Shown piece after piece: positions 1-64,000 of a stretch of 64,000 nt of DNA (its first letter is position 1; every line of letters begins with the position of its first letter). The DNA comes from Alphaproteobacteria bacterium. GTDB lineage: Bacteria; Pseudomonadota; Alphaproteobacteria; Micropepsales; Micropepsaceae. The position numbers and the translations under genes are program-made. The stretch is taken from NCBI GenBank assembly GCA_947474645.1, contig CANJJD010000001.1, forward strand, positions 62,001 to 126,000, written 5' to 3'. A model generated the notes under the pieces. It saw nothing but the letters and a program-made list of their open reading frames with translations, searched no databases and was not told the origin of the DNA.

Positions 1-2
1 AT

Positions 3-311
3 GCGGTGACCAACCTGTCCGCCGCCATCCAGGCCTCGGCCGATGCCTCGAACATCCCCCTGTCCGAGATAGACTGGTTCGTTCCCCACCAGGCCAACCA
101 GCGCATCCTGGACGGTACCGCCAAGAAGCTTGGCATAGACCCCGCCAGGGTGGTCTCCACCGTGGCCCTGCACGGCAATACCTCCGCCGCCTCGGTGCCC
201 TTGGCGCTGGTCACGGCGGTTCAGGACGGCCGGATCAAGCGGGGGGACCTGGTCCTGCTGGAGGCCATGGGCGGCGGTTTCACCTGGGGCGCGGCCCTTC
301 TGCGCTGGTAA
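3..311 (+). CDS. fabH: 3-oxoacyl-ACP synthase III, C-terminal fragment
   Basis: This is the C-terminal part of a KAS III enzyme, which starts fatty-acid synthesis by condensing acetyl-CoA with malonyl-ACP in the cytoplasm. The gene enters from the left edge, so its true start is outside the window; a GTG at 6 is in frame but is internal. Two of the three catalytic residues of the family are visible: the His in [12 protein letters not shown] and the Asn in [11 protein letters not shown]. The Cys would lie upstream. The end [13 protein letters not shown] is the standard FabH terminus. It is followed by ihfA on the same strand, an arrangement common in Alphaproteobacteria (plsX-fabH-ihfA-merR). 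Confidence 0.95.
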
Positions 312-420
312 TCGGCCACGGCCGGTTCCCTACTTAAACTCTTCCCCTCAAGTCTTTGATGTTGACGCATATTCCCCAGCAGGGTTACCGTGCTGTGGAT
401 AACCTTACAGAGTCGCCAAA

Positions 421-738
421 ATGACCACGGGAACTTTGACCAGAGCCGACCTGACCGAAGCCGTTTTCCAGGCCGTCGGTCTTTCGCGCACCGACTCGGC
501 CCAGATGGTCGAGGACATGCTGGAAGAAGTCTGCGGCGCGCTGGCCAAGGGCGAAACCGTGAAGCTGTCGTCCTTCGGCACCTTCGCGGTGCGCCAGAAG
601 TCCCAGCGCATGGGCCGCAATCCCAAGACCGGCGATGAAGTGCCGATCGCGCCGCGCCGGGTGCTGGTATTCCGTCCCAGCCATGTGCTCAAGGCCGTGA
701 TCAACGGCCAGGCCGCGCCGGCCGAGGGTGAGGACTGA
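421..738 (+). CDS. ihfA: Integration host factor subunit alpha
   Basis: IHF-alpha pairs with IhfB to bind and sharply bend DNA at promoters, replication origins and recombination sites. The 105-residue protein covers a full HU/IHF fold; the beta-arm signature with GRNPKTG is at residues 65-71 and is preceded by LSSFGTF. The length is usual for the family. The start ATG follows a 110-bp gap after fabH. The last base of its stop codon is the first base of the next gene's ATG, so it is translationally coupled to the MerR-type gene, which is the common alphaproteobacterial order. Confidence 0.95.
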
Positions 739-1373
739 TGTCCGCCGCGGCTTTCGCATATCCGGCAAAGTCGGCGGAAGCTTTCCGCACCATCAGCGAA
801 GTCGCAATCGAACTGGACGTGCCGCAGCATGTGCTGCGCTTCTGGGAAAGCCGTTTCACCCAGATCAAGCCGGTGAAGCGCGCCGGCGGCCGCCGCTATT
901 ACCGCCCCGAGGATATCGACCTGCTCAAGGGCATCCGGGCGCTGCTCTATAGCGACGGGTTCACCATCAAGGGCGTGCAGAAGGTCCTGAAGGAACGCGG
1001 CCTTCGCCATGTCGCCCATGTCGGCCGCGGCGAGACCGATGCGGCGCAGGATGCGCCCGAGCCGGTGGTGATCGAGAAGATCGTCTATGTCGAAAAGACG
1101 GCCGTCCCCGCCAAAAAGCCGCGGCCCGCGCATCTGCGCGCCGTGCCCGACATGTCGCTGCCTTTCTTTGAATCGGGCTTCGACGCGCCGGCGCCTGTGA
1201 AGGCGCCCGCCATGGAAGAACCCGTTATCGCCTTTGTCCCCGAACCTGAGCTGGAAGCGGTGGAGATGCCCATCGAAGAAGATCTGGTGGACCGGGAACG
1301 CCTGGGCGAACTTCTGGACGAACTGACCGGCCTCAAGGCCCGGTTGCAGGAAGCCCGCGAGCGCCTTTCCTAA
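738..1373 (+). CDS. MerR family transcriptional regulator
   Basis: This is a DNA-binding regulator of the MerR superfamily. The winged helix-turn-helix lies at about residues 17-85, with [20 protein letters not shown] as the recognition part and [10 protein letters not shown] as the wing. The middle (about 95-180) is low-complexity and rich in Pro and Ala. The end (about 185-211, ending in [16 protein letters not shown]) looks like a dimerisation coiled coil. No metal-binding Cys or effector domain is visible, so the ligand is unknown. It starts inside the ihfA stop codon. This ihfA-linked MerR protein is widely conserved in Alphaproteobacteria but its targets are not evident from sequence. 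Confidence 0.9.
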
Positions 1374-1472
1374 GCAAAACATCGAGAAATACGGGTCGGA
1401 TACGGGCTTGTGGCCCGGGAGCGCCGCCGCTATGTTCCGCGCCCCCGAGGTATCCAGTCCTCAATTTGGCAT

Positions 1473-1549
1473 CGGAGTGTGGCTCAGCCTGGTAGAGCAT
1501 TCGCCTGGGGGGCGAAGGGTCGTCGGTTCAAATCCGGCCACTCCGACCA
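1473..1549 (+). tRNA. tRNA-Pro (anticodon GGG)
   Basis: A 77-nt cloverleaf. The acceptor CGGAGTG pairs with CACTCCG, discriminator A, and CCA is encoded. The anticodon arm is TTCGC-CTGGGGG-GCGAA, so the anticodon is GGG and it reads CCC. The T-arm contains GGTTCAAATCC. It sits 100 bp after the MerR gene. Its 3' end is copied again 131 bp downstream (see the repeat at 1665). Confidence 0.97.
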
Positions 1550-1551
1550 TT
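1534..1551 (+). repeat. Direct repeat copy 1: 3' end of tRNA-Pro
   Basis: The 18 bases ccggccactccgaccatt here, which cover the end of the T-arm, the 3' acceptor strand and CCA, recur exactly at 1665-1682. This is the shape left by integration at a tRNA 3' end. Confidence 0.7.
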
Positions 1552-1618
1552 CTTCTCATGAACACCTTCAGGCCGGATTCCCGGCCCGTCGCTGACGCTC
1601 CGGGCGTTCGCCGCTTTC

Positions 1619-1637
1619 GCATGTCCGCTGGACATGC
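1619..1637. repeat. Palindrome with TCCGCTGGA core
   Basis: GCATGTCC and GGACATGC are perfect 8-bp arms around loop GCT. The core TCC-G-CTGGA resembles that of the palindrome at 27143, whose arms differ in sequence but are also self-complementary. It lies between the two copies of the tRNA-Pro 3' end. It may be a REP-type element. Confidence 0.5.
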
Positions 1638-1664
1638 TCACGCGCTTCGCGCGCCGCGGCTCAC

Positions 1665-1682
1665 CCGGCCACTCCGACCATT
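1665..1682 (+). repeat. Direct repeat copy 2: orphan tRNA-Pro 3' end
   Basis: An exact 18-bp copy of 1534-1551 with no tRNA body upstream. The 113 bases between the copies hold a palindrome and no gene. It may be an att-site scar or part of a REP cluster that captured the tRNA end. Confidence 0.65.
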
Positions 1683-1731
1683 TCTTTCGCGCGCAAAAGC
1701 GCGGCGCGGCAGGGCACAAGTACCACTCTCC

Positions 1732-3246
1732 TTAATTTGCAATCGGTCCCTTCGGCGCGTCGGAATCCAGCTCCGGCACTTCGGTGAGCCCACGCCCCAC
1801 ATGACTATGGCGGTAGCCATAGGCGTAATAGAAGCCCAGCCCGATGACCGCCCAGATGGGAAACAGCAGCTTGGCCTGCCAGGGCAGGAAGAAGAACAGC
1901 ACCAGGCAGCCACCCACCGACAGGGTGCCGAACAGGTAAATCCATGGCGCCCGGAAAGGGCGTGGGCGATCCGGTTGGGTATGGCGCAGCACCATCACCG
2001 CCACCGACACGGCGGCAAAGGCGAACAGCGTCCCGGAGTTTGAAATGTCCGCCAATTGTCCCACCGGCAGGAAGGCGGCGGCGAAGGCCACGGCAATGCC
2101 GGTGAGCCAGGTCACCACATGCGGAGTGCGGAAACGCGGATGCACGCGGCTCAGCCCTTCGGGCAACAGCCCGTCACGCGACATCACGAAAAAGATGCGG
2201 GTCTGGCCGAACATCATCATCAGGATGACGGTGGGCAGCGCGATGCCCGCCGCCAGCCCCAAGAGGTTGCCCACCAACGGGTGATGGATGGAACGCAGCA
2301 CATGGGCCAGGGCTTCGCGCGAACAGACCAGCGGCTGGCTGGCGAGGCTGGCGCATTGGGCCTGTAGCGCCATGGAGCCCGGCGCCAGTGTTTCGCCATG
2401 CGGGCCGAACACCGGCTGGGCGCCATAGGAGCCGATCGCTCCGGCCGCCACCAAAAGATAGATCACCGTGCAGATGCCCAGCGAGGCGATCAGGCCGATG
2501 GGCAGGTTGCGCTGGGGATTCTTGGTTTCCTCCGCCGCGGTGGAGACGGCATCGAAGCCGACATAGGCGAAGAAGATGGACGCGGCCGCGCCGATAACGC
2601 CCGGCGTTCCCAAGGGCGCGAAGGGATGGAAATTCTCCATGTGCATCACCGGTAGCGCCAGCCACATGAAGGCTGACAGCGCCACCAGTTTCACCGCCAC
2701 AAGACAGGCGTTTACGGTGGCGCTTTCGCGGGTGCCGATGGTGAGCAGGCACGTCACCGCCAGCGCGATGAGGACGGCCAGCACATTGATGACCCCGCCC
2801 GCATAAGGCCCCGTCGCCAACGCCGGCGGAATGATGATGGGGGTGGGCAGATGCGCCAAAAGCCCGACAATGTAACCGGACCAGCCCACCGACACGGCGC
2901 TGGCGGCCACGGCATATTCCAGGATCAGCGCCCAGCCCACCAGCCAGGCCACCATTTCGCCCAGCACCGCATAGGAATAGGTGTAGGCCGAGCCCGACAC
3001 CGGCACCATGGACGACAGCTCGGCATAGCACAGGGCCGCCACGGCGCTGACCGCGCCGGCGATGACAAAGGCCAGCAACATGCCGGGACCGGCCTTCTGC
3101 GCCGCCTCGGCGGTCAGGACGAAAATGCCGGTGCCGATGACGCCGCCGATGCCCAGCATGGTGAGCTGAACCGGACCCAGGCTGCGATGCAGGGATTTCT
3201 TCTCGGCGGTGGCCAGCACCGCGTCCAGGGACTTGACCCGCCACAT
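1732..3246 (-). CDS. APC family amino acid permease (cationic amino acid transporter-like)
   Basis: An inner-membrane amino acid transporter of about 504 residues with about 12-14 hydrophobic segments. After a short cytoplasmic leader (MWRVKSLDAVLATAEKKSLH) comes the family's first-helix glycine motif LGIGGVIGTGIFVLT, then GWALILEYAVAAS. It best fits the CAT/YfnA-type group of the APC superfamily, probably a proton-coupled uptake system. The start chosen is the ATG at 3246, since the frame extending further upstream shows no family-like sequence. No neighbouring enzyme points to a particular amino acid. Confidence 0.9.
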   Translation of the reverse strand: MWRVKSLDAVLATAEKKSLHRSLGPVQLTMLGIGGVIGTGIFVLTAEAAQKAGPGMLLAFVIAGAVSAVAALCYAELSSMVPVSGSAYTYSYAVLGEMVAWLVGWALILEYAVAASAVSVGWSGYIVGLLAHLPTPIIIPPALATGPYAGGVINVLAVLIALAVTCLLTIGTRESATVNACLVAVKLVALSAFMWLALPVMHMENFHPFAPLGTPGVIGAAASIFFAYVGFDAVSTAAEETKNPQRNLPIGLIASLGICTVIYLLVAAGAIGSYGAQPVFGPHGETLAPGSMALQAQCASLASQPLVCSREALAHVLRSIHHPLVGNLLGLAAGIALPTVILMMMFGQTRIFFVMSRDGLLPEGLSRVHPRFRTPHVVTWLTGIAVAFAAAFLPVGQLADISNSGTLFAFAAVSVAVMVLRHTQPDRPRPFRAPWIYLFGTLSVGGCLVLFFFLPWQAKLLFPIWAVIGLGFYYAYGYRHSHVGRGLTEVPELDSDAPKGPIAN

Positions 3247-3295
3247 CGTGAACCACCCGAAAGCCCGCGAGCCCATCGGGCACGGGCGCAGCGCT

Positions 3296-3559
3296 TCAGT
3301 CAAGCACGTCGGCAGCGTCAGGATGGCGCTGGAACCATATGCGGGCATAGGAACAGCGCGGCACGATCACCAGCTTGTTGGCGCGGGCATGCTCGACGAT
3401 GGCCTGCATCAGCCGGCCGGCGGCGCCGCTGCCGCGCAGGGGCGGCTCGGCCTCGACATGGGGAATGACATACTGGCCGCCCTTGATGCGATACTCGGCC
3501 CAGGCCAGAAAGCCGTCCTCTTCCAGTTCGAAGCGGCCCTGGTCCTTGTTGTCGATCAT
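3296..3559 (-). CDS. GNAT-family N-acetyltransferase, small YjdJ-like type
   Basis: An 87-residue protein. It starts from MIDNKDQGRFELEEDGFLAW and has the small acetyltransferase core: AEYRIKGGQYVIPHVEAEPPLRGSG, then GRLMQAIVEHARANKLVIVPRC with the acetyl-CoA loop region, and a short tail around FQRHP. This matches the YjdJ/COG2388 single-domain GNAT group, in which the substrate is usually unknown. Its start overlaps the stop of the upstream DUF2842 gene by 4 bases (ATGA), so the two are translationally coupled. Confidence 0.85.
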   Translation of the reverse strand: MIDNKDQGRFELEEDGFLAWAEYRIKGGQYVIPHVEAEPPLRGSGAAGRLMQAIVEHARANKLVIVPRCSYARIWFQRHPDAADVLD

Positions 3560-3777
3560 GTCCGTTTCTTGGGTTTCTCGCGATACATCCAAGGCAACGA
3601 AAAGCCGATGGGAACGATCCACAGGGTGCCGGCCAGGGCATAGAAGAGCAGCGCCAGGTACCAGGGCGCGCCCGGCAGCAGATGGCGCGCCAGGCCCATG
3701 ATGAACAGGGCATAGAAGGGCAGCCAGACGAACACGATCAGGATGGCGGCAATCAGGGTCTTGGTGCGGCGGGACAT
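3556..3777 (-). CDS. DUF2842 small inner-membrane protein
   Basis: A 73-residue membrane protein when started at MSRRTKTL; an in-frame ATG eight codons upstream (3801) is the alternative. Two hydrophobic helices at about residues 7-29 and 38-60 are separated by HLLPGAPWYLA, and the end MYREKPKKRT is basic. This is the layout of the alphaproteobacterial DUF2842 family, whose function is unknown. It is coupled to the GNAT gene by a 4-bp overlap and is divergent from ctaA with 50 bp between starts; DUF2842 beside heme A or cytochrome oxidase genes would fit a membrane role. Confidence 0.8.
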   Translation of the reverse strand: MSRRTKTLIAAILIVFVWLPFYALFIMGLARHLLPGAPWYLALLFYALAGTLWIVPIGFSLPWMYREKPKKRT

Positions 3778-3827
3778 GGGGCTCTGGAATCTTTGACGCA
3801 AGGTGGGCGGGACGGTATGAGACCGTC

Positions 3828-4847
3828 ATGACCGTTCCGGACAATTTCTTCAAGACCCGCACCGCGGTGGGCCTGTGGCTGCTGGCGGTGGCGCTGGTGA
3901 TCCTGGGCATGGTCATCATCGGCGGGCTCACGCGACTGACCGGATCGGGCCTTTCCATCACCGAATGGAAACCGATCATGGGCGCGCTGCCGCCTCTCAG
4001 CGATGGCGAATGGGCCGACGCCTTCGCCAAGTACCGGCGCATTCCCCAATATGTGGTCGAGAACCAGGGCATGAGCCTGGCGGGCTTCAAGGCCATCTTT
4101 TGGTGGGAATGGGCGCATCGTTTTCTGGGGCGGCTGCTGGGCGTGATGTTCCTGGTGCCGTTCCTGTGGTTTGCCGCGGTGGGCGCGATTCGGCGCAGCG
4201 AATGGCCGCGCATGATCCTGTTGTTCGCGCTGGGCGGGATGCAGGGGCTGATCGGCTGGTGGATGGTGACGTCCGGCCTGGAAACCCGTGTCTCGGTCAG
4301 CCAGTATCGCCTCGCCATCCATTTGGGCGCGGCACTGTTGCTGCTGGTGGCGATTTTATGGATCGCGCTGGGATACCTGCGTGCAAGCGAAGGTAAGGGA
4401 GACGCAAAGCGCGGCTTCGCCTTTGCCGCGCTCGTTTACATCCAGATGCTGCTGGGCGCGCTGGTGGCGGGGCTGGATGCCGGGCTGGTCTACAACACCT
4501 GGCCCGACATGAACGGCCGCGTCTTTCCGGAAGATGCGTTCTTCGCCGCGCCCTGGTGGATCAATTTTTTCGAGAATCCAGGCCTGGCCCAGTTCGACCA
4601 TCGCATCGGCGCCTATGCGGTGGCGGGTTTCGCCGGCTGGATCTATGCCCAGGGCATCAAGCGCAGCGGCTATGCCAAGGTCAGCGCCAAGGCAGTCGCC
4701 GTCATCACCACGGTCCAGATATTCCTGGGGATCACCACGTTGCTGCTGGTGTCGCCGGTCTGGCTCTCCGCGCTGCATCAGGTCACCGCCGCGGCGCTGC
4801 TGTGCGCCGCGGTCTGGCACGCCTTTGAGTTGAAGCGCCTAGGCTAG
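3828..4847 (+). CDS. ctaA: Heme A synthase (Cox15/CtaA type)
   Basis: Converts heme O to heme A for cytochrome c oxidase in the inner membrane. The 339-residue protein has about eight transmembrane helices. Key features are the first-helix motif GGLTRLTGSGLSITEWKP, the heme-ligand region FWWEWAHRFLGRLLG (His about 97), AIHLGAALLL near 165, FDHRIGAYAV and the final ALHQV...WHAFE. The length and the GLSITEWKPI motif are those of the alphaproteobacterial/mitochondrial Cox15 class. Its end overlaps the convergent metY end by 9 bases. Confidence 0.95.
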   Translation: MTVPDNFFKTRTAVGLWLLAVALVILGMVIIGGLTRLTGSGLSITEWKPIMGALPPLSDGEWADAFAKYRRIPQYVVENQGMSLAGFKAIFWWEWAHRFLGRLLGVMFLVPFLWFAAVGAIRRSEWPRMILLFALGGMQGLIGWWMVTSGLETRVSVSQYRLAIHLGAALLLLVAILWIALGYLRASEGKGDAKRGFAFAALVYIQMLLGALVAGLDAGLVYNTWPDMNGRVFPEDAFFAAPWWINFFENPGLAQFDHRIGAYAVAGFAGWIYAQGIKRSGYAKVSAKAVAVITTVQIFLGITTLLLVSPVWLSALHQVTAAALLCAAVWHAFELKRLG

Positions 4848-6107
4848 CGCCTGTTCCAGATCCGCGATGATGTCCGCGGTATCCTCGATGCCGATACTCA
4901 GCCGCACCACGTCATTGCCGGCGCCCGCCTTGGCGCGGTCCTCGTCGGACAATTGGCGATGGGTGGTGGAGGCCGGATGGATGATCAGGCTTCTGGTGTC
5001 GCCGATATTGGCCACATGGCTGAACAGCTTGACGCTGTTGACCAGCTTGATGCCGGCCTCATAGCCGCCCTTCAGCCCGAAGGTGAACACGCTGCCCGCG
5101 CCCTTGGGACAATATTTCTGGTGCAGCTTGTAAGAAGCATTGTCCGGCAGGCCGGCATAATTCACCCATTCCACCTTGGGATTGGCCTTCAGCCATTTGG
5201 CAACGATCATGGCGTTGTCGCAATGCCGCTGCATCCGCAAGGGCAGGGTTTCGGTGCCGGTCAAAACCAGAAACGCGTTCATGGGCGAAAGCGCCGGGCC
5301 CAAATCGCGCAAGGCAAAGACGCGGGTGGTGATGGCGAAGGCCATGTCGCCGAACGTCTCCCACATGCGCATGCCGTGATAGGAAGGATTGGGTTCCGAC
5401 AAGGTGGGGAACTTTCCGCTGCCCCAGTCGAACTTGCCGCCGTCCACGATCACGCCGGCCATGGAGTTGCCGTGCCCGCCCAGGAACTTGGTGGCGGAAT
5501 GCAGGACGATGTCGGCGCCCCATTCGATGGGGCGGATCAGGTAAGGCGAGGCCAGCGTGTTGTCGATGATCAGCGGCACGCCGGCGTCATGGGCGATCTT
5601 GGCCAGCGCTTCGATGTCGGTGATCAGCCCGCCCGGATTGGCGATGCTTTCGGCATAGATCGCCTTGGTCCGGTCGGTGATCAACGGCTTGAAACTGTCG
5701 GGGTTGGTGGTGTCGGCCCATTTCACCCGCCAATCGAACTTGGCGAAGCTCTGGTTGAACTGGTTGATCGAGCCGCCATAAAGCTGGCGCGCCGACACGA
5801 TCTCGTCGCCGGGACTCATCAAGGTGTGGAAGGTCAGAAGCTGGGCGGCATGACCGCTGGCGCAGGCCAGGCCCGCCCGGCCGTTTTCCAGCGCCGCAAC
5901 CTTTTCCTCCAGCACCGCATTGGTGGGATTCATCAATCGCGTATAGACGTTCCCGAATACCTGCAGGTTGAACAGCGCCGCGGCATGGTCGGCATCCTCG
6001 AACACAAAGGCGGTGGTCTGGTAGATCGGCGTCGCCCGCGCCCCGGTGGCGGGATCGGGCTGGGCCCCGGCATGGACGGCCAGGGTGTTGAATCCATACT
6101 CGGCCAT
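4839..6107 (-). CDS. metY: O-acetylhomoserine sulfhydrylase (PLP-dependent)
   Basis: A 422-residue Cys/Met-metabolism PLP enzyme of fold type I that makes homocysteine (or methionine) from O-acetyl- or O-succinylhomoserine and sulfide. The start MAEYGFNTLAVHAGAQPDPATGA is characteristic. The PLP-binding Lys is in LHSATKFLGGHGNS, and ALENGRAGLACASGHAAQ is the phosphate-binding turn. Length matches MetY rather than the shorter MetB/MetC enzymes. The GST gene ends one base upstream, so the two form an operon. No SAM riboswitch can fit in the gaps directly upstream. Confidence 0.93.
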   Translation of the reverse strand: MAEYGFNTLAVHAGAQPDPATGARATPIYQTTAFVFEDADHAAALFNLQVFGNVYTRLMNPTNAVLEEKVAALENGRAGLACASGHAAQLLTFHTLMSPGDEIVSARQLYGGSINQFNQSFAKFDWRVKWADTTNPDSFKPLITDRTKAIYAESIANPGGLITDIEALAKIAHDAGVPLIIDNTLASPYLIRPIEWGADIVLHSATKFLGGHGNSMAGVIVDGGKFDWGSGKFPTLSEPNPSYHGMRMWETFGDMAFAITTRVFALRDLGPALSPMNAFLVLTGTETLPLRMQRHCDNAMIVAKWLKANPKVEWVNYAGLPDNASYKLHQKYCPKGAGSVFTFGLKGGYEAGIKLVNSVKLFSHVANIGDTRSLIIHPASTTHRQLSDEDRAKAGAGNDVVRLSIGIEDTADIIADLEQALA

Positions 6108-6108
6108 C

Positions 6109-6723
6109 TTATGCCTCCGCGTGTTCGATTGTGAGTTCGCCCTCGATCCGGCGCACCCAAGCGCGGACGTCGGGATACTGCTTCAGGTCCAGACCGGCCT
6201 GGTGGCTGAAACGGGTATAGGCGACCAGCGCGATATCGGCCAGTGACAGTTTGGCGCCGACAAAATGGCTGCGCCCTTCCAGGTGCTGGTTCATCAGGGT
6301 CAGCACCTTGGCGCATTTGACGGGTAGGGCAGGGTCAATCTCCCCGTCGCTCTTCTTCAGATAGAATTTGTGGAAGCGCAGCACCGCGATGGCGGTCTCA
6401 TGGGAATATTGTTCCCAAAACAGCCACTGGAACATCAGGGCGCGCTCAAAGGCGTCGTCCGGGATCAGATCGGAATTCTGCGCCAGGTGCAGCATGATGG
6501 CGTTGGACTGCGCCAAGACGCCGTTGTCGGCAAAGCGCACCACCGGCACCTGGCCGGCGGGATTCATCGCTAGGAACTCTGGCGTGCGGGTCTCGCCTTT
6601 CAGCACGCTGACCTCGACCCAGTCATAGGGCAGGCCCAGCCGGTCGGCGACGAACTTCACCTTCAGGCAATTGCCCGAGATGGAGTCGCCGTAGATCGTC
6701 ATGGAGGCATTATCGAGAGACAT
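6109..6723 (-). CDS. Glutathione S-transferase family protein
   Basis: A cytosolic GST of 204 residues. The N-terminal thioredoxin-like half has IYGDSISGNCLKVKFVADRL, with Ser in place of the Cys/Tyr common at the active site, then the cis-Pro stretch AGQVPVVRF and the gamma-glutamyl-binding LAQSNAIMLHLA. The helical C-terminal domain includes SLADIALVAYTR. An internal ATG (MTIYGDS, 6702) is the alternative start. It lies one base upstream of metY and 9 bp downstream of the sugar-dehydrogenase-like gene. Its substrate cannot be deduced; co-transcription with metY hints at sulfur or thiol metabolism. Confidence 0.9.
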   Translation of the reverse strand: MSLDNASMTIYGDSISGNCLKVKFVADRLGLPYDWVEVSVLKGETRTPEFLAMNPAGQVPVVRFADNGVLAQSNAIMLHLAQNSDLIPDDAFERALMFQWLFWEQYSHETAIAVLRFHKFYLKKSDGEIDPALPVKCAKVLTLMNQHLEGRSHFVGAKLSLADIALVAYTRFSHQAGLDLKQYPDVRAWVRRIEGELTIEHAEA

Positions 6724-6732
6724 GCCCCAACG

Positions 6733-8082
6733 TTAGGGCCGGTCGCGCGCGATCCGCAAGACCGTGGCATTGTTGTTTTCCGCCACCCAGATGGCGCCAT
6801 CGTCCGCCACCGCCAGTCCCAGCGGTGAACCCTTGGGATGGCGGCCGTCCACATTGTTCCAGCCTGGCGTGATCAAAAGCGGCTCCGACGCCGGTCCGGG
6901 ATAGGGCAGGCTGACCGTCGCGTTGCCATTCTCCCCTGCATAGGCTGCATAATGGGCATTCGGTGTCAGCACGGGTACGCCCTTGGAATCCACCGTGAAG
7001 GCGGCGATCCGCGCGCCCGCCACGCGATAACCGTGCAGCGACACGATCAGTTTTCCGCGCAACTGCGGGAACATCGCGCCGTCATAATAGAGCATGGATA
7101 GCGGCGCGCTGTGCGGCGGCAACAGGCGCACCGGCGGTGTATAGGCGCTGCCGCTGCAGTCAAACACCTTCTTGGGTCCCCAAACCGGGTTGATACCGTT
7201 CATGTCATAGCAATAGGGCCAGCCATAATGGGCGCCCTGCTTGATGACATTGAATTCCTCAAACGGCGTGTCGGCGGGCGCGAAATCCTCGCTGTTCTCC
7301 GCCTGCAGCACGGTGCCGGAGCTGTGCCGCGCCATGGCAACCGAATTGCGCAGGCCCCGCGCCATCACGGTGAAGGTCGGCTCCCATTTGCCGTCGCCCA
7401 GGTATTTGTATCGGCGGATGCCGGCCGACATATAGTCGCCTTCCGACTGGTTGCAGAATTTGTCGCCGTCCGGCGGGCCGTCCTTGCTGGACGGCACGCC
7501 GACCAGGCACTGGTCGGATGGCGCGCCCACCGAAACCAGCATGTCGTTGTTGGTGTCGAACAGGAAGGCGGACAGGGGATGAAAGTTGAAACGCTTGCGC
7601 GTGTCTGGCGCATCGGCGATCACGGTTTCGATGGTGGATTTGGGATCGGCCGCCATCGGATCGAAGCGGAAGATGCGCCCCTGTTCGTTGACATAGACCT
7701 TGCCGCCGGGGCCATAGGTCATGGGATGCGGCATGTAGAGGTCGGTGAGCACGGCGGTGACGGTCGTGGGCTTGCCGGGCTCCGCGTGGATGCGAAAGAC
7801 CTTGCCGCCGGCGCTGTTCCATTTGCCCATGTCGGTGAGCAGGAAGTCCTTGGTGCCCTTCAGCGGCAGCAGCACGCGCGGCAAAAGGACGGTGCGGCCT
7901 TCAAAATCACTGGCGGGCGGGGAAACGATGATGCCGGCGCAGAAGCCTTTCGCCATCGCAATCGGCGCGCGGGGAAAGCCGTCACAGGTGCCGCTGGGCG
8001 TGTAGAAAGTGCGCGCGCTTGCCGGAACGATGGCGCAAGCAGCCGCCAGTAATGCCCAAGTCCACAAACGCCCCATCATCAT
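6733..8082 (-). CDS. Exported PQQ-type sugar dehydrogenase-like beta-propeller protein
   Basis: About 449 residues. A signal peptide (RLWTWALLAAACAIVPASA) is followed by a beta-propeller resembling L-sorbosone or soluble glucose/aldose dehydrogenases: LRNSVAMARHSSGTVLQAENS, HYGWPYCYDMNG and ending SPLGLAVADDGAIWVAENN. The protein would act in the periplasm, possibly with PQQ, oxidising a sugar; this is inferred from family likeness. Three consecutive Met codons make the exact start uncertain within two codons. It is 9 bp upstream of the GST gene and 12 bp after the CoA-binding gene, so all are probably one operon. A membrane PQQ dehydrogenase is also encoded at 32470. Confidence 0.82.
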   Translation of the reverse strand: MMMGRLWTWALLAAACAIVPASARTFYTPSGTCDGFPRAPIAMAKGFCAGIIVSPPASDFEGRTVLLPRVLLPLKGTKDFLLTDMGKWNSAGGKVFRIHAEPGKPTTVTAVLTDLYMPHPMTYGPGGKVYVNEQGRIFRFDPMAADPKSTIETVIADAPDTRKRFNFHPLSAFLFDTNNDMLVSVGAPSDQCLVGVPSSKDGPPDGDKFCNQSEGDYMSAGIRRYKYLGDGKWEPTFTVMARGLRNSVAMARHSSGTVLQAENSEDFAPADTPFEEFNVIKQGAHYGWPYCYDMNGINPVWGPKKVFDCSGSAYTPPVRLLPPHSAPLSMLYYDGAMFPQLRGKLIVSLHGYRVAGARIAAFTVDSKGVPVLTPNAHYAAYAGENGNATVSLPYPGPASEPLLITPGWNNVDGRHPKGSPLGLAVADDGAIWVAENNNATVLRIARDRP

Positions 8083-8094
8083 CCTCCGTCTTTG

Positions 8095-8625
8095 TTATGC
8101 GTTCTTCAGGCTGCCGCCTTTGCTGAACAATAGCGGCTTTCGATTGTCGATCACCCGGCGATTGATGCCCAGCCAGCCCATCTCGCCGGAAAAGCGGCCA
8201 TGCTCGATCTTGGGGCAGCGGTTCATCACCACCGTCAGCCCGGCACCTTCCGCGATCTTCTCGGCTTCCGGGCTGATGACGCTGAGCTGCATCCACAGCA
8301 CCTTCACACCCAGCCGGTCTTTCTCGGCCACCGTCTCGCGGGCGATGTCGGGGGCGAACTTGGCTTCGCGGAAGATGTCCACCATGTCCACCGGGGCGGG
8401 CACGTCTTTCAGCGAGCCATAAACCTTCTGGCCCAATATCTCCTTGCCCACCATGCCGGGGTTCACCGGGATCACTTTGTATCCCTTGTTCAGCAGGTAC
8501 ATCATGGCGAAATAGGACGGGCGGATGTCATTGCCGCTGGCGCCCACCATGGCGATGGTCTTCACCGAGCGCAGGATGGATTTGATCAGGGTGTCGGGAT
8601 ATTGCGGCAGCGCTAGCTCGACCAT
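8095..8625 (-). CDS. CoA-binding domain protein (YccU-like)
   Basis: A 176-residue single-domain Rossmann protein of the CoA-binding family related to the N-terminal part of succinyl-CoA synthetase alpha. The nucleotide loop is AMVGASGNDIRPSYFAMMYLL, followed by GYKVIPVNPGMVGKEILGQ, and VDMVDIFREAKFAPDIA. YccU-type proteins bind CoA, but their role is not settled. The start overlaps the end of the enoyl-CoA hydratase gene by 13 bases, which supports co-transcription in an acyl-CoA context. Confidence 0.88.
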   Translation of the reverse strand: MVELALPQYPDTLIKSILRSVKTIAMVGASGNDIRPSYFAMMYLLNKGYKVIPVNPGMVGKEILGQKVYGSLKDVPAPVDMVDIFREAKFAPDIARETVAEKDRLGVKVLWMQLSVISPEAEKIAEGAGLTVVMNRCPKIEHGRFSGEMGWLGINRRVIDNRKPLLFSKGGSLKNA

Positions 8626-9410
8626 TTCGGTTCTCGTTTTTCGAGGAACGCGCCGATGCCCTCGCAGGCTTCCCCGTCCAGCATGTTCTCGGTCATCACC
8701 TGGCTGGCATAGGCATAAGCCTCACCCAGCGGCATCTCCAACTGGCGATAGAATGCTTCCTTGCCGGTCTTGATCGTGGCGCGCGGCTTGGCGGCGATCT
8801 TGTTGGCCAGGATCATGGTTTCGCTTTCCAGGATTTCCGGCGCCACCACCTTGTTGATCAGCCCGATCTGCACGGCCTTTTCGCCGTCAATCATCTCGCC
8901 GGTCAGCAGCATCTCCATCGCCGCCTTGCGCCCGACATTGCGCGACAGCGCCACCATGGGGGTCGAACAGAACAGCCCGATATCCACGCCGGGGGTGGCA
9001 AAGCGCGCCGAGGTCGAGGCCACGGCCAGGTCGCAGCTCGCCACCAACTGGCAGCCGGCGGCGGTGGCAACGCCCTGGATCTCGGCGATCACCGGCTTGG
9101 GGCTTTTCACGATGGCCTGCATCAGGGCCGAGCATTGGGTGAAGAGGGCGGCATAGGCGGCGCGCCCGGCATCGCCATCGGCGCGGTGCCGCGCCAGCTC
9201 CTTCAGGTCATGGCCGGAGGAAAACACCGGTCCAACGGCGGCGATCACCACCACGCGGGTGGCATTGTCGGCCGCGGCCCCGTCCAGCGCCGATTTCAGC
9301 GCCGCCATCAACTCCGACGACAGGGCGTTGCGGGCGCCCGGCCGGTTCAGGGTCAGGCGCAGCACGCCCTTGGTGGTGGCGGTCAGCAGCAGCGGGGGTG
9401 CGGCATTCAT
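8613..9410 (-). CDS. Enoyl-CoA hydratase/isomerase family protein
   Basis: A crotonase-fold protein of 265 residues starting at MNAAPPLLLTATTKGVL; sequence upstream of this ATG is not family-like. The first oxyanion-hole loop is in PVFSSGHDLKELA, and the second region in KPVIAEIQGVATAAGCQLVASCDLAVAS. The last helix ends EGIGAFLEKREPKW, standard for the family. It likely hydrates or isomerises an enoyl-CoA in fatty acid breakdown. The start is 69 bp from the divergent FAD oxidoreductase. The exact substrate is not evident. Confidence 0.9.
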   Translation of the reverse strand: MNAAPPLLLTATTKGVLRLTLNRPGARNALSSELMAALKSALDGAAADNATRVVVIAAVGPVFSSGHDLKELARHRADGDAGRAAYAALFTQCSALMQAIVKSPKPVIAEIQGVATAAGCQLVASCDLAVASTSARFATPGVDIGLFCSTPMVALSRNVGRKAAMEMLLTGEMIDGEKAVQIGLINKVVAPEILESETMILANKIAAKPRATIKTGKEAFYRQLEMPLGEAYAYASQVMTENMLDGEACEGIGAFLEKREPKWSS

Positions 9411-9478
9411 GCCGGGAATGTAGTGCGCCACTCCCGCCGGAACAATGCCGCCAATCAGGCGTTGCACCGGTGATCCCC

Positions 9479-10708
9479 ATGACCGCCACCATCGCACTCA
9501 CCCCCGAAAAGCGCCTGCGCACCGGCCGCTCGGTGTGGAGCGACACGCCCCATCCCCAGCTCAAGACCCATGCCCTGCGCCGTCCGCTCCAATGCGATGT
9601 CGCCATTGTGGGGGCGGGGATTTCCGGCGCCTTCATGGCCGAGGCGCTGAGCCGCCACTACGGCCGGGTGGTGGTGCTGGACCGCCGCGCCCCGGCCATG
9701 GGCTCGACCCATGCCTCCACCGCCATGCTGCAATATGAGATCGACACGCCCTTGACCGAACTGTCGGACATGATCGGTCACCCCAAGGCGGCGCGGGCCT
9801 GGCGCCGCTCCTTTGCCGCCACGCAAGGGTTGATCCGGCTGGTGCGCGACGAAAAGATTCCCTGCGGGTTTGAAGATCGCTCGGCGCTGTACCTGGCGGG
9901 CGACGAGATGGGTGGCCGCGGCATGGAAAAGGAAGCCCGCGCCCGCCGCCGCGCCGGCCTGGACTGCGAATTCCTGTCGGGCCGCGAGTTGAAGGCGCGC
10001 TACGGCATCGCCCGCACCGGCGCCATCTTCAGTGATCGTGTGGCGGTGGCCGATCCGGTGGCGCTGGCGCGCGGCCTCTTGCGCCGGGCGCGGGCGCGGG
10101 GCGCGAAGATATTCGCCCCCTGCGAGGTGCACGATGTGATGGGCGCGGCCCGCGGCGTCATGCTGGATGCCGGCGGCTGGTTCGTGGAGGCGAAAGCGGC
10201 GGTGTTCTGCACCGGCTATGAAGTGCTGAAAGGTCTTCCCGACCAGCACACCGAGATCACGTCCAGTTGGGCGGCCGCCACCGCGCCCCATGCCGATTAT
10301 CCCGCCTGGCTGGACCAGACCCTGGTGTGGGAAGCGGCCAGCCCGTACCTCTATCTTCGCACCGGCGCGCAGGGGCAGTTGATCGTGGGCGGCGAGGATG
10401 CCGATCTCGACAGCCCCAGCTATCGCGCCGGTACCCTGGGCCTGAAGGCGAAGAAGCTGGCGCAGAAGACCAGCCGGCTGCTGCCGGGCCTTAAACCAAA
10501 ATGGACCCATGTCTGGGCCGGCGCCTTCGGGGAAAGCAGCGACGGGCTGCCCATCATCGGCGCGGTGCCCGGCATGCCCCATTGCTTCGCGGTGATGGGA
10601 TTCGGCGGCAACGGCACGGTCTATTCCATGCTGGCGGCGCAGTTGATGCCGGGCCTGCTCAAGGGCCGCCCGGCCAAGGACGCTGAACTGTTCGCCTTCC
10701 GGACTTAG
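9479..10708 (+). CDS. FAD-dependent oxidoreductase (DAO family)
   Basis: A 409-residue flavoprotein of the D-amino-acid oxidase/glycine oxidase family. The dinucleotide-binding motif DVAIVGAGISGAFMAEALSR starts near residue 42, followed by VVVLDRR and STHASTAMLQYEID, and the C-terminal FAD motif GFGGNGTVYSMLAAQ. The start at MTATIALTPEKRL is preferred over an in-frame ATG 27 codons earlier, which would overlap the divergent gene. Its C-terminus overlaps the tiny minus-strand gene at 10705 by 4 bases. Amine or amino acid oxidation is likely, with the substrate unknown. Confidence 0.88.
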   Translation: MTATIALTPEKRLRTGRSVWSDTPHPQLKTHALRRPLQCDVAIVGAGISGAFMAEALSRHYGRVVVLDRRAPAMGSTHASTAMLQYEIDTPLTELSDMIGHPKAARAWRRSFAATQGLIRLVRDEKIPCGFEDRSALYLAGDEMGGRGMEKEARARRRAGLDCEFLSGRELKARYGIARTGAIFSDRVAVADPVALARGLLRRARARGAKIFAPCEVHDVMGAARGVMLDAGGWFVEAKAAVFCTGYEVLKGLPDQHTEITSSWAAATAPHADYPAWLDQTLVWEAASPYLYLRTGAQGQLIVGGEDADLDSPSYRAGTLGLKAKKLAQKTSRLLPGLKPKWTHVWAGAFGESSDGLPIIGAVPGMPHCFAVMGFGGNGTVYSMLAAQLMPGLLKGRPAKDAELFAFRT

Positions 10709-10878
10709 TGCGGCACGGCGGACGTATCGGGGTTCACGAGATCGAGCTGCTCCTGCAGCAACTCTCCCAGCCACTTGCGGCGGCCCGCGTCTTTTTCGCA
10801 ATCGAGCGAGTATTGCAGCCGGGAGATATTGCCGTGCGTGATCCACTCGGCCTGCATCTGAGCAATGGTCTTTTCCAT
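10705..10878 (-). CDS. Small conserved-looking hypothetical protein (57 aa)
   Basis: A 57-residue reading frame starting MEKTIAQMQAEWITHGNISR and continuing LQYSLDCEKDAGRRKWLGEL to an end in DTSAVPH. It is charged, mostly helical in character and has normal amino acid composition for the genome. It resembles the small alphaproteobacterial proteins that alternate short helices and end in LLxEE-like segments, but no function is recognised. The stop overlaps the convergent FAD oxidoreductase stop by 4 bases. No strong ribosome binding site is seen, hence moderate confidence. Confidence 0.5.
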   Translation of the reverse strand: MEKTIAQMQAEWITHGNISRLQYSLDCEKDAGRRKWLGELLQEQLDLVNPDTSAVPH

Positions 10879-11188
10879 CAAAAGACCGTGGGCCTCATAC
10901 CTTGCTGACCCATTAAGATCAGCGCCTCATCTCAGCAGCGCAAGGTTGGGCAGGAAGGCTTTGTACAAGAAATCTCGACTCACGCGTCAAGTGTGGGGCA
11001 CAGCACCAAAGGCCAAGGAAGCTGATGAAAGGGCAGCCGAAGCGGTGGATCTGCCGTTGCACAGAGAGTGGGAAGCGATAGCGAATAAGTACCGAGAACT
11101 AGCCAGCAAAAAAGGTGTCTTATAAGCACTGTTCCAGTTGGCTAAATCTTGAGATTGCGGGGCCTCCGGGCGGGGCCTAGGGTCTGGT
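10879..11188. other. Intergenic stretch without a convincing gene
   Basis: About 310 bases between two very small genes. A plus-strand frame ends at 11125 with a charged helical tail (REWEAIANKYRELASKKGVL) that resembles the end of small alphaproteobacterial proteins, but it has no good start and its first half is not protein-like. It may be a decayed gene. Nothing else is visible. Confidence 0.4.
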
Positions 11189-11341
11189 ATGGTCGAACTC
11201 ATCCCATTCCGGACATCGCGCCAGGTTATGGAAGGCAAGCTGGCTGACCTTCGGGCGGAGATGGCTCAGTTCAAAAGTCTCACCCGTGCGATTGAGGCGC
11301 TGGAAATCGCCATCCCCGAACCCCCGAAGCTCGATGCCTAG
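11189..11341 (+). CDS. Possible small coiled-coil protein (50 aa)
   Basis: A 50-residue frame from MVELIPFRTSRQVMEGKLAD to IAIPEPPKLDA, with a heptad-like middle KLADLRAEMAQFKSLTRAIEALE. The composition is typical of a small helical protein, but no family is recognised and no clear ribosome binding site is present. It ends 67 bases before the rplM promoter. It could equally be a chance frame. Confidence 0.35.
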   Translation: MVELIPFRTSRQVMEGKLADLRAEMAQFKSLTRAIEALEIAIPEPPKLDA

Positions 11342-11357
11342 GCCTTTGACTTCTCGT

Positions 11358-11375
11358 GCGGTATTATAATACCGC
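11358..11375. promoter_or_regulatory. 18-bp perfect palindrome upstream of rplM
   Basis: GCGGTATTATAATACCGC is a perfect palindrome with an AT-rich centre. It lies 33 bp upstream of the rplM -35 box. It could be an operator, or a hairpin ending the small upstream gene. The centre TATTATAATA also resembles a -10 element on either strand. Confidence 0.45.
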
Positions 11376-11407
11376 ATCAGAAAAACCCCGCTATTTCCAC
11401 TATTTTG

Positions 11408-11436
11408 TTGACCCCGGGGAGGGCGTTTCGTATATG
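11408..11436 (+). promoter_or_regulatory. Sigma-70-type promoter for rplM-rpsI
   Basis: A -35 box TTGACC (11408-11413) and a -10 box TATATG (11431-11436) are separated by exactly 17 bp. Transcription would start around 11443, leaving a leader of about 20 nt with GGAA before the rplM ATG. Such a short leader leaves little room for a long L13 autoregulatory structure. Confidence 0.7.
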
Positions 11437-11462
11437 CCCCCGTCAAATCAACGGAAATAGCC

Positions 11463-11951
11463 ATGAAAACCTACTCGGCGAAAGCCAGTGAGATCGAAAA
11501 GAAGTGGGTCCTGATCGATGCCGAAGGCCTGGTCGTGGGCCGCCTGGCTTCGATCATCGCCATGCGCCTGCGCGGCAAGCACAAGCCCACCTACACCCCC
11601 CACATGGATTGCGGCGACTATGTCATCGTGATCAACGCCGCCAAGGTCCTGCTGACCGGCAACAAGCTGAAGAAGAAGGTGTACTACCACCACACCGGCT
11701 ATATCGGCGGCATCAAGGAACGCACCGCCGGCGCCATCATGGCCGGCAAGTTCCCCGAGCGCGTGCTGGAAAAGGCCGTTGAGCGCATGGTGCCGCGCGG
11801 TCCCCTGGGCCGCCGCCAGATGTCCAACCTGAAGCTCTATGCCGGCGCTGACCATCCGCATGAAGCCCAGCAGGCCGAGGCGCTGGACGTCGGCGCGATG
11901 AACCCCAAGAACACCCAGTACAAGCGCTCCGTCGCGAAGAAGGCAGCCTAA
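11463..11951 (+). CDS. rplM: 50S ribosomal protein L13
   Basis: An early-assembling 23S rRNA-binding protein, 162 residues. The sequence opens [20 protein letters not shown] and carries the family block [20 protein letters not shown], then [13 protein letters not shown] and [19 protein letters not shown]. The C-terminal extension after HPHEAQQ is typical of Alphaproteobacteria. It is followed after 3 bp by rpsI, the nearly universal pair, with a clear promoter just upstream and a terminator after rpsI. Confidence 0.98.
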
Positions 11952-11954
11952 CCC

Positions 11955-12443
11955 ATGGCCGAAGAGAACAAGTTCACCGAACTCAAGACCACGCTGATCA
12001 AGGCCAAGACCGCCGACGCGGCGGACGCCACCAAGACCGACAGCAAGCGCGACTCCAAGGGCCGCGCCTATGCCACCGGCCGCCGCAAGGAATCGGTTGC
12101 CCGCGTCTGGATCAAGCCGGGCAGCGGCAAGATCACCGTCAATGGCCGCGACGAGACCGTCTATTTCGCCCGCCCCGTTCTGCGCATGATCCTGCGCCAG
12201 CCGCTGATCGCGGCCGGCCGTGATGGCCAGTTCGATGTGGTCGTCACCGTCAATGGCGGCGGGCTTTCGGGCCAGGCCGGCGCGGTGCGTCACGGCATTT
12301 CGCGCGCCCTGGTCAATTACGAGCCCACCCTGCGCCCCGTGCTGAAGCCGGGCGGCTTCCTCACCCGCGACCCGCGCGCGGTGGAACGCAAGAAGTATGG
12401 CCGCCCGAAGGCGCGCCGCAGCTTCCAGTTCAGCAAGCGCTAG
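11955..12443 (+). CDS. rpsI: 30S ribosomal protein S9
   Basis: A small-subunit protein that contacts the 3' domain of 16S rRNA, with a tail reaching the P-site tRNA. It has 162 residues: an alphaproteobacterial N-terminal extension of about 35 residues, then [38 protein letters not shown], and the conserved basic terminus [17 protein letters not shown] ending in the near-invariant SKR. It is 3 bp downstream of rplM in the same transcript. Confidence 0.98.
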
Positions 12444-12467
12444 CTGCGAACTGTTCTATCGTTTTGG

Positions 12468-12494
12468 AAACGGCGGCCCGCAAGGCCGCCGTTT
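12468..12494. terminator. Bidirectional intrinsic terminator after rpsI
   Basis: An 11-bp perfect stem AAACGGCGGCC/GGCCGCCGTTT with loop CGCAA, followed by further T-rich sequence. It sits 25 bp after the rpsI stop and 5 bp beyond the stop of the convergent DUF805 gene, so it can serve both transcripts. Confidence 0.85.
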
Positions 12495-12499
12495 TCGTT

Positions 12500-13000
12500 T
12501 CAGACGATAGGCTTGGTGGACGGATCGAAGGTGGGCGGCGGCGGACCATAGGCGTTGGATCCCGGATCGCCCGGCTGGCACCAGAAATAGATCAGCACCA
12601 CCGACACGATCAGCAGGGCCAGGCCGATAATCCCGTTCAGCGCCAACGCCGGTCCCAGGAACAGCCAGCCGCCCACCGACATGACGCTGAGCATGGTCAT
12701 GAAGGCGATGATCTGGGAGAAGAAAGCAACGATGATAAAGATCCACACCAGCTTGCCGTCGCGCCCTGTATCCTGCAGGCGCCGCGCCCCCATGCCGGCC
12801 GAAGGCAGCAGCATCGCCAGGTTGTAGATCGCCGCCAGCGGCAGGAAGACGACCGATTGCACGATGGCCACGGCAATGGCGATCACGATGTTGGCCAGCA
12901 CGAAGTACCAGAACTGGGCCCGGCCCACCCGGCCGTTCATGTCGAAATAATGCTCGGTGACGGTCCGGCGGAAATTGTCCCAAATGGCTTGCACGTCCAT
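12500..13000 (-). CDS. DUF805 family inner-membrane protein
   Basis: A 166-residue membrane protein. It starts MDVQAIWDNFRRTVTEHYFD and has the DUF805 hallmark MNGRVGRAQFWYFVLANIV followed by helices, the loop GMGARRLQDTGRDGKLVWI, further helices and a Pro-rich tail. This is the YhaH/YhaI-like family of unknown role. The ATG at 13000 follows GGGGGTAGCG in the coding direction; the upstream in-frame extension is rejected as it is not family-like. It ends against the rpsI terminator and is divergent from argC. Confidence 0.88.
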   Translation of the reverse strand: MDVQAIWDNFRRTVTEHYFDMNGRVGRAQFWYFVLANIVIAIAVAIVQSVVFLPLAAIYNLAMLLPSAGMGARRLQDTGRDGKLVWIFIIVAFFSQIIAFMTMLSVMSVGGWLFLGPALALNGIIGLALLIVSVVLIYFWCQPGDPGSNAYGPPPPTFDPSTKPIV

Positions 13001-13058
13001 GACGCTACCCCCTGTTTCGGCGCGCCACTGGCGTATCGGGCCGGGCGGCCTATATACC

Positions 13059-13075
13059 CCTGCACACGGTGCAGG
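13059..13075. promoter_or_regulatory. Inverted repeat in the DUF805/argC divergent region
   Basis: CCTGCAC and GTGCAGG form 7-bp arms around ACG. A second small palindrome ACACCGGTGT lies near 13133, just before the argC start. Either could be a regulator site for the divergent genes, but neither matches a binding consensus that I can name. Confidence 0.35.
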
Positions 13076-13161
13076 CCCGATCCAGGAAATCGACAAGCCC
13101 CTGGAAGAGCCAAATCAGCTAAAAGGCACATTACACCGGTGTCAATGTCGGCGGGTACGAG

Positions 13162-14115
13162 ATGAGCAAACAGGCGAAAATCTTCATAGACGGCGCCGCC
13201 GGGACCACCGGCCTGGAAATCCGCGAGCGCCTGGCCGGCCGCGAGGAGCTGACGTTGATCGTGCTGCCGGAGGCCCAGCGCAAGGACGCAGGCGCCCGGA
13301 AAGCCGCGCTGAACGATGCCGATGTGGTGATCCTGTGCCTGCCGGACGAGGCGGCGCGCGAGGCCGTCAGCCTGATCGACAATCCCGCCACGCGGGTGAT
13401 CGACGCCTCCACCGCCCACCGGGTGGCGGAAGGCTGGACCTATGGCTTTGCCGAGCTGGAGCCGGACGGCTATGCCCGCATCGCCGCCGCCAAACGGGTG
13501 AGCAATCCGGGCTGCTGGTCCACCGGTTTCCTGGCGATTGCACGCCCGCTGGTGCGCGCGGGACTGATCCCGGCGGATTTTCCTGTCACCGCCAACGGCG
13601 TCACCGGTTATTCCGGCGGCGGCAAGGCGATGATCGCCGAGTTCGAGGATCCCAAGGCTGCCGACTATACCGAGACGGTGTCGCGCATCTATGGCCTGAA
13701 CCTCTCGCACAAGCATATTCCCGAAATGCAGAAACTTTCGGGCCTGGCGCATCCGCCCTTGTTCGAGCCCAGCGTGGGCCGCTTCATGCGCGGCATGCTG
13801 GTGGAAGTGCCGCTGCAATTGTGGGCGCTGCCGGGCAAGCCCAGCCCCCGCGACATTCATGCCGCGCTGGCCAAGGCATATCCGGAACGGCCGCTGGTCA
13901 AGGTCGCTTCGCTGGAAGACGCCGCCGCGGTCAAAAGCCTGGATGCGGAAATCCTGGCCGGCAGCAACGGGCTGACGCTCTATGTCTTCGGCAATGAGAA
14001 GGCCGGGCAGGCGCGGGTCGTTGCGGCCTTCGACAATCTGGGCAAGGGCGCCGGCGGTGCTGCGGTGCAGAACTTGAACATTATGCTGGGCTTACCCGAA
14101 ACCACTGGCCTCTAG
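13162..14115 (+). CDS. argC: N-acetyl-gamma-glutamyl-phosphate reductase, type 2
   Basis: Reduces N-acetylglutamyl-phosphate to the semialdehyde with NADPH in arginine synthesis. 317 residues, the length of the short (type 2) ArgC. Visible are the nucleotide-binding IFIDGAAGTTGLEIRERLAG, the catalytic Cys in KRVSNPGCWSTGFLAIARPL, and GVTGYSGGGKAMIAEF. Its position after rplM-rpsI is common in Alphaproteobacteria. The next gene follows after 19 bp but is unrelated in function. Confidence 0.95.
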   Translation: MSKQAKIFIDGAAGTTGLEIRERLAGREELTLIVLPEAQRKDAGARKAALNDADVVILCLPDEAAREAVSLIDNPATRVIDASTAHRVAEGWTYGFAELEPDGYARIAAAKRVSNPGCWSTGFLAIARPLVRAGLIPADFPVTANGVTGYSGGGKAMIAEFEDPKAADYTETVSRIYGLNLSHKHIPEMQKLSGLAHPPLFEPSVGRFMRGMLVEVPLQLWALPGKPSPRDIHAALAKAYPERPLVKVASLEDAAAVKSLDAEILAGSNGLTLYVFGNEKAGQARVVAAFDNLGKGAGGAAVQNLNIMLGLPETTGL

Positions 14116-14134
14116 AGTGTGCTAAACAGGACGG

Positions 14135-15325
14135 ATGGGGCTTAAGGGTACCATCGTCTCTGTCGTCATCGGGCTGGCGCTGTTCGCCGGCGTGGTGTTT
14201 CACGCCGTCCATCGGCCCGCGAAACCGCGCGGCTTTTCCGGCCTGCAATTTGCCGCCCTCAGCCCGGCCGCCGCGTCGCGCACCCCGCTGCTGGTCCGGG
14301 GCGGCGCCGAGATCGCCGCGGTGATGGACGCCAGCCCCGCCGACAAGGCCAAGATCAAATCCGGCGAAGTGGTATCGGCGATCGATGGCGTGACGATCCA
14401 TTCGGCGCAGCAGGCTTCCGAACTGGTGCGCAAGCATCAGGCGGGCGACCGCGTGGTATTCACCGTCTATGACATCACAAAGGGCGAAGTGCATCCGCGC
14501 GACGTCGCCCTGACTTTCGATGCCGCCCCGCCGGCGGGCAAAAAACTCTCGTTGCGTCCGCCGCGCACCCTGGCGAAGGAAGTTTTCGGCCAGCCTTATC
14601 CCACCGCCCATGCCGCCTGGGCCCGCCAGATATATCTGGGTGCCACCATCCGTCCGCAGGCGTTGAGCGGGTTGGGGTCCGGGCAGTGCAACGCCTTTGC
14701 GCCGCAAGGCTGGCGGGTGGCGGCGCATGCCCCCGACAATTCTCTTTTCCATGTCATGGCCGGGTCCGGCTTTCTGCACGCCATCCACACGATCAGCGAT
14801 GTCCAGGGCGATACCGATGCAACGCTTCGCGGCATTCTGGGAAAGGCGTTCAATTCGCCGGTTACCCTGACGCCATCGCAGAAGCGTCCCGATGGCTTTG
14901 TCGTGCGCGATTATGGCAACGCCAAGGGCGGCACGGGCTTTGTGCTGTATCGCGTCAGCGGTAATCGCATCGCCCTATGGTTGGTGGGGGTGGCGGGTGC
15001 CGAAGCCGGCTGGGCCAAGCCGCTGGCGGGGGCGGTGGCGCTGTCCATGCGCTGCGCCGCGCCGGGGGCGCCGCCGCTGGTGAAGGCCGATCACCTAACA
15101 GACACCAGTGTGTCGCTGCGCTGCCAGCAAGGCGCCTGTGACGAGAGTGATTTCGCCGCGAGTTATCTCAAGGTGCTGCGCCTGGGCTATGTCCATAACC
15201 TGAAAGGCGACATGTTCCTGGTCCATCCCCGCAAGGATTTCTGGCTGAACGGCGCCGAAGGGCCGGGCTATTACCATCAGGTCGGCGGCGAGAATGAAAA
15301 ACTGATGCCGGGCCGCATTAACTGA
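14135..15325 (+). CDS. Membrane-anchored PDZ-domain protein of unknown function
   Basis: 396 residues. A single N-terminal transmembrane anchor (IVSVVIGLALFAGVVFHAV) would place the rest in the periplasm. A PDZ domain follows at about residues 50-130 (AAVMDASPADKAKIKSGEVV, AIDGVTIHSAQQASELVRKH). The remaining 260 residues have four scattered Cys, including the pair in SLRCQQGACDES, which may form disulfides, and no protease motif is visible. PDZ-only proteins often tether or regulate periplasmic partners. It follows argC by 19 bp. The C-terminal domain is not recognised. Confidence 0.75.
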   Translation: MGLKGTIVSVVIGLALFAGVVFHAVHRPAKPRGFSGLQFAALSPAAASRTPLLVRGGAEIAAVMDASPADKAKIKSGEVVSAIDGVTIHSAQQASELVRKHQAGDRVVFTVYDITKGEVHPRDVALTFDAAPPAGKKLSLRPPRTLAKEVFGQPYPTAHAAWARQIYLGATIRPQALSGLGSGQCNAFAPQGWRVAAHAPDNSLFHVMAGSGFLHAIHTISDVQGDTDATLRGILGKAFNSPVTLTPSQKRPDGFVVRDYGNAKGGTGFVLYRVSGNRIALWLVGVAGAEAGWAKPLAGAVALSMRCAAPGAPPLVKADHLTDTSVSLRCQQGACDESDFAASYLKVLRLGYVHNLKGDMFLVHPRKDFWLNGAEGPGYYHQVGGENEKLMPGRIN

Positions 15326-15397
15326 CGGCTGGCACGGCCATTGCGACAGACCTGACAGCACCATTGTTTTTCACGTCCATTGTTTCAAATTGGGCCA

Positions 15398-15451
15398 GCC
15401 GGCAGTTGCCCCCTGCCGGCGGCCGTATTTCCCGAGACACCAGGTGTCTCG
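15398..15451 (+). terminator. Two tandem hairpins, the second with a T-run
   Basis: Hairpin 1 (15398-15420) has arms GCCGGCAG/CTGCCGGC. Hairpin 2 (15433-15451) is CGAGACACC-A-GGTGTCTCG followed by TTTT. They end 4 bases before the AGGAGG ribosome binding site of the next gene. They may terminate the PDZ transcript, or form a structured leader controlling the small exported protein. Confidence 0.6.
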
Positions 15452-15465
15452 TTTTAGGAGGGCAC

Positions 15466-15747
15466 ATGACTATTCGTATCGTTCCGCTTATCGGCGCCGT
15501 GATGGCCGCGCTGGCCGCCGCGCCGTGTCACGCACAGGAATCCATCGCACCGCATTCCCTGGAGTTCGACAAAACCATCGAGCCCGAAGGCATCGTGGTT
15601 CAGGATCTGACCGGCGGCGTCGGCGCGGGGGAAAGCAATGACGGCGGAGGCGGCAGCATGATCCAGATCATGCAGGTCCAGCCCAACTCTGGGAACGGCG
15701 TTTCCACCAGCGTCAGCGCACAGCGCTTTTCCGCCCGCGGCCGCTGA
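15466..15747 (+). CDS. Small exported protein of unknown function (93 aa)
   Basis: 93 residues with a signal peptide (MTIRIVPLIGAVMAALAAAPCHA, cleavage likely before QES). The mature part of about 70 residues is Gly/Ser/Asn-rich in the middle (GGVGAGESNDGGGG) and ends SAQRFSARGR. No Cys remains after cleavage and no family is recognised. The start is well supported by AGGAGG 9 bases upstream. It is flanked by a hairpin leader and by strong hairpins downstream, so it is probably a single-gene transcript. Confidence 0.7.
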   Translation: MTIRIVPLIGAVMAALAAAPCHAQESIAPHSLEFDKTIEPEGIVVQDLTGGVGAGESNDGGGGSMIQIMQVQPNSGNGVSTSVSAQRFSARGR

Positions 15748-15780
15748 TTACTACTTTTTTTGACTGGATTCCCTTTCCTC

Positions 15781-15802
15781 GAAAGACGCAGATGCGTCTT
15801 TC
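15781..15802. terminator. Hairpin after the small exported protein gene
   Basis: Perfect 10-bp arms GAAAGACGCA/TGCGTCTTTC with a GA loop, 34 bp after the stop codon. There is no T-run after it. Together with the hairpin at 15813 it separates two convergent genes. Confidence 0.6.
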
Positions 15803-15812
15803 TCGCCGGGAA

Positions 15813-15845
15813 TGAAAGCGCAATAGCGATGCTATTGCGCTTTCA
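15813..15845. terminator. 15-bp perfect hairpin overlapping the end of phaC
   Basis: TGAAAGCGCAATAGC pairs perfectly with GCTATTGCGCTTTCA around loop GAT. One arm contains the last codons and the TAG stop of phaC (minus strand), so the coding end doubles as terminator stem. There is no long T-run. It could act for either convergent transcript or protect the phaC mRNA 3' end. Confidence 0.65.
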
Positions 15846-17637
15846 CCTTGACGTAGGTGCCGGGCGCGTCGCCCAGCACTTTCAGTTCGCCGTCACCGGG
15901 CTTGCGTGCCAGGATTTTCGCGCCTGACAGTTTGCTCAGCCACTTGTCCCAATCCGGCCACCAGGAGCCGGGATGCTCGGTCGCGCCCTTGCGCCAGGCC
16001 TCGATGTCCTTGGCGCCCGCCTCGTTGGTCCAATACTGGTATTTCTTCGCCGCCGGCGGATTGATCACGCCGGCGATATGGCCGGACCCGGCAATGATGA
16101 AGCGCACCGGCCCACCGAACAGTTGGGTGGACTTGAACACCGAGTTGGCCGGGGCGATGTGGTCCTCGCGCGCCGATTGCAGATAGACCGGTACTTTCAC
16201 CTTGTGCAGGTCGAGCTTCACCCCCGCCATTTCCATCTTGCCGCGCGCCAGGTTGTTTTCCTTGTAGTAGTTGCGCAGGTAGGACAGGTGCAGCTTCTCC
16301 GGCATGCGCGTCGTGTCGCTGTTCCAATAGAGCAGGTCGAACGGCATGTGCTGTTTGCCCAGCAGGTAATTGCTGATCACAAACGACCAGATCAAATCAT
16401 TGGCGCGCAGCATGTTGAAGGCGCCGGCCATCTTGGAGCCGGGCAGCACGCCGCCTTCGCTGTCCATCTTGGCTTTCAAGGCTTCGAGCTGGGCTTCGTC
16501 CACGAACACCGACAGATCGCCGGCTTCGCTGAAATCGGTTTGCGCCGCCCAGAAGGTGGCGGAATGGATGCGGTCGTCATTTTTGGTGGCCATGTAGGCG
16601 AGGGTGGAGGCCAGCAAGGTGCCGCCGATGCAGTAGCCGACACAGTTGGGATCCTTGACCCCGGTGGCTTTCTCCACCGCGTCCAGGGCGGCGAAGATGC
16701 CGTCCTGCATGTAATCCTCGAACCCGGCCTGGGCGAGCTTGGCGTCGGGGTTCACCCAGCTCACCAGGAACACGGTATAGCCCTGGCCCACCAGCCAGCG
16801 CACGAAGCTGTTCTCGGGCCGAAGATCGATGATGTAGAACTTGTTGATCCAGGGCGGGAAGATCAGCAGCGGTCGCTCACGGACTTCATCCGTGGTCGGA
16901 GAATATTGCAGCAACTCCATGATCCGGTTGCGAAACACCACCTTGCCGGGGGTGGTGGCGACATTCTCGCCGATGGTGAAGCCGTCGGCCGACTGGCGGA
17001 TGGAAAGCTCGCCCTGGCCGCGCTCGACATCGGCCAGCAGGTTGTCCAGCCCCTTGACCAGGTTCTCGCCATTGGACGCCAAGGTGGCGTTCAGCACCTC
17101 CGGGTTGGTGAGGGGGAAGTTGGTGGGGGCCAGGGCATCGGCGAACTGGCGGGTATAGAAGGCGACGCGGCCGCGTTCCTTGTCATCCAGGCCGTGCAGC
17201 TTGCCCACCATCTCCTGCATGGCGTTGGCGGTCAGCAGATAGCTCTGCTTGATGAAATCGAACACTTCGTTTTCGCGCCAGGCTTCGTTCTTGAAGCGGC
17301 GGTCGCCCTGTGCCGGCTCCACCAAAGCGGGGGCGCTCTCGCCGCCCAGCATGCGCCGCGCCGTGGTTTCCCACAGCGTCATCACATCGTTCCACCATTG
17401 GGTCTGGGCCGCGATCACCGCATCGCGATCGCCGCTCATCGCCTTGGCCAGCGCCATCATGGCGCCGGAAATATTCAGGGGATCGATCGGCCCGTCGCGG
17501 TTGGCCATCCGGGCGGCGAAGTCCATCAGCAGCTTCTGGCTCTTGACGCCCACCGTCAGCATGTTGCGCGCGAATTCCTGGCCGTTCAGGCCGGGCGGTG
17601 ATTCGGACTGCTCTGCGGCAGGGGGTTTGGGGGCCAT
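15832..17637 (-). CDS. phaC: Poly(3-hydroxyalkanoate) synthase, class I
   Basis: Polymerises (R)-3-hydroxyacyl-CoA into storage polyester at the granule surface. It has 601 residues from MAPKPPAAEQSESPPGLNGQ, the usual class I length. The lipase-box-like motif GYCIGGTLLAS carries the nucleophile Cys (about residue 335); the catalytic Asp is probably in SAREDHIAPANS and the His in GSGHIAGVINPP. The helical N-terminal domain includes RFKNEAWRENEVFDFIKQSY. No phaA, phaB, phaR or phasin gene adjoins it. Divergent from the OmpA-like gene, with 234 bp between starts. Confidence 0.96.
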   Translation of the reverse strand: MAPKPPAAEQSESPPGLNGQEFARNMLTVGVKSQKLLMDFAARMANRDGPIDPLNISGAMMALAKAMSGDRDAVIAAQTQWWNDVMTLWETTARRMLGGESAPALVEPAQGDRRFKNEAWRENEVFDFIKQSYLLTANAMQEMVGKLHGLDDKERGRVAFYTRQFADALAPTNFPLTNPEVLNATLASNGENLVKGLDNLLADVERGQGELSIRQSADGFTIGENVATTPGKVVFRNRIMELLQYSPTTDEVRERPLLIFPPWINKFYIIDLRPENSFVRWLVGQGYTVFLVSWVNPDAKLAQAGFEDYMQDGIFAALDAVEKATGVKDPNCVGYCIGGTLLASTLAYMATKNDDRIHSATFWAAQTDFSEAGDLSVFVDEAQLEALKAKMDSEGGVLPGSKMAGAFNMLRANDLIWSFVISNYLLGKQHMPFDLLYWNSDTTRMPEKLHLSYLRNYYKENNLARGKMEMAGVKLDLHKVKVPVYLQSAREDHIAPANSVFKSTQLFGGPVRFIIAGSGHIAGVINPPAAKKYQYWTNEAGAKDIEAWRKGATEHPGSWWPDWDKWLSKLSGAKILARKPGDGELKVLGDAPGTYVKVKAQ

Positions 17638-17871
17638 GGCTCGGGGAAATGCCTTTCGCAAAACTGTGATAGCCCGGCCACGGTGACACCCGCAAGCCGC
17701 GCTGAAAACCCACCACGAGCGCCCAAATACCGCAATTGGCGGCGGGAATGACCTGCTCTTTCGCTGGCGCACAGCGTCCGGGCGCGGTATATCCAACAGG
17801 CTGGGTTGGCGCCCGCGCGCAGGTGGTGCGGAGCCGGGGGACCGGCATGTGGGAACAAGGGCTTTTTGGGC

Positions 17872-19143
17872 ATGACCAAGATTTATGCGCGTCCGTTGGT
17901 GATGGCGACGCTGGTGATCACATTGGCGGTGGGCACCACCGGCTGCCAGACCATGTCCGACCTCGATCCCACTGGACTGATCAGCGATAGCGACGACACG
18001 CCCGACAGCCAGTTCCCCACCGACTCCAGCGAGCAGGCCGCCGCCGACGCCAACACCACCACGCCCGACCTTGCCGCTATGCCCAGCCGCCCGGCCGCGC
18101 CCGATACCGCCGCCCAGGCCAATGCCAGCCAGCAGGTCGCCGCCGCCGGCGCCCAGGCCCAATACAGCGCCGATGCCTTGCGCGCCGGCACCGATGCCGC
18201 CGCGCCGCCGCCGGCCGCGACCGACGCTTCCGTCACCCGCCAGGCGATGGCCTCGGTGGATGCGCCGCCCAGCGCCAGCGACGGCCCGCCCAGTGCTGAC
18301 GCGCCGCCCAGCGCCGGAGCTGCACCGGCGCCGTCCTCGCCCAATGCCGCCGTGCCCTCCAGGGTCGCTTCGGCCGCCCCGCCGCCGCGCGATGAGCCCA
18401 TGGCGCCTGTTGCCGCGCCGTCTGCTGCCCCCTCTGCCAGGATGGCCCCGCCGCCCGGCGCCGAACCCGCCGTTCCCATGACCGCGGGCAGCCGCATGAC
18501 CATGCGCGCCCCCACCGACGCCCAGCTTGGCTTCCGGCCGTCCTCGGCTCCGCCGCTGAACGCCAGCGTGGCGCAGTGGGTGTCCCCGCCGATCCTCGCC
18601 CATTACCGCCAGACCGCCGCCATGGCCGGTTCGGCGGGCACCGGCACGCCGGCCGTTGCCGCCGTGCCTGCCAGTTCCGGACGCCGCGGCATGGGCGGTC
18701 CGTCCATGTCCGGCAGCGTGATCGCCAATCTGGATGCCGTTCCGGGCTCGCCCGCCGGCATGGCCGCGGCCAATAATGGCGGGGTTCCCCCCACCGCCAT
18801 CGTCTATTTCAACGGTGACGGCACCAGCCTGCCGGCCGGCGCCCGCGCCCAGGTGCGCGATGCCGTGGCCGCCTTCCGGGCCAGCGGCAGCTACGGCTCG
18901 GTCAAGGTGGTGGGCCATGCCTCCAGCCGCACCGCCAACATGCCGGTGGAACGCCACCTGGAAGTGATCTTCCAGAAGTCCCAGGCGCGCGCCAATGCCG
19001 TGGCCCAGGCCCTGATCCGGGCGGGCATTCCGGCCGACCGGGTGCGGGTCGAGGCGGTGGGCGACAGCCAGCCCGTCTATTATGAATCCATGCCCAAGGG
19101 CGAGGCCGGCAACCGGCGAGCTGAGATCTACGTGCAGGGCTAA
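17872..19143 (+). CDS. OmpA-family lipoprotein with Pro/Ala-rich linker
   Basis: 423 residues. The lipoprotein signal peptide ends at the lipobox VGTTGC, so the mature protein is lipid-anchored. Residues 40-240 are a low-complexity Ala/Pro/Ser linker. The C-terminal ~120 residues form an OmpA/Pal-like peptidoglycan-binding domain: AIVYFNGDGTSLPAGARAQV, VVGHASSRTANMPVERHLE, and the end VEAVGDSQPVYYESMPKGEA..RRAEIYV. It probably links outer membrane to peptidoglycan. The start ATG at 17872 is chosen because it begins directly with the signal peptide. Confidence 0.87.
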   Translation: MTKIYARPLVMATLVITLAVGTTGCQTMSDLDPTGLISDSDDTPDSQFPTDSSEQAAADANTTTPDLAAMPSRPAAPDTAAQANASQQVAAAGAQAQYSADALRAGTDAAAPPPAATDASVTRQAMASVDAPPSASDGPPSADAPPSAGAAPAPSSPNAAVPSRVASAAPPPRDEPMAPVAAPSAAPSARMAPPPGAEPAVPMTAGSRMTMRAPTDAQLGFRPSSAPPLNASVAQWVSPPILAHYRQTAAMAGSAGTGTPAVAAVPASSGRRGMGGPSMSGSVIANLDAVPGSPAGMAAANNGGVPPTAIVYFNGDGTSLPAGARAQVRDAVAAFRASGSYGSVKVVGHASSRTANMPVERHLEVIFQKSQARANAVAQALIRAGIPADRVRVEAVGDSQPVYYESMPKGEAGNRRAEIYVQG

Positions 19144-19243
19144 CCCGCACCAAATCCGCCGCAATTAACCCAATAATGATTGCCTCGCGGGGCTGAATCC
19201 CCGATTCTCAGGCGTTATCCTCGCGTCCCCAAGGTTCGTTTCC

Positions 19244-20458
19244 ATGAATACCGATTTTTACCGCATCAAGCGGCTGCCGCCCTACATCTTTGAGGAAGTG
19301 AATCGCCTCAAGGCGCAGGCGCGCGCGCGCGGCGAGGACATCATCGATTTCGGGATGGGCAATCCCGACATGCCGACCCCCGATTACATCGTGGACAAGC
19401 TGTGCGAAACCGCGCGCGATCCGCGCGCCCACCGCTATTCCGCCTCGCGCGGCATCAAGGGCCTGCGCAAGGCGCATGTCGCCTATTACAAGCGCCGCTT
19501 CGGAGTCGATCTGGACCCCGATAAGGAAGTGATCGCGGCGCTGGGCTCCAAGGAAGGTTTCGCCAATCTTGCCATGGCCATCACCGCGCCGGGCGATGTG
19601 GTGCTGGTGCCCAATCCCGCTTACCCGATCCATGCCTTCGGCTTCATGATCGCCGGCGCCGCCATCCGTCACGTGCCCGCCACCTCGCCGGAGGAGTATC
19701 TCAGCAAGATCGGCGTCGCCACGCGCCACTCGGTGCCGTCGCCGCTGGCGCTGGTGGTGAACTATCCCTCCAATCCCACCGCGCAGGTGGTGGATCTGGA
19801 TTTCTACAAAGAGGTCATCAAGTTCGCCAAGAAGCACGAGATCTGGGTGCTCAGCGATCTTGCCTATGCCGACATCTATTTCGGCGACACCCCGCCGCCC
19901 TCGATCCTGCAGGTGGACGGCGCCAAGGACATCGCCATCGAATTCCAGTCCCTGTCCAAGACCTATTCCATGCCCGGCTGGCGCATGGGCTTTGCCGCCG
20001 GCAATGAAAAGCTGATCGGCGCCCTGGCGCGCATCAAGTCGTATCTGGATTACGGCGCCTTCACGCCCATCCAGGTGGCGGCCGCCGCGGCGCTCAACGG
20101 GCCGCAGGACATGGTGGACGACATCCGCGCCGTCTACAAATCGCGCCGTGACGTCTTGGTGAAAAGCATGGCGGCGGCGGGCTGGGACATCCCCGCGCCG
20201 GAAGCCTCCATGTTCGCCTGGGCCCCGGTGCCGGAGAAGTACAAGACGCTGGGCTCGATGGAGTTCGCCAAGGATCTGCTGATCCATGCCAAGGTGGCGG
20301 TGTCGCCGGGCATCGGCTTTGGCGAGTATGGTGAAGGCTATGTCCGCGTGGCGCTGGTGGAGAATGAGCATCGCATCCGCCAGGCGGCGCGCAATGTGAA
20401 GAAGTTCCTCACCATGGGCAGCAACATGGCGCCCAAGGACTTGGCTCCCGCAAAATGA
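19244..20458 (+). CDS. Class I/II PLP aminotransferase (AlaC/DapL-like)
   Basis: 404 residues of a fold-type-I aminotransferase. The sequence starts MNTDFYRIKRLPPYIFEEVN and shows IDFGMGNPDMPTPDYIV, NYPSNPTAQVVDLDFY, LSDLAYADIYF, and the PLP Lys in QSLSKTYSMPGWRMGFAAG. The pattern matches the alanine/glutamate-pyruvate transaminase group next to hom in Alphaproteobacteria. Its stop overlaps the hom ATG (ATGA), so it is translationally coupled to homoserine synthesis and may take part in aspartate-family or alanine metabolism. Confidence 0.9.
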   Translation: MNTDFYRIKRLPPYIFEEVNRLKAQARARGEDIIDFGMGNPDMPTPDYIVDKLCETARDPRAHRYSASRGIKGLRKAHVAYYKRRFGVDLDPDKEVIAALGSKEGFANLAMAITAPGDVVLVPNPAYPIHAFGFMIAGAAIRHVPATSPEEYLSKIGVATRHSVPSPLALVVNYPSNPTAQVVDLDFYKEVIKFAKKHEIWVLSDLAYADIYFGDTPPPSILQVDGAKDIAIEFQSLSKTYSMPGWRMGFAAGNEKLIGALARIKSYLDYGAFTPIQVAAAAALNGPQDMVDDIRAVYKSRRDVLVKSMAAAGWDIPAPEASMFAWAPVPEKYKTLGSMEFAKDLLIHAKVAVSPGIGFGEYGEGYVRVALVENEHRIRQAARNVKKFLTMGSNMAPKDLAPAK

Positions 20459-21735
20459 CAACGTCTTTCAAGATTGCCATCGCCGGGCTCGGCACGGTGG
20501 GCGGCGGCGTGGTCAAGGCGCTTGCTGCGCGCGGCGATGAGCTGTCGCGCCGCGCCGGCCGCAAGCTTGAGATTGTTGCCGTTTCGGCCCGCGACAAGAA
20601 GAAGGCGCGAGACTTTGCCGTATCCGGCTGGACCGATGATGTGCTCAGCCTGGCCAAGGGTGACGCCGATGTCGTGGTCGAACTGATCGGCGGCGAGGAA
20701 GGCATCGCCCGCCAACTGGTCGAGACCGCGCTGGCGGGCGGCAAGCATGTGGTGACCGCCAACAAGGCGTTGCTGGCCAAGCATGGATTGGCGCTGGCGC
20801 AGTTGGCCGAGAAGAACAAGGTCACGCTGAAATTCGAAGCCGCCGCGGCCGGCGGCATTCCCATCGTCAAATCCTTGCGCGAAGGGCTGATCGCCCATGG
20901 CGTGGATGCGGTTAAGGGCATCCTCAACGGCACCTGCAATTACATCCTGACCGAAATGGAAAGTTCGGGTCGCGCCTTTGCCGATGTGCTGAAGGAAGCG
21001 CAGGCCAAGGGGTATGCCGAGGCCGATCCCACATTGGACGTGGGCGGCGGCGATACCGCGCACAAACTCGCATTGCTTTCGGCCATCGCCTTCGGCACCG
21101 CGCCCGATCTTGGTTCGGTGGCGGTGGAAGGCATCCAGCACATAACGCCCGACGACATCGCCTTCGCATCCGAGTTCGGTTTCCGCATCAAGCTGCTGGG
21201 CATCGCCCGCCGGGTGGATGACAAGATCGATCAACGCGTGAATCCCGTCCTGGTGCGGGTGCGCTCGGCCCTGGCCAATGTCTCGGGCGCCGCCAATGGC
21301 GTGTCGGTGGACGCGGGCGAGGCGGGCACCTTCTTCTTCTCCGGGCGCGGCGCGGGCGAAGCGCCCACCGCCAGCGCCGTGATCGCCGACATTGTCGAAG
21401 CCGCATCCGGCGCGCCCAGCCCGGTGTTCGGCCGCCCCGTATCGGATCTCAAGACCTTGGCCCCCGCCGACGGCAAGGCCTCGGTGTCGCCCTGGTATCT
21501 GCGTTTCGAGGTTCTGGACGTGCCGGGCGTGCTGGCCTCCATCGCCGGAAACCTGGCCGAGGCCGGTGTTTCCATCGAAAGCATGATCCAGCGCGTGCGG
21601 GCCCCCGGCGCGCCTGTCGCCATTGTCATGATCACCCATGAAACTGCACAGGCATCGGTGGAACGCGCCTTGAAGGCCATAGGCGCTTCCGACAAGGTGC
21701 GAGCCCGTCCCTGCATGATTCCCATGGAATCGTGA
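20455..21735 (+). CDS. hom: Homoserine dehydrogenase
   Basis: Reduces aspartate semialdehyde to homoserine, the branch point to threonine and methionine. 426 residues: NAD(P)-binding IAIAGLGTVGGGVVKALAAR, the substrate domain with VTANKALLAKHG, GIPIVKSLREGL and GILNGTCNYILTEM, then a C-terminal ACT domain (about 345-426, FEVLDVPGVLASIAGNLAEA) for threonine feedback. It overlaps the upstream aminotransferase by 4 bases and is followed by glpX after 35 bp. MetY at 4839 would use the homoserine-derived substrate. Confidence 0.96.
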   Translation: MTTSFKIAIAGLGTVGGGVVKALAARGDELSRRAGRKLEIVAVSARDKKKARDFAVSGWTDDVLSLAKGDADVVVELIGGEEGIARQLVETALAGGKHVVTANKALLAKHGLALAQLAEKNKVTLKFEAAAAGGIPIVKSLREGLIAHGVDAVKGILNGTCNYILTEMESSGRAFADVLKEAQAKGYAEADPTLDVGGGDTAHKLALLSAIAFGTAPDLGSVAVEGIQHITPDDIAFASEFGFRIKLLGIARRVDDKIDQRVNPVLVRVRSALANVSGAANGVSVDAGEAGTFFFSGRGAGEAPTASAVIADIVEAASGAPSPVFGRPVSDLKTLAPADGKASVSPWYLRFEVLDVPGVLASIAGNLAEAGVSIESMIQRVRAPGAPVAIVMITHETAQASVERALKAIGASDKVRARPCMIPMES

Positions 21736-21770
21736 GTGGTTTTCCACTGAGTCCAAAATAAGAAGAAGCC

Positions 21771-22748
21771 ATGACCCAAGCCCGCCCGCCCGCCCAATCC
21801 AAGCCGCTGGACCGGGCCTTTGCGCTGGAAGCGGTGCGCGTCACCGAGGCCGCCGCCATCGCCGCCTATCACCAGATCGGGCGCGGCAACGAACATGATG
21901 CAGACCATGCCGCGGTGGAGGCGATGCGCCTGGCCTTCAACCGCCTGCCGATCGACGGCACGGTGGTTATCGGCGAAGGCGAACGCGACGAAGCCCCCAT
22001 GCTGTTCATCGGCGAGAAGGTGGGGCAGGGCGGCCTGGCCGTGGACATCGCGCTGGATCCGCTGGAAGGCACCACGCTCACCGCCAAGGCTATGGCCAAT
22101 GCGCTGGCGGTGATGGCGATGGCCGAACCCGGCACCATGCTCAACGCCCCTGACACTTATATGGACAAGATCGCCATCGGTCCCGGCTTCAAGGACGGGC
22201 TGATCGACCTGGACGCCGAACCCGGCGACAACATCAATGAACTGGCCAAGGCGAAAGGCTGCCGCGCCGACGAGATCACCGCCCTGGTGATGGACCGTCC
22301 GCGCCACGAAGCCCTGATCGCCAAGATCCGCAAGGCCGGCGCCAAGGTGAAGCTGATCACCGACGGCGACGTGGCGGGCGTGATCGAGACCACCGATCCG
22401 GCCACCAATGTGGACATCTATCTGGGCCAGGGCGGCGCACCCGAAGGCGTGCTGGCGGCGGCGGCGTTGCGCTGCGTCGGCGGCCAGATGCAGGGCCGGC
22501 TGCTGTTCCGCAATGACACGGAACGCGCCCGCGCCGCCAAATGGGGGGTCAAGGACCTGACCCGCAAATATGGTTTGCACGAGCTGGTATCGGGCGATGT
22601 GGTGTTTTCCGCCACCGGCGTCACCGACGGCTCCATGCTGCGCGGTGTGCATCGCGTAGGCGATTTTATCACCACCGAAAGCGTGGTGATGCGTTCGGCC
22701 ACCGGCACGGTGCGCTGGATACGGACACGGCACCGCCGCGGTGCTTGA
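21771..22748 (+). CDS. glpX: Fructose-1,6-bisphosphatase class II
   Basis: Hydrolyses fructose 1,6-bisphosphate in gluconeogenesis. 325 residues of the GlpX family: TEAAAIAAYHQIGRGNEHDA, the metal-site segments VVIGEGERDEAPMLFIGEKV and DIALDPLEGTTLTA, and YLGQGGAPEGVLAAAALRC. It is placed between hom and recJ, a conserved alphaproteobacterial order. Its last 8 bases overlap the start of recJ. Confidence 0.95.
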   Translation: MTQARPPAQSKPLDRAFALEAVRVTEAAAIAAYHQIGRGNEHDADHAAVEAMRLAFNRLPIDGTVVIGEGERDEAPMLFIGEKVGQGGLAVDIALDPLEGTTLTAKAMANALAVMAMAEPGTMLNAPDTYMDKIAIGPGFKDGLIDLDAEPGDNINELAKAKGCRADEITALVMDRPRHEALIAKIRKAGAKVKLITDGDVAGVIETTDPATNVDIYLGQGGAPEGVLAAAALRCVGGQMQGRLLFRNDTERARAAKWGVKDLTRKYGLHELVSGDVVFSATGVTDGSMLRGVHRVGDFITTESVVMRSATGTVRWIRTRHRRGA

Positions 22749-24525
22749 GGGCGCCATAGAGAAGGACGCCGCGGCCTTTGGTGTCGCGCGCAGCTTCTCG
22801 GGCCGCCGCTGGTTGCTGAAATCGGTGGATGAGGGCGTGGAGCGCGAATTGCTGCGCGAAATCTCGCCGGTGCTGTCGCGCCTTCTGGCTTTGCGCGGGG
22901 TGACGCTGGCGCAGGCTGCTGACTACCTGACCCCGAAACTGAAGAATCTGCTGCCCGATCCGCATGTGCTCAGGGACATGGACAAGGCGGTGTCGCGTGT
23001 CAGCGCCGCGCTGGCCGCGGGCGAGCGCATCGCGGTGTTCGGCGATTATGACGTGGACGGCTCGACCTCTGCCGCCTTGCTGTCGGATTTCCTGTCCGCT
23101 GTTGGCGCGAGCCCACGCATCTATATCCCCGACCGCATGACCGAAGGCTATGGCCCGTCGCCCACCGCCATGAAGGTGCTGCACACCGAAGGCATGGCGC
23201 TGGTGATCACCGTGGATTGCGGCGCCGCCGCCATCGCTGCGCTGGAAGAAGCCAAGGCGCTGGGCATGGATGTGGTGGTGCTGGATCACCATCGCGTGGA
23301 CAAAAGCCCGCCCGCCATCGCGCACGTCAATCCCAACCAGCCGGACGATACTTCCGGCTTGGGGCACCTGTGCGCCGCCGGGGTGAGCTTTCTCTTTCTG
23401 GTGGCATTGAACCGGCACTTGCGCGAAAGCGGCTTCTACGAAGAGCGCGGCATGGCCGAGCCCGACCTGCGGCTATTCCTGGACCTGGTCGGCCTTGCCA
23501 CCATCTGCGACGTGGTTCCGCTGAACGGCGTCAACCGCGCCTTTGTCCGTTTCGGCCTGGGGCAGATCGGCGCCCTGTCGCGCCCCGGCCTGGCGGCGCT
23601 GGCCGGTATCGCCGGCGCCAAGGGGCCCTTCACGCCGTATCACCTGGGCTTTGTCTTCGGCCCGCGCATCAATGCCGGTGGCCGGGTAGGGCGCTCCTCG
23701 CTTGGCGTGGACCTGCTCACCGCGCGCGATGCCGACAAGGCGGGCGAATTCGCCGCCCAGCTTGACCTGCACAACAAGGAACGCCAGGCGATCGAGAAAC
23801 TCATCCTGGAAGAAGCCATCGCGCTGGGCCAGGTCCAGGCCAATGCGCCGTTCCTGCTGGTGTCCGGCGATGGCTGGCATCCCGGCGTGGTCGGCATCGT
23901 GGCCGGGCGGTTGAAAGAGCGCTTCGCCAAGCCCGCCTTTGTCGCCGGCTTCGAAGGCGGCATGGGGCGCGGCTCGGCCCGCTCCATTCCCGGCATCGAC
24001 ATCGGCGCTATCATCCGCGCCGCCGCCGAGGCGGGGGTGATCGAATATGGCGGCGGCCATGCCATGGCGGCCGGATTCTCGCTGACCACGGCGCAGCTCG
24101 ACGATTTTCACAAATTCATCGACGCCCGGTTCAGCGGCGCCGGCCCCGCGCTGGCGGCGGCCAACGACCTCTACCTGGACGCGGTATCCTCGCCCGCCGG
24201 GGCCAACATCGCCCTGGTGCAGGAGATCGCCCAGGCCGGACCCTTCGGGGCGGGCAATGCCGAGCCGCTCTTGGGCCTGCCCGATGTCCGGGTGGCCTTC
24301 GCCGACGTGGTGGGCAAGGCGCATGTGAAACTGCGCCTGCAGGGCGGCGACGGCACCATGCTGGACGCCATCGCCTTCCGGGCGGTCGGCACGCCCCTGG
24401 GAGACGGCCTCCTGGCCGCCCGTGGGCAGCGGATCCACGCCGCCGGGCGCCTGCGCCAGGACGACTGGAACGGCCGTATCCGGGTCCAGCTGGAAATTGA
24501 GGATGCAGGGCCCGCAACCGCCTGA
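22741..24525 (+). CDS. recJ: Single-stranded-DNA-specific exonuclease RecJ
   Basis: A 5'-3' ssDNA exonuclease of recombination and mismatch repair. 594 residues. The DHH phosphoesterase motifs are clear: FGDYDVDGSTSAALL (about 100-114), ITVDCGAAA (about 157-165), LDHHRVD (181-187), and the DHHA1 domain with GGHAMAAGFSL. An OB-like C-terminal domain ends EIEDAGPATA. The chosen start is the GTG at 22741, overlapping glpX; a later start would cut the N-terminal FSGRRW motif. tRNA-Glu follows 50 bp after the stop. Confidence 0.95.
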   Translation: MLEGAIEKDAAAFGVARSFSGRRWLLKSVDEGVERELLREISPVLSRLLALRGVTLAQAADYLTPKLKNLLPDPHVLRDMDKAVSRVSAALAAGERIAVFGDYDVDGSTSAALLSDFLSAVGASPRIYIPDRMTEGYGPSPTAMKVLHTEGMALVITVDCGAAAIAALEEAKALGMDVVVLDHHRVDKSPPAIAHVNPNQPDDTSGLGHLCAAGVSFLFLVALNRHLRESGFYEERGMAEPDLRLFLDLVGLATICDVVPLNGVNRAFVRFGLGQIGALSRPGLAALAGIAGAKGPFTPYHLGFVFGPRINAGGRVGRSSLGVDLLTARDADKAGEFAAQLDLHNKERQAIEKLILEEAIALGQVQANAPFLLVSGDGWHPGVVGIVAGRLKERFAKPAFVAGFEGGMGRGSARSIPGIDIGAIIRAAAEAGVIEYGGGHAMAAGFSLTTAQLDDFHKFIDARFSGAGPALAAANDLYLDAVSSPAGANIALVQEIAQAGPFGAGNAEPLLGLPDVRVAFADVVGKAHVKLRLQGGDGTMLDAIAFRAVGTPLGDGLLAARGQRIHAAGRLRQDDWNGRIRVQLEIEDAGPATA

Positions 24526-24575
24526 TTTTGGCTTGCAAAGGGCCTTTTTGGCCGGTAAACCCCCGCCCTCCGGTG

Positions 24576-24650
24576 GCGCCCTTCGTCTATCGGTTAGGAC
24601 TCAGGATTTTCATTCCTGCAAGAGGGGTTCGACTCCCCTAGGGCGCACCA
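24576..24650 (+). tRNA. tRNA-Glu (anticodon TTC)
   Basis: 75 nt with encoded CCA. The acceptor GCGCCCT pairs with AGGGCGC. The anticodon arm CAGGA-TTTTCAT-TCCTG gives anticodon TTC. The T-arm is AGGGG-TTCGACT-CCCCT. An integrase remnant and foreign-looking DNA begin directly downstream, so this tRNA was probably used as an integration site. Confidence 0.97.
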
Positions 24651-24735
24651 TTCTCCCATTTGTTCAAACTGAAACAATTGGGCTTTGAGGCCGGATTGTC
24701 CAACTCCTAAAACATGAGAGTCCCAGTTGGACAAT

Positions 24736-24975
24736 CTAACTACCGGTTTGTTCTAACCGAACGAGCTTCATCCCTGCATCTGCCAGCTTCTTTCGGTTCG
24801 CTTTCTTCGTGGACCGAATCGCCATGGATTCGCTGCACCATCCGAACATGCTCATAAGCATGTGTACTGTAGCGTGGTTCTCAGCAGCTATGGTGGCAGC
24901 ACCCCCACGGATACCGTGGGCCGTCCGGTCCGCCAAACCGGCGGATGACCAGCCTTCAGCATGGATGGCTTGGCC
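24736..24975 (-). pseudogene. C-terminal remnant of a phage-type tyrosine integrase
   Basis: About 80 codons resemble the C-terminal catalytic end of tyrosine recombinases: the box II motif HxxR is present as AHGIRGGAATIAAENHAT, followed by LMSMFGW and KKANRKKLADAGMKL. The nucleophilic Tyr expected after the FGW block is replaced by Ser in MAIRSTKKANRK (codon near 24811-24813), and no N-terminal or core-binding domain is in frame upstream. It is therefore a dead fragment. It reads toward the adjacent tRNA-Glu 3' end, the normal place for an integrase beside its attachment site. Confidence 0.7.
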
Positions 24976-25326
24976 CAGCGTGAACCTGCCGACATATGGT
25001 TGGATAACTGGCTTAGCAGTTCTGACAGCTGACAAGCATGGTCGGATGCGCCTCATCGAATGCTGCAATAACCAGATTAAGTACGCCACACCTCAAGAGG
25101 CTGTTGCCGCAGCAACGGCCTATGAATTTGAGATTGTGAACGGGCAAGGTGGATTGGCGATTTTCTGCATTCTGGACAGCTACAGAGATGACAGCGGCGG
25201 ACTGAATTCGCAGTCCCGCCGTTAGAATAGGAAAGCTGCCCGCCTTGCACGAAACGTCAAACCGACCTCTAGACCGTCCAAAGTGCCGATATTAGTATCG
25301 AATCTGTGTTGGGATCTGAGGGGGAC
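24976..25326. other. Accessory intergenic DNA between integrase remnant and MORN gene
   Basis: About 350 bases with visibly lower GC than the flanking genes. A plus-strand frame ending at 25225 has a protein-like tail (TPQEAVAAATAYEFEIVNGQ) but its upstream half runs antisense through the integrase remnant. No start, promoter or RNA is convincing. Confidence 0.4.
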
Positions 25327-26985
25327 GTGTCAACAAAAACAGGCTTTCTGATATTAGCGAGCGTCTATTTGGCTTCGGCGTTTTTTTGCTTGGCGGCGGA
25401 TAGACAGATCGCCCGCCCCAAAGCCAAAGCGGGCGCGCCGACAAGAAAGGAAATTACTCCGGATTTCACAGGAAGCAGTCCTCTCTGGGCCAAAGACATC
25501 GAAAAGAATTGTTGGGGTTTTGTGCCTGATGCAGACGAGCGGGCAAACGCCAAATGGAACGGAAAATGCGAAAATCAACTATTTTCCGGCCTAGGGAAAA
25601 TCAGCTTGTCTACTTCGACTGGTAACCTAACTACCGTCTCGGGGTACTACGAACGCGGACTTCCTCAGGGACATATGAGAATTCAGAAGAACTCTGAACC
25701 ACTTAAAGAAGGATACTGGGAATCAGGTATCCGCCTTCGTCTTCCGGTCCAAAAAAACGCAGACGGAGAAATTGTTGAAGCTGAGATGAAAAGCGGTAAG
25801 CCAGATGGCCCAACCCTAATTCATAAAGAAGGTGGGTGGGTTTTTTCTGGTGTTTTGAAAGCAGGCGAACTCGGTGATCGCCGTGGCACGATTTTCGTAC
25901 ATAAGACGGGCTACTGGTACGCAGGCGGAATGGACCGGGACCGCGCTTACTCGGGGGTCGGCACTTTGCTTCTCCCTGGGGGCGAGCGGTATGAAGGAGA
26001 ATTCAAAAGCGGCCTTCGCCATGGCTGGGGCATCATGCAGTTCAATAATGGCCGCTATGAAGGCGAGTGGAAGGATGGGAATCGTCACGGCAACGGCAAA
26101 GAGACGTTTGGCAACGAAGCGGACAGCTACGAAGGTCAGTGGGTAAATGACAAGCCGGAAGGCTACGGTACCCGCAAGTTCCTAAATGGAGGCAGCTATC
26201 AAGGAAACAAAAAGGATGGCCGGAATAGCGGCTTCGGGATAGCGCGGTACGCGAATGGCGATGTTTATAGGGGGCAATATCCCGGAGAAGGAATGGTAAC
26301 AAAAGCGAACGGCGTTACTACACGCGTTCGTACCATTTGGAATGGGAGCGATTGGACTTTCGAAAGCACTGAGGCCGATACCACCAGCGCCGAAACAAAT
26401 GATGGCGCTAATGCAACTCTGGCAATTTTAAATGGCATAGCTCAAGCGTTTAATAATGGCGTCGCGCAGAGACAGGCGATTGAGCGACAACAAATCCAAT
26501 CCCTGCAATCGTCAGGTAACCAACGGCGGGGAAATAGTTTCGTCGATGTCCCGCCGCCTTCCAATAAGCCTACGCCTGGTTGGAGAGACATTGGTGGGAG
26601 CAACAGCATGGCGAGCGACACAACTGGTGGGGACATGAAACAGTGTCTGACGGTCACCGAATTTCGCGAAACGGGCGGAGCCTGGGCTTCAAGAAACGGA
26701 TTCGAAATTGCCAACCATTGCGCGAGCAAAGTTTCCATCTCTTTTTGCTCCACAGGATCGTACCGGATCGGCAGCAATGTAGGAGAAAATACAAGCTTTA
26801 GCTGCGAGCGTTCGAATTTTGGGGGCTTGACCTTGGCGCCTGGCGCTTCTGATAAGGTCCTAACTGCATCACTGAATAAGGACGGATCATACAGCTTAAA
26901 GATTCAGTATGGCGCGTGTAGTTTTTTGCGCGGCCCGGTAAACCCAAGATTTTCCAACGGCACGATGAATTATGTTTGCCGCTAA
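25327..26985 (+). CDS. Exported MORN-repeat protein
   Basis: 552 residues from the GTG at 25327, which has GAGGGGG just upstream; a GTG seven codons earlier is the alternative. A signal peptide (GFLILASVYLASAFFCLA) is followed by about 200 residues of weakly repetitive sequence, then about five MORN repeats around residues 215-320 (such as GERYEGEFKSGLRHGWG, GRYEGEWKDGNRHGNG, GDVYRGQY). After a Gln/Asn-rich linker comes a Cys-containing C-terminal domain of about 115 residues starting KQCLTVTEF. Codon use is AT-richer than the surroundings and it lies behind an integrase remnant, so it was probably acquired. MORN repeats bind lipids or proteins; the specific role is unknown. Confidence 0.8.
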   Translation: MSTKTGFLILASVYLASAFFCLAADRQIARPKAKAGAPTRKEITPDFTGSSPLWAKDIEKNCWGFVPDADERANAKWNGKCENQLFSGLGKISLSTSTGNLTTVSGYYERGLPQGHMRIQKNSEPLKEGYWESGIRLRLPVQKNADGEIVEAEMKSGKPDGPTLIHKEGGWVFSGVLKAGELGDRRGTIFVHKTGYWYAGGMDRDRAYSGVGTLLLPGGERYEGEFKSGLRHGWGIMQFNNGRYEGEWKDGNRHGNGKETFGNEADSYEGQWVNDKPEGYGTRKFLNGGSYQGNKKDGRNSGFGIARYANGDVYRGQYPGEGMVTKANGVTTRVRTIWNGSDWTFESTEADTTSAETNDGANATLAILNGIAQAFNNGVAQRQAIERQQIQSLQSSGNQRRGNSFVDVPPPSNKPTPGWRDIGGSNSMASDTTGGDMKQCLTVTEFRETGGAWASRNGFEIANHCASKVSISFCSTGSYRIGSNVGENTSFSCERSNFGGLTLAPGASDKVLTASLNKDGSYSLKIQYGACSFLRGPVNPRFSNGTMNYVCR

Positions 26986-27142
26986 GGGGGCCGCGACCTG
27001 GGGGGCACTCGGAAAATTATCGTCCTCATCACCCAGTCGAAGGTGGTTAGGACTAACTCAGACATGAATTCTCCGAATGGTTCTGGGTTTCTCTCCGGCC
27101 TCGCGTCGCGCTTGGGCGCGCGCCGCTGCGGCGTTCGGCCCT

Positions 27143-27183
27143 CAAATCGATCCACTGGATCGATTTGACCGGCGAAGCCGGTC
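27143..27183. repeat. REP-like pair of palindromes
   Basis: Palindrome 1 has perfect 11-bp arms CAAATCGATCC/GGATCGATTTG around ACT. It shares the core TCC-A-CTGGA with the palindrome at 1619 although the arms differ. Palindrome 2 follows directly: GACCGGC-GAA-GCCGGTC (27167-27183). They fill the gap between two convergent genes. Confidence 0.6.
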
Positions 27184-27188
27184 GGGCC

Positions 27189-27644
27189 TCACCCAGGAAT
27201 GTTCGGTGTGACCAGCGCCGATAGCTGCGTCAGGGACTCCTGCCAGCCCAGGTAACACGCTTCCACAGGGATCGCGGCCGGGATGCCGGACTGTTCGATG
27301 TCGATCTCGGTGCCCACCGAAACGGCTTTCAGCTTCACCGTCACGGTCATGGTGCCAGGCAGGCCCGGATCATCGAACTTGTCGGTATAGCGGAGCAGCT
27401 CGTTGGGCTTCAGCTCCAGATACTCGCCGCCGAAGGAATGGGCGTTGCCGCTGGTGAAATTGGTGAAGTGCATGTGGAAGGTGCCGCCCACCTTGGCGTC
27501 GAGATGTTCGCAAGCCGCCGTGAAGCCATTGGGCGGCAGCCACTTGACCAGCGCCTCGGCATTCAGGAAGGCGCGATAGACTTTCTCAGGCTTGGCGGCC
27601 AGCACGCGGTGCAGTTTCACGGTACCGGTCTTGGTATCAGCCAT
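27189..27644 (-). CDS. SRPBCC (AHSA1-like) domain protein
   Basis: A 151-residue START/Bet v1-like protein of the AHSA1 group: VYRAFLNAEALVKWLPPNGF, GGTFHMHFTNFTSG, GTMTVTVKLKAVSVGTEIDI, and the terminal helix YLGWQESLTQLSALV. These proteins bind small hydrophobic ligands or act as stress-related chaperone-like factors; no ligand is evident. The start MADTKTGTVKL (27644) has AAGGA at proper spacing; the ATG three codons upstream overlaps that ribosome binding site and is unlikely. Confidence 0.87.
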   Translation of the reverse strand: MADTKTGTVKLHRVLAAKPEKVYRAFLNAEALVKWLPPNGFTAACEHLDAKVGGTFHMHFTNFTSGNAHSFGGEYLELKPNELLRYTDKFDDPGLPGTMTVTVKLKAVSVGTEIDIEQSGIPAAIPVEACYLGWQESLTQLSALVTPNIPG

Positions 27645-27834
27645 GGAAATCATCCTTGTTGTTGTAAAATGCCTTAGCTGCGCCGTCTCGATCTTTCAAG
27701 TTCCAGAAGTTCCTGCGCGCGCAAACATCCGCCGCCTTTTCCTCGCCCCGCCCGCGCCACAATAAGGCCATGCGCCGGTCTGTTCATGCCGCACCTTCAA
27801 CAAGCCCAGGGATGCGGGCAACAAGGAGAACAGC

Positions 27835-28203
27835 ATGAACTTCACCGCAGGAAAAATGGGGATCGCCGTGCTGGCGATCGGCGTGGCCTTGAGCGGCTGC
27901 GCCACCCGCGAGTCGGTTGAGACGGCGCAGAATTCAGCCAATGCCGCGGACCGACATGCCGGCGCCGCCCAGGCGCGCGCCGACGAGGCCTATGGCGTGG
28001 GCAACAACGCGCTGGGCGTGGGCAACAATGCCCAGACCTCGGCCGACGCCGCCAACAGCAAGGCCGATGCGAATGCGGCCGCCGTCGCCAAGCTCAAGCG
28101 GCAGGTCGCTTATCTGCAATGGAAGGTGCTGCCGCATCACAAGAAGAAGCGCCATCACCACCGCACCCCGGCGGTCACGGCCCAGCCCAAGACCAACAGC
28201 TAG
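27835..28203 (+). CDS. Alanine-zipper lipoprotein with basic tail
   Basis: A 122-residue lipoprotein. The signal peptide ends at lipobox ALSGC. The mature part is an Ala-rich heptad region (about 25-95, repeating NxADxxAGxAQARADEA-like units) like the Lpp alanine zipper, with GVGNNALGVGNNAQ as an internal repeat. The end is a His/Lys-rich stretch (HHKKKRHHH). It probably trimerises in the envelope and its basic tail may bind peptidoglycan or the outer membrane. ACAAGGAGAAC precedes the start. A terminator hairpin follows. Confidence 0.8.
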   Translation: MNFTAGKMGIAVLAIGVALSGCATRESVETAQNSANAADRHAGAAQARADEAYGVGNNALGVGNNAQTSADAANSKADANAAAVAKLKRQVAYLQWKVLPHHKKKRHHHRTPAVTAQPKTNS

Positions 28204-28221
28204 CGGCGCTAACGACGAACA

Positions 28222-28254
28222 GGCGCCTCCGACCAGGACTGGTTCGGAGGCGCC
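28222..28254. terminator. Hairpin between lipoprotein and convergent membrane gene
   Basis: Perfect 11-bp arms GGCGCCTCCGA/TCGGAGGCGCC with an 11-nt loop that itself contains CCA/TGG. It is 19 bp after the lipoprotein stop and 15 bp from the stop of the convergent gene. No T-run. Confidence 0.65.
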
Positions 28255-28268
28255 GTTCTGCCGGTGTG

Positions 28269-28592
28269 TTACTTCACCCAGTCCCGCTTCAGGCGGAAGA
28301 CCAGGGTGACGACGATGGCGACGATGGACGCGCCGATAAAGGCGGTGCCCAGGGACGCAAAGATCGTCGCCAGGTAAATCCCGACACCCGGAATGGCCGA
28401 AAGTGAATCGGCGCCCAGTATCAGGACGATGGTCATCAGGAAGTTTCGGGAATTTTTCTCGGAATTGTTCTGGAGTGCCGCGATGCCGCCAAGGATCAGA
28501 AGCAAAGCTGGTGTCAAGGGAACCATGATGAAGGCAGATGCGATGGCCAGGATGATGGCGAGCGCGCGCGCCGCCGCAGTAATCACTGTCAT
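28269..28592 (-). CDS. Small multi-helix membrane protein of unknown function
   Basis: 107 residues, very hydrophobic, with three to four membrane helices: AARALAIILAIASAFIMVPL, ALLLILGGIAALQ, FLMTIVLILGADSL and ASIVAIVVTLVF, ending in a short basic tail FRLKRDWVK. No family is recognised. AGGGAGGAAAAAA lies just upstream in the coding direction, which supports the start. It is 60 bp downstream of the MFS gene on the same strand and could be co-transcribed. Confidence 0.65.
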   Translation of the reverse strand: MTVITAAARALAIILAIASAFIMVPLTPALLLILGGIAALQNNSEKNSRNFLMTIVLILGADSLSAIPGVGIYLATIFASLGTAFIGASIVAIVVTLVFRLKRDWVK

Positions 28593-28652
28593 TTTTTCCT
28601 CCCTATGATTTTTTTATTATTCAAGGCATGACGAGGTGATGTGAATCTCCTC

Positions 28653-29957
28653 CTATTCGGGGGAAGTTGCAATGCTGGCCGGGGCGCCGGCCATGCGCGA
28701 TTCGCGCGCCGCCATGACGCGTCCCAGCACCAGCAGGATGATCACCGAACCGACCAATCCGCCCGCCAGCGCCAGCATCCCGCCGGCATAGCCACCCGTG
28801 CTCTGCTTGAGCAGCCCCACGATGTTGGGGCCCAGGAAACCACCCAGCCCGGTGCACATCAGGTTGACCAGGGCGATGGCGGCCGGCGCCGCCCGCCCGC
28901 TGAAGAAGGAGGAAGCCAGGCTGTAATAGGGCCCATAGGTGCCGATCAGTCCGGCGACCACGGCGACCAGCCCGCCGATCACCACGAAGGGATTGTCCGC
29001 CATGGCCGCGACGGTGAAACCGCCCGCCGAAACCAGCAGCGGGATGGCGGTATGCCAGACGCGTTCGTTATGCCGGTCGCTGGAACGGCCGATCAGCAGC
29101 ACGGTGGGCATCGCCACCAGATAGGGCAGGGAGGCGATGAAGCCGGTGGTCAGGTTGGAATAGCCCAGCGACTTGACGATCTGCGGCAGCCAAAGCTGGC
29201 TTCCGAAGATGCTGGCGCCGATCCCGGTTCCCGCCAGGCCCAGCAGCAAGACACGCGGATCGATCAGCCCGGGCAACAGGCTGGGCGCCGCCAGCACTTT
29301 GTCGCTGGAAAGTCGTTGGGCGATGGTCTGTTTTTCCGCATCCGACAGGAAGCTGGCGCTGGCCGGTCCATCGGGCAGGTATTTCAGCACCGCGAGCGCC
29401 AGGAAACAGGCCGGCAATCCCTCGATCAAAAACAGCCACTGCCAGCCGCGCAGCCCGCTTATGCCGTCCATGCCCAGGATCAGGCCCGACACCGGCCCGC
29501 CGAAGGTCGAGGACAGCGGAATCGCCATCATGAACAGGGCAGTGAAACGGGCGCGGTATTCCTTGGGAAACCAGAAGGTGATGTAGAGAATGATGCCGGG
29601 GAAAAATCCCGACTCCGCCATGCCCAGCAGAAAGCGCAGGACATAGAAGGCGATCGGCTCCTGCACAAAGGCGGTGGCGGCTGACAGCGCGCCCCAGGCC
29701 GTCATGATGGTGAACACCGTGCGCCGCGCGCCGATCCGTTCCAGAAGCACCGTGGCGGGAATCTGGAATATCGCATAGCTGATGAAAAAGATGCCGGCGG
29801 CAAAGCCATAGACCCGCGGGGAAAAGCCCAGGTCCTGGTTCATGGTCAGGGCGGCGAAGCCGACATTCACCCGGTCCAGGTAATTGGTCACATACAGCAG
29901 CATCATGAACGGGATCAGCCGCCATGCGCATTTGGCGAAGACCTGTTCTGAATCAGC
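28653..29957 (-). CDS. MFS transporter, anion:cation symporter family
   Basis: A 12-helix inner-membrane symporter of 434 residues, likely for an organic acid anion. The first helix region RLIPFMMLLYVTNYLDRVNV and GFAALTMNQDLGFSPRVYGF are characteristic of the ACS family (phthalate, tartrate or glucarate permeases), as is LLGMAESGFFPGIILYITFW. The start MADSEQVFAKCAWR (29957) has GAGGGGAAAAG upstream; an in-frame start 11 codons earlier is less likely. No catabolic gene adjoins to name the substrate. Confidence 0.88.
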   Translation of the reverse strand, partial: ADSEQVFAKCAWRLIPFMMLLYVTNYLDRVNVGFAALTMNQDLGFSPRVYGFAAGIFFISYAIFQIPATVLLERIGARRTVFTIMTAWGALSAATAFVQEPIAFYVLRFLLGMAESGFFPGIILYITFWFPKEYRARFTALFMMAIPLSSTFGGPVSGLILGMDGISGLRGWQWLFLIEGLPACFLALAVLKYLPDGPASASFLSDAEKQTIAQRLSSDKVLAAPSLLPGLIDPRVLLLGLAGTGIGASIFGSQLWLPQIVKSLGYSNLTTGFIASLPYLVAMPTVLLIGRSSDRHNERVWHTAIPLLVSAGGFTVAAMADNPFVVIGGLVAVVAGLIGTYGPYYSLASSFFSGRAAPAAIALVNLMCTGLGGFLGPNIVGLLKQSTGGYAGGMLALAGGLVGSVIILLVLGRVMAARESRMAGAPASIATSPE

Positions 29958-30262
29958 CATGCTCTTTTCCCCTCGCGCTTGCTGGACCATAGCATGAGGG
30001 GCGTGTCCCTGTGCTAGGGTCCCCCGTCACCTGCGCGGGCTTGGATGAGGCCCATTTGCTGCGACTGCGCACGCTTGCGCGCGCCAGACCATTGATCACC
30101 ACATCGTGATCGCGCGCTTCTTCGACAAGCATCGCGCCCGCTGATCCAGTGGCCACGCCGGCTGAGGCAACGCGGTGAGAGAATGCCAAGGCCGGTTGCC
30201 GGACCACGTTTCGGCCGTTAACATCGCGCCATGCCCGAAGACCCCGTGAACCGATTTTCCGC
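29958..30262. other. Intergenic stretch, nothing recognised
   Basis: About 305 bases between the divergent MFS and oxygenase genes. A minus-strand frame here is only partly protein-like and has no supported start. Regulatory sites for both genes presumably lie here, but none is recognisable. Confidence 0.5.
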
Positions 30263-30832
30263 ATGATCAACGCCACCGGGGTCGAGTCTTTCATGGTGTG
30301 GAACGGCGCGTTCACGGCTGCAGAGCTGGATGATATTACGCGCTACGGCGATGCCCTGCGCCAGGAAACGGCGACCATCAAGGGCGACCAGACGCATCAC
30401 GAGCTGAACAGCATTCGGATAGCCCGGATCGCGTGGATTGACGACAAGCCGGAAACACGATGGCTATACGACAAGATGTCCGCTCTGGCGTTGAGCTTCA
30501 ACGCGCAGACCTATGGCTTTGACCTCGGGGCGCTCGAAAAGCTCCAATACACGGTCTATCATGCCGGCGAGGGCGGTCATTACGACTGGCACGTCGATCA
30601 TGGCCCGGTGGGGCGGCGGCGCAAATTCTCCCTGGTCTTGCAGCTTTCCGAAGCGGCCGATTACGAGGGCTGCGAACTTCAGATTCATGCGTCCAACCGC
30701 ATTGACACGGTGCCGAAAGAGCGCGGCGCCTTGATAGGGTTCGCCTCTTATTCGCTGCACCGGGTCACGCCCATAACAGCCGGTACCCGCAAGTCTCTCG
30801 TCATGTGGTGTTCGGGCCCGCGCTTGCGATGA
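30263..30832 (+). CDS. 2OG-Fe(II) dioxygenase, PKHD-type
   Basis: A 189-residue non-heme iron oxygenase. The metal ligands are in YDWHVDHG (His110, Asp112) and LHRVTPITAGTRKSLVMW (His166), with Arg176 for the 2-oxoglutarate carboxylate. The central strand KFSLVLQLSEAADYEGCELQ is typical of the prolyl-4-hydroxylase-like (PKHD/PiuC) group. The substrate is unknown. The start may instead be the ATG at 30293, which lies just before the first conserved Trp. Confidence 0.88.
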   Translation: MINATGVESFMVWNGAFTAAELDDITRYGDALRQETATIKGDQTHHELNSIRIARIAWIDDKPETRWLYDKMSALALSFNAQTYGFDLGALEKLQYTVYHAGEGGHYDWHVDHGPVGRRRKFSLVLQLSEAADYEGCELQIHASNRIDTVPKERGALIGFASYSLHRVTPITAGTRKSLVMWCSGPRLR

Positions 30833-30923
30833 CGCAATCCCGGTAAATGTCTTGACCAATCTGCCGGCTGGCGCTGAAAGTATGCGGCCTGAATTCGGCA
30901 TGTAATTCACTAGGGTCTGAACA

Positions 30924-31580
30924 ATGCGCAAGTCACCGGAATTCTGGAGCTACTTCGACGGCGAGGCTGCGCCCCAGCTCGGTTTGCGTGCGACTACATT
31001 TCGCAAAATGTTTGAGCATCTGGATCGGTTCGACAAGCCGGTCAGCATTATTGAGACAGGTTGTGTTCGGACCAAGGATGGCTGGAACGAAGGCCAGAGC
31101 ACAATATTATTTGACAAGTATGTTCACACGCATGCTGGGGAGTCGCAATTATACTCCGTTGACATCAACAAAGCGGCGACAGATTACGCCAGCACGTTTA
31201 TTGGGCCCAGGACGGTCCTGGCAACCGATGATAGCGTAAGACATCTGACCAGATTGACGGCCGATTTCCTGGCCAAGGGCCGGACGGCCGACTTGGTGTA
31301 TCTGGATTCATTCGATATCGACTGGCATTATTGGCATCCGTCCGCCGCGCATCACATGATGGAGCTGGGTGCGGTGCTGCGGATATTGAGAAAAGATACG
31401 CTGGTCGTCGTAGATGATTGCGCGATCTCAGCGCATTTCGTACGGGGCGCCAACAACACCATCGATTTCACCACCACGCCCATTGTCGGGGGCAAGGGCC
31501 GCATGGTGGCGGAATTCGCCGCCAGGGTCGGCGCGAAGGTGGAGTTTTCGGATTATCAGGCCGGGTGGACCGGGTTTTGA
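30924..31580 (+). CDS. Class I SAM-dependent methyltransferase-like protein
   Basis: 218 residues with a Rossmann methyltransferase plan: VSIIETGCVRTKDG as a motif-I-like segment, LYSVDINKAATDYAS with the acidic residue after strand 2, TADLVYLDSFDIDW as motif II/post-II, and LRKDTLVVVDDCAISAHF. It resembles the methyltransfer_24 or CmcI-type proteins that use a bound metal with D..D. Motif I is weak, so a catalytic role is likely but not certain. It is 51 bp upstream of another methyltransferase gene on the same strand. Confidence 0.7.
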   Translation: MRKSPEFWSYFDGEAAPQLGLRATTFRKMFEHLDRFDKPVSIIETGCVRTKDGWNEGQSTILFDKYVHTHAGESQLYSVDINKAATDYASTFIGPRTVLATDDSVRHLTRLTADFLAKGRTADLVYLDSFDIDWHYWHPSAAHHMMELGAVLRILRKDTLVVVDDCAISAHFVRGANNTIDFTTTPIVGGKGRMVAEFAARVGAKVEFSDYQAGWTGF

Positions 31581-31630
31581 GAAACCGCTTCAGTGGTCCT
31601 ATATAGCCTATCAACGGAAAAGGAACTGAA

Positions 31631-32434
31631 ATGGCATTGCGCATGATGCTTTTGGCGGCTGCGCTGGCCTCCGTGATGCCTGTTTCCGCTATGGGCGCCG
31701 ATCTCGCCCTTGATACAGCGATGGCAGCGCCGTCGCGCACCAGGGAAAATGTACGGCGTGATGGCGCACGCCATCCCGGCGCGACCCTGGCATTCTGGGG
31801 TCTCAAGCCAGGGCAAACAGTTATAGAAGTTGCGCCTGGCGTGGGCGGCTATTGGTTTGAGATTCTCGCACCTTATGCCAAGGCGACGGGAGGGCGCTAT
31901 ATCGCCGCTATCCGAGAGATAGATTTGAAGGATCGCGCGAAGTTCACTAGTGGTGATCTTTACAGCAAGGTCAGCTTCACAGTTTTTTCCCAGACCAGTG
32001 GACCGCTTGGGCCCGCCAATTCCGCCGACTTGGTGATAACTGCGCGCAACATTCACAACTGGATGTGGGTCCCCGGCATGGCGGAAAAAAGCATGCAGGA
32101 CTTTTTTCATGTGCTTAAACCGGGAGGGATTCTGGCGGTGGAAGAGCATCGCGCCGACCCGCGGCCACAAGTCCCTGAAGCCCGTGACGGGTATGTGGCT
32201 ATAGCGACGGTGGTGGGCTTGGCACAAAAGGCCGGCTTCGTGTTGGAGGCCAGCTCGGAAATCAATGCCAATTCAGGTGACACCAAGGATCATCCGTTTG
32301 GGGTCTGGACCTTGCCGCCTATTCGCCGCGACGCGCCTTCCGGCCAACCATCCAATCCAAGTTTTGACCACGCCAAATACGATGCTATTGGCGAAAGCGA
32401 CCGCATGACTTTGCGCTTTAGAAAGCCGCGCTGA
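31631..32434 (+). CDS. Predicted exported methyltransferase (COG4798-like)
   Basis: 267 residues. The N-terminus looks like a cleavable signal peptide (MALRMMLLAAALASVMPVSAMG). The rest is a SAM methyltransferase fold: AFWGLKPGQTVIEVAPGVGG (motif I), SADLVITARNIHNWMWVPGM (motif II region) and FHVLKPGGILAVEEH (motif III). This matches the predicted-methyltransferase family COG4798, in which exported members are common although SAM is not expected in the periplasm; the family's activity is unclear. AAAAGGAACTGAA precedes the start. It follows the methyltransferase-like gene at 30924. Confidence 0.8.
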   Translation: MALRMMLLAAALASVMPVSAMGADLALDTAMAAPSRTRENVRRDGARHPGATLAFWGLKPGQTVIEVAPGVGGYWFEILAPYAKATGGRYIAAIREIDLKDRAKFTSGDLYSKVSFTVFSQTSGPLGPANSADLVITARNIHNWMWVPGMAEKSMQDFFHVLKPGGILAVEEHRADPRPQVPEARDGYVAIATVVGLAQKAGFVLEASSEINANSGDTKDHPFGVWTLPPIRRDAPSGQPSNPSFDHAKYDAIGESDRMTLRFRKPR

Positions 32435-32469
32435 ACCCTCCGCAACGCGACATCTTTCCGGCACGCCGG

Positions 32470-34794
32470 TCAGTTACCGGCAGCGCGATTTTTCGGCAGG
32501 GCGTAAGCGATCAACTGGTCGCTGGCCGCCTTGCCCATGCTCCAATGCCCGCCCGCCGCGATCACCACATATTGCCGCCCGTCCCGGCCCAGATAGCTGG
32601 TTGGGGTGGAGGCGCCGGGCGACGGCAGGTCGGCACGCCACACTTCATCGCCGGTGCTGGAATCCAGCGCCCGGAAAGTCCGGTCCATCCCGCCTGCCAT
32701 GAACACAAGCCCGCCGGCGGTGGAGGTGGGCGCGCCCACGCTGTAAATGCCGGTCGGCAGCGCCACAGGACTGTCCAGGCCGAACGGGCCGCTGTGCCGG
32801 GCGGTGCCGTAGCTGCGCTTCCAGGCGATTTTCCGGGTGTGCAGGTCCATCGCCGCCATCTCGCCGAATGGCGGGCGCAAGCACGGCACGCCGAGGGGAT
32901 TCATCCAGGCGCGCAGCAGCGCGACATAGGGCGTGTTGTATTGCGGTGAGGTTCCCTGTTTCGCATCCGGCGGCAACGGACCGGCGCCGCTCCAGCTTTT
33001 GACGATCTTCTGCCGCAACGCTTCCTCGCGCGGCACCAGCCGCACCACCCAGGGCAGATAGCTGAGATTGACGAAGGCCAGCTTGCGCACCGGGTCCACC
33101 GATGCGCCGCCCCAATCCGACAGGCCGAAGAAGGCGGGATACATGAGGGTGCCCTGCACCGATGGCGGCGTGAACGGGCCGTCATAGCGAAGCGAGCGGT
33201 ATTCGATGCGGCAGATGAGCTGATCAAGCAAGGTCGCGCCCCAACTGTCGGATTCTCGCAAGCCCGGCGCCGACAAGGACTGCATGCCAACGTTCCAGGG
33301 CTGGGTCGGCGCGTAATGCTCTCCCTTGATCTCGCCCCGCGGCGTCGGTCTTTCGACCACCTGCGACAGCGGCTTGCCGGTGGCCCGGTCCAGGACAAAG
33401 ACTTCGCCGCGCTTGGTGGTCTGCAACAGCGCCGGCCGTCCGGCGAAATCCAGCAGGGTCGGGCCGATCGGAACATCCATGTCCCAAAGATCGTGATGCA
33501 TGGTCTGGAAGCGCCAGCGCTCCAGCCCGGTTTCGATATCCAGCGCCACCAGCGAGGAATTGTAGCGCTCGTCGAAGGGGCGCCGGTGCCCGCCGAAATA
33601 ATCCGGCGTCGGATTGCCGGTGGGCAGGAAAACCAGGCCCAGCGCGGCATCGCCCGTGATCACGCCCCAGACATTGGGCGTGCCCGTCGTATAGATCTCG
33701 CCTGGCGCCAGGGGCTTGTTGGTGGGGTTGCGGCCGATATCCCAGCTCCAGGACAGGGCGCCGGTGCGGGCATCGAAGGCGCGCACCACGCCGGACGGCT
33801 CGCGGTCATGGACATTGTCGGAGACATAAAGCCCCGTCACCAGCCTGCCCTTGAGGAAAAGCGGCGGCGAACTGATGCCGGTAAACCGCAGCGCGTCCGG
33901 TCCCAGGTCCTTCTTCAGGTCGATATAGCCATGCTCGCCGAAGCCGTCGCACACCGCGCCGGTGCGTGCATCCAGGGCCACGATCTGCGCGTTGGGCGCC
34001 GGCGCGAAAATGCGGGTGGCGCAGACCGCACCATCCGGCACATCGGCCAGCGCCGCATAAGTAACGCCGCGGCAAGCGACAATCCGCAGGCTGGTCTTGG
34101 GCGGCACAAAGCGCCACTTGACCTTGCCCGTGACGGGATCGATGGCGAAGACCCAGGCGCTGCCGGTGCAGACATAGAGCGTGTCGCCGACCTTCAGGGG
34201 CGGCGATTCAAACGTCATCTTCTGCTTGTGGTCGCCGGTATGGGTGATCCATGCCACTTCCAGCCCGGACACATTGGCCGGGGTGATCTGGGCCAGGCTG
34301 GAATAGCGGTCCGCATTGGGACCACCGCCATACTGCGGCCAGTCCTTGCCGGTCTCTGTGGTGGCAAGCGCAGCGGCCGTGCGCGGCGACGTATTGTGAA
34401 TCTCAAAGCGTTCCCGCGCCAGGAAACTGCCGGACAGCAAAAGCAGCACCGCCGCGACTGCCAGCCCGAGCATCCGGCGGCCGGGCCGGCGAATGACCAG
34501 CAGCATCCACAGGCCCAGCGCTGCGGGCACGGCAAGGCGCACCTCCAGGCCCCAGAACTGCAATCCGCTGTCCCACAGCGCCCAAGCCATGGCGGCGACC
34601 AGAAGGACCGCAAACAGCACCAGCGCTTCGCCGGCGCGCCGCAGCAGCAGGGCCGCGGTCACCAGCCAGCCGATACCCAAAAGCAGGTAAAAGGGCGATC
34701 CGCCCAGCATCGCCAACCGCGCGCCCAACAAGGCAAGGAAAAGCCCGATCAGGCCCAGGGCTGCTGCGGTCGCGATATGAAGAGAGCGGTTCAT
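32470..34794 (-). CDS. gcd: Membrane-bound PQQ-dependent glucose/quinate/shikimate dehydrogenase
   Basis: 774 residues. About five membrane helices occupy residues 1-130, followed by an eight-bladed PQQ propeller in the periplasm: DWPQYGGGPNADRYSSLAQI, ARTGAVCDGFGEHGYIDL, TTKRGEVFVLDRATGKPL and YVVIAAGGHWSMGKAASDQL. This is the Gcd/QuiA family, which oxidises glucose or quinate/shikimate and feeds ubiquinone. The length suits Gcd, but the substrate cannot be settled from sequence alone. No pqq biosynthesis genes are in the window. Confidence 0.9.
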   Translation of the reverse strand: MNRSLHIATAAALGLIGLFLALLGARLAMLGGSPFYLLLGIGWLVTAALLLRRAGEALVLFAVLLVAAMAWALWDSGLQFWGLEVRLAVPAALGLWMLLVIRRPGRRMLGLAVAAVLLLLSGSFLARERFEIHNTSPRTAAALATTETGKDWPQYGGGPNADRYSSLAQITPANVSGLEVAWITHTGDHKQKMTFESPPLKVGDTLYVCTGSAWVFAIDPVTGKVKWRFVPPKTSLRIVACRGVTYAALADVPDGAVCATRIFAPAPNAQIVALDARTGAVCDGFGEHGYIDLKKDLGPDALRFTGISSPPLFLKGRLVTGLYVSDNVHDREPSGVVRAFDARTGALSWSWDIGRNPTNKPLAPGEIYTTGTPNVWGVITGDAALGLVFLPTGNPTPDYFGGHRRPFDERYNSSLVALDIETGLERWRFQTMHHDLWDMDVPIGPTLLDFAGRPALLQTTKRGEVFVLDRATGKPLSQVVERPTPRGEIKGEHYAPTQPWNVGMQSLSAPGLRESDSWGATLLDQLICRIEYRSLRYDGPFTPPSVQGTLMYPAFFGLSDWGGASVDPVRKLAFVNLSYLPWVVRLVPREEALRQKIVKSWSGAGPLPPDAKQGTSPQYNTPYVALLRAWMNPLGVPCLRPPFGEMAAMDLHTRKIAWKRSYGTARHSGPFGLDSPVALPTGIYSVGAPTSTAGGLVFMAGGMDRTFRALDSSTGDEVWRADLPSPGASTPTSYLGRDGRQYVVIAAGGHWSMGKAASDQLIAYALPKNRAAGN

Positions 34795-34905
34795 CCGTTC
34801 TTTTTCTTAGTGATGCGCGACCATGGCAAACACCGCCGCGGATGCCAAGCCGCTTGTCTGCCGTGACAACGCAAAAGGGTCTGCTAATGTCCGCCCGGGG
34901 GACCC

Positions 34906-35214
34906 ATGCGCTTCAAAATCATGATGATCGCCGCGCTGTTTCTGGCGGCTTGCGATCAACCTGCCGCACCCGCCAAATACATCGGCAAATGGGAAAGCAA
35001 CGGGGAAACGCTCCAGCTATTGGAGGACGGCAAGGCCCTGGTGGAATCGTCAGGCGGACCCGCCTCGGGCACATGGCGGCCGGACGGCCATGGTGGCATC
35101 ACAGCCTCGCTGGATAGCGAGGGCAAAACCGTCCTGGTGCAAATGCACATGGAAGGCGGCAAGCTCGTCAGCACCTACAAGGGCGTGTCCGGCACATTTT
35201 CCCGCGTGGAATAG
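34906..35214 (+). CDS. Small lipoprotein of unknown function
   Basis: 102 residues. The signal peptide MRFKIMMIAALFLAAC ends in a lipobox with Cys16. The mature part is a small beta-rich domain: YIGKWESNGETLQLLEDGKA, GTWRPDGHGGITASL and KLVSTYKGVSGTFSR, a pattern like small lipocalin-type or DUF-class lipoproteins. No specific family is recognised. It lies 111 bp from the divergent PQQ dehydrogenase start and ends 10 bp before the convergent alcohol dehydrogenase. Confidence 0.75.
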   Translation: MRFKIMMIAALFLAACDQPAAPAKYIGKWESNGETLQLLEDGKALVESSGGPASGTWRPDGHGGITASLDSEGKTVLVQMHMEGGKLVSTYKGVSGTFSRVE

Positions 35215-35224
35215 TGACGCGCCC

Positions 35225-36283
35225 TCAGCCGGTCTTCAAACTCGCCATGTCTATGACAAAGCGATACTTGACGTCGCTCTTGAGCATGCGGTCATAGGCC
35301 GCCTCGATATCCTGGATGCGGATCATCTCGATGTCGGAGGTGATGCCGTGCTGGGCGCAGAAATCCAGCATCTCCTGCGTCTCGGGAATGCCGCCGATCA
35401 GCGATCCGGCGATGGCGCGGCGCTTGAATACCAGGTTGAACACGGCGGGTGAGGGGTGGGGCGTGGGCGGCGCGCCCACCAGCGCCAGGGTGCCGTCGCG
35501 CTTCAAGAGGGATGTGAAGGCATCCAGGTTGTGCGATGCCGCCACCGTGTCGAGGATCAGGTCGAAGCTGTTCAGATGCGCCTTCATTTGGGCTTCATCG
35601 CTGGACACCACCACCTCATCGGCGCCCAGCGCCTTGGCATCCTTCACTTTGCCGGGCGAGGTGGTGAAGGCCACCGTATGCGCGCCCAGGGCGTGGCTCA
35701 GCTTGACGCCCATGTGGCCCAGTCCGCCGATGCCGACAATGCCGACCTTCTTTCCCGGCCCGGCGCCCCAATGCTTCAAGGGCGACCAGGTGGTGATGCC
35801 GGCGCACAGCAGGGGCGCCACCGCCGCTAGGTCCTTTTCGGCATGGTTGATCGCCAGCACGAAATGTTCGTCCACCGTGATGGCGGCGCTGTAGCCGCCA
35901 TGGGTGTTGGGCCCGCCGCCGACCGGCCCGTTATAAGTGCCGGTGAAGCCGACCGGCCCGTCGCAATATTGCTCCAGGCCATCATTGCATTGGGCGCAGG
36001 TGCGGCAACTGTCCACCATGCAGCCCACGCCGACGATCTGGCCGGGCTTAAAGCGGCTGACGTCTTTGCCGGTGGAAGTCACCTTGCCGATGATCTCGTG
36101 GCCCGGCACGCAAGGGTACTGGGTGCCCGGCCAGTCGCCGCGCGCGGTGTGCAGGTCGCTGTGACAGATGCCGCAGAACAGGATCTCCACGACCACGTCC
36201 CTGGGGCCGGGCGCGCGGCGCTCGATACTGTGGGGCGCGAAGGGTGTGGTGGCGGATTGGGCGGCAAAGGCTTTGGTTTGCAT
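35225..36283 (-). CDS. Zinc-dependent NAD(P) alcohol dehydrogenase (YahK/CAD-like)
   Basis: A 352-residue medium-chain dehydrogenase that reduces aldehydes or oxidises alcohols. Catalytic zinc site: Cys in FCGICHSDLHTARGDW and His in PCVPGHEIIGKV. Structural zinc site: CRTCAQCNDGLEQYC. Cofactor site: VGIVGIGGLGHMGVKLSHAL. The layout is that of the YahK/cinnamyl-alcohol-type NADPH aldehyde reductases. It is divergent from ppa. Confidence 0.93.
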   Translation of the reverse strand: MQTKAFAAQSATTPFAPHSIERRAPGPRDVVVEILFCGICHSDLHTARGDWPGTQYPCVPGHEIIGKVTSTGKDVSRFKPGQIVGVGCMVDSCRTCAQCNDGLEQYCDGPVGFTGTYNGPVGGGPNTHGGYSAAITVDEHFVLAINHAEKDLAAVAPLLCAGITTWSPLKHWGAGPGKKVGIVGIGGLGHMGVKLSHALGAHTVAFTTSPGKVKDAKALGADEVVVSSDEAQMKAHLNSFDLILDTVAASHNLDAFTSLLKRDGTLALVGAPPTPHPSPAVFNLVFKRRAIAGSLIGGIPETQEMLDFCAQHGITSDIEMIRIQDIEAAYDRMLKSDVKYRFVIDMASLKTG

Positions 36284-36431
36284 GAAAGCTCCGGAACAGG
36301 CGTATCAACCATAGATAGGCCCGGAGGGCCGCATGTGAAGGGCATTGCGGCGTTTCGTCCGGAACTTGGCCAGCCCGGTTGACGGGCGGGAGCAATAAAA
36401 TTACCACGCCCGCTCAGTTGCAGGACACACC

Positions 36432-36962
36432 ATGCGCGTAGACCAGATTCCCGTCGGCAAGAATGCTCCGGATGACGTCAATGTCATCATCGAAGTTCCG
36501 ATCGGCGGCGAGCCCATCAAGTATGAGCTGGACAAGGCCTCGGGCGCGCTGGTGGTGGACCGCTTTCTCTATACCGCGATGCGCTATCCGGGAAATTACG
36601 GCTTCATCCCGCACACCTTGTCGGGCGACGGCGATCCGGTGGACGTTTTGATCGCCAACTCCCGCGCCATCGCACCGGGCGCGGTGATGAGCGTGCGGCC
36701 GGTGGGCGTGCTGCTGATGGAAGACAATGCCGGCATGGACGAGAAGATCGTGGCGGTGCCGTCGTCCCACATCACCCAGCGCTTTGACGGGGTCGCCAAC
36801 TACAGCGACCTGCCGGACATCACCGTCAAGCAGATCGAGCATTTCTTCGCCCACTACAAGGATCTGGAACCCGGCAAATGGGTCAAGATCATTCGCTGGG
36901 GTGATGCCACGGAAGCCAAGAAGATGATCACCGAAGGCGTTGCCCGGGCGAAGAAGGCCTAA
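36432..36962 (+). CDS. ppa: Inorganic pyrophosphatase, family I
   Basis: Hydrolyses pyrophosphate to drive biosynthesis. 176 residues, the standard bacterial hexamer size. Conserved parts are [38 protein letters not shown], the signature DGDPVDVL with metal-binding Asp residues, and [15 protein letters not shown]. Its last 4 bases overlap the end of the convergent protease gene. Confidence 0.97.
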
Positions 36963-37690
36963 GCGCTCCAGTCCGGCGGCGGCGGCAGCATCTTGACCAG
37001 CCCCGACAGGCCTTCGCCATAACCGTTGCGCAAGCTGTTCCAGTAGGGATCGTCTTCCTTCAGCATCGTCATGTTGCTGGTGGAGAAGCTGTCGGTCTCA
37101 TAGCGCATGATGTCGATGGGCGGCCCGCAGGACAGGTTGGAGCGCAAGGTGGCGTCGAACGACAGCAGCGCCAGCTTGGCGGCCTGGTCCAGCGGACAGT
37201 CCGGCGTCAGGGCGCGGTCCAAAATCGGCTTGCCATACTTGGTCTCGCCGATCTGCAGGAAGCAGGAGCGCAAGCTCGCCTCGATGAAATTTCCCGCCGA
37301 ATAGATCTGGAACAGCCGCGGCGTCTCGCCGGCGAGTTGGCCGCCGACCAGGAAGCTGCCGGTGGGATCGCCATAGGGTGTCACCGAAGGGCCGTCGCGC
37401 GCGATTACGGCGCGCAGCTTGTCGCCCACGATGCGCGCGACCTCATACATGCTGCGCGCGGCAAAGACGTCGTCATCGCCGCCGCTGTTTTGCGCCTCGC
37501 GGAGCTGGCTGGTGACGGACTGGGTGGTGGCCAGGTTGCCCGCCGACAGGATCGCGATCACCCGGCTGCCCGGCTGGGTGAACAGTTCGAACTTGCGCAC
37601 CCGGTTGACCTGGTCCACGCCGGCGTTGGAGCGCGAATCCGAAGCCAGCACCAGCCCGGCCGGCAGCACGATTCCCAGGCAATATGTCAT
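36959..37690 (-). CDS. Proteasome-type (Ntn-hydrolase) peptidase
   Basis: 243 residues of the COG3484 predicted proteasome-type protease family. After Met removal the protein would begin [20 protein letters not shown], giving an N-terminal Thr nucleophile like proteasome beta subunits, with the conserved Asp in ASDSRSN and Lys in VRKFELF. Other family parts are [16 protein letters not shown] and [20 protein letters not shown]. It is usually found with transglutaminase-like and alpha-E genes, which are absent here. The ATG at 37690 is required to place the Thr at position 2. Confidence 0.88.
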
Positions 37691-37828
37691 GTCCGCCCCT
37701 TGCGATTTTATTGGCCGAGCCCCACCCGGCGCCAAGTCTTTTTATGAAGTGAGTTTGGACAGGGCGGACGGGACAGTGCAAGGTCCGGATTGGGGATTTT
37801 TGAGCCGGTCCAGACCGGCAGGGCTGTT

Positions 37829-38761
37829 ATGGAAAGCACGGATTATCTCGACGATATCGTCGCCACCGTCCGCCAGGACATGGAAGCCCATCTGGGCCAT
37901 GGCAAGGTCGCGGATTACATTCCCGCCCTGGCGCGGGTGGATCCCAAGAACTTTGCCATCGCCATCGCTACCTGTGATGGGCGCACGGCCGGCGCGGGCG
38001 GGGTGCATCTGCCCTTTTCCATCCAGAGCATCTCCAAGATTTTTACCCTGACCCTGGCGCTGAACAAGCTGGGCGCCAATCTGTGGGAGCGGGTGGGGCG
38101 CGAACCCTCCGGCTCGCGCTTCAATTCCATCGTGCAATTGGAAGCGGAGAAGGGCATTCCCCGCAATCCCCTGATCAATGCCGGCGCCGTGGTGGTCACC
38201 GATGCGTTGCTGGATGGCGGCAACACGGACGCCACCATCGCCGAGATTTTGGATTTCATGCGCAAGCTGGCCGACGATCCCGCCATCGTGATTGACGAGG
38301 AAGTGGCGGAGTCCGAGGCCCAGACCGGCTTCCGCAACTCGGCGCTGGCCAATTTCCTGCGCGCCAATGAGAACCTGAAGAGCAAGGTCGAGGACGTGCT
38401 CAACGTCTATTTCCACCAGTGCGCCATTCGCATGAATGCGCGCCAGCTCGCCCGCGCCGGATTGTTCCTGGCCAATGCCGGCCAGGACCCCATCAACAAT
38501 GCCCGCGTCACCACGCCGTTCCGCACCAAGCGCCTCAATGCCGTGATGATGACTTGCGGCCATTACGACGCCTCGGGCGATTTTGCCTGCCGCGTCGGAC
38601 TGCCGGGCAAGAGCGGGGTGGGCGGCGGCATCCTGGCCATCGCGCCGCGCAAGGCTTCGATCTGCGTCTGGTCGCCGGGCCTCAATGCCCAGGGCAATTC
38701 CCTGGTCGGCTCCATGGCGCTGGAACGATTGTCGGCGCTGACGGGATGGTCGGTGTTCTAG
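37829..38761 (+). CDS. glsA: Glutaminase
   Basis: Converts glutamine to glutamate and ammonia. 310 residues, a serine-dependent beta-lactamase-like fold. The SxxK motif is in [16 protein letters not shown], followed by [35 protein letters not shown] and [20 protein letters not shown]. The start [16 protein letters not shown] is chosen; sequence before it is not family-like. Its end overlaps the convergent SDR gene by 4 bases. Confidence 0.95.
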
Positions 38762-39537
38762 CGGTAGCGTTCCGCCGCGTGATTGCGCGACAGGTTGGGT
38801 GACAGTTTCAGCCTTGCGGCTTCCGCATCCGCCAGGTCCTGGGCGTCGGGCAGGGACGGGATGGTGATGCGCTCACCCATGTCCAGGCCCTTGAGCGCGG
38901 CGTCCACCATCTCTTCCACGTCCATCACCCGTTCGGGCGGCAGCTTGTCGATGTGCGTGCCGGCGCGTTCCCAGATTTCGGTGCGGGTGGCGCCGGGCAG
39001 CACGGTTTGGATGGTGACCCCGTTTTCGTTCAACTCGCGGGTCAGTGCGTGGGACAGGGCCAGCAGATACGCCTTGGAGCCGCTATAGACCACATTGAAG
39101 CGTTCGGGATTGAGCGCGGTGATGCTGGACATGTTGACGATGGTGCCGCGCTTGGCAGACACAAAGGCGCGGCCCGCCGCCAGCGCCAGGCGTGTCGCGG
39201 CGGTGATGTTGAGGGCGATCAGGTTTTCGATTGTGCCCAGGCTGGTTTCCAGATGCCGTTCCACCGTGGCGATGCCGGCATTGTTGAGAAAAAAGCTGAT
39301 GGCGGCATCGCCTTCCAGTTTCTGTTCCACCCGCGTGACATCGGCGCTTTGTGTCAGATCCGCGACAAGCACTTCGGCGCCCACGCCCTTGGCGCGCAGT
39401 TCCCCGGCCAAGGCTTCCAGCCGCGCCGCATCGCGCGCCACCAGCACCAGGTCATAGCCGCGCCCGGCCAGGCGCTGGGCATAGACTTTGCCGATGCCGG
39501 TGGAAGCGCCGGTGATCAGGGCCTTGGGTCTTGTCAT
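38758..39537 (-). CDS. SDR family oxidoreductase
   Basis: A classical short-chain dehydrogenase of 259 residues. The cofactor loop is [20 protein letters not shown], the NNAG-type motif is [12 protein letters not shown], and the catalytic Ser-Tyr-Lys are in [26 protein letters not shown]. The C-terminal region is of the YqjQ/COG0300 type. The substrate is unknown. The start is taken as [10 protein letters not shown]; an ATG two codons upstream is equally possible. Confidence 0.9.
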
Positions 39538-39615
39538 AATCAAAACTTAGACCGCCCCGGATGCTTTGCAAGCCCGGCCCCGCATGCGAGATTTCGCGCA
39601 GCTTCGGAGAATTTC

Positions 39616-40119
39616 ATGCGCCGCATCCTGCTTGCCGCTTTCGCCATCCTGGCTTTGTTGACGCCGGCCCATGCCGCGGGCAAGGCGGGGCTGTGGACGG
39701 TCACCACCATCTGGCAATTCAGCATGAACAAGGTGCCGCCGGCGCTGGTGGACCTGGCGCGCCAGCAAAGGCTGAAGCCGCCCGTCAACGGCCAGCCCTT
39801 CATCCACCATATCTGCATGACGCCGTATGAAGCCGATGGCCGCCAGCCGCTGCATCTCAACAGCCGCGACCTGGATTGCACCTTCCGCACCGTTTCCATG
39901 CGCCGTGGGTTGATGGTCACCGAGAGCATCTGCCATGGCCCGGTGGAAGGCGTTGCCCGCGGCCAGGTCACCTGGCGCAGCGACAGCCATTTTGAAGGCA
40001 TTGCGGATTTTCGCGGCAAATTCCGCGGCGATCCGGCGCGCATGCGTTCCACCTTCACCGCCGACTGGGCGGGCGACGATTGCCGCGGGGTGCGGCCTTT
40101 CATTGCCCAGGACAATTGA
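39616..40119 (+). CDS. DUF3617 exported protein, copy 1
   Basis: 167 residues with a signal peptide (MRRILLAAFAILALLTPAHA). The mature part follows the DUF3617 pattern: AGKAGLWTVTTIWQF at the start, HHICMTPYEADG and a paired Cys in LDCTFRTVSM, ICHGPVEGVARGQVTWRSDS, and a terminal DDCRGVRPF. Family function is unknown; members are periplasmic and share conserved Cys pairs. It is followed 55 bp later by a paralogue, so the pair arose by tandem duplication. Confidence 0.85.
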   Translation: MRRILLAAFAILALLTPAHAAGKAGLWTVTTIWQFSMNKVPPALVDLARQQRLKPPVNGQPFIHHICMTPYEADGRQPLHLNSRDLDCTFRTVSMRRGLMVTESICHGPVEGVARGQVTWRSDSHFEGIADFRGKFRGDPARMRSTFTADWAGDDCRGVRPFIAQDN

Positions 40120-40174
40120 CAGAAGCCGCCGCCGTGTCAGATTTGGCTTCGCCAAGAGAAAAATGGGGACTGAC

Positions 40175-40720
40175 ATGAATCGCAAATTCGTTTCGACCCT
40201 GATCGCCGGCGCCGTCCTTGTGGCGCCCGCCGCGCTGGCTGCGCCGCGCGGCAAGCCCGGCCTGTGGAATATCTTCACCACCTTGCAGGCGGCGGCCATG
40301 CCTGAAATGCCGCCAGAGGTGAGGGCGATGATGAAACAGCGGGGCTTGAACCTGCCGGGCCTGGGCAAGCCCATCGTCAGCCAAGTCTGCACGACGGCGG
40401 AGCAGGCGGCAATGGACCGGCCGCCGAACATGGACAGGGAAGGGGTCAAATGCACCCCCCGTGTCCTCAGCCAGACTGCCATCTCGGCCACCACCGAGAT
40501 CACCTGTCACGGCAAGATGGAAGGCGTCGGCCGCTCCCAGATCAGTTGGCGCGGCGACAGCCATTATGAGGGCAGCTACAGTTTCAAAGGCACCATGGAC
40601 GGCCATGCCAGCAATATCAGCAGCAGCTATGTCGGCGACTGGGTGAAGGCCGATTGCGGATCGGTCAAGCCTTTCACCGGCAAGATACCGACCGGTCCGA
40701 GGCCGCCGGCGCCGAAATGA
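40175..40720 (+). CDS. DUF3617 exported protein, copy 2
   Basis: 181 residues with a signal peptide (FVSTLIAGAVLVAPAALA). It parallels copy 1: RGKPGLWNIFTTLQAA, QVCTTAEQAAMDRPP, VKCTPRVLSQ, ITCHGKMEGVGRSQISWRGD and terminal ADCGSVKPF, with the same Cys positions. An ATG four codons upstream is an alternative. Its stop overlaps the sirtuin ATG (ATGA), so translation of the deacylase is coupled to it. Confidence 0.85.
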   Translation: MNRKFVSTLIAGAVLVAPAALAAPRGKPGLWNIFTTLQAAAMPEMPPEVRAMMKQRGLNLPGLGKPIVSQVCTTAEQAAMDRPPNMDREGVKCTPRVLSQTAISATTEITCHGKMEGVGRSQISWRGDSHYEGSYSFKGTMDGHASNISSSYVGDWVKADCGSVKPFTGKIPTGPRPPAPK

Positions 40721-41466
40721 CGGATAGCGTAGCGGCGCTGGCCGCGCTGCTGCGCGCATGCCGGCGGGGCGTGGTCTTTACCGGCGCCGGCATGTCCACC
40801 GAATCCGGCATTCCGGATTTCCGCTCGCCCGGCGGCATCTGGACCAAGATGATGCCGGTGGAGTTCCAGGACTACATCTCCGATCCGGAGGCGCGGCGCG
40901 TGTCCTGGCAGCGGCGCTTTGAGATGGAAGACACCTGGAACGCCACGCAAGCCAATGACGGCCATCGCTGCGTCGCCGAACTGGTGGCCATGGGCAAGGT
41001 CAGCCATGTCATCACCCAGAACATTGACGCTCTGCACCAGGCGGGCGGCGTGCCGGATGACAAAGTGATCGAACTGCACGGCAACACCCGCTATGCCAAA
41101 TGCCTGGATTGCGGCATGCGGGTGGAGATCCCCGACATCCGCGCCCATTTCGACATCCATGGCGATGGCCCCGATTGCGCCGCCTGCGGCGGAATCGTGA
41201 AGACCGCCACCATCTCCTTCGGCCAGCCCATGCCGGAAGGCGAGATGGCCCGCGCCCAGGCCGCCAGCCTGGGTTGCGACCTGATGCTGGTGCTGGGTTC
41301 CTCCCTGGCGGTCTATCCGGCGGCCAGTTTTCCCCTGCTGGCCAAGCAGAATGGGGCCAATCTGGCCATCCTCAACCGCGAGCCCACGCCCCAGGACCGC
41401 TATGCGGACCTGGTCGTGAATGCCGAAATAGGCCCCACAATCCGGGCGGTTGTTCAGGCTTTGTAA
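40717..41466 (+). CDS. cobB: NAD-dependent protein deacylase (sirtuin)
   Basis: Removes acyl groups from lysine using NAD. 249 residues. The NAD loop is GAGMSTESGIPDFRS (23-37), TQNIDALHQAGG follows, and the catalytic His121 is in VIELHGNTRYAKC. Four zinc Cys are in CLDC (129, 132) and CAAC (154, 157). ISFGQPMP and VLGSSLAVYPAASFP complete the fold. The start is fixed by the ATGA overlap with the upstream DUF3617 gene. Confidence 0.94.
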   Translation: MTDSVAALAALLRACRRGVVFTGAGMSTESGIPDFRSPGGIWTKMMPVEFQDYISDPEARRVSWQRRFEMEDTWNATQANDGHRCVAELVAMGKVSHVITQNIDALHQAGGVPDDKVIELHGNTRYAKCLDCGMRVEIPDIRAHFDIHGDGPDCAACGGIVKTATISFGQPMPEGEMARAQAASLGCDLMLVLGSSLAVYPAASFPLLAKQNGANLAILNREPTPQDRYADLVVNAEIGPTIRAVVQAL

Positions 41467-41524
41467 GGCGGGTTGCCCCTACCTATATGATGGCTAGACT
41501 AAGCCAACCCCCGAATCCGGAGAC

Positions 41525-42130
41525 TTGCCCTTGTACCGCGCCGACGAAGAAAATGACGAAAAAGACGAGAAGTCCAAGGCCCCGGAACCGCAATCTTCCG
41601 AGATCGCCAAGGCGCTCTACAAGTCGCGCACGGTGCTGATCTTCGGCGAAGTGGACATGAAGATGGCCGAGCGGGTCACCGCCCAGCTCCTGGCCTATGC
41701 CGAAAGCGAAGGCGATATCCGCGTCATCGTCAATTCGCCGGGCGGCCATGTGGAGTCGGGCGACACCATCCATGACATGATCCGCTTTGTCGGCAACCGG
41801 GTGAAGATGATCGGCACCGGCTGGGTCGCATCTGCCGGCGCGCATATCTTCCTGGGCGCCAAGCGCGAAAACCGCTTCTGCCTGCCCTTCACCCGTTTCC
41901 TGCTGCACCAGCCCTTGGGCGGGGTGCGCGGCCAGGCCAGCGACATCACCATTGAGGCCGAAGAAATCATCAAGATGCGCGAACGCCTGATCCGTGAGAT
42001 CGCGGCGGAAACCGGCCAGACCTATGACAAGGTCGTCAAGGACACCGAGCGCAATTTCTGGATGGGCGCGGAAGATGCCGTCAAATACGGCCTTGCCGCC
42101 AAGGTCATCAGCAGCGCCAGCGACGTGTAA
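41525..42130 (+). CDS. ClpP-like serine protease subunit
   Basis: A ClpP-family peptidase of 201 residues. The nucleophile Ser103 lies in GWVASAGAHIF and His128 in FLLHQPLGGVRGQ; Asp173 in KDTERNFWM is the likely third member, and the Ser-His spacing equals that of ClpP. The charged N-terminus (YRADEENDEKDEKSKAPEP) lacks the usual ClpP propeptide. No clpX is adjacent, so this is probably a second ClpP paralogue (ClpP2-like). The start is TTG at 41525, with CCGGAGA just upstream. Confidence 0.87.
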   Translation: MPLYRADEENDEKDEKSKAPEPQSSEIAKALYKSRTVLIFGEVDMKMAERVTAQLLAYAESEGDIRVIVNSPGGHVESGDTIHDMIRFVGNRVKMIGTGWVASAGAHIFLGAKRENRFCLPFTRFLLHQPLGGVRGQASDITIEAEEIIKMRERLIREIAAETGQTYDKVVKDTERNFWMGAEDAVKYGLAAKVISSASDV

Positions 42131-42133
42131 CCG

Positions 42134-43702
42134 GTGGCCGCCGCCTCTCCCGGGTGGAAAGGCGCGGCGATCTATCAGGTCTATGTCCGCAGCTTCTGCG
42201 ATAGCAACGGTGACGGGCAGGGCGATTTCGCCGGCCTGACGGGCAAGCTGGATTATATCAAGTCGCTGGGCATGGACGCGATCTGGCTGTCGCCGATCCA
42301 TCCCTCGCCCAACCGCGACTGGGGCTATGACGTTTCCGATTACGACAACGTCCACCCCGATTACGGCACATTGGAAGACTTCGCCAAGCTGGTAGAAGCC
42401 GCTCACGTGCGCGGGCTGAAAATCATCCTGGACGAGGTACTGGCCCATACCAGCGACGAACATGCCTGGTTCGCCGCCAGCCGCGACGGCGATTCTTCGA
42501 AGAAGGACTGGTACGTCTGGGCCGATCCCAAGCCCGACGGCACTGTGCCCAACAACTGGCTGTCGGTGTTCGGCGGGCCCGCCTGGTCCTACCAGCCGGC
42601 GCGGCGGCAATACTACCATCACAAGTTCCTGCGCCAGCAGCCCAAGCTGAACTGGACGAATCCCGATGCCCGCGAGGCAGCATTGAAAGTGTTGGACCTG
42701 TGGCTGGCGCGCGGGGTGGACGGCTTTCGCCTGGATGTCGCCAATGCCTTTTTGCATGACCAAAAACTGGCCGACAATCCTGCCATTCCGCCCGCACAAC
42801 GCGGCGCGGCGGAATGGTCGGCCGCCGCCAACCTGCAGCGGCACTTGAACGACTCCAATCTCGAAGAAAACAAGGCGGTGCTGGATTTGATCCGCCGCCG
42901 GGTGGAGGCGCATCCGGGCCGCTTCGTGTTCGGCGAATTCTCCGAGGAGTTCGAGCGTTCCGGTTGTTACCTGCCGCCGGACAAGGGGCTTCATGCCGGC
43001 TACAATTTCGCCCTGCTGCTGGCCAATGACGCGACGGCGATCCGCAGCCACCTCGAAACTCTGGCGCGGTTTCCCGATCACTGGCCCTGCATCGCTTTTT
43101 CCAATCATGACGTGGTGCGCACCGCCACGCGCTTCGGCGCAGCAGCAGCCAAGGCGATGCTGGCGCTGCTGTTCAGCCTGCGCGGCAACCTGCTGCTCTA
43201 TCAGGGCGAGGAACTGGGCCTGCCCGAAGTGAGCTTGCGCCGCGACCAGCTCAAGGATCCGGTGGGCGATCTTTATTATCCACTGTTCAAGGGCCGCGAT
43301 GGTTGCCGCACGCCGATGCCGTGGGATGGAGAAGCGCCCAATCTGGGTTTCACCAACGGTACGCCCTGGCTGCCCTTGGGCGGAGAGCATCGTGCCCTGT
43401 CGGTGTCGCAGCAGGAAGGCGATTCAAACTCGGCGCTGGCCTATACCCGCAAGATGGGCGCGGCGCGCAATGTTCATCCCGCCTTGCGCGACGGCAGCCT
43501 GACATTGTTGCCGGAAGGGCTCGGCTTTGTGCGTGAAAGCGGCGGCGAAAAAATCCTCTGCGCCTTCAACCTGGGTTCGCGCGAAGTGTCTTTCGATCTG
43601 CCCGGTGCGGCCACCGACATGGGCCTGGGCACCGGTTCAGCGCAACTGTCAGGGCGTCGCCTGACCCTGGGGCCGTGCAGCGCCTTCTTCGGCGCTCTCT
43701 AA
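42134..43702 (+). CDS. Alpha-glucosidase, glycoside hydrolase family 13
   Basis: 522 residues of the oligo-1,6-glucosidase/alpha-glucosidase subgroup. It opens WKGAAIYQVYVRSFCDSNGD and has DAIWLSPIHPSPNRDWGYDV, the nucleophile Asp in GVDGFRLDVANAF, the acid/base Glu in FVFGEFSEEFERSG, and the third acid in FSNHDVVRT. It hydrolyses short alpha-glucosides in the cytoplasm, as no signal peptide is present. The GTG start follows the ClpP stop by 3 bp. The end overlaps the convergent IscU-like gene by 54 bases. Confidence 0.93.
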   Translation: MAAASPGWKGAAIYQVYVRSFCDSNGDGQGDFAGLTGKLDYIKSLGMDAIWLSPIHPSPNRDWGYDVSDYDNVHPDYGTLEDFAKLVEAAHVRGLKIILDEVLAHTSDEHAWFAASRDGDSSKKDWYVWADPKPDGTVPNNWLSVFGGPAWSYQPARRQYYHHKFLRQQPKLNWTNPDAREAALKVLDLWLARGVDGFRLDVANAFLHDQKLADNPAIPPAQRGAAEWSAAANLQRHLNDSNLEENKAVLDLIRRRVEAHPGRFVFGEFSEEFERSGCYLPPDKGLHAGYNFALLLANDATAIRSHLETLARFPDHWPCIAFSNHDVVRTATRFGAAAAKAMLALLFSLRGNLLLYQGEELGLPEVSLRRDQLKDPVGDLYYPLFKGRDGCRTPMPWDGEAPNLGFTNGTPWLPLGGEHRALSVSQQEGDSNSALAYTRKMGAARNVHPALRDGSLTLLPEGLGFVRESGGEKILCAFNLGSREVSFDLPGAATDMGLGTGSAQLSGRRLTLGPCSAFFGAL

Positions 43703-44095
43703 AGCCTTCAGCGCCGCTTCAAAGGGCAGCAGCACGCAAGTGTGCCGGCCGGCATGACCCGCCACGCCGTCGAACACCCCATAGCCTTCCGGCGCCGGGG
43801 CGCCTTGCAGGAAGGCCCGCACCGCGTCGGCAAGAGCCGCGACACTTTCCCGGTCCTGCCCGGCCGCCGTGCCGGCCAGCAGCGCCGCCGAAGCCTGGGT
43901 CAGGACACAGGCCTGGGTGGTGTGCGCCAGGGCGGTGACCCGGCCATCCGCCAGCGCCACCTCCACCGTCACCCGGTCGCCGCAGGCGGGGTTGTGAGCG
44001 GTCCCAATGGCGTCGGGCACGGACAGGTGGCCTGCACCGGTGGCGCTTGCCGCCAGCCGCAGGATATCGCGCCGGTAAAGGGGATCATCCGTCAT
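43649..44095 (-). CDS. IscU/SufU-like iron-sulfur scaffold protein
   Basis: 148 residues of the NifU N-terminal family. The three cluster-ligand Cys are visible: NPACGDRVTVEV, HTTQACVLTQASAALLA and RHTCVLLPFEAALKAL. The start MTDDPLYRRDILRLAAS matches the alphaproteobacterial standalone version. Its C-terminal end overlaps the GH13 gene by 54 bases on the other strand, which is unusually long for two real genes, but both proteins keep family sequence up to the overlap. Confidence 0.85.
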   Translation of the reverse strand: MTDDPLYRRDILRLAASATGAGHLSVPDAIGTAHNPACGDRVTVEVALADGRVTALAHTTQACVLTQASAALLAGTAAGQDRESVAALADAVRAFLQGAPAPEGYGVFDGVAGHAGRHTCVLLPFEAALKALESAEEGAARPQGQATP

Positions 44096-44190
44096 CGGAA
44101 TAGTTCAGAGATCACATCAAGGCCAAAGTCAAAGCCTTTGGAAGCATGGCGGTTTTGAGATTGAAGGTCGCCCAGTGTGGCCGCTGCCCA

Positions 44191-45579
44191 CTAGGCGCTG
44201 ACGGCCAGCCGGGGCAGGTGCATGCGGGCCCGCAGGCCGCCGCCCGGCCGGTTCTCCAGCTTCACCGCGCCGCCATGGCCCTCGGCGATGGCCTTGACCA
44301 GGGTCAGGCCCAGCCCGGTGCCGCCGGTGGCTTCGTTGCGGGAGCTTTCCAGCCGCACGAAGGGCTCGAACACACGCTGGCGGTCAATTTCGGGAATGCC
44401 GGGGCCTTCGTCTTCCACCAGCACGTCATAGCCGTCGCCGGTCTCGCTGATTCGCACATCGGCCTTGTGGCCATAGACCACGGCATTCTCCACCAGGTTG
44501 CGCACGGCGCGCTTGATCTCGTTGGGGCGGCAGGAGATGGGCGCGGGGGAATGATTGTTCCAGTTTACCGGCTCGCCCATTTCGTCCAGGTCGGTGCACA
44601 GGCTTTCCACCAGCGCCGACAGGTCCACCTGACGCGGCTGCTCGCCGCCGGCGCCCTTGGCGGCGGCCAGCACCTGTTCGGTCAGGGCCTGCAGTTCGTC
44701 CAGGTTGCGCATCAGCCCGTCGCGCAACTCTTCATCCTCGACGAATTCCAGGTTGATGCGCATGGCGGTCAGGGGCGTGCGCAAATCATGGCCCACCGCC
44801 GACAGCAGATGGCGCTGGCTGTCCAGGGTGCGGGTCACTTTCGCCGCCATGGCGTTGAAGGCGATGGCCGCCTTGCGCACATCGTCAGGCCCTTCCTCGG
44901 CGACATGGGGGGCGCCGCTGCCGCCGGCGACCTTGGCCGCGGCGCGTGTCAGTTCGGACAGCGGCCGCACCACGCGCCGGGCGACAAAGGCGGCGCCGGC
45001 GGAGGACAGCAGCACCGCCAGCAGGGCGGCAATCATGATTTCGATCGGCCATGCCGGGCGGGGCCGCAGCAATACGCCGCTCATCATCCTGTGATCATCA
45101 ATCGGCACCAGCGTCTGGATGGCGTCCGTGCTGGTATCCGACTCAAAAGCCCGAACGGGGCGCAATTCCTCCGGAACATTGCCGATCGGCTCATGCAGGT
45201 GGACGATCACCCTGTTGCGGCGCGGATGGTTCTTGGGCAGGGCATCGGAAATCCGCTTGGCCAGGGCGTGTTCCTCGGCCGTCATGGGCTTGGTGTCCTG
45301 GGACCCCTGCGCCTCGCGGAAGCGCCAGTCCTGCCGACTCATGAAGCGCATCACCACCAGGCGCGACTGCGGCGTGACCTGATTGACCGTGGCGGCGACG
45401 CCCACGGCACGGTCGATCATGCGTTCGGTGCTGAAGGTGTTGGCCTGCGCTTCGCTCTGTTTGTAGAAATAAAACGCCACGCCGATATTGGAGATCGCGA
45501 CGGCGCCGGCCACCACCACAATCAGCTGCACCGCCAAAGTACGGGGCCAGAGGGTCTTGGGCCACAGTCTTATGCGCAT
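44191..45579 (-). CDS. EnvZ-like sensor histidine kinase
   Basis: 462 residues. Two membrane helices (about 16-36 and 178-200) enclose a 140-residue periplasmic sensor with a charged, Arg/Pro-rich stretch. Then come HAMP (about 200-255), the H-box SAVGHDLRTPLTAMR with His264, the N-box AVRNLVENAVVYG, and the ATP lid DEGPGIPEIDRQRVFEPF with GGTGLGLTLVKAIAEGHGG. The arrangement is that of EnvZ-type kinases. It starts 33 bp after the response regulator gene in the same operon. Confidence 0.93.
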   Translation of the reverse strand: MRIRLWPKTLWPRTLAVQLIVVVAGAVAISNIGVAFYFYKQSEAQANTFSTERMIDRAVGVAATVNQVTPQSRLVVMRFMSRQDWRFREAQGSQDTKPMTAEEHALAKRISDALPKNHPRRNRVIVHLHEPIGNVPEELRPVRAFESDTSTDAIQTLVPIDDHRMMSGVLLRPRPAWPIEIMIAALLAVLLSSAGAAFVARRVVRPLSELTRAAAKVAGGSGAPHVAEEGPDDVRKAAIAFNAMAAKVTRTLDSQRHLLSAVGHDLRTPLTAMRINLEFVEDEELRDGLMRNLDELQALTEQVLAAAKGAGGEQPRQVDLSALVESLCTDLDEMGEPVNWNNHSPAPISCRPNEIKRAVRNLVENAVVYGHKADVRISETGDGYDVLVEDEGPGIPEIDRQRVFEPFVRLESSRNEATGGTGLGLTLVKAIAEGHGGAVKLENRPGGGLRARMHLPRLAVSA

Positions 45580-45612
45580 CGGTGTTTCTCGTTTTTATTG
45601 GCCGTTTCCCGG

Positions 45613-46341
45613 CTATGCCAGTTCGGGGTCCATCGCAAAGATGTAACCGCCGCCCCAGACGGTCTTAATATAGCGCGGATTTTTGGGGTCCGGTTCGATT
45701 TTCTTGCGCAAGCGCGAGACATGGTTGTCGATCGAGCGGTCGAACAGGTCGGCATCGCGGCCCTTGGTCAGGTCCAGGAGCTGGTTCCTGGTCAGGGCGA
45801 TCTTGGGGCGCTCCAGAAGCGCCGACAGAAGGCGGAATTCCCCGCTGGACAGGGGCAGGGCAACCCCATCCGGCCCGATCAGCTCGCGCTGGCCGGTGTC
45901 CAGCATCCAGTCCCCGAAGCGCACCCGCTCGGCCCCGGGCGGCTTCTGCCGCGGCGGCAGGGCCTGGGTGCGGCGCAGGACGGCGGCCACCCGGGCGATC
46001 AGTTCGCGGGGGCTGAAGGGCTTGGCGATGTAATCGTCGGCGCCCATTTCCAGCCCGATGATGCGGTCCACTTCCTCGCCCCGGGCGGTCAGCAGGATGA
46101 CGGGAATCTGGGTGGTCTCGCGGATGGAGCGGCACAGGCTGAGCCCATCCTCGCCCGGCATCATGATGTCCAGCACCACCAGGTCTATGGCGGCGCCCTT
46201 CATCACCTTGCGGGCGGATGCGGCGTCCTGGGCCGTGGTGGCGCGATAGGCATGCTCGCGCAGGTAGCGCGCCAAAGGCTCGCGGATGTCGCGCGCATCC
46301 TCCACCAGGAGAATATGCGGCTTGGCTTCTTCCTTGATCAT
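45613..46341 (-). CDS. OmpR-like response regulator
   Basis: 242 residues. Receiver domain: acidic pair in LLVEDARD (Glu14, Asp15), phospho-acceptor Asp58 in VVLDIMMPGEDG, Thr85 in LLTARG and Lys107 in DYIAKPFSP. The C-terminal winged-helix OmpR/PhoB domain includes LSSGEFRLLSALLERPK and DADLFDRSIDNHVSRLRKKI, ending in VWGGGYIFAMD. It is the partner of the kinase at 44191. The start MIKEEAKPHILLVED is chosen over a frame extension of 43 codons that runs through non-coding-like sequence. Confidence 0.94.
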   Translation of the reverse strand: MIKEEAKPHILLVEDARDIREPLARYLREHAYRATTAQDAASARKVMKGAAIDLVVLDIMMPGEDGLSLCRSIRETTQIPVILLTARGEEVDRIIGLEMGADDYIAKPFSPRELIARVAAVLRRTQALPPRQKPPGAERVRFGDWMLDTGQRELIGPDGVALPLSSGEFRLLSALLERPKIALTRNQLLDLTKGRDADLFDRSIDNHVSRLRKKIEPDPKNPRYIKTVWGGGYIFAMDPELA

Positions 46342-46443
46342 AAGCCGCAATTTTGACGCCACGCAGCCACCCCACGCAAACAAAGGTTTGTCGCAAACCC
46401 TGTCAGGAAGATCAGTCTGGGTGATTTGCGTAGAAAAAGAAAA

Positions 46444-46530
46444 TGCCCCCTCCGCCCTTCGCCGGCTCAAGAGCCGGCTACGGGCACCTCCCCCTATGCA
46501 AGCGCGCTAATGCGCGCGCGGGGGAGGGAC
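46444..46530. repeat. REP-like element with nested hairpins
   Basis: GCCGGCT-CAAG-AGCCGGC (46460-46477) is followed by a longer imperfect hairpin: CTCCCCC near 46488 pairs with GGGGGAG near 46521, with inner GCGCGC arms. It lies between the response regulator promoter and a tiny gene. The layout is that of a dispersed intergenic repeat. Confidence 0.55.
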
Positions 46531-46637
46531 TAACTTCGGGAGGCAAGCACCAGCAGCAGGGCCAGAATGGCCAGAACCCCACACAGGCCCAACAGCCAGG
46601 GCGCGGGCATCGGATTGCGGGGCTTCTGCGTCGGCAT
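46530..46637 (-). CDS. Very small single-helix membrane protein (35 aa)
   Basis: A 35-residue frame: a Pro/basic head MPTQKPRNPMPAPW, one hydrophobic helix (LLGLCGVLAILALLLVLA) and a short end SRS. GGAAATAGCC precedes the start. A small basic head before one membrane helix is typical of real small membrane proteins. The gene is too short for a family assignment. Confidence 0.5.
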   Translation of the reverse strand: MPTQKPRNPMPAPWLLGLCGVLAILALLLVLASRS

Positions 46638-46752
46638 GGCTATTTCCTAAAGCCGGAACAGGGGTTTGGCCAGCCCAGGATCAAGCCCCTTTCCGGGCGA
46701 GTTCCATTGGGGCAGGATTGTGGCGAACTCTGCTGCCAATGCGGAGAGGGGA

Positions 46753-47268
46753 ATGGAAAGCGATGCGGGGGCGCTGACCGTCACAGGTCAGATCAAGTGG
46801 TTCGACGCCCATAAAGGCTATGGCTTCATCACGCCCAGCGCGCCGCCGGGCGCGGGCGACATCCTGTTGCACCAGACCTGCGTGCGCCAGTCGGGATTCG
46901 GCCAGGCGGTCGAAGGCGCTTCGGTGGTGTGCGAAGCGGTGCAGGGCCCGCGCGGGCTTCAGGCCAGCAAGATCATCAGCCTGGACAATTCCACCGCCCA
47001 GGTGATGCCGGCGGCCGCACCCAGCGCACCGCGCTATGTCGCCGAGGCGCACGGCCCGGCCTTTGAAGGCACGGTCAAGTGGTTCAACCGCGCCAAGGGC
47101 TATGGCTTTGTCAGCCGCGGCACCGGCACGCCCGACATCTTCATCCATATGGAAACCTTGCGCCGCTGCAATGTGCGCGAGCTGGCGGAAGGCCAGAAGG
47201 TCAAGGTGCGGGTGGGTGACGGTCCCAAAGGGGAGCTTGTGGCGGACATCGCGGTGCTGGACGGCTGA
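46753..47268 (+). CDS. Double cold-shock-domain protein
   Basis: 171 residues with two OB-fold cold-shock domains, which bind single-stranded RNA or DNA. Domain 1 (about 8-77): [18 protein letters not shown], with ILLHQTCV. Domain 2 (about 103-170): [18 protein letters not shown], with [12 protein letters not shown]. The RNP-1 motif KGYGF is intact in both. The linker is Ala/Pro-rich. Fused CSD-CSD proteins are typical of Alphaproteobacteria. GAGAGGGGA is just upstream of the ATG at 46753. Confidence 0.93.
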
Positions 47269-47307
47269 ATTGCTTTTGCCTCGTGGCGCTGGCAATAGTC
47301 CAAAGCC

Positions 47308-48093
47308 ATGCGCGCCCTGCTGATCCTTCTGTTATGTCTGCCGACCACGGTTCTTGCCGCGGTCAAATGCCCCGTTCCCAGGTTGCTCAGCTTCCAGGTG
47401 GAAAAGGAAATCCGCCGCGACATGCTGGGCTTTACCGAAGGGCTGGAGGTGCATGACGGCGCGCTTTACGAAAGCACCGGCGACTTCTTCGGCGAAAGCC
47501 GCATCAACCGCATAGATCCCGTCAGCGGCCATGTCTCGACCCTGGTGAATGCCGGCAAGAGCTATTTCGGCGAAGGCATGACCTTCTTCGGCGGCAAGCT
47601 CTACCAGATGACCTGGCGCGAGAACCGCGTCTTCGTGTTCGACGAGCAGATGCGCCGCCTGCCCGAACTCGTCAATCCGCGCGAAGGCTGGGGCCTGACC
47701 CATGACGACAGCAACCTGATCGCCAGCGACGGTTCCAGCCGGCTCTATTTCCTGTCGCCGCAGGATTTTTCCACCCGCCGCACGTTGCGGGTTATCAACA
47801 ATGGCCGCTTCCTGGAAAACATCAACGAGCTGGAATTCGCGCAAGGGTCGATCTGGGCCAATGTCTTTGAGGACTGGAATGTCGTGAAGATCTCGCCCGT
47901 CACCGGTTGCGTCGAGGCCACCGCGAATCTCAAGCCCCTGCGCGCGCGCATGACCAAGGCCGACCGCGAGGCCATCGATTCCGACGCCAATTTCATCCCC
48001 AACGGCATCGCCTATGACCCGGCCAGCGGGCGCTTCACTTTGACCGGAAAATACTGGCCGATGCTGTTTTCCGGGCGGTTTTCCGGGGGTTAA
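47308..48093 (+). CDS. Glutaminyl-peptide cyclotransferase, bacterial beta-propeller type
   Basis: Cyclises N-terminal glutamine to pyroglutamate. 261 residues with a signal peptide (MRALLILLLCLPTTVLA). The five-bladed propeller shows FTEGLEVHDGALYESTGDFF, GMTFFGGKLYQMTWRENR, GWGLTHDDSNLIASDGSS, INELEFAQGSIWANVFEDW and a final FIPNGIAYDPASGRFTLTGKYWP. This matches bacterial and plant-type glutamine cyclotransferases. It follows the cold-shock gene by 39 bp. Confidence 0.92.
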   Translation: MRALLILLLCLPTTVLAAVKCPVPRLLSFQVEKEIRRDMLGFTEGLEVHDGALYESTGDFFGESRINRIDPVSGHVSTLVNAGKSYFGEGMTFFGGKLYQMTWRENRVFVFDEQMRRLPELVNPREGWGLTHDDSNLIASDGSSRLYFLSPQDFSTRRTLRVINNGRFLENINELEFAQGSIWANVFEDWNVVKISPVTGCVEATANLKPLRARMTKADREAIDSDANFIPNGIAYDPASGRFTLTGKYWPMLFSGRFSGG

Positions 48094-48137
48094 TTGACGC
48101 CTTGGCCGCATGCGTGTAATTCCTCAGGGGCTCTGAT

Positions 48138-48214
48138 CGGAGCGTAGCTCAGCCTGGTAGAGCATTAGCTTTGGGAGCTAAGGGCCGTTGGTTCGAATCC
48201 AGCCGCTCCGACCA
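48138..48214 (+). tRNA. tRNA-Pro (anticodon TGG)
   Basis: 77 nt with encoded CCA. The acceptor CGGAGCG pairs with CGCTCCG. The anticodon arm TTAGC-TTTGGGA-GCTAA gives anticodon TGG. The T-arm is GTTGG-TTCGAAT-CCAGC. A strong hairpin begins within the CCA. Confidence 0.97.
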
Positions 48215-48245
48215 TTCGTTTTCCGCACTTCGCGGAAAACGAATG
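48213..48245. terminator. 14-bp perfect hairpin at the tRNA-Pro 3' end
   Basis: CATTCGTTTTCCGC pairs perfectly with GCGGAAAACGAATG around ACTTC. The first two bases are the last two of the encoded CCA. It may stop transcription or shape 3' processing of the tRNA. Confidence 0.6.
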
Positions 48246-48309
48246 CCAAGCCCGCCCGCGCGTCAGCGACTTGAGGGTGGGCGCGGCAGTAGAAAACAGA
48301 AGAGGTACT

Positions 48310-48615
48310 ATGCGCGCCCGTATCTACAGACCAGCCAAGAACGCCATGCAGTCGGGCAGGGCCCGCACCAAGCAATGGCTGTTGGACTATGAGCCGGAAA
48401 CGGCCCGCACCATCGATCCGCTGATGGGCTGGACGTCGTCGGGCGACATGCGCCAGCAGCTTTGCCTGGAGTTCGACACGGCGGAGGAAGCGGTGGCCTA
48501 TGCCACGGCGCACAACATCCCCTATCAGTTGTTCGAGCCGCATGTGCCCACGCAAAGGCCCAAATCCTATTCGGACAATTTCAAGTTCGACCGCAAGGTG
48601 CCGTGGTCGCATTGA
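48310..48615 (+). CDS. NADH dehydrogenase accessory subunit (NDUFS4-like)
   Basis: A 101-residue accessory subunit of respiratory complex I (the ETC complex I conserved-region family). It starts MRARIYRPAKNAMQSGRART and has WLLDYEPETARTIDPLMGWT, the core SSGDMRQQLCLEFDTAEEAVAYA and the conserved end RPKSYSDNFKFDRKVPWSH. This subunit is shared by mitochondria and Alphaproteobacteria. It is typically a lone gene beside a tRNA, as here. Confidence 0.93.
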   Translation: MRARIYRPAKNAMQSGRARTKQWLLDYEPETARTIDPLMGWTSSGDMRQQLCLEFDTAEEAVAYATAHNIPYQLFEPHVPTQRPKSYSDNFKFDRKVPWSH

Positions 48616-48795
48616 ACCTCGCATGTCATGGCCCGGCTTGACCGGGCCATCCAGCAGGCGAGCGTCCGCGAGCCAATGAATCTGCTTTATGACCATCTGG
48701 ATGGCCCGTTCACACGCTGCCGCTATGAACTTGCGGGCCATGACAAATGGGATCGTGGTGAGAATTTAGGAAATTTGGGGCTAAACTGCCCTTAC

Positions 48796-48837
48796 GACTC
48801 CGTAGCTCAGTTGGATAGAGCACCTGCCTTCTAAGCC
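48796..48837 (+). pseudogene. 5' half of an interrupted tRNA-Arg(TCT)
   Basis: This 42-nt segment has the acceptor 5' strand GACTCCG, D-arm AGCTCAGTTGGATAGAGC and the anticodon stem-loop up to CTTCTAAGCC. Joined to 50267-50301 it makes an exact 77-nt tRNA with CCA. Two positions look decayed: T in the acceptor gives a G-T pair with the 3' half, and T in the anticodon stem (CCTGC against GCCGG) is mismatched. After the junction no sequence completes a cloverleaf, so the gene is dead here. Confidence 0.85.
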
Positions 48838-48951
48838 CGAATACCCGTTATACGGGGAAATTCGATAATTCGGGCTCAAGCCATTTTTTGAGTCCAATCA
48901 ACTGCATGTCTGGTTCGGTTAAAGGTTCCGTCTCGGGTTAGCGAACCGCTC

Positions 48952-48970
48952 GCGTGCCCATGGCGTGCCC
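48952..48970. repeat. Left arm-type repeat pair (GCGTGCCC)
   Basis: Two direct copies of GCGTGCCC at 48952-48959 and 48963-48970, spaced 11 bp start to start, one helical turn. The same 8-mer with the same 11-bp spacing occurs near the right end. This is the pattern of integrase arm-binding sites. Confidence 0.65.
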
Positions 48971-49079
48971 GCGTCAGCTTCACAATTGGCGGCAAATTAA
49001 CGGCATCGTTGCCATCAACGAGGATGCGCTGACTTTACTGGAGAGTAATTCGGCAGCCCAATGGCCACGCCAAAATGTT

Positions 49080-49811
49080 TTATTGGGCTGGTTTGGTCGA
49101 TTTTTCTGCGTCTTTCTTGGCGCGCAGTTCGGCAAGCCCTTTGAATCGCTGCGTCCTTTGCTCCCTGGCGACATACCATTCGTCGAAAAGCGTTTCCACC
49201 AGCTCTATCAGGATTTGAGCTTCGTCAGGATCGATTTCGATGATGAGATCAATGTCCTTTTCCATATGCGCACCGATATTGCCGATTTTGCGAACGTGAT
49301 CGATGGCTTCTACAGATTCTGGGGTCACCCCACGCGGCGCCTTGTCCTCATCGACCATCTTTTGCAACGCTACTATTTCTGCATTCAGCGTGTCCTTTGC
49401 AATCTTAGCGAAGTCGCGGATCATGCCTTGCAGGCACCTGCGCGATAAAGTGGCGCTTGCTTTCGGACTCAGGTCCCGAATCCGGCACGCTTCGACGTAG
49501 TTATCTCGTAGAGGCTTTGGGATGAATTCGGGTTGCGGTTTAGCGCTGGATTCTGGCCAAAGTCCCCAGCGTTGAATAATTCCACCGTTCTTCCAGCCGT
49601 TCGAATATTTTCCGTCTCCACAAAGGGCAAAGTCGATCGTCACCTGCTTACAATGCTTATTCTGGCAAGCGATTGAACGAACCCAAAAACCAAGACCGTC
49701 GCCGCGAGCGTTTTCGCCTACGTTGATCGAGTGTGCTTCGTTGTCGTAATTGTCGCCGCTCACTACCTGTGGTTGCCGACAGTAGGGGCACGTCCAGTTA
49801 AAGCCCGCCAC
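49080..49811 (-). CDS. DUF4145-type protein with N-terminal zinc-ribbon-like segment
   Basis: 243 residues, the only protein gene of the element. The first 60 residues contain CPYC (Cys8, Cys11) and IACQNKHC (Cys49, Cys54), probably a zinc ribbon. The DUF4145 domain follows at about 100-215: YVEACRIRDLSPKASATLSR, RRCLQGMIRDFAKIAKDTLN and VRKIGNIGAHMEKD, with the acidic stretch IDLIIEIDPDEAQILIEL. The end is Lys/Ala-rich. DUF4145 proteins are frequent on mobile elements and near restriction systems, but their activity is unknown; an anti-phage role is only a possibility. The composition is AT-richer than the host genes. Confidence 0.8.
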   Translation of the reverse strand: MAGFNWTCPYCRQPQVVSGDNYDNEAHSINVGENARGDGLGFWVRSIACQNKHCKQVTIDFALCGDGKYSNGWKNGGIIQRWGLWPESSAKPQPEFIPKPLRDNYVEACRIRDLSPKASATLSRRCLQGMIRDFAKIAKDTLNAEIVALQKMVDEDKAPRGVTPESVEAIDHVRKIGNIGAHMEKDIDLIIEIDPDEAQILIELVETLFDEWYVAREQRTQRFKGLAELRAKKDAEKSTKPAQ

Positions 49812-49998
49812 GATTACCTCTTTTCAAAACCATCATCCATAAGCTGCATGTCGAGGACGTTTCGCCCTATTGCTCCGACTTGCGTCGCAACAGTGATCGA
49901 GCGCCATTGCCGGGAGATGCGAAGGCTGCTCGTTTTGCGATGGCGGCTTAAAGTGATTCGTGACGAAACCTGCCTATAAGGCAGGTGGTCATTAGTGG

Positions 49999-50075
49999 TG
50001 GTGATCCCGGCACGACTTGAACGTGCAGCCTCAGACTTAGAAGGTCCGTGCTCTATCCAGTTGAGCTACGGGATC
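49999..50075 (-). tRNA. Element-borne tRNA-Arg (anticodon TCT)
   Basis: A complete 77-nt cloverleaf on the minus strand with encoded CCA. Acceptor GATCCCG pairs perfectly with CGGGATC, D-arm AGCTCAACTGGATAGAGC, anticodon arm CGGAC-CTTCTAA-GTCTG (anticodon TCT, reads AGA), T-arm GCACG-TTCAAGT-CGTGC. All stems are fully paired. It differs from the host gene in every arm, so it is not a local duplicate. It has the same specificity as the tRNA gene the element destroyed, which suggests compensation. Confidence 0.95.
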
Positions 50076-50163
50076 GTTTTTTTGACGGGAGCTTCACCGA
50101 CCACCTGCTCCGCGCTTTCGGAAACATGACAGATAATGCCGCTATTTCAATCGCTTATTGGGT

Positions 50164-50195
50164 GCGTGCCCCCTGCGTGCCCACGCTGGGCACGC
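50164..50195. repeat. Right arm-type repeats (two direct, one inverted GCGTGCCC)
   Basis: GCGTGCCC at 50164-50171 and 50175-50182 (11 bp apart), and its inverse GGGCACGC at 50188-50195, which with the second copy forms a palindrome. They lie 60-90 bp from the right core, mirroring the left end. Confidence 0.65.
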
Positions 50196-50254
50196 GCACG
50201 GAAAAAAGCGCAAAATTACGAGCGAGATAAACGACTTAGATTTTTCTGCAAAAA

Positions 50255-50301
50255 GCCTTCTAAGCCGGTGGTCGCTGGTTCGAATCCAGCCGGGGTCACC
50301 A
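50255..50301 (+). pseudogene. 3' half of an interrupted tRNA-Arg(TCT)
   Basis: The repeat core gccttctaagcc is followed by the variable arm, T-arm GCTGG-TTCGAAT-CCAGC, acceptor CGGGGTC, discriminator A and CCA. The sequence before the core (gatttttctgcaaaaa) is not tRNA-like, so the half has no functional 5' partner in place. Confidence 0.88.
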
Positions 50302-50356
50302 ACTTCACACAAGCTCGGTCATTCCGAGTTGAGCTTTCTGCTATCTGGCGGGCCCT

Positions 50357-51565
50357 TCAGGCCGGAACGCCGGTGAATCGCGAGAACAGCTCTTCCATCA
50401 CGCGCACGGCTCCTTCGGCTTCCGCGCGATCGGGCCTCTCGTTGCTGTTGTTCCAACTCTTCGCGTGTTGAGCGTCGCCTACGGCGATCACCATGATGCC
50501 GTCGCTTTTGGAGCGAGCTTGTACGTTGCGATAGGTCACGCCGTAATTGACCTCCGGCTGGGGGATCAGCCATTCGGTCTGCCCCCGCACCGGGATCATC
50601 GCCTTGTCGCGCCACCAGTCATGCGCGGCATAGCCGGGGCAATTGATGATGATCTTTTCGGGCAGGTGGGCCAGTTCACCTGGCGAATGAAAGTCGCGCA
50701 TCACAACCTTGCCGCCGGCAGCGAAGAAATCGCTGACCAGCAAGTGACCGTACTCGCTGAAATTAAAGTACATTTTGCTTGTACGGGCGGCGTATTTCGC
50801 CGGGAATGGATTGACGTTCGGGGCCAGAATTTCCGGCTTGGGCGTAAGATCCGCAAGGCGGCCTTCCGGCATCCTGAAGAATACGGGAGCAGGCTCGCCG
50901 GATGGCAAGGGCGCCCGCGGCGGAGGGGGTGCATCAAATGGCGTGTCGGAAAGATCATAATGATCACACCAGGCAATGGGATTTCCGGACAGGCCCGTAT
51001 AGAAGCGGTAGGTCTTCAGGGAAATGCGGCACATCTGCTCACATATGTCGGCCAGGTTGGCGGGGGCTTCCGATGCCAGCGCCGCTATCCCTGGTCCCCA
51101 TACGCCGTTGGCGCGCATCGAACGTGTGCGCTGTAACATCTCCCGCGTGTAAATAGTAACTTCAGCTCCGGCCCTCTGGGCTGTCAGGGCGGAAGTAAGA
51201 CCGATGATGCCACAGCCGATCACCGCGACTTTTTTGGGACCGAAGGACATCGCCTTCTGCACCTGCATGTCGGCAGAACCCCAAGACAGCGTCCAGCCAT
51301 CCCCGGCATGGCCGTAATTGTGCACCACCGTGGCATCACCGATTTGTTCGACGCCCAGGTTGGGGCCCTTGGTGCGAAAGGGCCGGATGCAAGACTTGAT
51401 GTCATAGATGCGGTCCACATGCGCCCGGATTGGTGCAAGTACCGGCGGCCGATCTATCAGAGGGACGCGCGCGGCTTGTGCCGTCGCGGTTTGACCCGCA
51501 CCGGCGCCCAGGCCAGTAAGCCCTCCCAGAGCGAACGAATTCTTCAGGAGATTTCGACGATCCAT
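50357..51565 (-). CDS. Tat-exported FAD-dependent oxidoreductase (DAO family)
   Basis: 402 residues from MDRRNLLKNSFALGGLTGLG, a twin-arginine signal with RR in DRRNLLK and an Ala-rich cleavage region. About 90 residues precede the FAD motif KKVAVIGCGIIGLTSALTAQ, an unusually late position for this fold. Further DAO-like parts are MRANGVWGPGIAALA, FHSPGELAHLPEKIIINCPG and GDAQHAKSWNNSNERPDRAEA. It probably oxidises an amine or amino acid in the periplasm after folding with FAD in the cytoplasm. An ATG ten codons upstream is less likely. It is divergent from another Tat protein at 51771. Confidence 0.82.
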   Translation of the reverse strand: MDRRNLLKNSFALGGLTGLGAGAGQTATAQAARVPLIDRPPVLAPIRAHVDRIYDIKSCIRPFRTKGPNLGVEQIGDATVVHNYGHAGDGWTLSWGSADMQVQKAMSFGPKKVAVIGCGIIGLTSALTAQRAGAEVTIYTREMLQRTRSMRANGVWGPGIAALASEAPANLADICEQMCRISLKTYRFYTGLSGNPIAWCDHYDLSDTPFDAPPPPRAPLPSGEPAPVFFRMPEGRLADLTPKPEILAPNVNPFPAKYAARTSKMYFNFSEYGHLLVSDFFAAGGKVVMRDFHSPGELAHLPEKIIINCPGYAAHDWWRDKAMIPVRGQTEWLIPQPEVNYGVTYRNVQARSKSDGIMVIAVGDAQHAKSWNNSNERPDRAEAEGAVRVMEELFSRFTGVPA

Positions 51566-51770
51566 AGCCCCACTCCCCGGATTTAAGTGTTCCACTGGTT
51601 GTTTATGTAGCTTTGGCGTGAATCTCGATCACCGCAACCGCTAATATAAGTAATTGGTACTACTGGCTGATTCGGCGCGCGACAATGCACTTTGATACAA
51701 ATATGCTGGGACCATCGACCTCATCAGACACAGTCGGTTCTGGTGTTGGTTCAGAAAGAAGGGGAGAGAA

Positions 51771-52739
51771 ATGTTAAGCCGTAGAAACCTGATGGGCACT
51801 GGCTTGGCCGCCGCCGCTGTCGCCACCTCCGCGCCGCATGCTTTTGCGCTGCCGGGCGACAAGATCAAATACGCGACCAGCGGCCATCAGTTTATTTCGA
51901 TGGAGCCGCATCCCGATGAGGGCATCAAGATGACGGCCTATTACGGCTATCATGGCATCGAACCTTTTGATGACGAGACGCGGAAATTCCGGGACAAGGG
52001 CCAGAGCTTCCGGGCGCTCAAGGACAAATTGGACGAAGTCGGGCTGCAGCTTTGCACCGTCGGCAGCGGCGGCCAGTATCTGGACCCCACCAAGTTCCAG
52101 GACACACTGAAGAGCAACCTGGACAATGCCCGGTATGTGAAACAGTTCGGCTGCAATCACCTCAAGGTCAATCTCAGCAAACGTCCCAGTGATGCCCGCG
52201 ACATGACACCGGCGGAGCTGAAGGTCATTGCCGGCCATATCAATGAAATCGGCAAGCAAATGGCCGATGTCGGCGTCAGGTTCGCATTCCATCCCCATGC
52301 CTGGACGGTGTGCGAGCGCACGCACGAGCTGGATTACCTGATGGAGAACACCGATCCCCGCTATGTCTGGCTGACCTTCGATCCGGGCCATGCGACCCTG
52401 GGCGGCATCGATCCGATGCGCGTGATGGACATTTATTATTCACGCCTCGCCGCCATGCACCTGAAGGACGCCGAAGCCAAGTACAATGTCCGAAAGGCCG
52501 GCTGGAAGGGCCCGGCACCGAGTCAGGAAGAACATCGCCGAACTCATCTCTATAAGCGCATGGGCGCGGGCGGCGTCGACTTCCCGGGCATCTTCAAGAT
52601 CTTGCGCGCCAAACAGTGGAGCGGCTGGGCGACGCTCGACTTCAATGCCGAAGGGCGTGACGGCACCATTCAGGACGATATGACCCGCCACAAGAAGTAT
52701 CTGGTGGAAGTCTTGAAGGCCGACCTCAAGCACATCTGA
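51771..52739 (+). CDS. Tat-exported sugar isomerase/epimerase-like TIM barrel
   Basis: 322 residues beginning MLSRRNLMGTGLAAAAVATS, a twin-arginine signal. The TIM barrel resembles the xylose isomerase-like AP endonuclease 2 family: YYGYHGIEPFDDETRKF, HLKVNLSKR, RFAFHPHAWTVCERTHELDY, WLTFDPGHATLGGIDP and AAMHLKDAEAKY, giving the acidic and His residues of the metal site. It probably acts on a sugar or polyol outside the cytoplasm. GAAAGAAGGGGAGAGAA precedes the start. It is divergent from the Tat-exported flavoprotein, with 205 bp between starts. Confidence 0.87.
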   Translation: MLSRRNLMGTGLAAAAVATSAPHAFALPGDKIKYATSGHQFISMEPHPDEGIKMTAYYGYHGIEPFDDETRKFRDKGQSFRALKDKLDEVGLQLCTVGSGGQYLDPTKFQDTLKSNLDNARYVKQFGCNHLKVNLSKRPSDARDMTPAELKVIAGHINEIGKQMADVGVRFAFHPHAWTVCERTHELDYLMENTDPRYVWLTFDPGHATLGGIDPMRVMDIYYSRLAAMHLKDAEAKYNVRKAGWKGPAPSQEEHRRTHLYKRMGAGGVDFPGIFKILRAKQWSGWATLDFNAEGRDGTIQDDMTRHKKYLVEVLKADLKHI

Positions 52740-52824
52740 CGCTTCTGCCTTGACTGGAAAGGCGGCGTCGCCCCCAGACTCGGTGGGAAATGTGTCGCAG
52801 CGCGGTGAAATCAATCCGACGGGC

Positions 52825-52854
52825 AATGTCCGCTTTGGGTCAAAAGCGGTCATT
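52825..52854. repeat. REP-type inverted repeat (AATGTCCGCTT...AAGCGGTCATT)
   Basis: AATGTCCGCTT and AAGCGGTCATT are near-perfect arms with one mismatch around TGGGTCAA. Spurious translation gives MSALGQKR, a peptide I recall recurring in intergenic repeats of Rhizobiales. It lies between two convergent genes. Confidence 0.6.
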
Positions 52855-52882
52855 CGTTAGCCAGTGCTGGAGGCCCAATGCC

Positions 52883-54043
52883 TCACTGCAAAGGCAGCAC
52901 GATCGGCGCGACCTGCCGGAGCAGGCGTCGGCGCAAACCGGGATGCCGATCCGGCGCCACTTTCAGCAGATAGCGTCCTGTGCCCGCGGCGCAGGCGCCG
53001 CCGCTCCAGTCGGCGCAGGCGAGCCCTCCGTTCGCCGCCCGCTGCGGCACGCTTGTCCCATTCAAGGTCCACATGATGTCGGTCAGCATTTCGTAGGAAA
53101 AAATGAAATAGGCGTGTCCCGACAGGTCGTCGGGCGCCAGGCTGGAATCGATCACTTCAATGCCGGGGCTTTGATACTGCATGGCGGCTAGCGGCGACTG
53201 TCCGGCGCGGCCCACCCCGCCATGCAGGCTGCGCGACGCCATCAGCGCCAAATCATTATCCGAGGCATAGATGGTGATGCGCCGGGTGCAGGGGGCATCG
53301 CGTTTCAAAAGCTGGGCGAAATCGTCGTTGCCCGGCTCGGCGCTGACGTCGGCGGCCACCAGGACCATCTCGCCCACCACCGGTCTGGGCGTGGAGCAGA
53401 CAGCGCCGGTCGCGGCCATGGCGATGCGCGCGCCCAGGCTATGCGCCAACACTTCGGTTTCCAGTCCCGCGGTGTGCAGCGCTTCCAGCAGGCTGATCAT
53501 CACCGGCACCGCATAGCCGCTGCGCTCGACATCGGCCATGTAGCGGTTGAAGCGCCCTTCGCTGGACCAGTCGAACGCCAGCACGGCGCAGGACCATTGC
53601 GAATCCATCGCCACCTGGGCGCCGTGCAGCAGGGCGACGCGGAAGGTGAGGTTGAAGCCTTGCGCGATCAGCAGCACCTTGTTGCAGTTTCGCGCCCGTG
53701 CCGCCGCGGCAACCTGGCCGGCAAAAGCGGCCATCGCCGCCGCTCCGTCGCAGGCGATTGGCTCAAGCGAGGGATCGGGCGCCGCCGCGCTGACGGCGTT
53801 GGCAATCGGCACGCGGGCGCGGCCGCAATGGGCTACACCGCCCCAGGACTGGGAAAAACCAGCGCCGCTGGGAGACCGGTCGGTGACGAAGTAGACGGTT
53901 GGCGGCGGCAAGGCCCTTCCGGGTCCCCAGACGGAGCGAATCTCGTCATGCCGCAATGTCACCGACAGCGTGCAGCCGCCCAGCAGCATCGCTGCCGCGG
54001 CCACCACAACCGCCCGCGTTATAGCGGCCGCCATTCGGCGCAT
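52883..54043 (-). CDS. Lipoprotein alpha/beta hydrolase (DUF900-like)
   Basis: 386 residues. The signal peptide ends in lipobox MLLGGC (Cys about 23). The hydrolase domain has KVLLIAQGFNLTFRVALLHG, VLAFDWSSEGRFNRYMADVE, and the nucleophile elbow VLAHSLGARIAMAAT with Ser in HSLGA, as in the DUF900/COG4782 family. A Cys-rich tail (LACADWSGGACAAG) follows. Substrate unknown. The start MRRMAAAITRAVV has GGAGACTCT upstream. Confidence 0.83.
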   Translation of the reverse strand: MRRMAAAITRAVVVAAAAMLLGGCTLSVTLRHDEIRSVWGPGRALPPPTVYFVTDRSPSGAGFSQSWGGVAHCGRARVPIANAVSAAAPDPSLEPIACDGAAAMAAFAGQVAAAARARNCNKVLLIAQGFNLTFRVALLHGAQVAMDSQWSCAVLAFDWSSEGRFNRYMADVERSGYAVPVMISLLEALHTAGLETEVLAHSLGARIAMAATGAVCSTPRPVVGEMVLVAADVSAEPGNDDFAQLLKRDAPCTRRITIYASDNDLALMASRSLHGGVGRAGQSPLAAMQYQSPGIEVIDSSLAPDDLSGHAYFIFSYEMLTDIMWTLNGTSVPQRAANGGLACADWSGGACAAGTGRYLLKVAPDRHPGLRRRLLRQVAPIVLPLQ

Positions 54044-54149
54044 AGAGTCTCCATTCAAGATCGGCGAAGCGTACGACGGCCGGGCGTGCGCGCCAACAGG
54101 GTGGATACTTGCGGATGCCTGCCATAAGCTTTTGAGGCTGGAGGTATTC

Positions 54150-54860
54150 TTGTCCCCTCGCTTTGTCCTGTTCGGGCCGGCGCATCTGACGGCGATTGCG
54201 CTGGCGCTGATGGTGCCGCTGGCGCTCGCCTTGCTGGCGCGGCACGAGCATCTGGGCCGCCACGCCGACCGCGTGGCGCGGATGGGGCTGACGGGATTTC
54301 TGGCATTCGGCTGGCTCTGCTGGTACGGCCAACGCCTGTGGCGGCACGAGCTGCGCCTGGACAATGGCCTGCCCATGAATCTGTGCGATTGGGCGGAAGC
54401 CGCGCTCATCGTCGCGCTTCTGACCCGCCACCAGTTCGCCTATGAGCTGGGCTATTTCTGGGGACTGGGCGGCACTCTGCAGGGCGTGCTGACGCCGCCG
54501 CTCTATTACGATTTTCCCGATCCGCAATTCATCTTCTTCTTCATCCAGCATGGCGGCGTCGTCGCCGCGTTGCTGTACCTGACCTTGGGAGTGCGCATGC
54601 GGCCGACTTGGGCGTCGCTGCCGCGGGTGATCGCTGCCACCTTCTGCTACCTCGGTGCTGCGGCGCTGGTGGATTGGCTGCTGGGCGTGAATTACGGCTT
54701 TCTGCGCGCCAAGCCGCTGGGGCAAAATCTCCTGACGGCGATGTCGCCCTGGCCCTGGTACATTCCCCAGCTTGTGGCGGCCGGCATGGTCTTTGTGCTG
54801 ATTTATTACCTGCCCTTCGCGGTGGTGGACTGGATCAGGCCACGCCGCAAAACCACCTGA
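54150..54860 (+). CDS. YwaF-like integral membrane protein (TIGR02206)
   Basis: 236 residues with about seven membrane helices. FGPAHLTAIALALMVPLALA is the family's first helix with a conserved His; LPMNLCDWAEAALIVALLT, YFWGLGGTLQGVLTPPL, FIFFFIQHGGVVAALLYLTL and NYGFLRAKP follow. This is the YwaF/TIGR02206 family, function unknown. The start is a TTG at 54150 with GGAGG six bases upstream; earlier in-frame codons run through the divergent gene's promoter region. Confidence 0.85.
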   Translation: MSPRFVLFGPAHLTAIALALMVPLALALLARHEHLGRHADRVARMGLTGFLAFGWLCWYGQRLWRHELRLDNGLPMNLCDWAEAALIVALLTRHQFAYELGYFWGLGGTLQGVLTPPLYYDFPDPQFIFFFIQHGGVVAALLYLTLGVRMRPTWASLPRVIAATFCYLGAAALVDWLLGVNYGFLRAKPLGQNLLTAMSPWPWYIPQLVAAGMVFVLIYYLPFAVVDWIRPRRKTT

Positions 54861-54933
54861 CGGGGACCCAAAGGCAGGCTAGGTTGGCCGCCGGGGGGAT
54901 TTCAGGCTGGGCAGTTCGGCGCTTCAGGGCGGC

Positions 54934-57078
54934 ATGCGGGACGCGTTCGCGGGCGCGATCTGCTGGATATTGTCCGCCGCCTATTGCCTGTCCTTCGCGG
55001 CGCTGATTTTTTCCGGGCCGCTGGCGCCGTTTCTGGCCACCGGCGTGGCGGTGACCTTCCTGTCGGCGGCGGTGGGGGCGGCCATTGTCGCCTGGCGCAG
55101 CTCCTTCCGCTTCGCCATTGCCGGTCCCGACAATGCGACTTCCGCCGTCATGGCGGCGCTGGTGGCCGCCCTGATGCTGCGGCTGGGCGGCGAGGGCCAT
55201 CCCTTGGGCGCCGCCCTGATCGTGATGGCGCTGGCCACGCTGGGCACCGGCCTGCTGTTGTGCGTCCTGGGCTTCAGCCATGCCGGGCGCGCGGTGCGCT
55301 TTGTGCCCTATCCGGTGATCGGCGGCTTCATGGGCGCCACCGGCGTGGTGATGGTGCTGGGCGCCATCCAGGTGATCACCGAACACCGGTTGAACCTGGG
55401 CAGCATCCAGATGTTCCTGGGCGGTCAGTCCCTGGCCAAGCTGGCGGCTGGTGTGGCGGTGGCGGCGGCGCTGGAACTGCTGCTGCTGCGTTCGCGCAGC
55501 GCCCTGATCCTGCCCGGCGTGCTGGCGGTGGCGATCCTGGCGACACACCTTGTCTTGCAGGCCAAGGGGATTTCGCTGATCGAGGCGCAGGCGCAAGGCT
55601 GGATGTTCAATCCTGCCCCGGCGGCGGCGCTGGCTTCGCCCTGGCGGATTGCCGAACTGCAAAACTTTCCCTGGGGCGCGCTGCCGCATCTGGCGGGCGA
55701 AATGCTGGCGGTGATGTTCGTCACCACCATCAGCGTGTTGCTCAACACCACCGGCATCGAGATCGCCACCAAGCAAGAGGCCGGCGTGGACCGCGAGCTG
55801 AAAGCGGTCGGCCTGGCCAACCTGCTCAGCGCCGGGCTGGGCGGCTATGCCAGTTGCCTGACATTGAGCCGCACCATCCTCAACCGCGAAGCCGGTGCTG
55901 TGGGCCGCGCCTCCGGTCTTACCCTGGCGGGGCTGTCGGCCCTGATGCTGGTGGTGGATCCCGCCTTCCTGGGCTATGTGCCCAAATTCGCGCTGGGCGG
56001 CCTGTTGTTTTCCACCGGCGGGCGGCTCTTGCTGCGCTGGCTGGTGCGCTCGGCGCGGCGGTTGCTCCTGTTGGAATATCTCTCCCTGCTGGTCATCGCG
56101 GTGATGATCGTCAATTTCGGCTTCATCGCCGGCATGGCGATCGGCATCGTGATCGGCTGTTCCACCTTCGCCTTCAGCGCTGCCCGCGTCAGCGCGATCA
56201 AGTTCCGCTTCGACGGCACCGAATATCGCAGCTCCCTGGACCGCAGCGCCGGCGACATGGCGCTGCTGGCCCGTCATGGCGGCGAGATCCAAGGCATGAC
56301 CTTGCAGAGCTATTTGTTCTTCGGCTCCGCCAGTGGCCTTCAGCAAAAGGTCAAGCACCTGCTTTCCCAGCGTAGCGATTGCCGCTTCCTGGTGTTCGAT
56401 TTCCGGCTGGTGACGGGGCTGGATTCCTCGGCCAGTTACAGCTTCTCCCAGATCAAGGACGCCGCCGACGAAGCCGGCGCCAAGCTGGTGCTGACCAGCC
56501 TGTCGCCGGAACTGGAGCGCGCCTTCCGGGTCGCCGGCTTTCTCACCGATGACATCATCATCGCGGACGACCTGGACCATGCCCTGGAGAATTGCGAGCG
56601 CGAAGTGATCCTGGGGCACCGGCCCAGGCACGATGACATGGCATCGCTGGAGGACTGGCTGACCGAGGCGCTGGGCGATGCCGGCCATGCCCAGGCGCTG
56701 GCCCGGCACTGCATCCGCCGCGATGTCGCGGAGGGCGAAACCATCGCTGCCCAAGGCGATGCCGCCGACAGCATGCATTTCATTCTGGAGGGGCGGATCG
56801 GGGTGATCGTGGACCGGGGCGCTGGAAGCGGGCTTCGGGTTCGCAGCCTGGGGCGCCGTACCACCATCGGCGAGATGGGCCTGATCACCCACCGCCCGCG
56901 CAGCGCCACCATCCAGGCCGAGCGGGCCAGCCTGCTGTATGAATTGCGCGTCAGCGATTTCGACGCCATCCAGAAGGACGATTCTGCTCTTGCCCAAGCC
57001 TTGCTGCGCTATGTCACCCAGGTGATGGCCGAGCGCCTCAGCTTCGCCACCAAAGTGATCGGCATCCTGCAGCGGTGA
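54934..57078 (+). CDS. SulP anion transporter with STAS and cyclic-nucleotide-binding domains
   Basis: 714 residues. The SulP membrane domain (about 1-410, 10-12 helices) includes FAIAGPDNATSAVMAALVAA and LANLLSAGLGGYASCLTLSR. A STAS domain follows (about 430-545: FLVFDFRLVTGLDSSASYSF). The C-terminus is a cNMP-binding domain (about 580-700: GDAADSMHFILEGRIGVIVD, GEMGLITHRPRSATIQAERA), where GEMG...RSATI replaces the strict GE..LL...RAATV consensus. It could move bicarbonate, sulfate or a dicarboxylate, with gating by a second messenger. It is 73 bp after the YwaF-like gene. Confidence 0.9.
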   Translation: MRDAFAGAICWILSAAYCLSFAALIFSGPLAPFLATGVAVTFLSAAVGAAIVAWRSSFRFAIAGPDNATSAVMAALVAALMLRLGGEGHPLGAALIVMALATLGTGLLLCVLGFSHAGRAVRFVPYPVIGGFMGATGVVMVLGAIQVITEHRLNLGSIQMFLGGQSLAKLAAGVAVAAALELLLLRSRSALILPGVLAVAILATHLVLQAKGISLIEAQAQGWMFNPAPAAALASPWRIAELQNFPWGALPHLAGEMLAVMFVTTISVLLNTTGIEIATKQEAGVDRELKAVGLANLLSAGLGGYASCLTLSRTILNREAGAVGRASGLTLAGLSALMLVVDPAFLGYVPKFALGGLLFSTGGRLLLRWLVRSARRLLLLEYLSLLVIAVMIVNFGFIAGMAIGIVIGCSTFAFSAARVSAIKFRFDGTEYRSSLDRSAGDMALLARHGGEIQGMTLQSYLFFGSASGLQQKVKHLLSQRSDCRFLVFDFRLVTGLDSSASYSFSQIKDAADEAGAKLVLTSLSPELERAFRVAGFLTDDIIIADDLDHALENCEREVILGHRPRHDDMASLEDWLTEALGDAGHAQALARHCIRRDVAEGETIAAQGDAADSMHFILEGRIGVIVDRGAGSGLRVRSLGRRTTIGEMGLITHRPRSATIQAERASLLYELRVSDFDAIQKDDSALAQALLRYVTQVMAERLSFATKVIGILQR

Positions 57079-57084
57079 AGGCGT

Positions 57085-57420
57085 TCAGCCTTTGGCGTCG
57101 GCCGTGACCTCGGATATCCAGTCCAGATAGGGCCGCGACCCCGCCAGGAACTGGGTTCCGACGATTTCCGGTACGCTTTAGGAATGCACTTCCTTAATGC
57201 GCGCAATAGCCGATTCAAAGAGTGCGGTGCGGGTCTTGGCCAGCAGCAGCACTTCGGCTTCGTTCTGGGTCTTGCCTTCCCAGACATAGAAGCTCTCGAT
57301 GGGCAGGAGCTGCACACAGGCCGCCAGTTTCTCGTCAATCAGCAGCTTGGCAATCTTGGCGGCCTCGTCGCGTGACGGCGCCGTGGTCAGCAGCATCCCG
57401 TAAGCGGATGCGTCAGTCAT
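57085..57420 (-). pseudogene. cutA: cutA with one in-frame stop codon
   Basis: The frame encodes the trimeric CutA1 fold: MLLTTAPSRDEAAKIAKLLI, DEKLAACVQLLPIESFYVWE and ALFESAIARIKEVHS, then TAA at 57178-57180. Reading on in the same frame gives SVPEIVGTQFLAGSRPYLDW and a normal end. In CutA the VHS is followed by a conserved Tyr (HSYxxPE), so TAA replaces a Tyr codon by a single base change. The full frame would be 111 codons, the usual length. The last 30 residues, which complete the trimer, would be lost. It could be a recent pseudogene, a readthrough case or a sequencing error. It overlaps the end of the AI-2E gene by 8 bases. Confidence 0.8.
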
Positions 57421-59272
57421 CGGCCATCTGGTAGCTGGGGTTCACCCCGCCGGCGCGGCGGGCGAAGGTGAGGATATGCTGCACCGTCTCCTTAAGCCCG
57501 GTGGTGACGATGTCGCATTCGGTGGCCTCGATGCCGTCCAGGTAGCGGGAATTGTCGCCCGCCAAGCCCCAGAACAGCGCCATCACCGGCGCGCCGGGCA
57601 TGCGTTTGCGCAAGCGCCGCACCTGGTAGCGGGCGTTCTTGAAGGTGCCGGGCTCCAGATAGGACACACAGGTGATCTGCACCCCGGTGCAGTCCAGTTC
57701 GCGGATCGAGGTTTCGTCCGACGACACCACACGCGCGCCGATGCCATGCTTGCCCAGCATGTCTACCAGCAGCAGGGCAGCGGCTTCATCCAGCGGCCCG
57801 CGCCCGGCCACGCACAGCACCGGCTCGGAATCGCGCCAGGTTTCGGGCAATTCATTGAAGGCGGCGGCGCCTTCGTCGTCGCGGCGCTCGGCCAGGTTGA
57901 CGATCAGGCCCTTGATGGCGTCGCGGATGCGGTTCTGGCGCAAGGGGTCCAGCACCCCGCGATTGACGTCTTCCTGCGCCAGCATCAGGGCGCGCGCCGC
58001 CACTTCGTCATAATAGGCCGACAGCGAATTGGCATGTAGGAAGCTCTCGGCCTCGTTGGCGGCTTCGTCAGGGTCCTCGGCCAGCATGCGCAGATACAGG
58101 CTTTCCTCGAAGCGCAGGGCCGGCTGGTTGCCCAGCATCACGTCCAGGAATTTCAGGCTTTCGACATGGCGCGAGAACACCACGAAGCACATGGTCAGCG
58201 GCGTGGAGAGCAGCAGGCCCACCGGTCCCCACAGCCAGGTCCAGAACACCGCCGCCACCACCACCGCCACCGCGGAGAGGCCCATGCTGCGGCCATAGAG
58301 AACCGGCTCAATGCCCTGGCCGATCACCGGCTCGATGCCGCCGAACAAGAGCAGCGTCCATGCCAGCTTGGACCAGCCCGGATCCACCGCCAGCGCCAGG
58401 GTGAGCGGAAAAATCATCGCAATCGGCACGCCGACATAGGGCACGAAGCGGAACAGCATGGACAGCAGGCCCCACAGGCCCGCATTGGGAATGCCGATCA
58501 GCCACAACCCGATGCCGATCGTCAGGCCGAAACAGGTATTGATCAGGGTCTGCAGGAACAGGTAGCGCGACAAGCGGCTGGCGGCTTCGTCCAGCGCCAC
58601 GGTGGTGCGCTGCATGTCGCGCGAGCCCGCCAGGCGCACGAAGCGGTCGCGCAGATCGTCTTTCTGCAGCAGGATGAAGCTGACGAACACCAGCACCAGC
58701 ACGGTCAGTTCCAGCGGCTCCAGCAGCGGGCCCAGCAAGGTGCTGGCCACCGCCCAGGGCGCCTGCGAGGTGCGCTGGATCACCACCGGGATCGGCTTGA
58801 TCTGGCCGGGCGCGGCGCCTTCGATTTCTTCCTGCTTGCCGCCGGTGATCTGGTCGGCCAGGTTCTCGACCGTCTTGTTCAGCCGGGAAATGGTGTCGTT
58901 ATGGGTGGCGCCGCCGACCACCGAATGGATTTTCTGTCCCAGGTTGGTCTGGTAGTGCGGCAGGTCGGCGGCCAGCTTGGCGAGCTGCGAGCCCATGAAG
59001 ACGCCCAGCGATCCCACCACCATCACCGCCAGCGTGATGCTGATGATCACCGCGCCGGCATTGCCCAGCTTGATCCGCTTGAACAGGCCGACCAGCGGCG
59101 CCAGCGCAAAGGACATCAGCACCGACAGCGCCAGGGGCATCAGCACCGGGCGGCCGAAATAGATCGCGGCCACGATCACGCACGAGATCACCGCCGCCTG
59201 GAATTTGAGCGTCAGGACGTCGGGCTTGGCGGCGGCGGCCCGGGGCGCTGGTGGTGTTTGCGGTTCAGACAT
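57413..59272 (-). CDS. AI-2E family transporter with C-terminal extension
   Basis: 619 residues. The first ~350 are an eight-helix AI-2E/UPF0118 permease: AIYFGRPVLMPLALSVLMSF, LFRFVPYVGVPIAMIFPLTL and VFWTWLWGPVGLLLSTPLTM. About 260 more residues are soluble; residues ~480-600 resemble a Rossmann-like domain (EPVLCVAGRGPLDEAAALLL, GIGARVVSSDETSIRELD, CDIVTTGLKETVQHIL). Ordinary family members are about 350-400 residues, so the tail is an added module, perhaps regulatory. Substrates range from AI-2 to Na+/H+; which one applies is unknown. It is co-directional with cutA. Confidence 0.87.
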   Translation of the reverse strand: MSEPQTPPAPRAAAAKPDVLTLKFQAAVISCVIVAAIYFGRPVLMPLALSVLMSFALAPLVGLFKRIKLGNAGAVIISITLAVMVVGSLGVFMGSQLAKLAADLPHYQTNLGQKIHSVVGGATHNDTISRLNKTVENLADQITGGKQEEIEGAAPGQIKPIPVVIQRTSQAPWAVASTLLGPLLEPLELTVLVLVFVSFILLQKDDLRDRFVRLAGSRDMQRTTVALDEAASRLSRYLFLQTLINTCFGLTIGIGLWLIGIPNAGLWGLLSMLFRFVPYVGVPIAMIFPLTLALAVDPGWSKLAWTLLLFGGIEPVIGQGIEPVLYGRSMGLSAVAVVVAAVFWTWLWGPVGLLLSTPLTMCFVVFSRHVESLKFLDVMLGNQPALRFEESLYLRMLAEDPDEAANEAESFLHANSLSAYYDEVAARALMLAQEDVNRGVLDPLRQNRIRDAIKGLIVNLAERRDDEGAAAFNELPETWRDSEPVLCVAGRGPLDEAAALLLVDMLGKHGIGARVVSSDETSIRELDCTGVQITCVSYLEPGTFKNARYQVRRLRKRMPGAPVMALFWGLAGDNSRYLDGIEATECDIVTTGLKETVQHILTFARRAGGVNPSYQMADD

Positions 59273-59315
59273 GGCGACTCCACGGGCACTATAACCCGCG
59301 AGGGTTGGTTTGGCG

Positions 59316-59657
59316 TCAGTCTAACTTCCGGAAGAAGCAGCTTGGCGCGCCGGTGTGGCAGGCCGGCCCCATCTGGTCCACCTTCAGGAGCAGCACGTCG
59401 CCGTCGCAGTCCACAAAGGCCTCGACCAGGTGCTGGTGATGGCCGCTGGTCTCACCCTTGGTCCAAACCGACTGGCGGGAACGGGACCAATAGGTGACCC
59501 GGCCCGTCGCCAGGGTCATTTCCAGGGTGTTCTTGTTCATCCAGGCGAACATCAGGACTTCGCCGGTGGCCTTGCTTTGGGCGATCACCGGGACGAGGCC
59601 CTTGTCGTCGAATTTCACCGTCGAGACGAAATCGGCATGGGTGAGGGTATCGGTCAC
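59316..59657 (-). CDS. hisI: Phosphoribosyl-AMP cyclohydrolase
   Basis: Third step of histidine synthesis, opening the purine ring of PR-AMP. 113 residues, a stand-alone HisI. Seen are [45 protein letters not shown] (83-87) and the Cys ligands in [13 protein letters not shown] (Cys100, Cys107) with Cys84. Its start overlaps the stop of metC by 4 bases; co-transcription with metC and peptide transporters is unusual for a his gene. Confidence 0.95.
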
Positions 59658-60826
59658 ATCTTACCTTTCATGCGAGCCAAGCCCTGTTCCAGGTCGGCGA
59701 TCAGGTCGCCGGCATCTTCCAGCCCGGCATGGATCCGAAGCACCGGCCCCTCGGCGGCGAAGGGCCTGGCGGTCCGCCTGATATGGGCCGGGACGATCAG
59801 GCTTTCAAACCCGCCCCAGGAATAGCCGATCCCGAAATGCTGCAGCCCGTCCACGAACGCCGCCACCGCGGCCTCTGGCGCCGGTTTAAGAACCACCCCG
59901 AACAGCCCGCAGGCGCCCGAGAAATCGCGTTTCCACAGGGTATGTCCCGGATCGCTGGGCAGCCCCGGATGCAGGATGCGGGCGACCTCGGGACGGCCCT
60001 GCAGCCAGCGGGCCAGGGCCAGGCCCGTCTCCTGATGCCGGGCCAGCCGCACCGCCAGGGTGCGAAGCCCCCGCAGCCCCAGGAAACAGTCATCGCCGCT
60101 GGCGAACAGGCCCAGATCGCCATGGACCTGGTGCAGCCGGACGGCATGGCGCTCATTGGCGGCGACATAGCCCAGCATCACATCGGCATGGCCGCCGATA
60201 TACTTGGTAGCCGCCTGGATGGAGAGGTCCACGCCGTGGCGGAGGGGCTGGAAGAACAGCGGCGTCGCCCAGGTATTGTCCATCAAGACGGATGCGCCAT
60301 GGGCGTGGGCGATCTTGGCGAGGGCGGGAATGTCCTCCATCTCGAAAGTCAGCGAGCCGGGGCTTTCGCAGAACACCGCCTTGGTGTTGGGCTTCAGATG
60401 CGCGGTGATGTCCTCGCCGGCCGCGTAATAGGTCGTTTCGATGCCCAAGCGCTTGAGGGTGCGCTCGCACAAGGTGCGGGTGGGCTCATAGCAACTGTCC
60501 ACCACCAGGATGTGATCGCCGGCGCCGCACACCGACAGGATGGCCAGTCCGATGGCCTGGACGCCGGAGGTGACGGTGCAAGTGCGGGCGGCGCCTTCGA
60601 GTTCGCTGATGGCGTTGTCGAAGCTTTCGGTGCTGGGGGTGCCGCGGCGGCCATAGGTGTAAGGCTGTTTGTTGGCTTTGACGGCGGCCAGGTCGGGATA
60701 AAGAATGGTGGAGGCGCGATAGACCGGCGTGTTGACGGCGCCGAAATGGGCGTCGCTCATGCGGCCGGCGCTAATGGCGCGGGTTTCGATCTTGTCGTCT
60801 TTCCCGCTCACATCTTTGCTGCTCAC
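59654..60826 (-). CDS. metC: Cystathionine beta-lyase
   Basis: 390 residues of the PLP Cys/Met family that cleaves cystathionine to homocysteine. It begins with a charged head and [20 protein letters not shown], then [20 protein letters not shown], and the PLP Lys in [19 protein letters not shown]; the end [20 protein letters not shown] is typical of MetC. It overlaps hisI and the POT gene by 4 bases each. With metY at 4839 the cell has two routes to homocysteine. Confidence 0.92.
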
Positions 60827-62160
60827 TGGGTTTTTTCCTCAAGATAGGGCCGCAACGGCCGGCCCAGCGCCCAGATCACCAGCCCGGCCAGAGCGGAAAT
60901 CGCCGCGATCATCGCAAAGAAAACGGCTTTGTCCATCTTGTCCCAGAAGGTGCCCAGCCAGCCTTGCAGGAAGCCGCCGCCCAGGAAATTGGGCAGGAAC
61001 ACCACTCCCATCATCAGCGAGGCGATGCGCAGGGGCGCGACCTTGGAGAACAGCGACAGGCTGGTGGGATAAAGGAAGATCTCGCCCACGGTCATGACGG
61101 TGAAATAGGCCACCAGCCACAGCCAGCTCGTATTGCCGCCTTGCATTGCCACCGCCGCCATCAACAGGTTGGCGGCGGTCATCAGCAGGCAGCCGATCAC
61201 CATCTTCATGATGGTGCTGGGCTGGCGCGCGCCCTGGCGTTGCCACCACGCCAACAACATCGGCGTGCCGACGAAGATCACGAAAGGATTGACCGACTGA
61301 AACCAGGTGAAGGGAATGGCCGTGTGCCAGCCGAACAGATTGATGGTGCGGTCGGCATGGTCCATCGCCCAAAGCGACATGGTGTTGCCGCCTTGCTCGT
61401 TGCAGGCCCAATACAAGGTCAGCGGGATCACCAGCAGCAGCAGCGCGCCCACCGATTGCCATTCCTGGCGCGTCAAAGGCTGGGGCGCGGTCTTGGTAAC
61501 GGGCTTGGTGTCGGGCGGCAGATGTTTCCAGCCTGCCAGATAAACCGCGATGCCCAAAAGGATTCCGACACCGGCGGCGGCGAAGCCATAATGCCAGCCG
61601 ACATTCTCGCCCAGGGTGCCGCAGACGAAGGGCGCCAGGAAGGCGCCCAGATTGATGCCGATATAGAAAATCGCATAACCGCTGTCGCGCCGCGGATCGC
61701 CATTCCCGTACATCAGGCCCACCTGTGACGAGGTGTTGGTCTTGAAAAACCCGCCGCCCAGGATCAGCAGCAACAAGGCGGGAAACAGCAGCGCCTCCGC
61801 CGCCATCATGAAATGGCCCAGCGCCATCAGCACCATGCCGATCAGGGCGGTGCGGCGCTGGCCCAGCACATTGTCCGCCAGCCAACCGCCCAAGAGCGGC
61901 GTGGCATAGACGAGGCCCGTATAGGTGCCATAGATCAGCGAGGACAAGGATTGCGCGCTCTGCGGTCCGGCCAGCGCGGTGTAGAAGCCCAGCACTTGCG
62001 GATAAAACAGCACCTGTTCGACCTTGCCGGGCAGCAACAGGTATTTGACCAGATAGCCGACCAGCAGCGCGCGCATGCCGTAATAGGACAGCCGCTCCCA
62101 CATCTCGGTGCCGAACAGGGTGGCAAGGCCGGGCGGGTGGCCGGACAACCAGCGCTTCAT
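60823..62160 (-). CDS. POT family proton-dependent peptide transporter
   Basis: A 445-residue inner-membrane symporter for di- and tripeptides. The POT signature ExxERxxYY is present as FGTEMWERLSYYGMRALLVG (Glu19, Glu22, Arg23, Tyr26, Tyr27). Also GGWLADNVLGQRRTALIGMV, FYIGINLGAFLAPFVCGTLG and AYFTVMTVGEIFLYPTSLSL. It overlaps metC and the OPT gene by 4 bases each, forming one unit for peptide uptake and sulfur amino acid metabolism. Confidence 0.93.
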   Translation of the reverse strand: MKRWLSGHPPGLATLFGTEMWERLSYYGMRALLVGYLVKYLLLPGKVEQVLFYPQVLGFYTALAGPQSAQSLSSLIYGTYTGLVYATPLLGGWLADNVLGQRRTALIGMVLMALGHFMMAAEALLFPALLLLILGGGFFKTNTSSQVGLMYGNGDPRRDSGYAIFYIGINLGAFLAPFVCGTLGENVGWHYGFAAAGVGILLGIAVYLAGWKHLPPDTKPVTKTAPQPLTRQEWQSVGALLLLVIPLTLYWACNEQGGNTMSLWAMDHADRTINLFGWHTAIPFTWFQSVNPFVIFVGTPMLLAWWQRQGARQPSTIMKMVIGCLLMTAANLLMAAVAMQGGNTSWLWLVAYFTVMTVGEIFLYPTSLSLFSKVAPLRIASLMMGVVFLPNFLGGGFLQGWLGTFWDKMDKAVFFAMIAAISALAGLVIWALGRPLRPYLEEKTQ

Positions 62161-64000
62161 GCGCGCCGCCGCAGCAGCCAGCCATAAAGCAGGGCGGTCA
62201 GCCCGATAAAGCCCATCGCTCCCAAGGGCAGTGCGAAGGCAAAGTCGGCCGCGACAACCGCCAGCGGTCCATCACGGTTCGCCGCCACGATGATGCCGGC
62301 ATTGATGACGCCGAACAGGCTTTCGCCCACGATCATGCCCGATGCGATCAGCACGCCCAGCCGCTCGGCGCGGGACGTACGGACGGCACGGTTGTAAAGC
62401 CAGCCGATGACGGCGCCCACCACGACCGGCAAGGTCGCCGACATGGGCAGATAGATTCCCAAGCCCACCGCCAGCGGCGGCACGCGCAGCCATTTCTTCC
62501 AGCGGCACAGTTCATCCAGCGCCACGATGGCCGCCCCGATCACCGCGCCGCTGCCGATCAGCGCCCAGTTGAGGCTGTGGCCGATCACGCTTTGCGCCAG
62601 GGTGCTGATCAGGTTGGCCTGGGGCGCCGCCAGCGGCTTGGCCGTCACGGTGCCGAGGTTGGCGGCGCCGGCAAAGCCGTACGCCTGGGCCAAGAGATTG
62701 AGCACATAGGGAATGACCAGCGCGGACGCGGCGACACCGACCAGCAGCGCCACCTGTTGGCGCCAGGGCGCGGCGCCCACCAGTTGGCCGGTCTTGAGGT
62801 CCTGCAGATTGTCGTTGGAGCTGCAGGCGGCGGCGAACAGGATCGAGGTGATGAACAGGGCGGTCGCCACCAGCGCCTTGGCCGCGCCGCCGCCGAAGAA
62901 CACCAGCAGGAAAATCGAACAGCCCACCACCGCCAGGATGCCGACGCCGGAGATGGGACTGTTGGAGGATCCAATCAGCCCGGCCATGTAGCCGCAGATA
63001 GTGGCGATGAAGAATCCGAATATCAGCATGATGGGAATGGACAGCGCGGCAATGCCGGCAGCGCTGCCGCCAAGGCCGGCATCGCTGGCGAACTGCCACA
63101 CCAGCAGGGCCGCGACCAGCAGCGCGGCCACCAGCAGCCCCACGATCCATGGCTTGGAAATATCGCGGTCGGTATGATCGTCAATCGCGGCGGCGACGCT
63201 GCGCGCCGCGACCTTGCTGAGGCCCGCCAGGATTGGACCGATGGTGCGTCCCAAGGACCATAGCGCGGCCACCGCCATGGCGCCGGCGCCGATGAAGCGC
63301 ACTTGCGTGCGCCAGACGCCAGTGACGAACTCCGCAAGCTCGCCGGACTGCGGCGTGACGGCGGCGAGGATCGGTACCGCGCCGGCCCAGGCGATGGCGA
63401 TGCCCAGCGCCATGGCCACGCCCACCGAAATGCCGACAAGATGGCCGGCGCCCATCAGCGCCAGGGAAAAGGAAAAGCTGTAACCGGTGGCGCCGGCGCC
63501 CAGGCGGAAGAAGCCTTCCGCCGCTTCGCTCACCAGCCTCATGGCGGCGGTGATGGCCAGACCGGCCGAAGCCAGCGCGCCGTAAACCACCGCCATCAGG
63601 CCTTCACGCGCCTCGGGCGTAGAGGCTTCCCGCGCTTCTGATCCGACGCGCAGCACCTCGGCCCCGGCCACGCCTTCCGGATAGGGCAGGTCGGAATGGG
63701 TCACCAGCGCGTGGCGCAAGGGGATGGTGAAGACCACGCCCAGCACGCCGCCCGACAGGGTGATCAGGAAACAGGCCCAGAAGGGAAAGTCGATCCACCA
63801 GCCCACGATCACCAGGCCGGGCAGCACGAAGATGATCGAGGCCATGGCGCCGGCCGACGAACACACCGTCTGCACGATGTTGTTTTCCCGGATGTTGGAA
63901 CCGGCAAACAGGCCCAGAAAGGCCATCGAAATCACGGCGGCGGGAAGGGATGTGCCGAAGGTGAGGCCCACCTTTAACCCCAGATAGATATTGGCGGCGC
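62157..64000 (-). CDS. OPT family oligopeptide transporter, N-terminus cut by the window edge
   Basis: At least 614 residues, with the start beyond the right edge. Near the N-terminal side the family motif NIYLGLKVGLTFGTSLPAAV is visible. About 14-16 membrane segments follow, including GAEVLRVGSEAREASTPEAR, SNSPISGVGILAVVGCSIFL, SSNDNLQDLKTGQLVGAAPW and GTVTAKPLAAPQANLISTLA. The last motif is typical of bacterial OPTs that take up peptides or metal chelates. The end overlaps the POT start by 4 bases. Confidence 0.93.
   Translation of the reverse strand, partial: AANIYLGLKVGLTFGTSLPAAVISMAFLGLFAGSNIRENNIVQTVCSSAGAMASIIFVLPGLVIVGWWIDFPFWACFLITLSGGVLGVVFTIPLRHALVTHSDLPYPEGVAGAEVLRVGSEAREASTPEAREGLMAVVYGALASAGLAITAAMRLVSEAAEGFFRLGAGATGYSFSFSLALMGAGHLVGISVGVAMALGIAIAWAGAVPILAAVTPQSGELAEFVTGVWRTQVRFIGAGAMAVAALWSLGRTIGPILAGLSKVAARSVAAAIDDHTDRDISKPWIVGLLVAALLVAALLVWQFASDAGLGGSAAGIAALSIPIMLIFGFFIATICGYMAGLIGSSNSPISGVGILAVVGCSIFLLVFFGGGAAKALVATALFITSILFAAACSSNDNLQDLKTGQLVGAAPWRQQVALLVGVAASALVIPYVLNLLAQAYGFAGAANLGTVTAKPLAAPQANLISTLAQSVIGHSLNWALIGSGAVIGAAIVALDELCRWKKWLRVPPLAVGLGIYLPMSATLPVVVGAVIGWLYNRAVRTSRAERLGVLIASGMIVGESLFGVINAGIIVAANRDGPLAVVAADFAFALPLGAMGFIGLTALLYGWLLRRRA

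What the first reader, a model, noticed from the sequence alone, without database searches (positions are those of the whole stretch)
48796..50301. An element splits a tRNA-Arg(UCU) gene and supplies a different tRNA-Arg(UCU) in antisense
Seen directly: a 12-bp direct repeat (gccttctaagcc) bounds about 1.43 kb; joining 48796-48837 to 50267-50301 gives exactly 77 nt of a canonical tRNA-Arg(TCT). Neither junction restores a cloverleaf, so the host gene is broken. Inside, on the opposite strand at 49999-50075, is a perfectly paired tRNA-Arg with the same TCT anticodon but different sequence in every arm. Known: most tRNA-targeting integrative elements carry a replacement 3' end and rebuild the host gene. 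Inference: this one instead disrupts the gene and offers a whole substitute tRNA, making its retention potentially essential for reading AGA codons, an addiction-like strategy.
Basis: partly seen in the sequence, partly recalled or inferred. Interest (0 to 1): 0.87.

Follow-up and report, generated by a model that had tools for sequence, protein, structure and literature searches.

The report
Mini-element swaps host arginine tRNA
A 1.4-kb piece of foreign DNA has cut what looks like the bacterium's only gene for one arginine tRNA in half and brought its own complete copy of that tRNA; the trick is known from phages, but here the element is tiny and carries no integrase gene.

Summary
A 1,429-bp insert (48838-50266), bounded by a 12-bp direct repeat, splits the host tRNA-Arg(UCU) gene at its anticodon loop. 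A congener (G001) has the exact, uninterrupted 77-nt gene beside the same upstream genes. The insert encodes on the opposite strand a complete tRNA-Arg(UCU), 58/77 identical to the host's and the only intact one found in the 54-contig genome. Neither junction reaches a tRNA score.

Both ends carry direct pairs of GCGTGCCC 11 bp apart, at distances from the core similar to those in phage attP sites, so a tyrosine integrase most likely put it there. No integrase was found in the insert; its only recognised protein is DUF4145 (HEPN-family, PD-T7-4-like).

The principle is not new: it is 'tRNA-dependent lysogeny' (Guerrero-Bustamante & Hatfull 2024), also reported in Sinorhizobium. Six phages of Pseudomonas and enterobacteria show the same arrangement: whole tRNA-Arg(UCU), ~11-bp core, integrase. 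What is new is a non-phage, two-gene, integrase-less element that leaves the host with a foreign tRNA as its only visible AGA reader. Host dependence is inferred. Whether it is a dedicated non-autonomous element or a deletion remnant is open.

The parts
48796..48837 (+). 5' half of the broken host tRNA-Arg(UCU) gene, ending in the left copy of the 12-bp core (attL side)
   Evidence: 100% identical to the intact gene of G001; no tRNA called here
50267..50301 (+). 3' half of the broken host tRNA-Arg(UCU) gene with CCA (attR side)
   Evidence: With the right core copy, identical to the intact gene of G001
48826..48837 (+). Left copy of the 12-bp common core GCCTTCTAAGCC (anticodon stem-loop)
   Evidence: Read directly
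50255..50266 (+). Right copy of the 12-bp common core
   Evidence: Read directly
48838..50266 (.). The inserted element (1,429 bp, about 52% G+C against 61-62% in the flanks)
   Evidence: Absent from G001, whose 77-nt gene is uninterrupted; composition
48952..48970 (+). Left arm-type pair GCGTGCCC-N3-GCGTGCCC
   Evidence: position relative to core
50164..50182 (+). Right arm-type pair GCGTGCCC-N3-GCGTGCCC
50188..50195 (-). Fifth GCGTGCCC copy, inverted
   Evidence: 5 of the 6 copies in the 64-kb window are in the element ends
49999..50075 (-). Complete element-borne tRNA-Arg(UCU), CCA encoded
   Evidence: ARAGORN; Rfam 65.7 bits
49968..49986 (-). 8-bp hairpin just downstream of the element tRNA, possible transcript end (no T run to speak of; the terminator scan found none)
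   Evidence: Fold, letters; scan
49080..49811 (-). 243-aa DUF4145 (HEPN-family) protein with four invariant cysteines, PD-T7-4-like
   Evidence: Pfam 2.9e-10; PADLOC PD-T7-4 1.3e-12; alignment; fold
48138..48214 (+). Host tRNA-Pro(UGG), syntenic marker upstream of the site
   Evidence: Next to intact tRNA-Arg(UCU) in G001 and other relatives; flank homology

Best explanation
This is a tiny non-autonomous integrative element that uses tRNA-dependent integration. [quoted passage not shown] A tyrosine integrase, supplied in trans or by a gene the element later lost, recombined it into the host tRNA-Arg(UCU) gene (insertion at this site shown; recombinase inferred). Because the shared core is only 12 bp, the host gene is broken at both junctions (shown). 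The element's own tRNA-Arg(UCU) gene takes over decoding of AGA (intact gene shown; expression and function inferred). Imprecise loss of the element should therefore be lethal or very costly, while precise excision would restore the host gene (inferred). The remaining cargo, a DUF4145/HEPN-family protein of the PD-T7-4 kind, probably serves in phage defence (inferred).
For: Exact uninterrupted 77-nt gene in G001, with the upstream flank syntenic and 83-93% identical. In the family, 48 of 96 genomes match a tRNA-Arg(UCU) 5'-half pattern; in the 47 other than G000 every such gene is intact (46 by the longer pattern, G099 by eye), and only G000 has an unpaired 5' half. In G000 the sole intact UCU gene found is the element's. 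Arm pairs at both ends: 2 found, 0 in 100 shuffles with one mismatch allowed; 5 of 6 GCGTGCCC copies of the window lie there. Arm positions of -91/-80 and +126/+137 from the core are close to those of phage attP sites, e.g. about -84/-72 and +140/+152 in Persinger. Six phages (Persinger, MQ-4, PPpW-3, PT1, Alux-21, HeidiAbel_Bas97) have a whole tRNA-Arg(UCU), an ~11-bp GCCTTCTAAGC core without the tRNA 3' half, and a neighbouring integrase gene. The principle is shown by experiment in mycobacteriophages (PMC10865867).
Against: No integrase found in the element. The genome's three PF00589 hits are two of 306-307 aa, taken as XerC/D by length, and one of 377 aa beside tRNA-Ser with no paired arm sites in the stretch held, so no helper is visible. 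No relative of the whole element among 60 other genomes, by the best match per genome, and its attachment-end pattern occurs in no other of 96 genomes of the order or 385 of the class. The core lies in the opposite orientation relative to the element tRNA compared with the six phages. The right flank is not syntenic with the relatives, so only the left side and the tRNA itself mark the empty site. No promoter-like or terminator-like site was called in 48600-50450.
Confidence: 0.8

Rival explanations
1. Deletion remnant: a prophage or island with the usual tRNA-dependent module (tRNA, attP, integrase) integrated here and later lost its integrase and nearly everything else. The host tRNA was already broken, so the two att ends and the tRNA were retained.
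For: Element order tRNA-arms-core-arms matches phages whose integrase lies beyond the far arm pair, where the element has nothing recognisable. [quoted passage not shown] No helper seen in the genome.
Against: No integrase remnant by tblastn with five integrases (best E 0.73). The DUF4145 gene is open, and the broken tRNA halves are identical to G001, which suggests a recent event.
Confidence: 0.4
2. Dedicated non-autonomous element moved by phage or island integrases in trans, like a MITE or satellite for site-specific recombination.
For: Compact, both arm pairs complete, intact cargo, precise ends.
Against: Single copy; no relative of the whole element in 60 other genomes, nor in the plasmid and phage collections beyond tRNA-sized matches.
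Confidence: 0.4
3. Intron or split tRNA: the two host halves are joined at RNA level, so the gene is not broken.
For: The break is in the anticodon loop, where tRNA introns sit (recalled).
Against: No intron family among the six Rfam matches at E up to 5; 1.43 kb with an antisense complete tRNA and repeat pairs does not look like an intron.
Confidence: 0.03
4. Transposon insertion with a 12-bp target duplication, or an assembly chimera.
For: Direct repeat at both ends; draft assembly of 54 contigs.
Against: No transposase match for the two insert ORFs tested; the repeat is the anticodon stem-loop that phages use as core; arm pairs at phage-like distances; contig C1 is 227 kb and the left flank is syntenic. 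The right flank gives no such support.
Confidence: 0.03

Closest known systems
tRNA-dependent lysogeny of actinobacteriophages (Fionnbharth, LeBron, Gaia and others; PMC10865867)
   Same: Short core (8-17 bp for the positive phages of their Table 2; 12 here), host tRNA not rebuilt, same-isotype tRNA carried by the element, putative arm-site pairs flanking the core
   Different: Those are complete temperate phages with their own integrase, and the need for the tRNA was shown with mutants; this is a 1.43-kb non-phage insert without integrase, in another group of bacteria, with no experiment
Phage-related sequences of Sinorhizobium meliloti that replace an inactivated tRNA gene (PMC11476347, discussion read)
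   Same: Inactivated host tRNA gene replaced by an element tRNA that resembles those of other bacteria
   Different: The authors state that all site-specifically integrated sequences harboured an integrase gene
Phages Persinger, PPpW-3, PT1, Alux-21, HeidiAbel_Bas97 and MQ-4
   Same: Same tRNA isoacceptor, same anticodon-loop core, no tRNA 3' half in attP, repeat pairs at similar distances
   Different: Carry an integrase (Arm-DNA-bind_3 domain shown for Persinger and MQ-4; the others by tblastn similarity); other arm sequences; core oriented along the phage tRNA, not against it
Ordinary tRNA-targeting phages and islands, such as the attP sites in L119, L123 and L124
   Same: tRNA-Arg(UCU) anticodon-loop core; GTGCCC pairs 11 bp apart
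   Different: Carry the tRNA 3' half and would rebuild the host gene
PD-T7-4 / DUF4145 HEPN-family proteins
   Same: Pfam and PADLOC matches
   Different: Defence activity untested; the invariant R and H have seven residues between them, more than the usual HEPN motif spacing as I recall it

Membership tests
tRNA-dependent lysogeny | attB overlaps a host tRNA gene | tested here: met
   Intact gene in G001, split here
tRNA-dependent lysogeny | Short common core, host tRNA not rebuilt at either junction | tested here: met
   12 bp; junctions 21.7 and 20.0 bits, gathering 29
[quoted passage not shown]
   tRNA-Arg(TCT), 65.7 bits
tRNA-dependent lysogeny | Disrupted host tRNA is the only one of its kind | tested here: met
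   No other UCU gene among the 41 found; the assembly lacks some tRNAs, so not absolute
tRNA-dependent lysogeny | Element encodes a tyrosine integrase | tested here: not met
   No integrase domain in the two ORFs tested, no fragment by tblastn with five integrases
tRNA-dependent lysogeny | Element is a temperate phage | tested here: not met
   1,429 bp; one recognised protein gene
tRNA-dependent lysogeny | Element tRNA needed for survival of integrants | not testable with these tools
   Needs a deletion or swap experiment
Canonical tRNA-targeting genomic island | Host tRNA rebuilt by element-borne 3' end | tested here: not met
   Sequence after the left core is not a tRNA 3' half
PD-T7-4 defence system | Sequence match to the PADLOC model | tested here: met
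   45.6 bits, 1.3e-12, residues 47-230
PD-T7-4 defence system | Protects against phage | not testable with these tools
   No assay
HEPN superfamily | HEPN fold | tested here: inconclusive
   DUF4145 is placed in HEPN by PMC3710099 (passages); model pLDDT 85.8; PDB 2hsb prob 0.98, TM 0.67 by target, but E 0.17 and no match with E <= 0.001
Group I/II intron | Intron RNA structure | tested here: not met
   No Rfam intron match, E up to 5

The most novel reading that the evidence does not exclude
The element is one of a so far unrecognised kind of integrase-less 'tRNA-swap' defence islets. It hitchhikes on phage or island integrases, breaks an essential tRNA gene and holds the host by being its only source of that tRNA. 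Its HEPN-type protein and its tRNA form a functional pair: the protein cleaves tRNA during infection and the substitute tRNA is the version it spares.
Probability: 0.06. Interest if true: 0.85.

Novelty: new variant of a known kind. Interest (0 to 1): 0.52.

Why it matters
It suggests that tRNA-dependent integration is not confined to whole phages with their own integrase. A two-gene insert can carry the trick, and a chromosome can end up with a foreign tRNA as its only visible reader of a codon. That is a testable route for non-orthologous replacement of tRNA genes and for locking a defence-type gene into a genome. The phages of Pseudomonas and enterobacteria found on the way bear on the question, left open in PMC10865867, of how far the strategy extends beyond Actinobacteria, and offer tractable systems for testing it.

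Tried and rejected
Rejected: intron or trans-spliced tRNA; reconstruction of the host gene at either junction. The other weak Rfam matches in the insert (HPnc0260, Plastid-ycf2, GNAS-AS1_3) lie far below their cut-offs and were ignored. Doubtful copy numbers in other genomes: G309 and G334 look like one gene repeated at contig ends, G270 has two complete genes; G010 has two complete genes; G099 is complete with a T-loop variant.

Led nowhere: of the four arm-pair hits in 96 family genomes two are the element ends; the other two have no TTCTAAG core and no tRNA in the 3 kb held (G113 inside a gene, G093 apparently between two genes). Six of nine viral hits are one repeated stretch without tRNA context, read as chance; both hits are one stretch and look coding. 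DUF4145 homologues (18 genome loci, 16 viral loci): none with a tRNA-Arg in the stretch held. An integrase motif found beside 1 of 34 homologues comes from a crude regex, whose first version found none, so it says little about the PMC9519451 statement. The Persinger integrase finds only 3 viral contigs, one of them Persinger itself by its length and 100% identity; the other two show no tRNA. The promoter and terminator scan gave nothing. Paper searches for an integrase-less element of this kind or for these phages' tRNA use listed none beyond PMC10865867 and PMC11476347; I judged by titles and abstract starts, and only open-licence PMC papers are held. PMC12429752 (passages) reports that phiLM21-like prophages do not show tRNA-dependent lysogeny; PMC13028781 only cites the concept.

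Not done: no name was obtained for the host organism; that it belongs to Alphaproteobacteria is my inference from the closest named relatives of its protein and tRNA.

Full report
WHAT IS THERE. The 12-mer GCCTTCTAAGCC stands at 48826-48837 and 50255-50266 and bounds the insert; insert plus one repeat copy make 1,429 bp. Without them a 77-nt tRNA-Arg(UCU) gene remains. That exact 77-mer exists uninterrupted in relative G001 (locus L002), 1 of 19 relative loci tested. Upstream of it lie the same tRNA-Pro(UGG) gene and flank, 83-93% identical. The broken halves show no substitution against G001, so the insertion is probably recent compared with the split of the two species (inference). The sequence to the right of the gene in the window matches none of the 19 relative loci; some of these share stretches among themselves, and G001 keeps its relative of the right-flank gene on another contig. 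So synteny rests on the left side.

THE HOST GENE IS BROKEN AND REPLACED. ARAGORN finds no tRNA at the split gene, but a complete tRNA-Arg(TCT) at 49999-50075 minus (Rfam 65.7 bits). The two junctions score 21.7 and 20.0 bits, below the cut-off of 29. The two tRNAs agree at 58 of 77 positions. An Rfam search of the 2.64-Mb, 54-contig genome found 41 tRNA genes; ARAGORN on all 41 gave only one with anticodon UCU, the element's. The other arginine anticodons found are ACG, CCG and CCU, none of which should read AGA (established knowledge). Caveat: Trp, Ile(GAU), Ala(UGC) and Gln(UUG) genes are also missing from this list, so the assembly has gaps. AGA is rare but used: 2 of 191 arginine codons in six long ORFs of the window (a small sample).

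HOW UNUSUAL IT IS. In a class-wide sample, 253 of 385 genomes match a 5'-half pattern for this tRNA; the other 132 say nothing. In the per-genome counts I read four with two matches: G000; G270 with two complete genes; G309 and G334, which look like one gene repeated at contig ends. In the family, 48 of 96 genomes match. A longer pattern that needs the T arm matches in 47, G000 among them by the element's own tRNA; the one lost, G099, is intact with a T-loop variant. So, of the 48, G000 alone has an unpaired half.

THE ENDS LOOK LIKE AN attP. GCGTGCCC occurs 6 times in the 64-kb window, fewer than the 9.7 expected, yet 5 of the 6 are in the element ends. It forms direct pairs 11 bp apart on both sides (48952/48963 and 50164/50175) plus one inverted copy at 50188. 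The paired pattern was found twice and in none of 100 shuffles. Of 303 other windows of 409 bp, 2 have any 8-mer five times or more. If the ends are joined as a circle, the pairs lie at -91/-80 and +126/+137 from the core; in phage Persinger at about -84/-72 and +140/+152 (phage positions are good to about 10 bp). Viral attP sites L119, L123 and L124 use the same core and GTGCCC pairs 11 bp apart, but carry the tRNA 3' half and so would rebuild the gene.

PHAGES WITH THE SAME SCHEME. A search with the insert led to Persinger and MQ-4, which carry tRNA-Arg next to an integrase (annotated in Persinger, by Pfam in MQ-4). The Persinger integrase matches 166 phage records, of which I examined ten phages. 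Six of ten (Persinger, MQ-4, PPpW-3, PT1, Alux-21, HeidiAbel_Bas97) have a whole tRNA-Arg(UCU) and, 121-126 bp away (179 bp in the element), an ~11-bp core GCCTTCTAAGC without the tRNA 3' half. One (Mano) has tRNA-Lys(UUU) with a GACTTTTAA core. Mica has only a tRNA-like stretch without a proper anticodon; KA2-1 and Alexa have none within 1.5 kb of the integrase. Two of the six were found through the tRNA; among the eight chosen by integrase similarity the scheme is in five. The hosts' tRNA genes were not examined here, so disruption by these phages is inferred.

THE CARGO. The 243-aa protein is DUF4145 (Pfam 2.9e-10), PD-T7-4-like (1.3e-12) and PHROG 1305, 'DNA binding protein' (3.9e-32). Sixteen aligned sequences share four cysteines (7, 10, 48, 53) and an invariant R...NIGAH block. 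DUF4145 is placed in the HEPN superfamily by PMC3710099 (passages). The model (pLDDT 85.8) matches a HEPN structure with probability 0.98 but E 0.17. Sixteen IMG/VR viral contigs encode relatives. [quoted passage not shown]

NO INTEGRASE. None in the insert by Pfam on its two larger ORFs or by tblastn with five integrases. The genome has three PF00589 hits: 307 aa, 306 aa and 377 aa, the last beside tRNA-Ser(GCU) and without paired arm sites. I take the first two as XerC/D from their length alone. The attachment-end pattern occurs in no other of 96 genomes of the order or 385 of the class.

COMPARISON WITH WHAT IS KNOWN. Guerrero-Bustamante and Hatfull (PMC10865867; abstract, sections 10 and 11 and passages read) define tRNA-dependent lysogeny: short core, no reconstruction, phage tRNA of the same isotype, shown by mutants to be needed. 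PMC11476347 (discussion read) reports replacement of inactivated tRNA genes by phage-related sequences in S. meliloti, and says that all site-specifically integrated ones carried an integrase. This case works like tRNA-dependent lysogeny but is not a member, because integrase and phage genes were looked for and not found. It is a variant: a minimal, non-phage element.

WHAT IS OPEN. Whether it is a dedicated hitchhiker or the remnant of a larger element cannot be decided from one copy. Dependence of the host on the element is a strong inference, not shown. A link between the HEPN-type protein and the tRNA is speculation.

Noticed in passing
L084, L085, L165-L168 (phages MQ-4, Persinger, PPpW-3, PT1, Alux-21, HeidiAbel_Bas97): Whole tRNA-Arg(UCU) 121-126 bp from an ~11-bp anticodon-loop core with repeat pairs and a neighbouring integrase: candidates for tRNA-dependent lysogeny in phages of Pseudomonas and enterobacteria.
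   Followed up: partly
L171:1197-1340: Achromobacter phage Mano carries tRNA-Lys(UUU) and a GACTTTTAA core beside its integrase: the same scheme with another tRNA.
   Followed up: partly
window 48796-48837 + 50267-50301 and relatives: The host-type tRNA-Arg(UCU) has a T29-C41 mismatch in the anticodon stem that several relatives share (CCTGC...GCCGG).
   Followed up: partly
window 50302-52300: DNA downstream of the tRNA-Arg gene matches none of 19 relative loci while the upstream side is conserved, as at an integration hotspot.
   Followed up: partly
L134 (G000:C18:46907-47368): A 377-aa tyrosine integrase next to tRNA-Ser(GCU) in the same genome: probably another island or prophage.
   Followed up: no
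L057:5838-6768: In Sphingomonas sp. Root720 a DUF4145 homologue starts about 70 bp downstream of tRNA-Pro(CGG), which may mean the gene travels on tRNA-associated islands.
   Followed up: no
L128, L131 (G270:C15 and C28): A 0.8-Mb genome with two complete, slightly different tRNA-Arg(UCU) genes, rare in this sample.
   Followed up: no
window 48838-48900: Just inside the left end the predicted fold has two hairpins, which might stop transcripts of the broken 5' half.
   Followed up: partly
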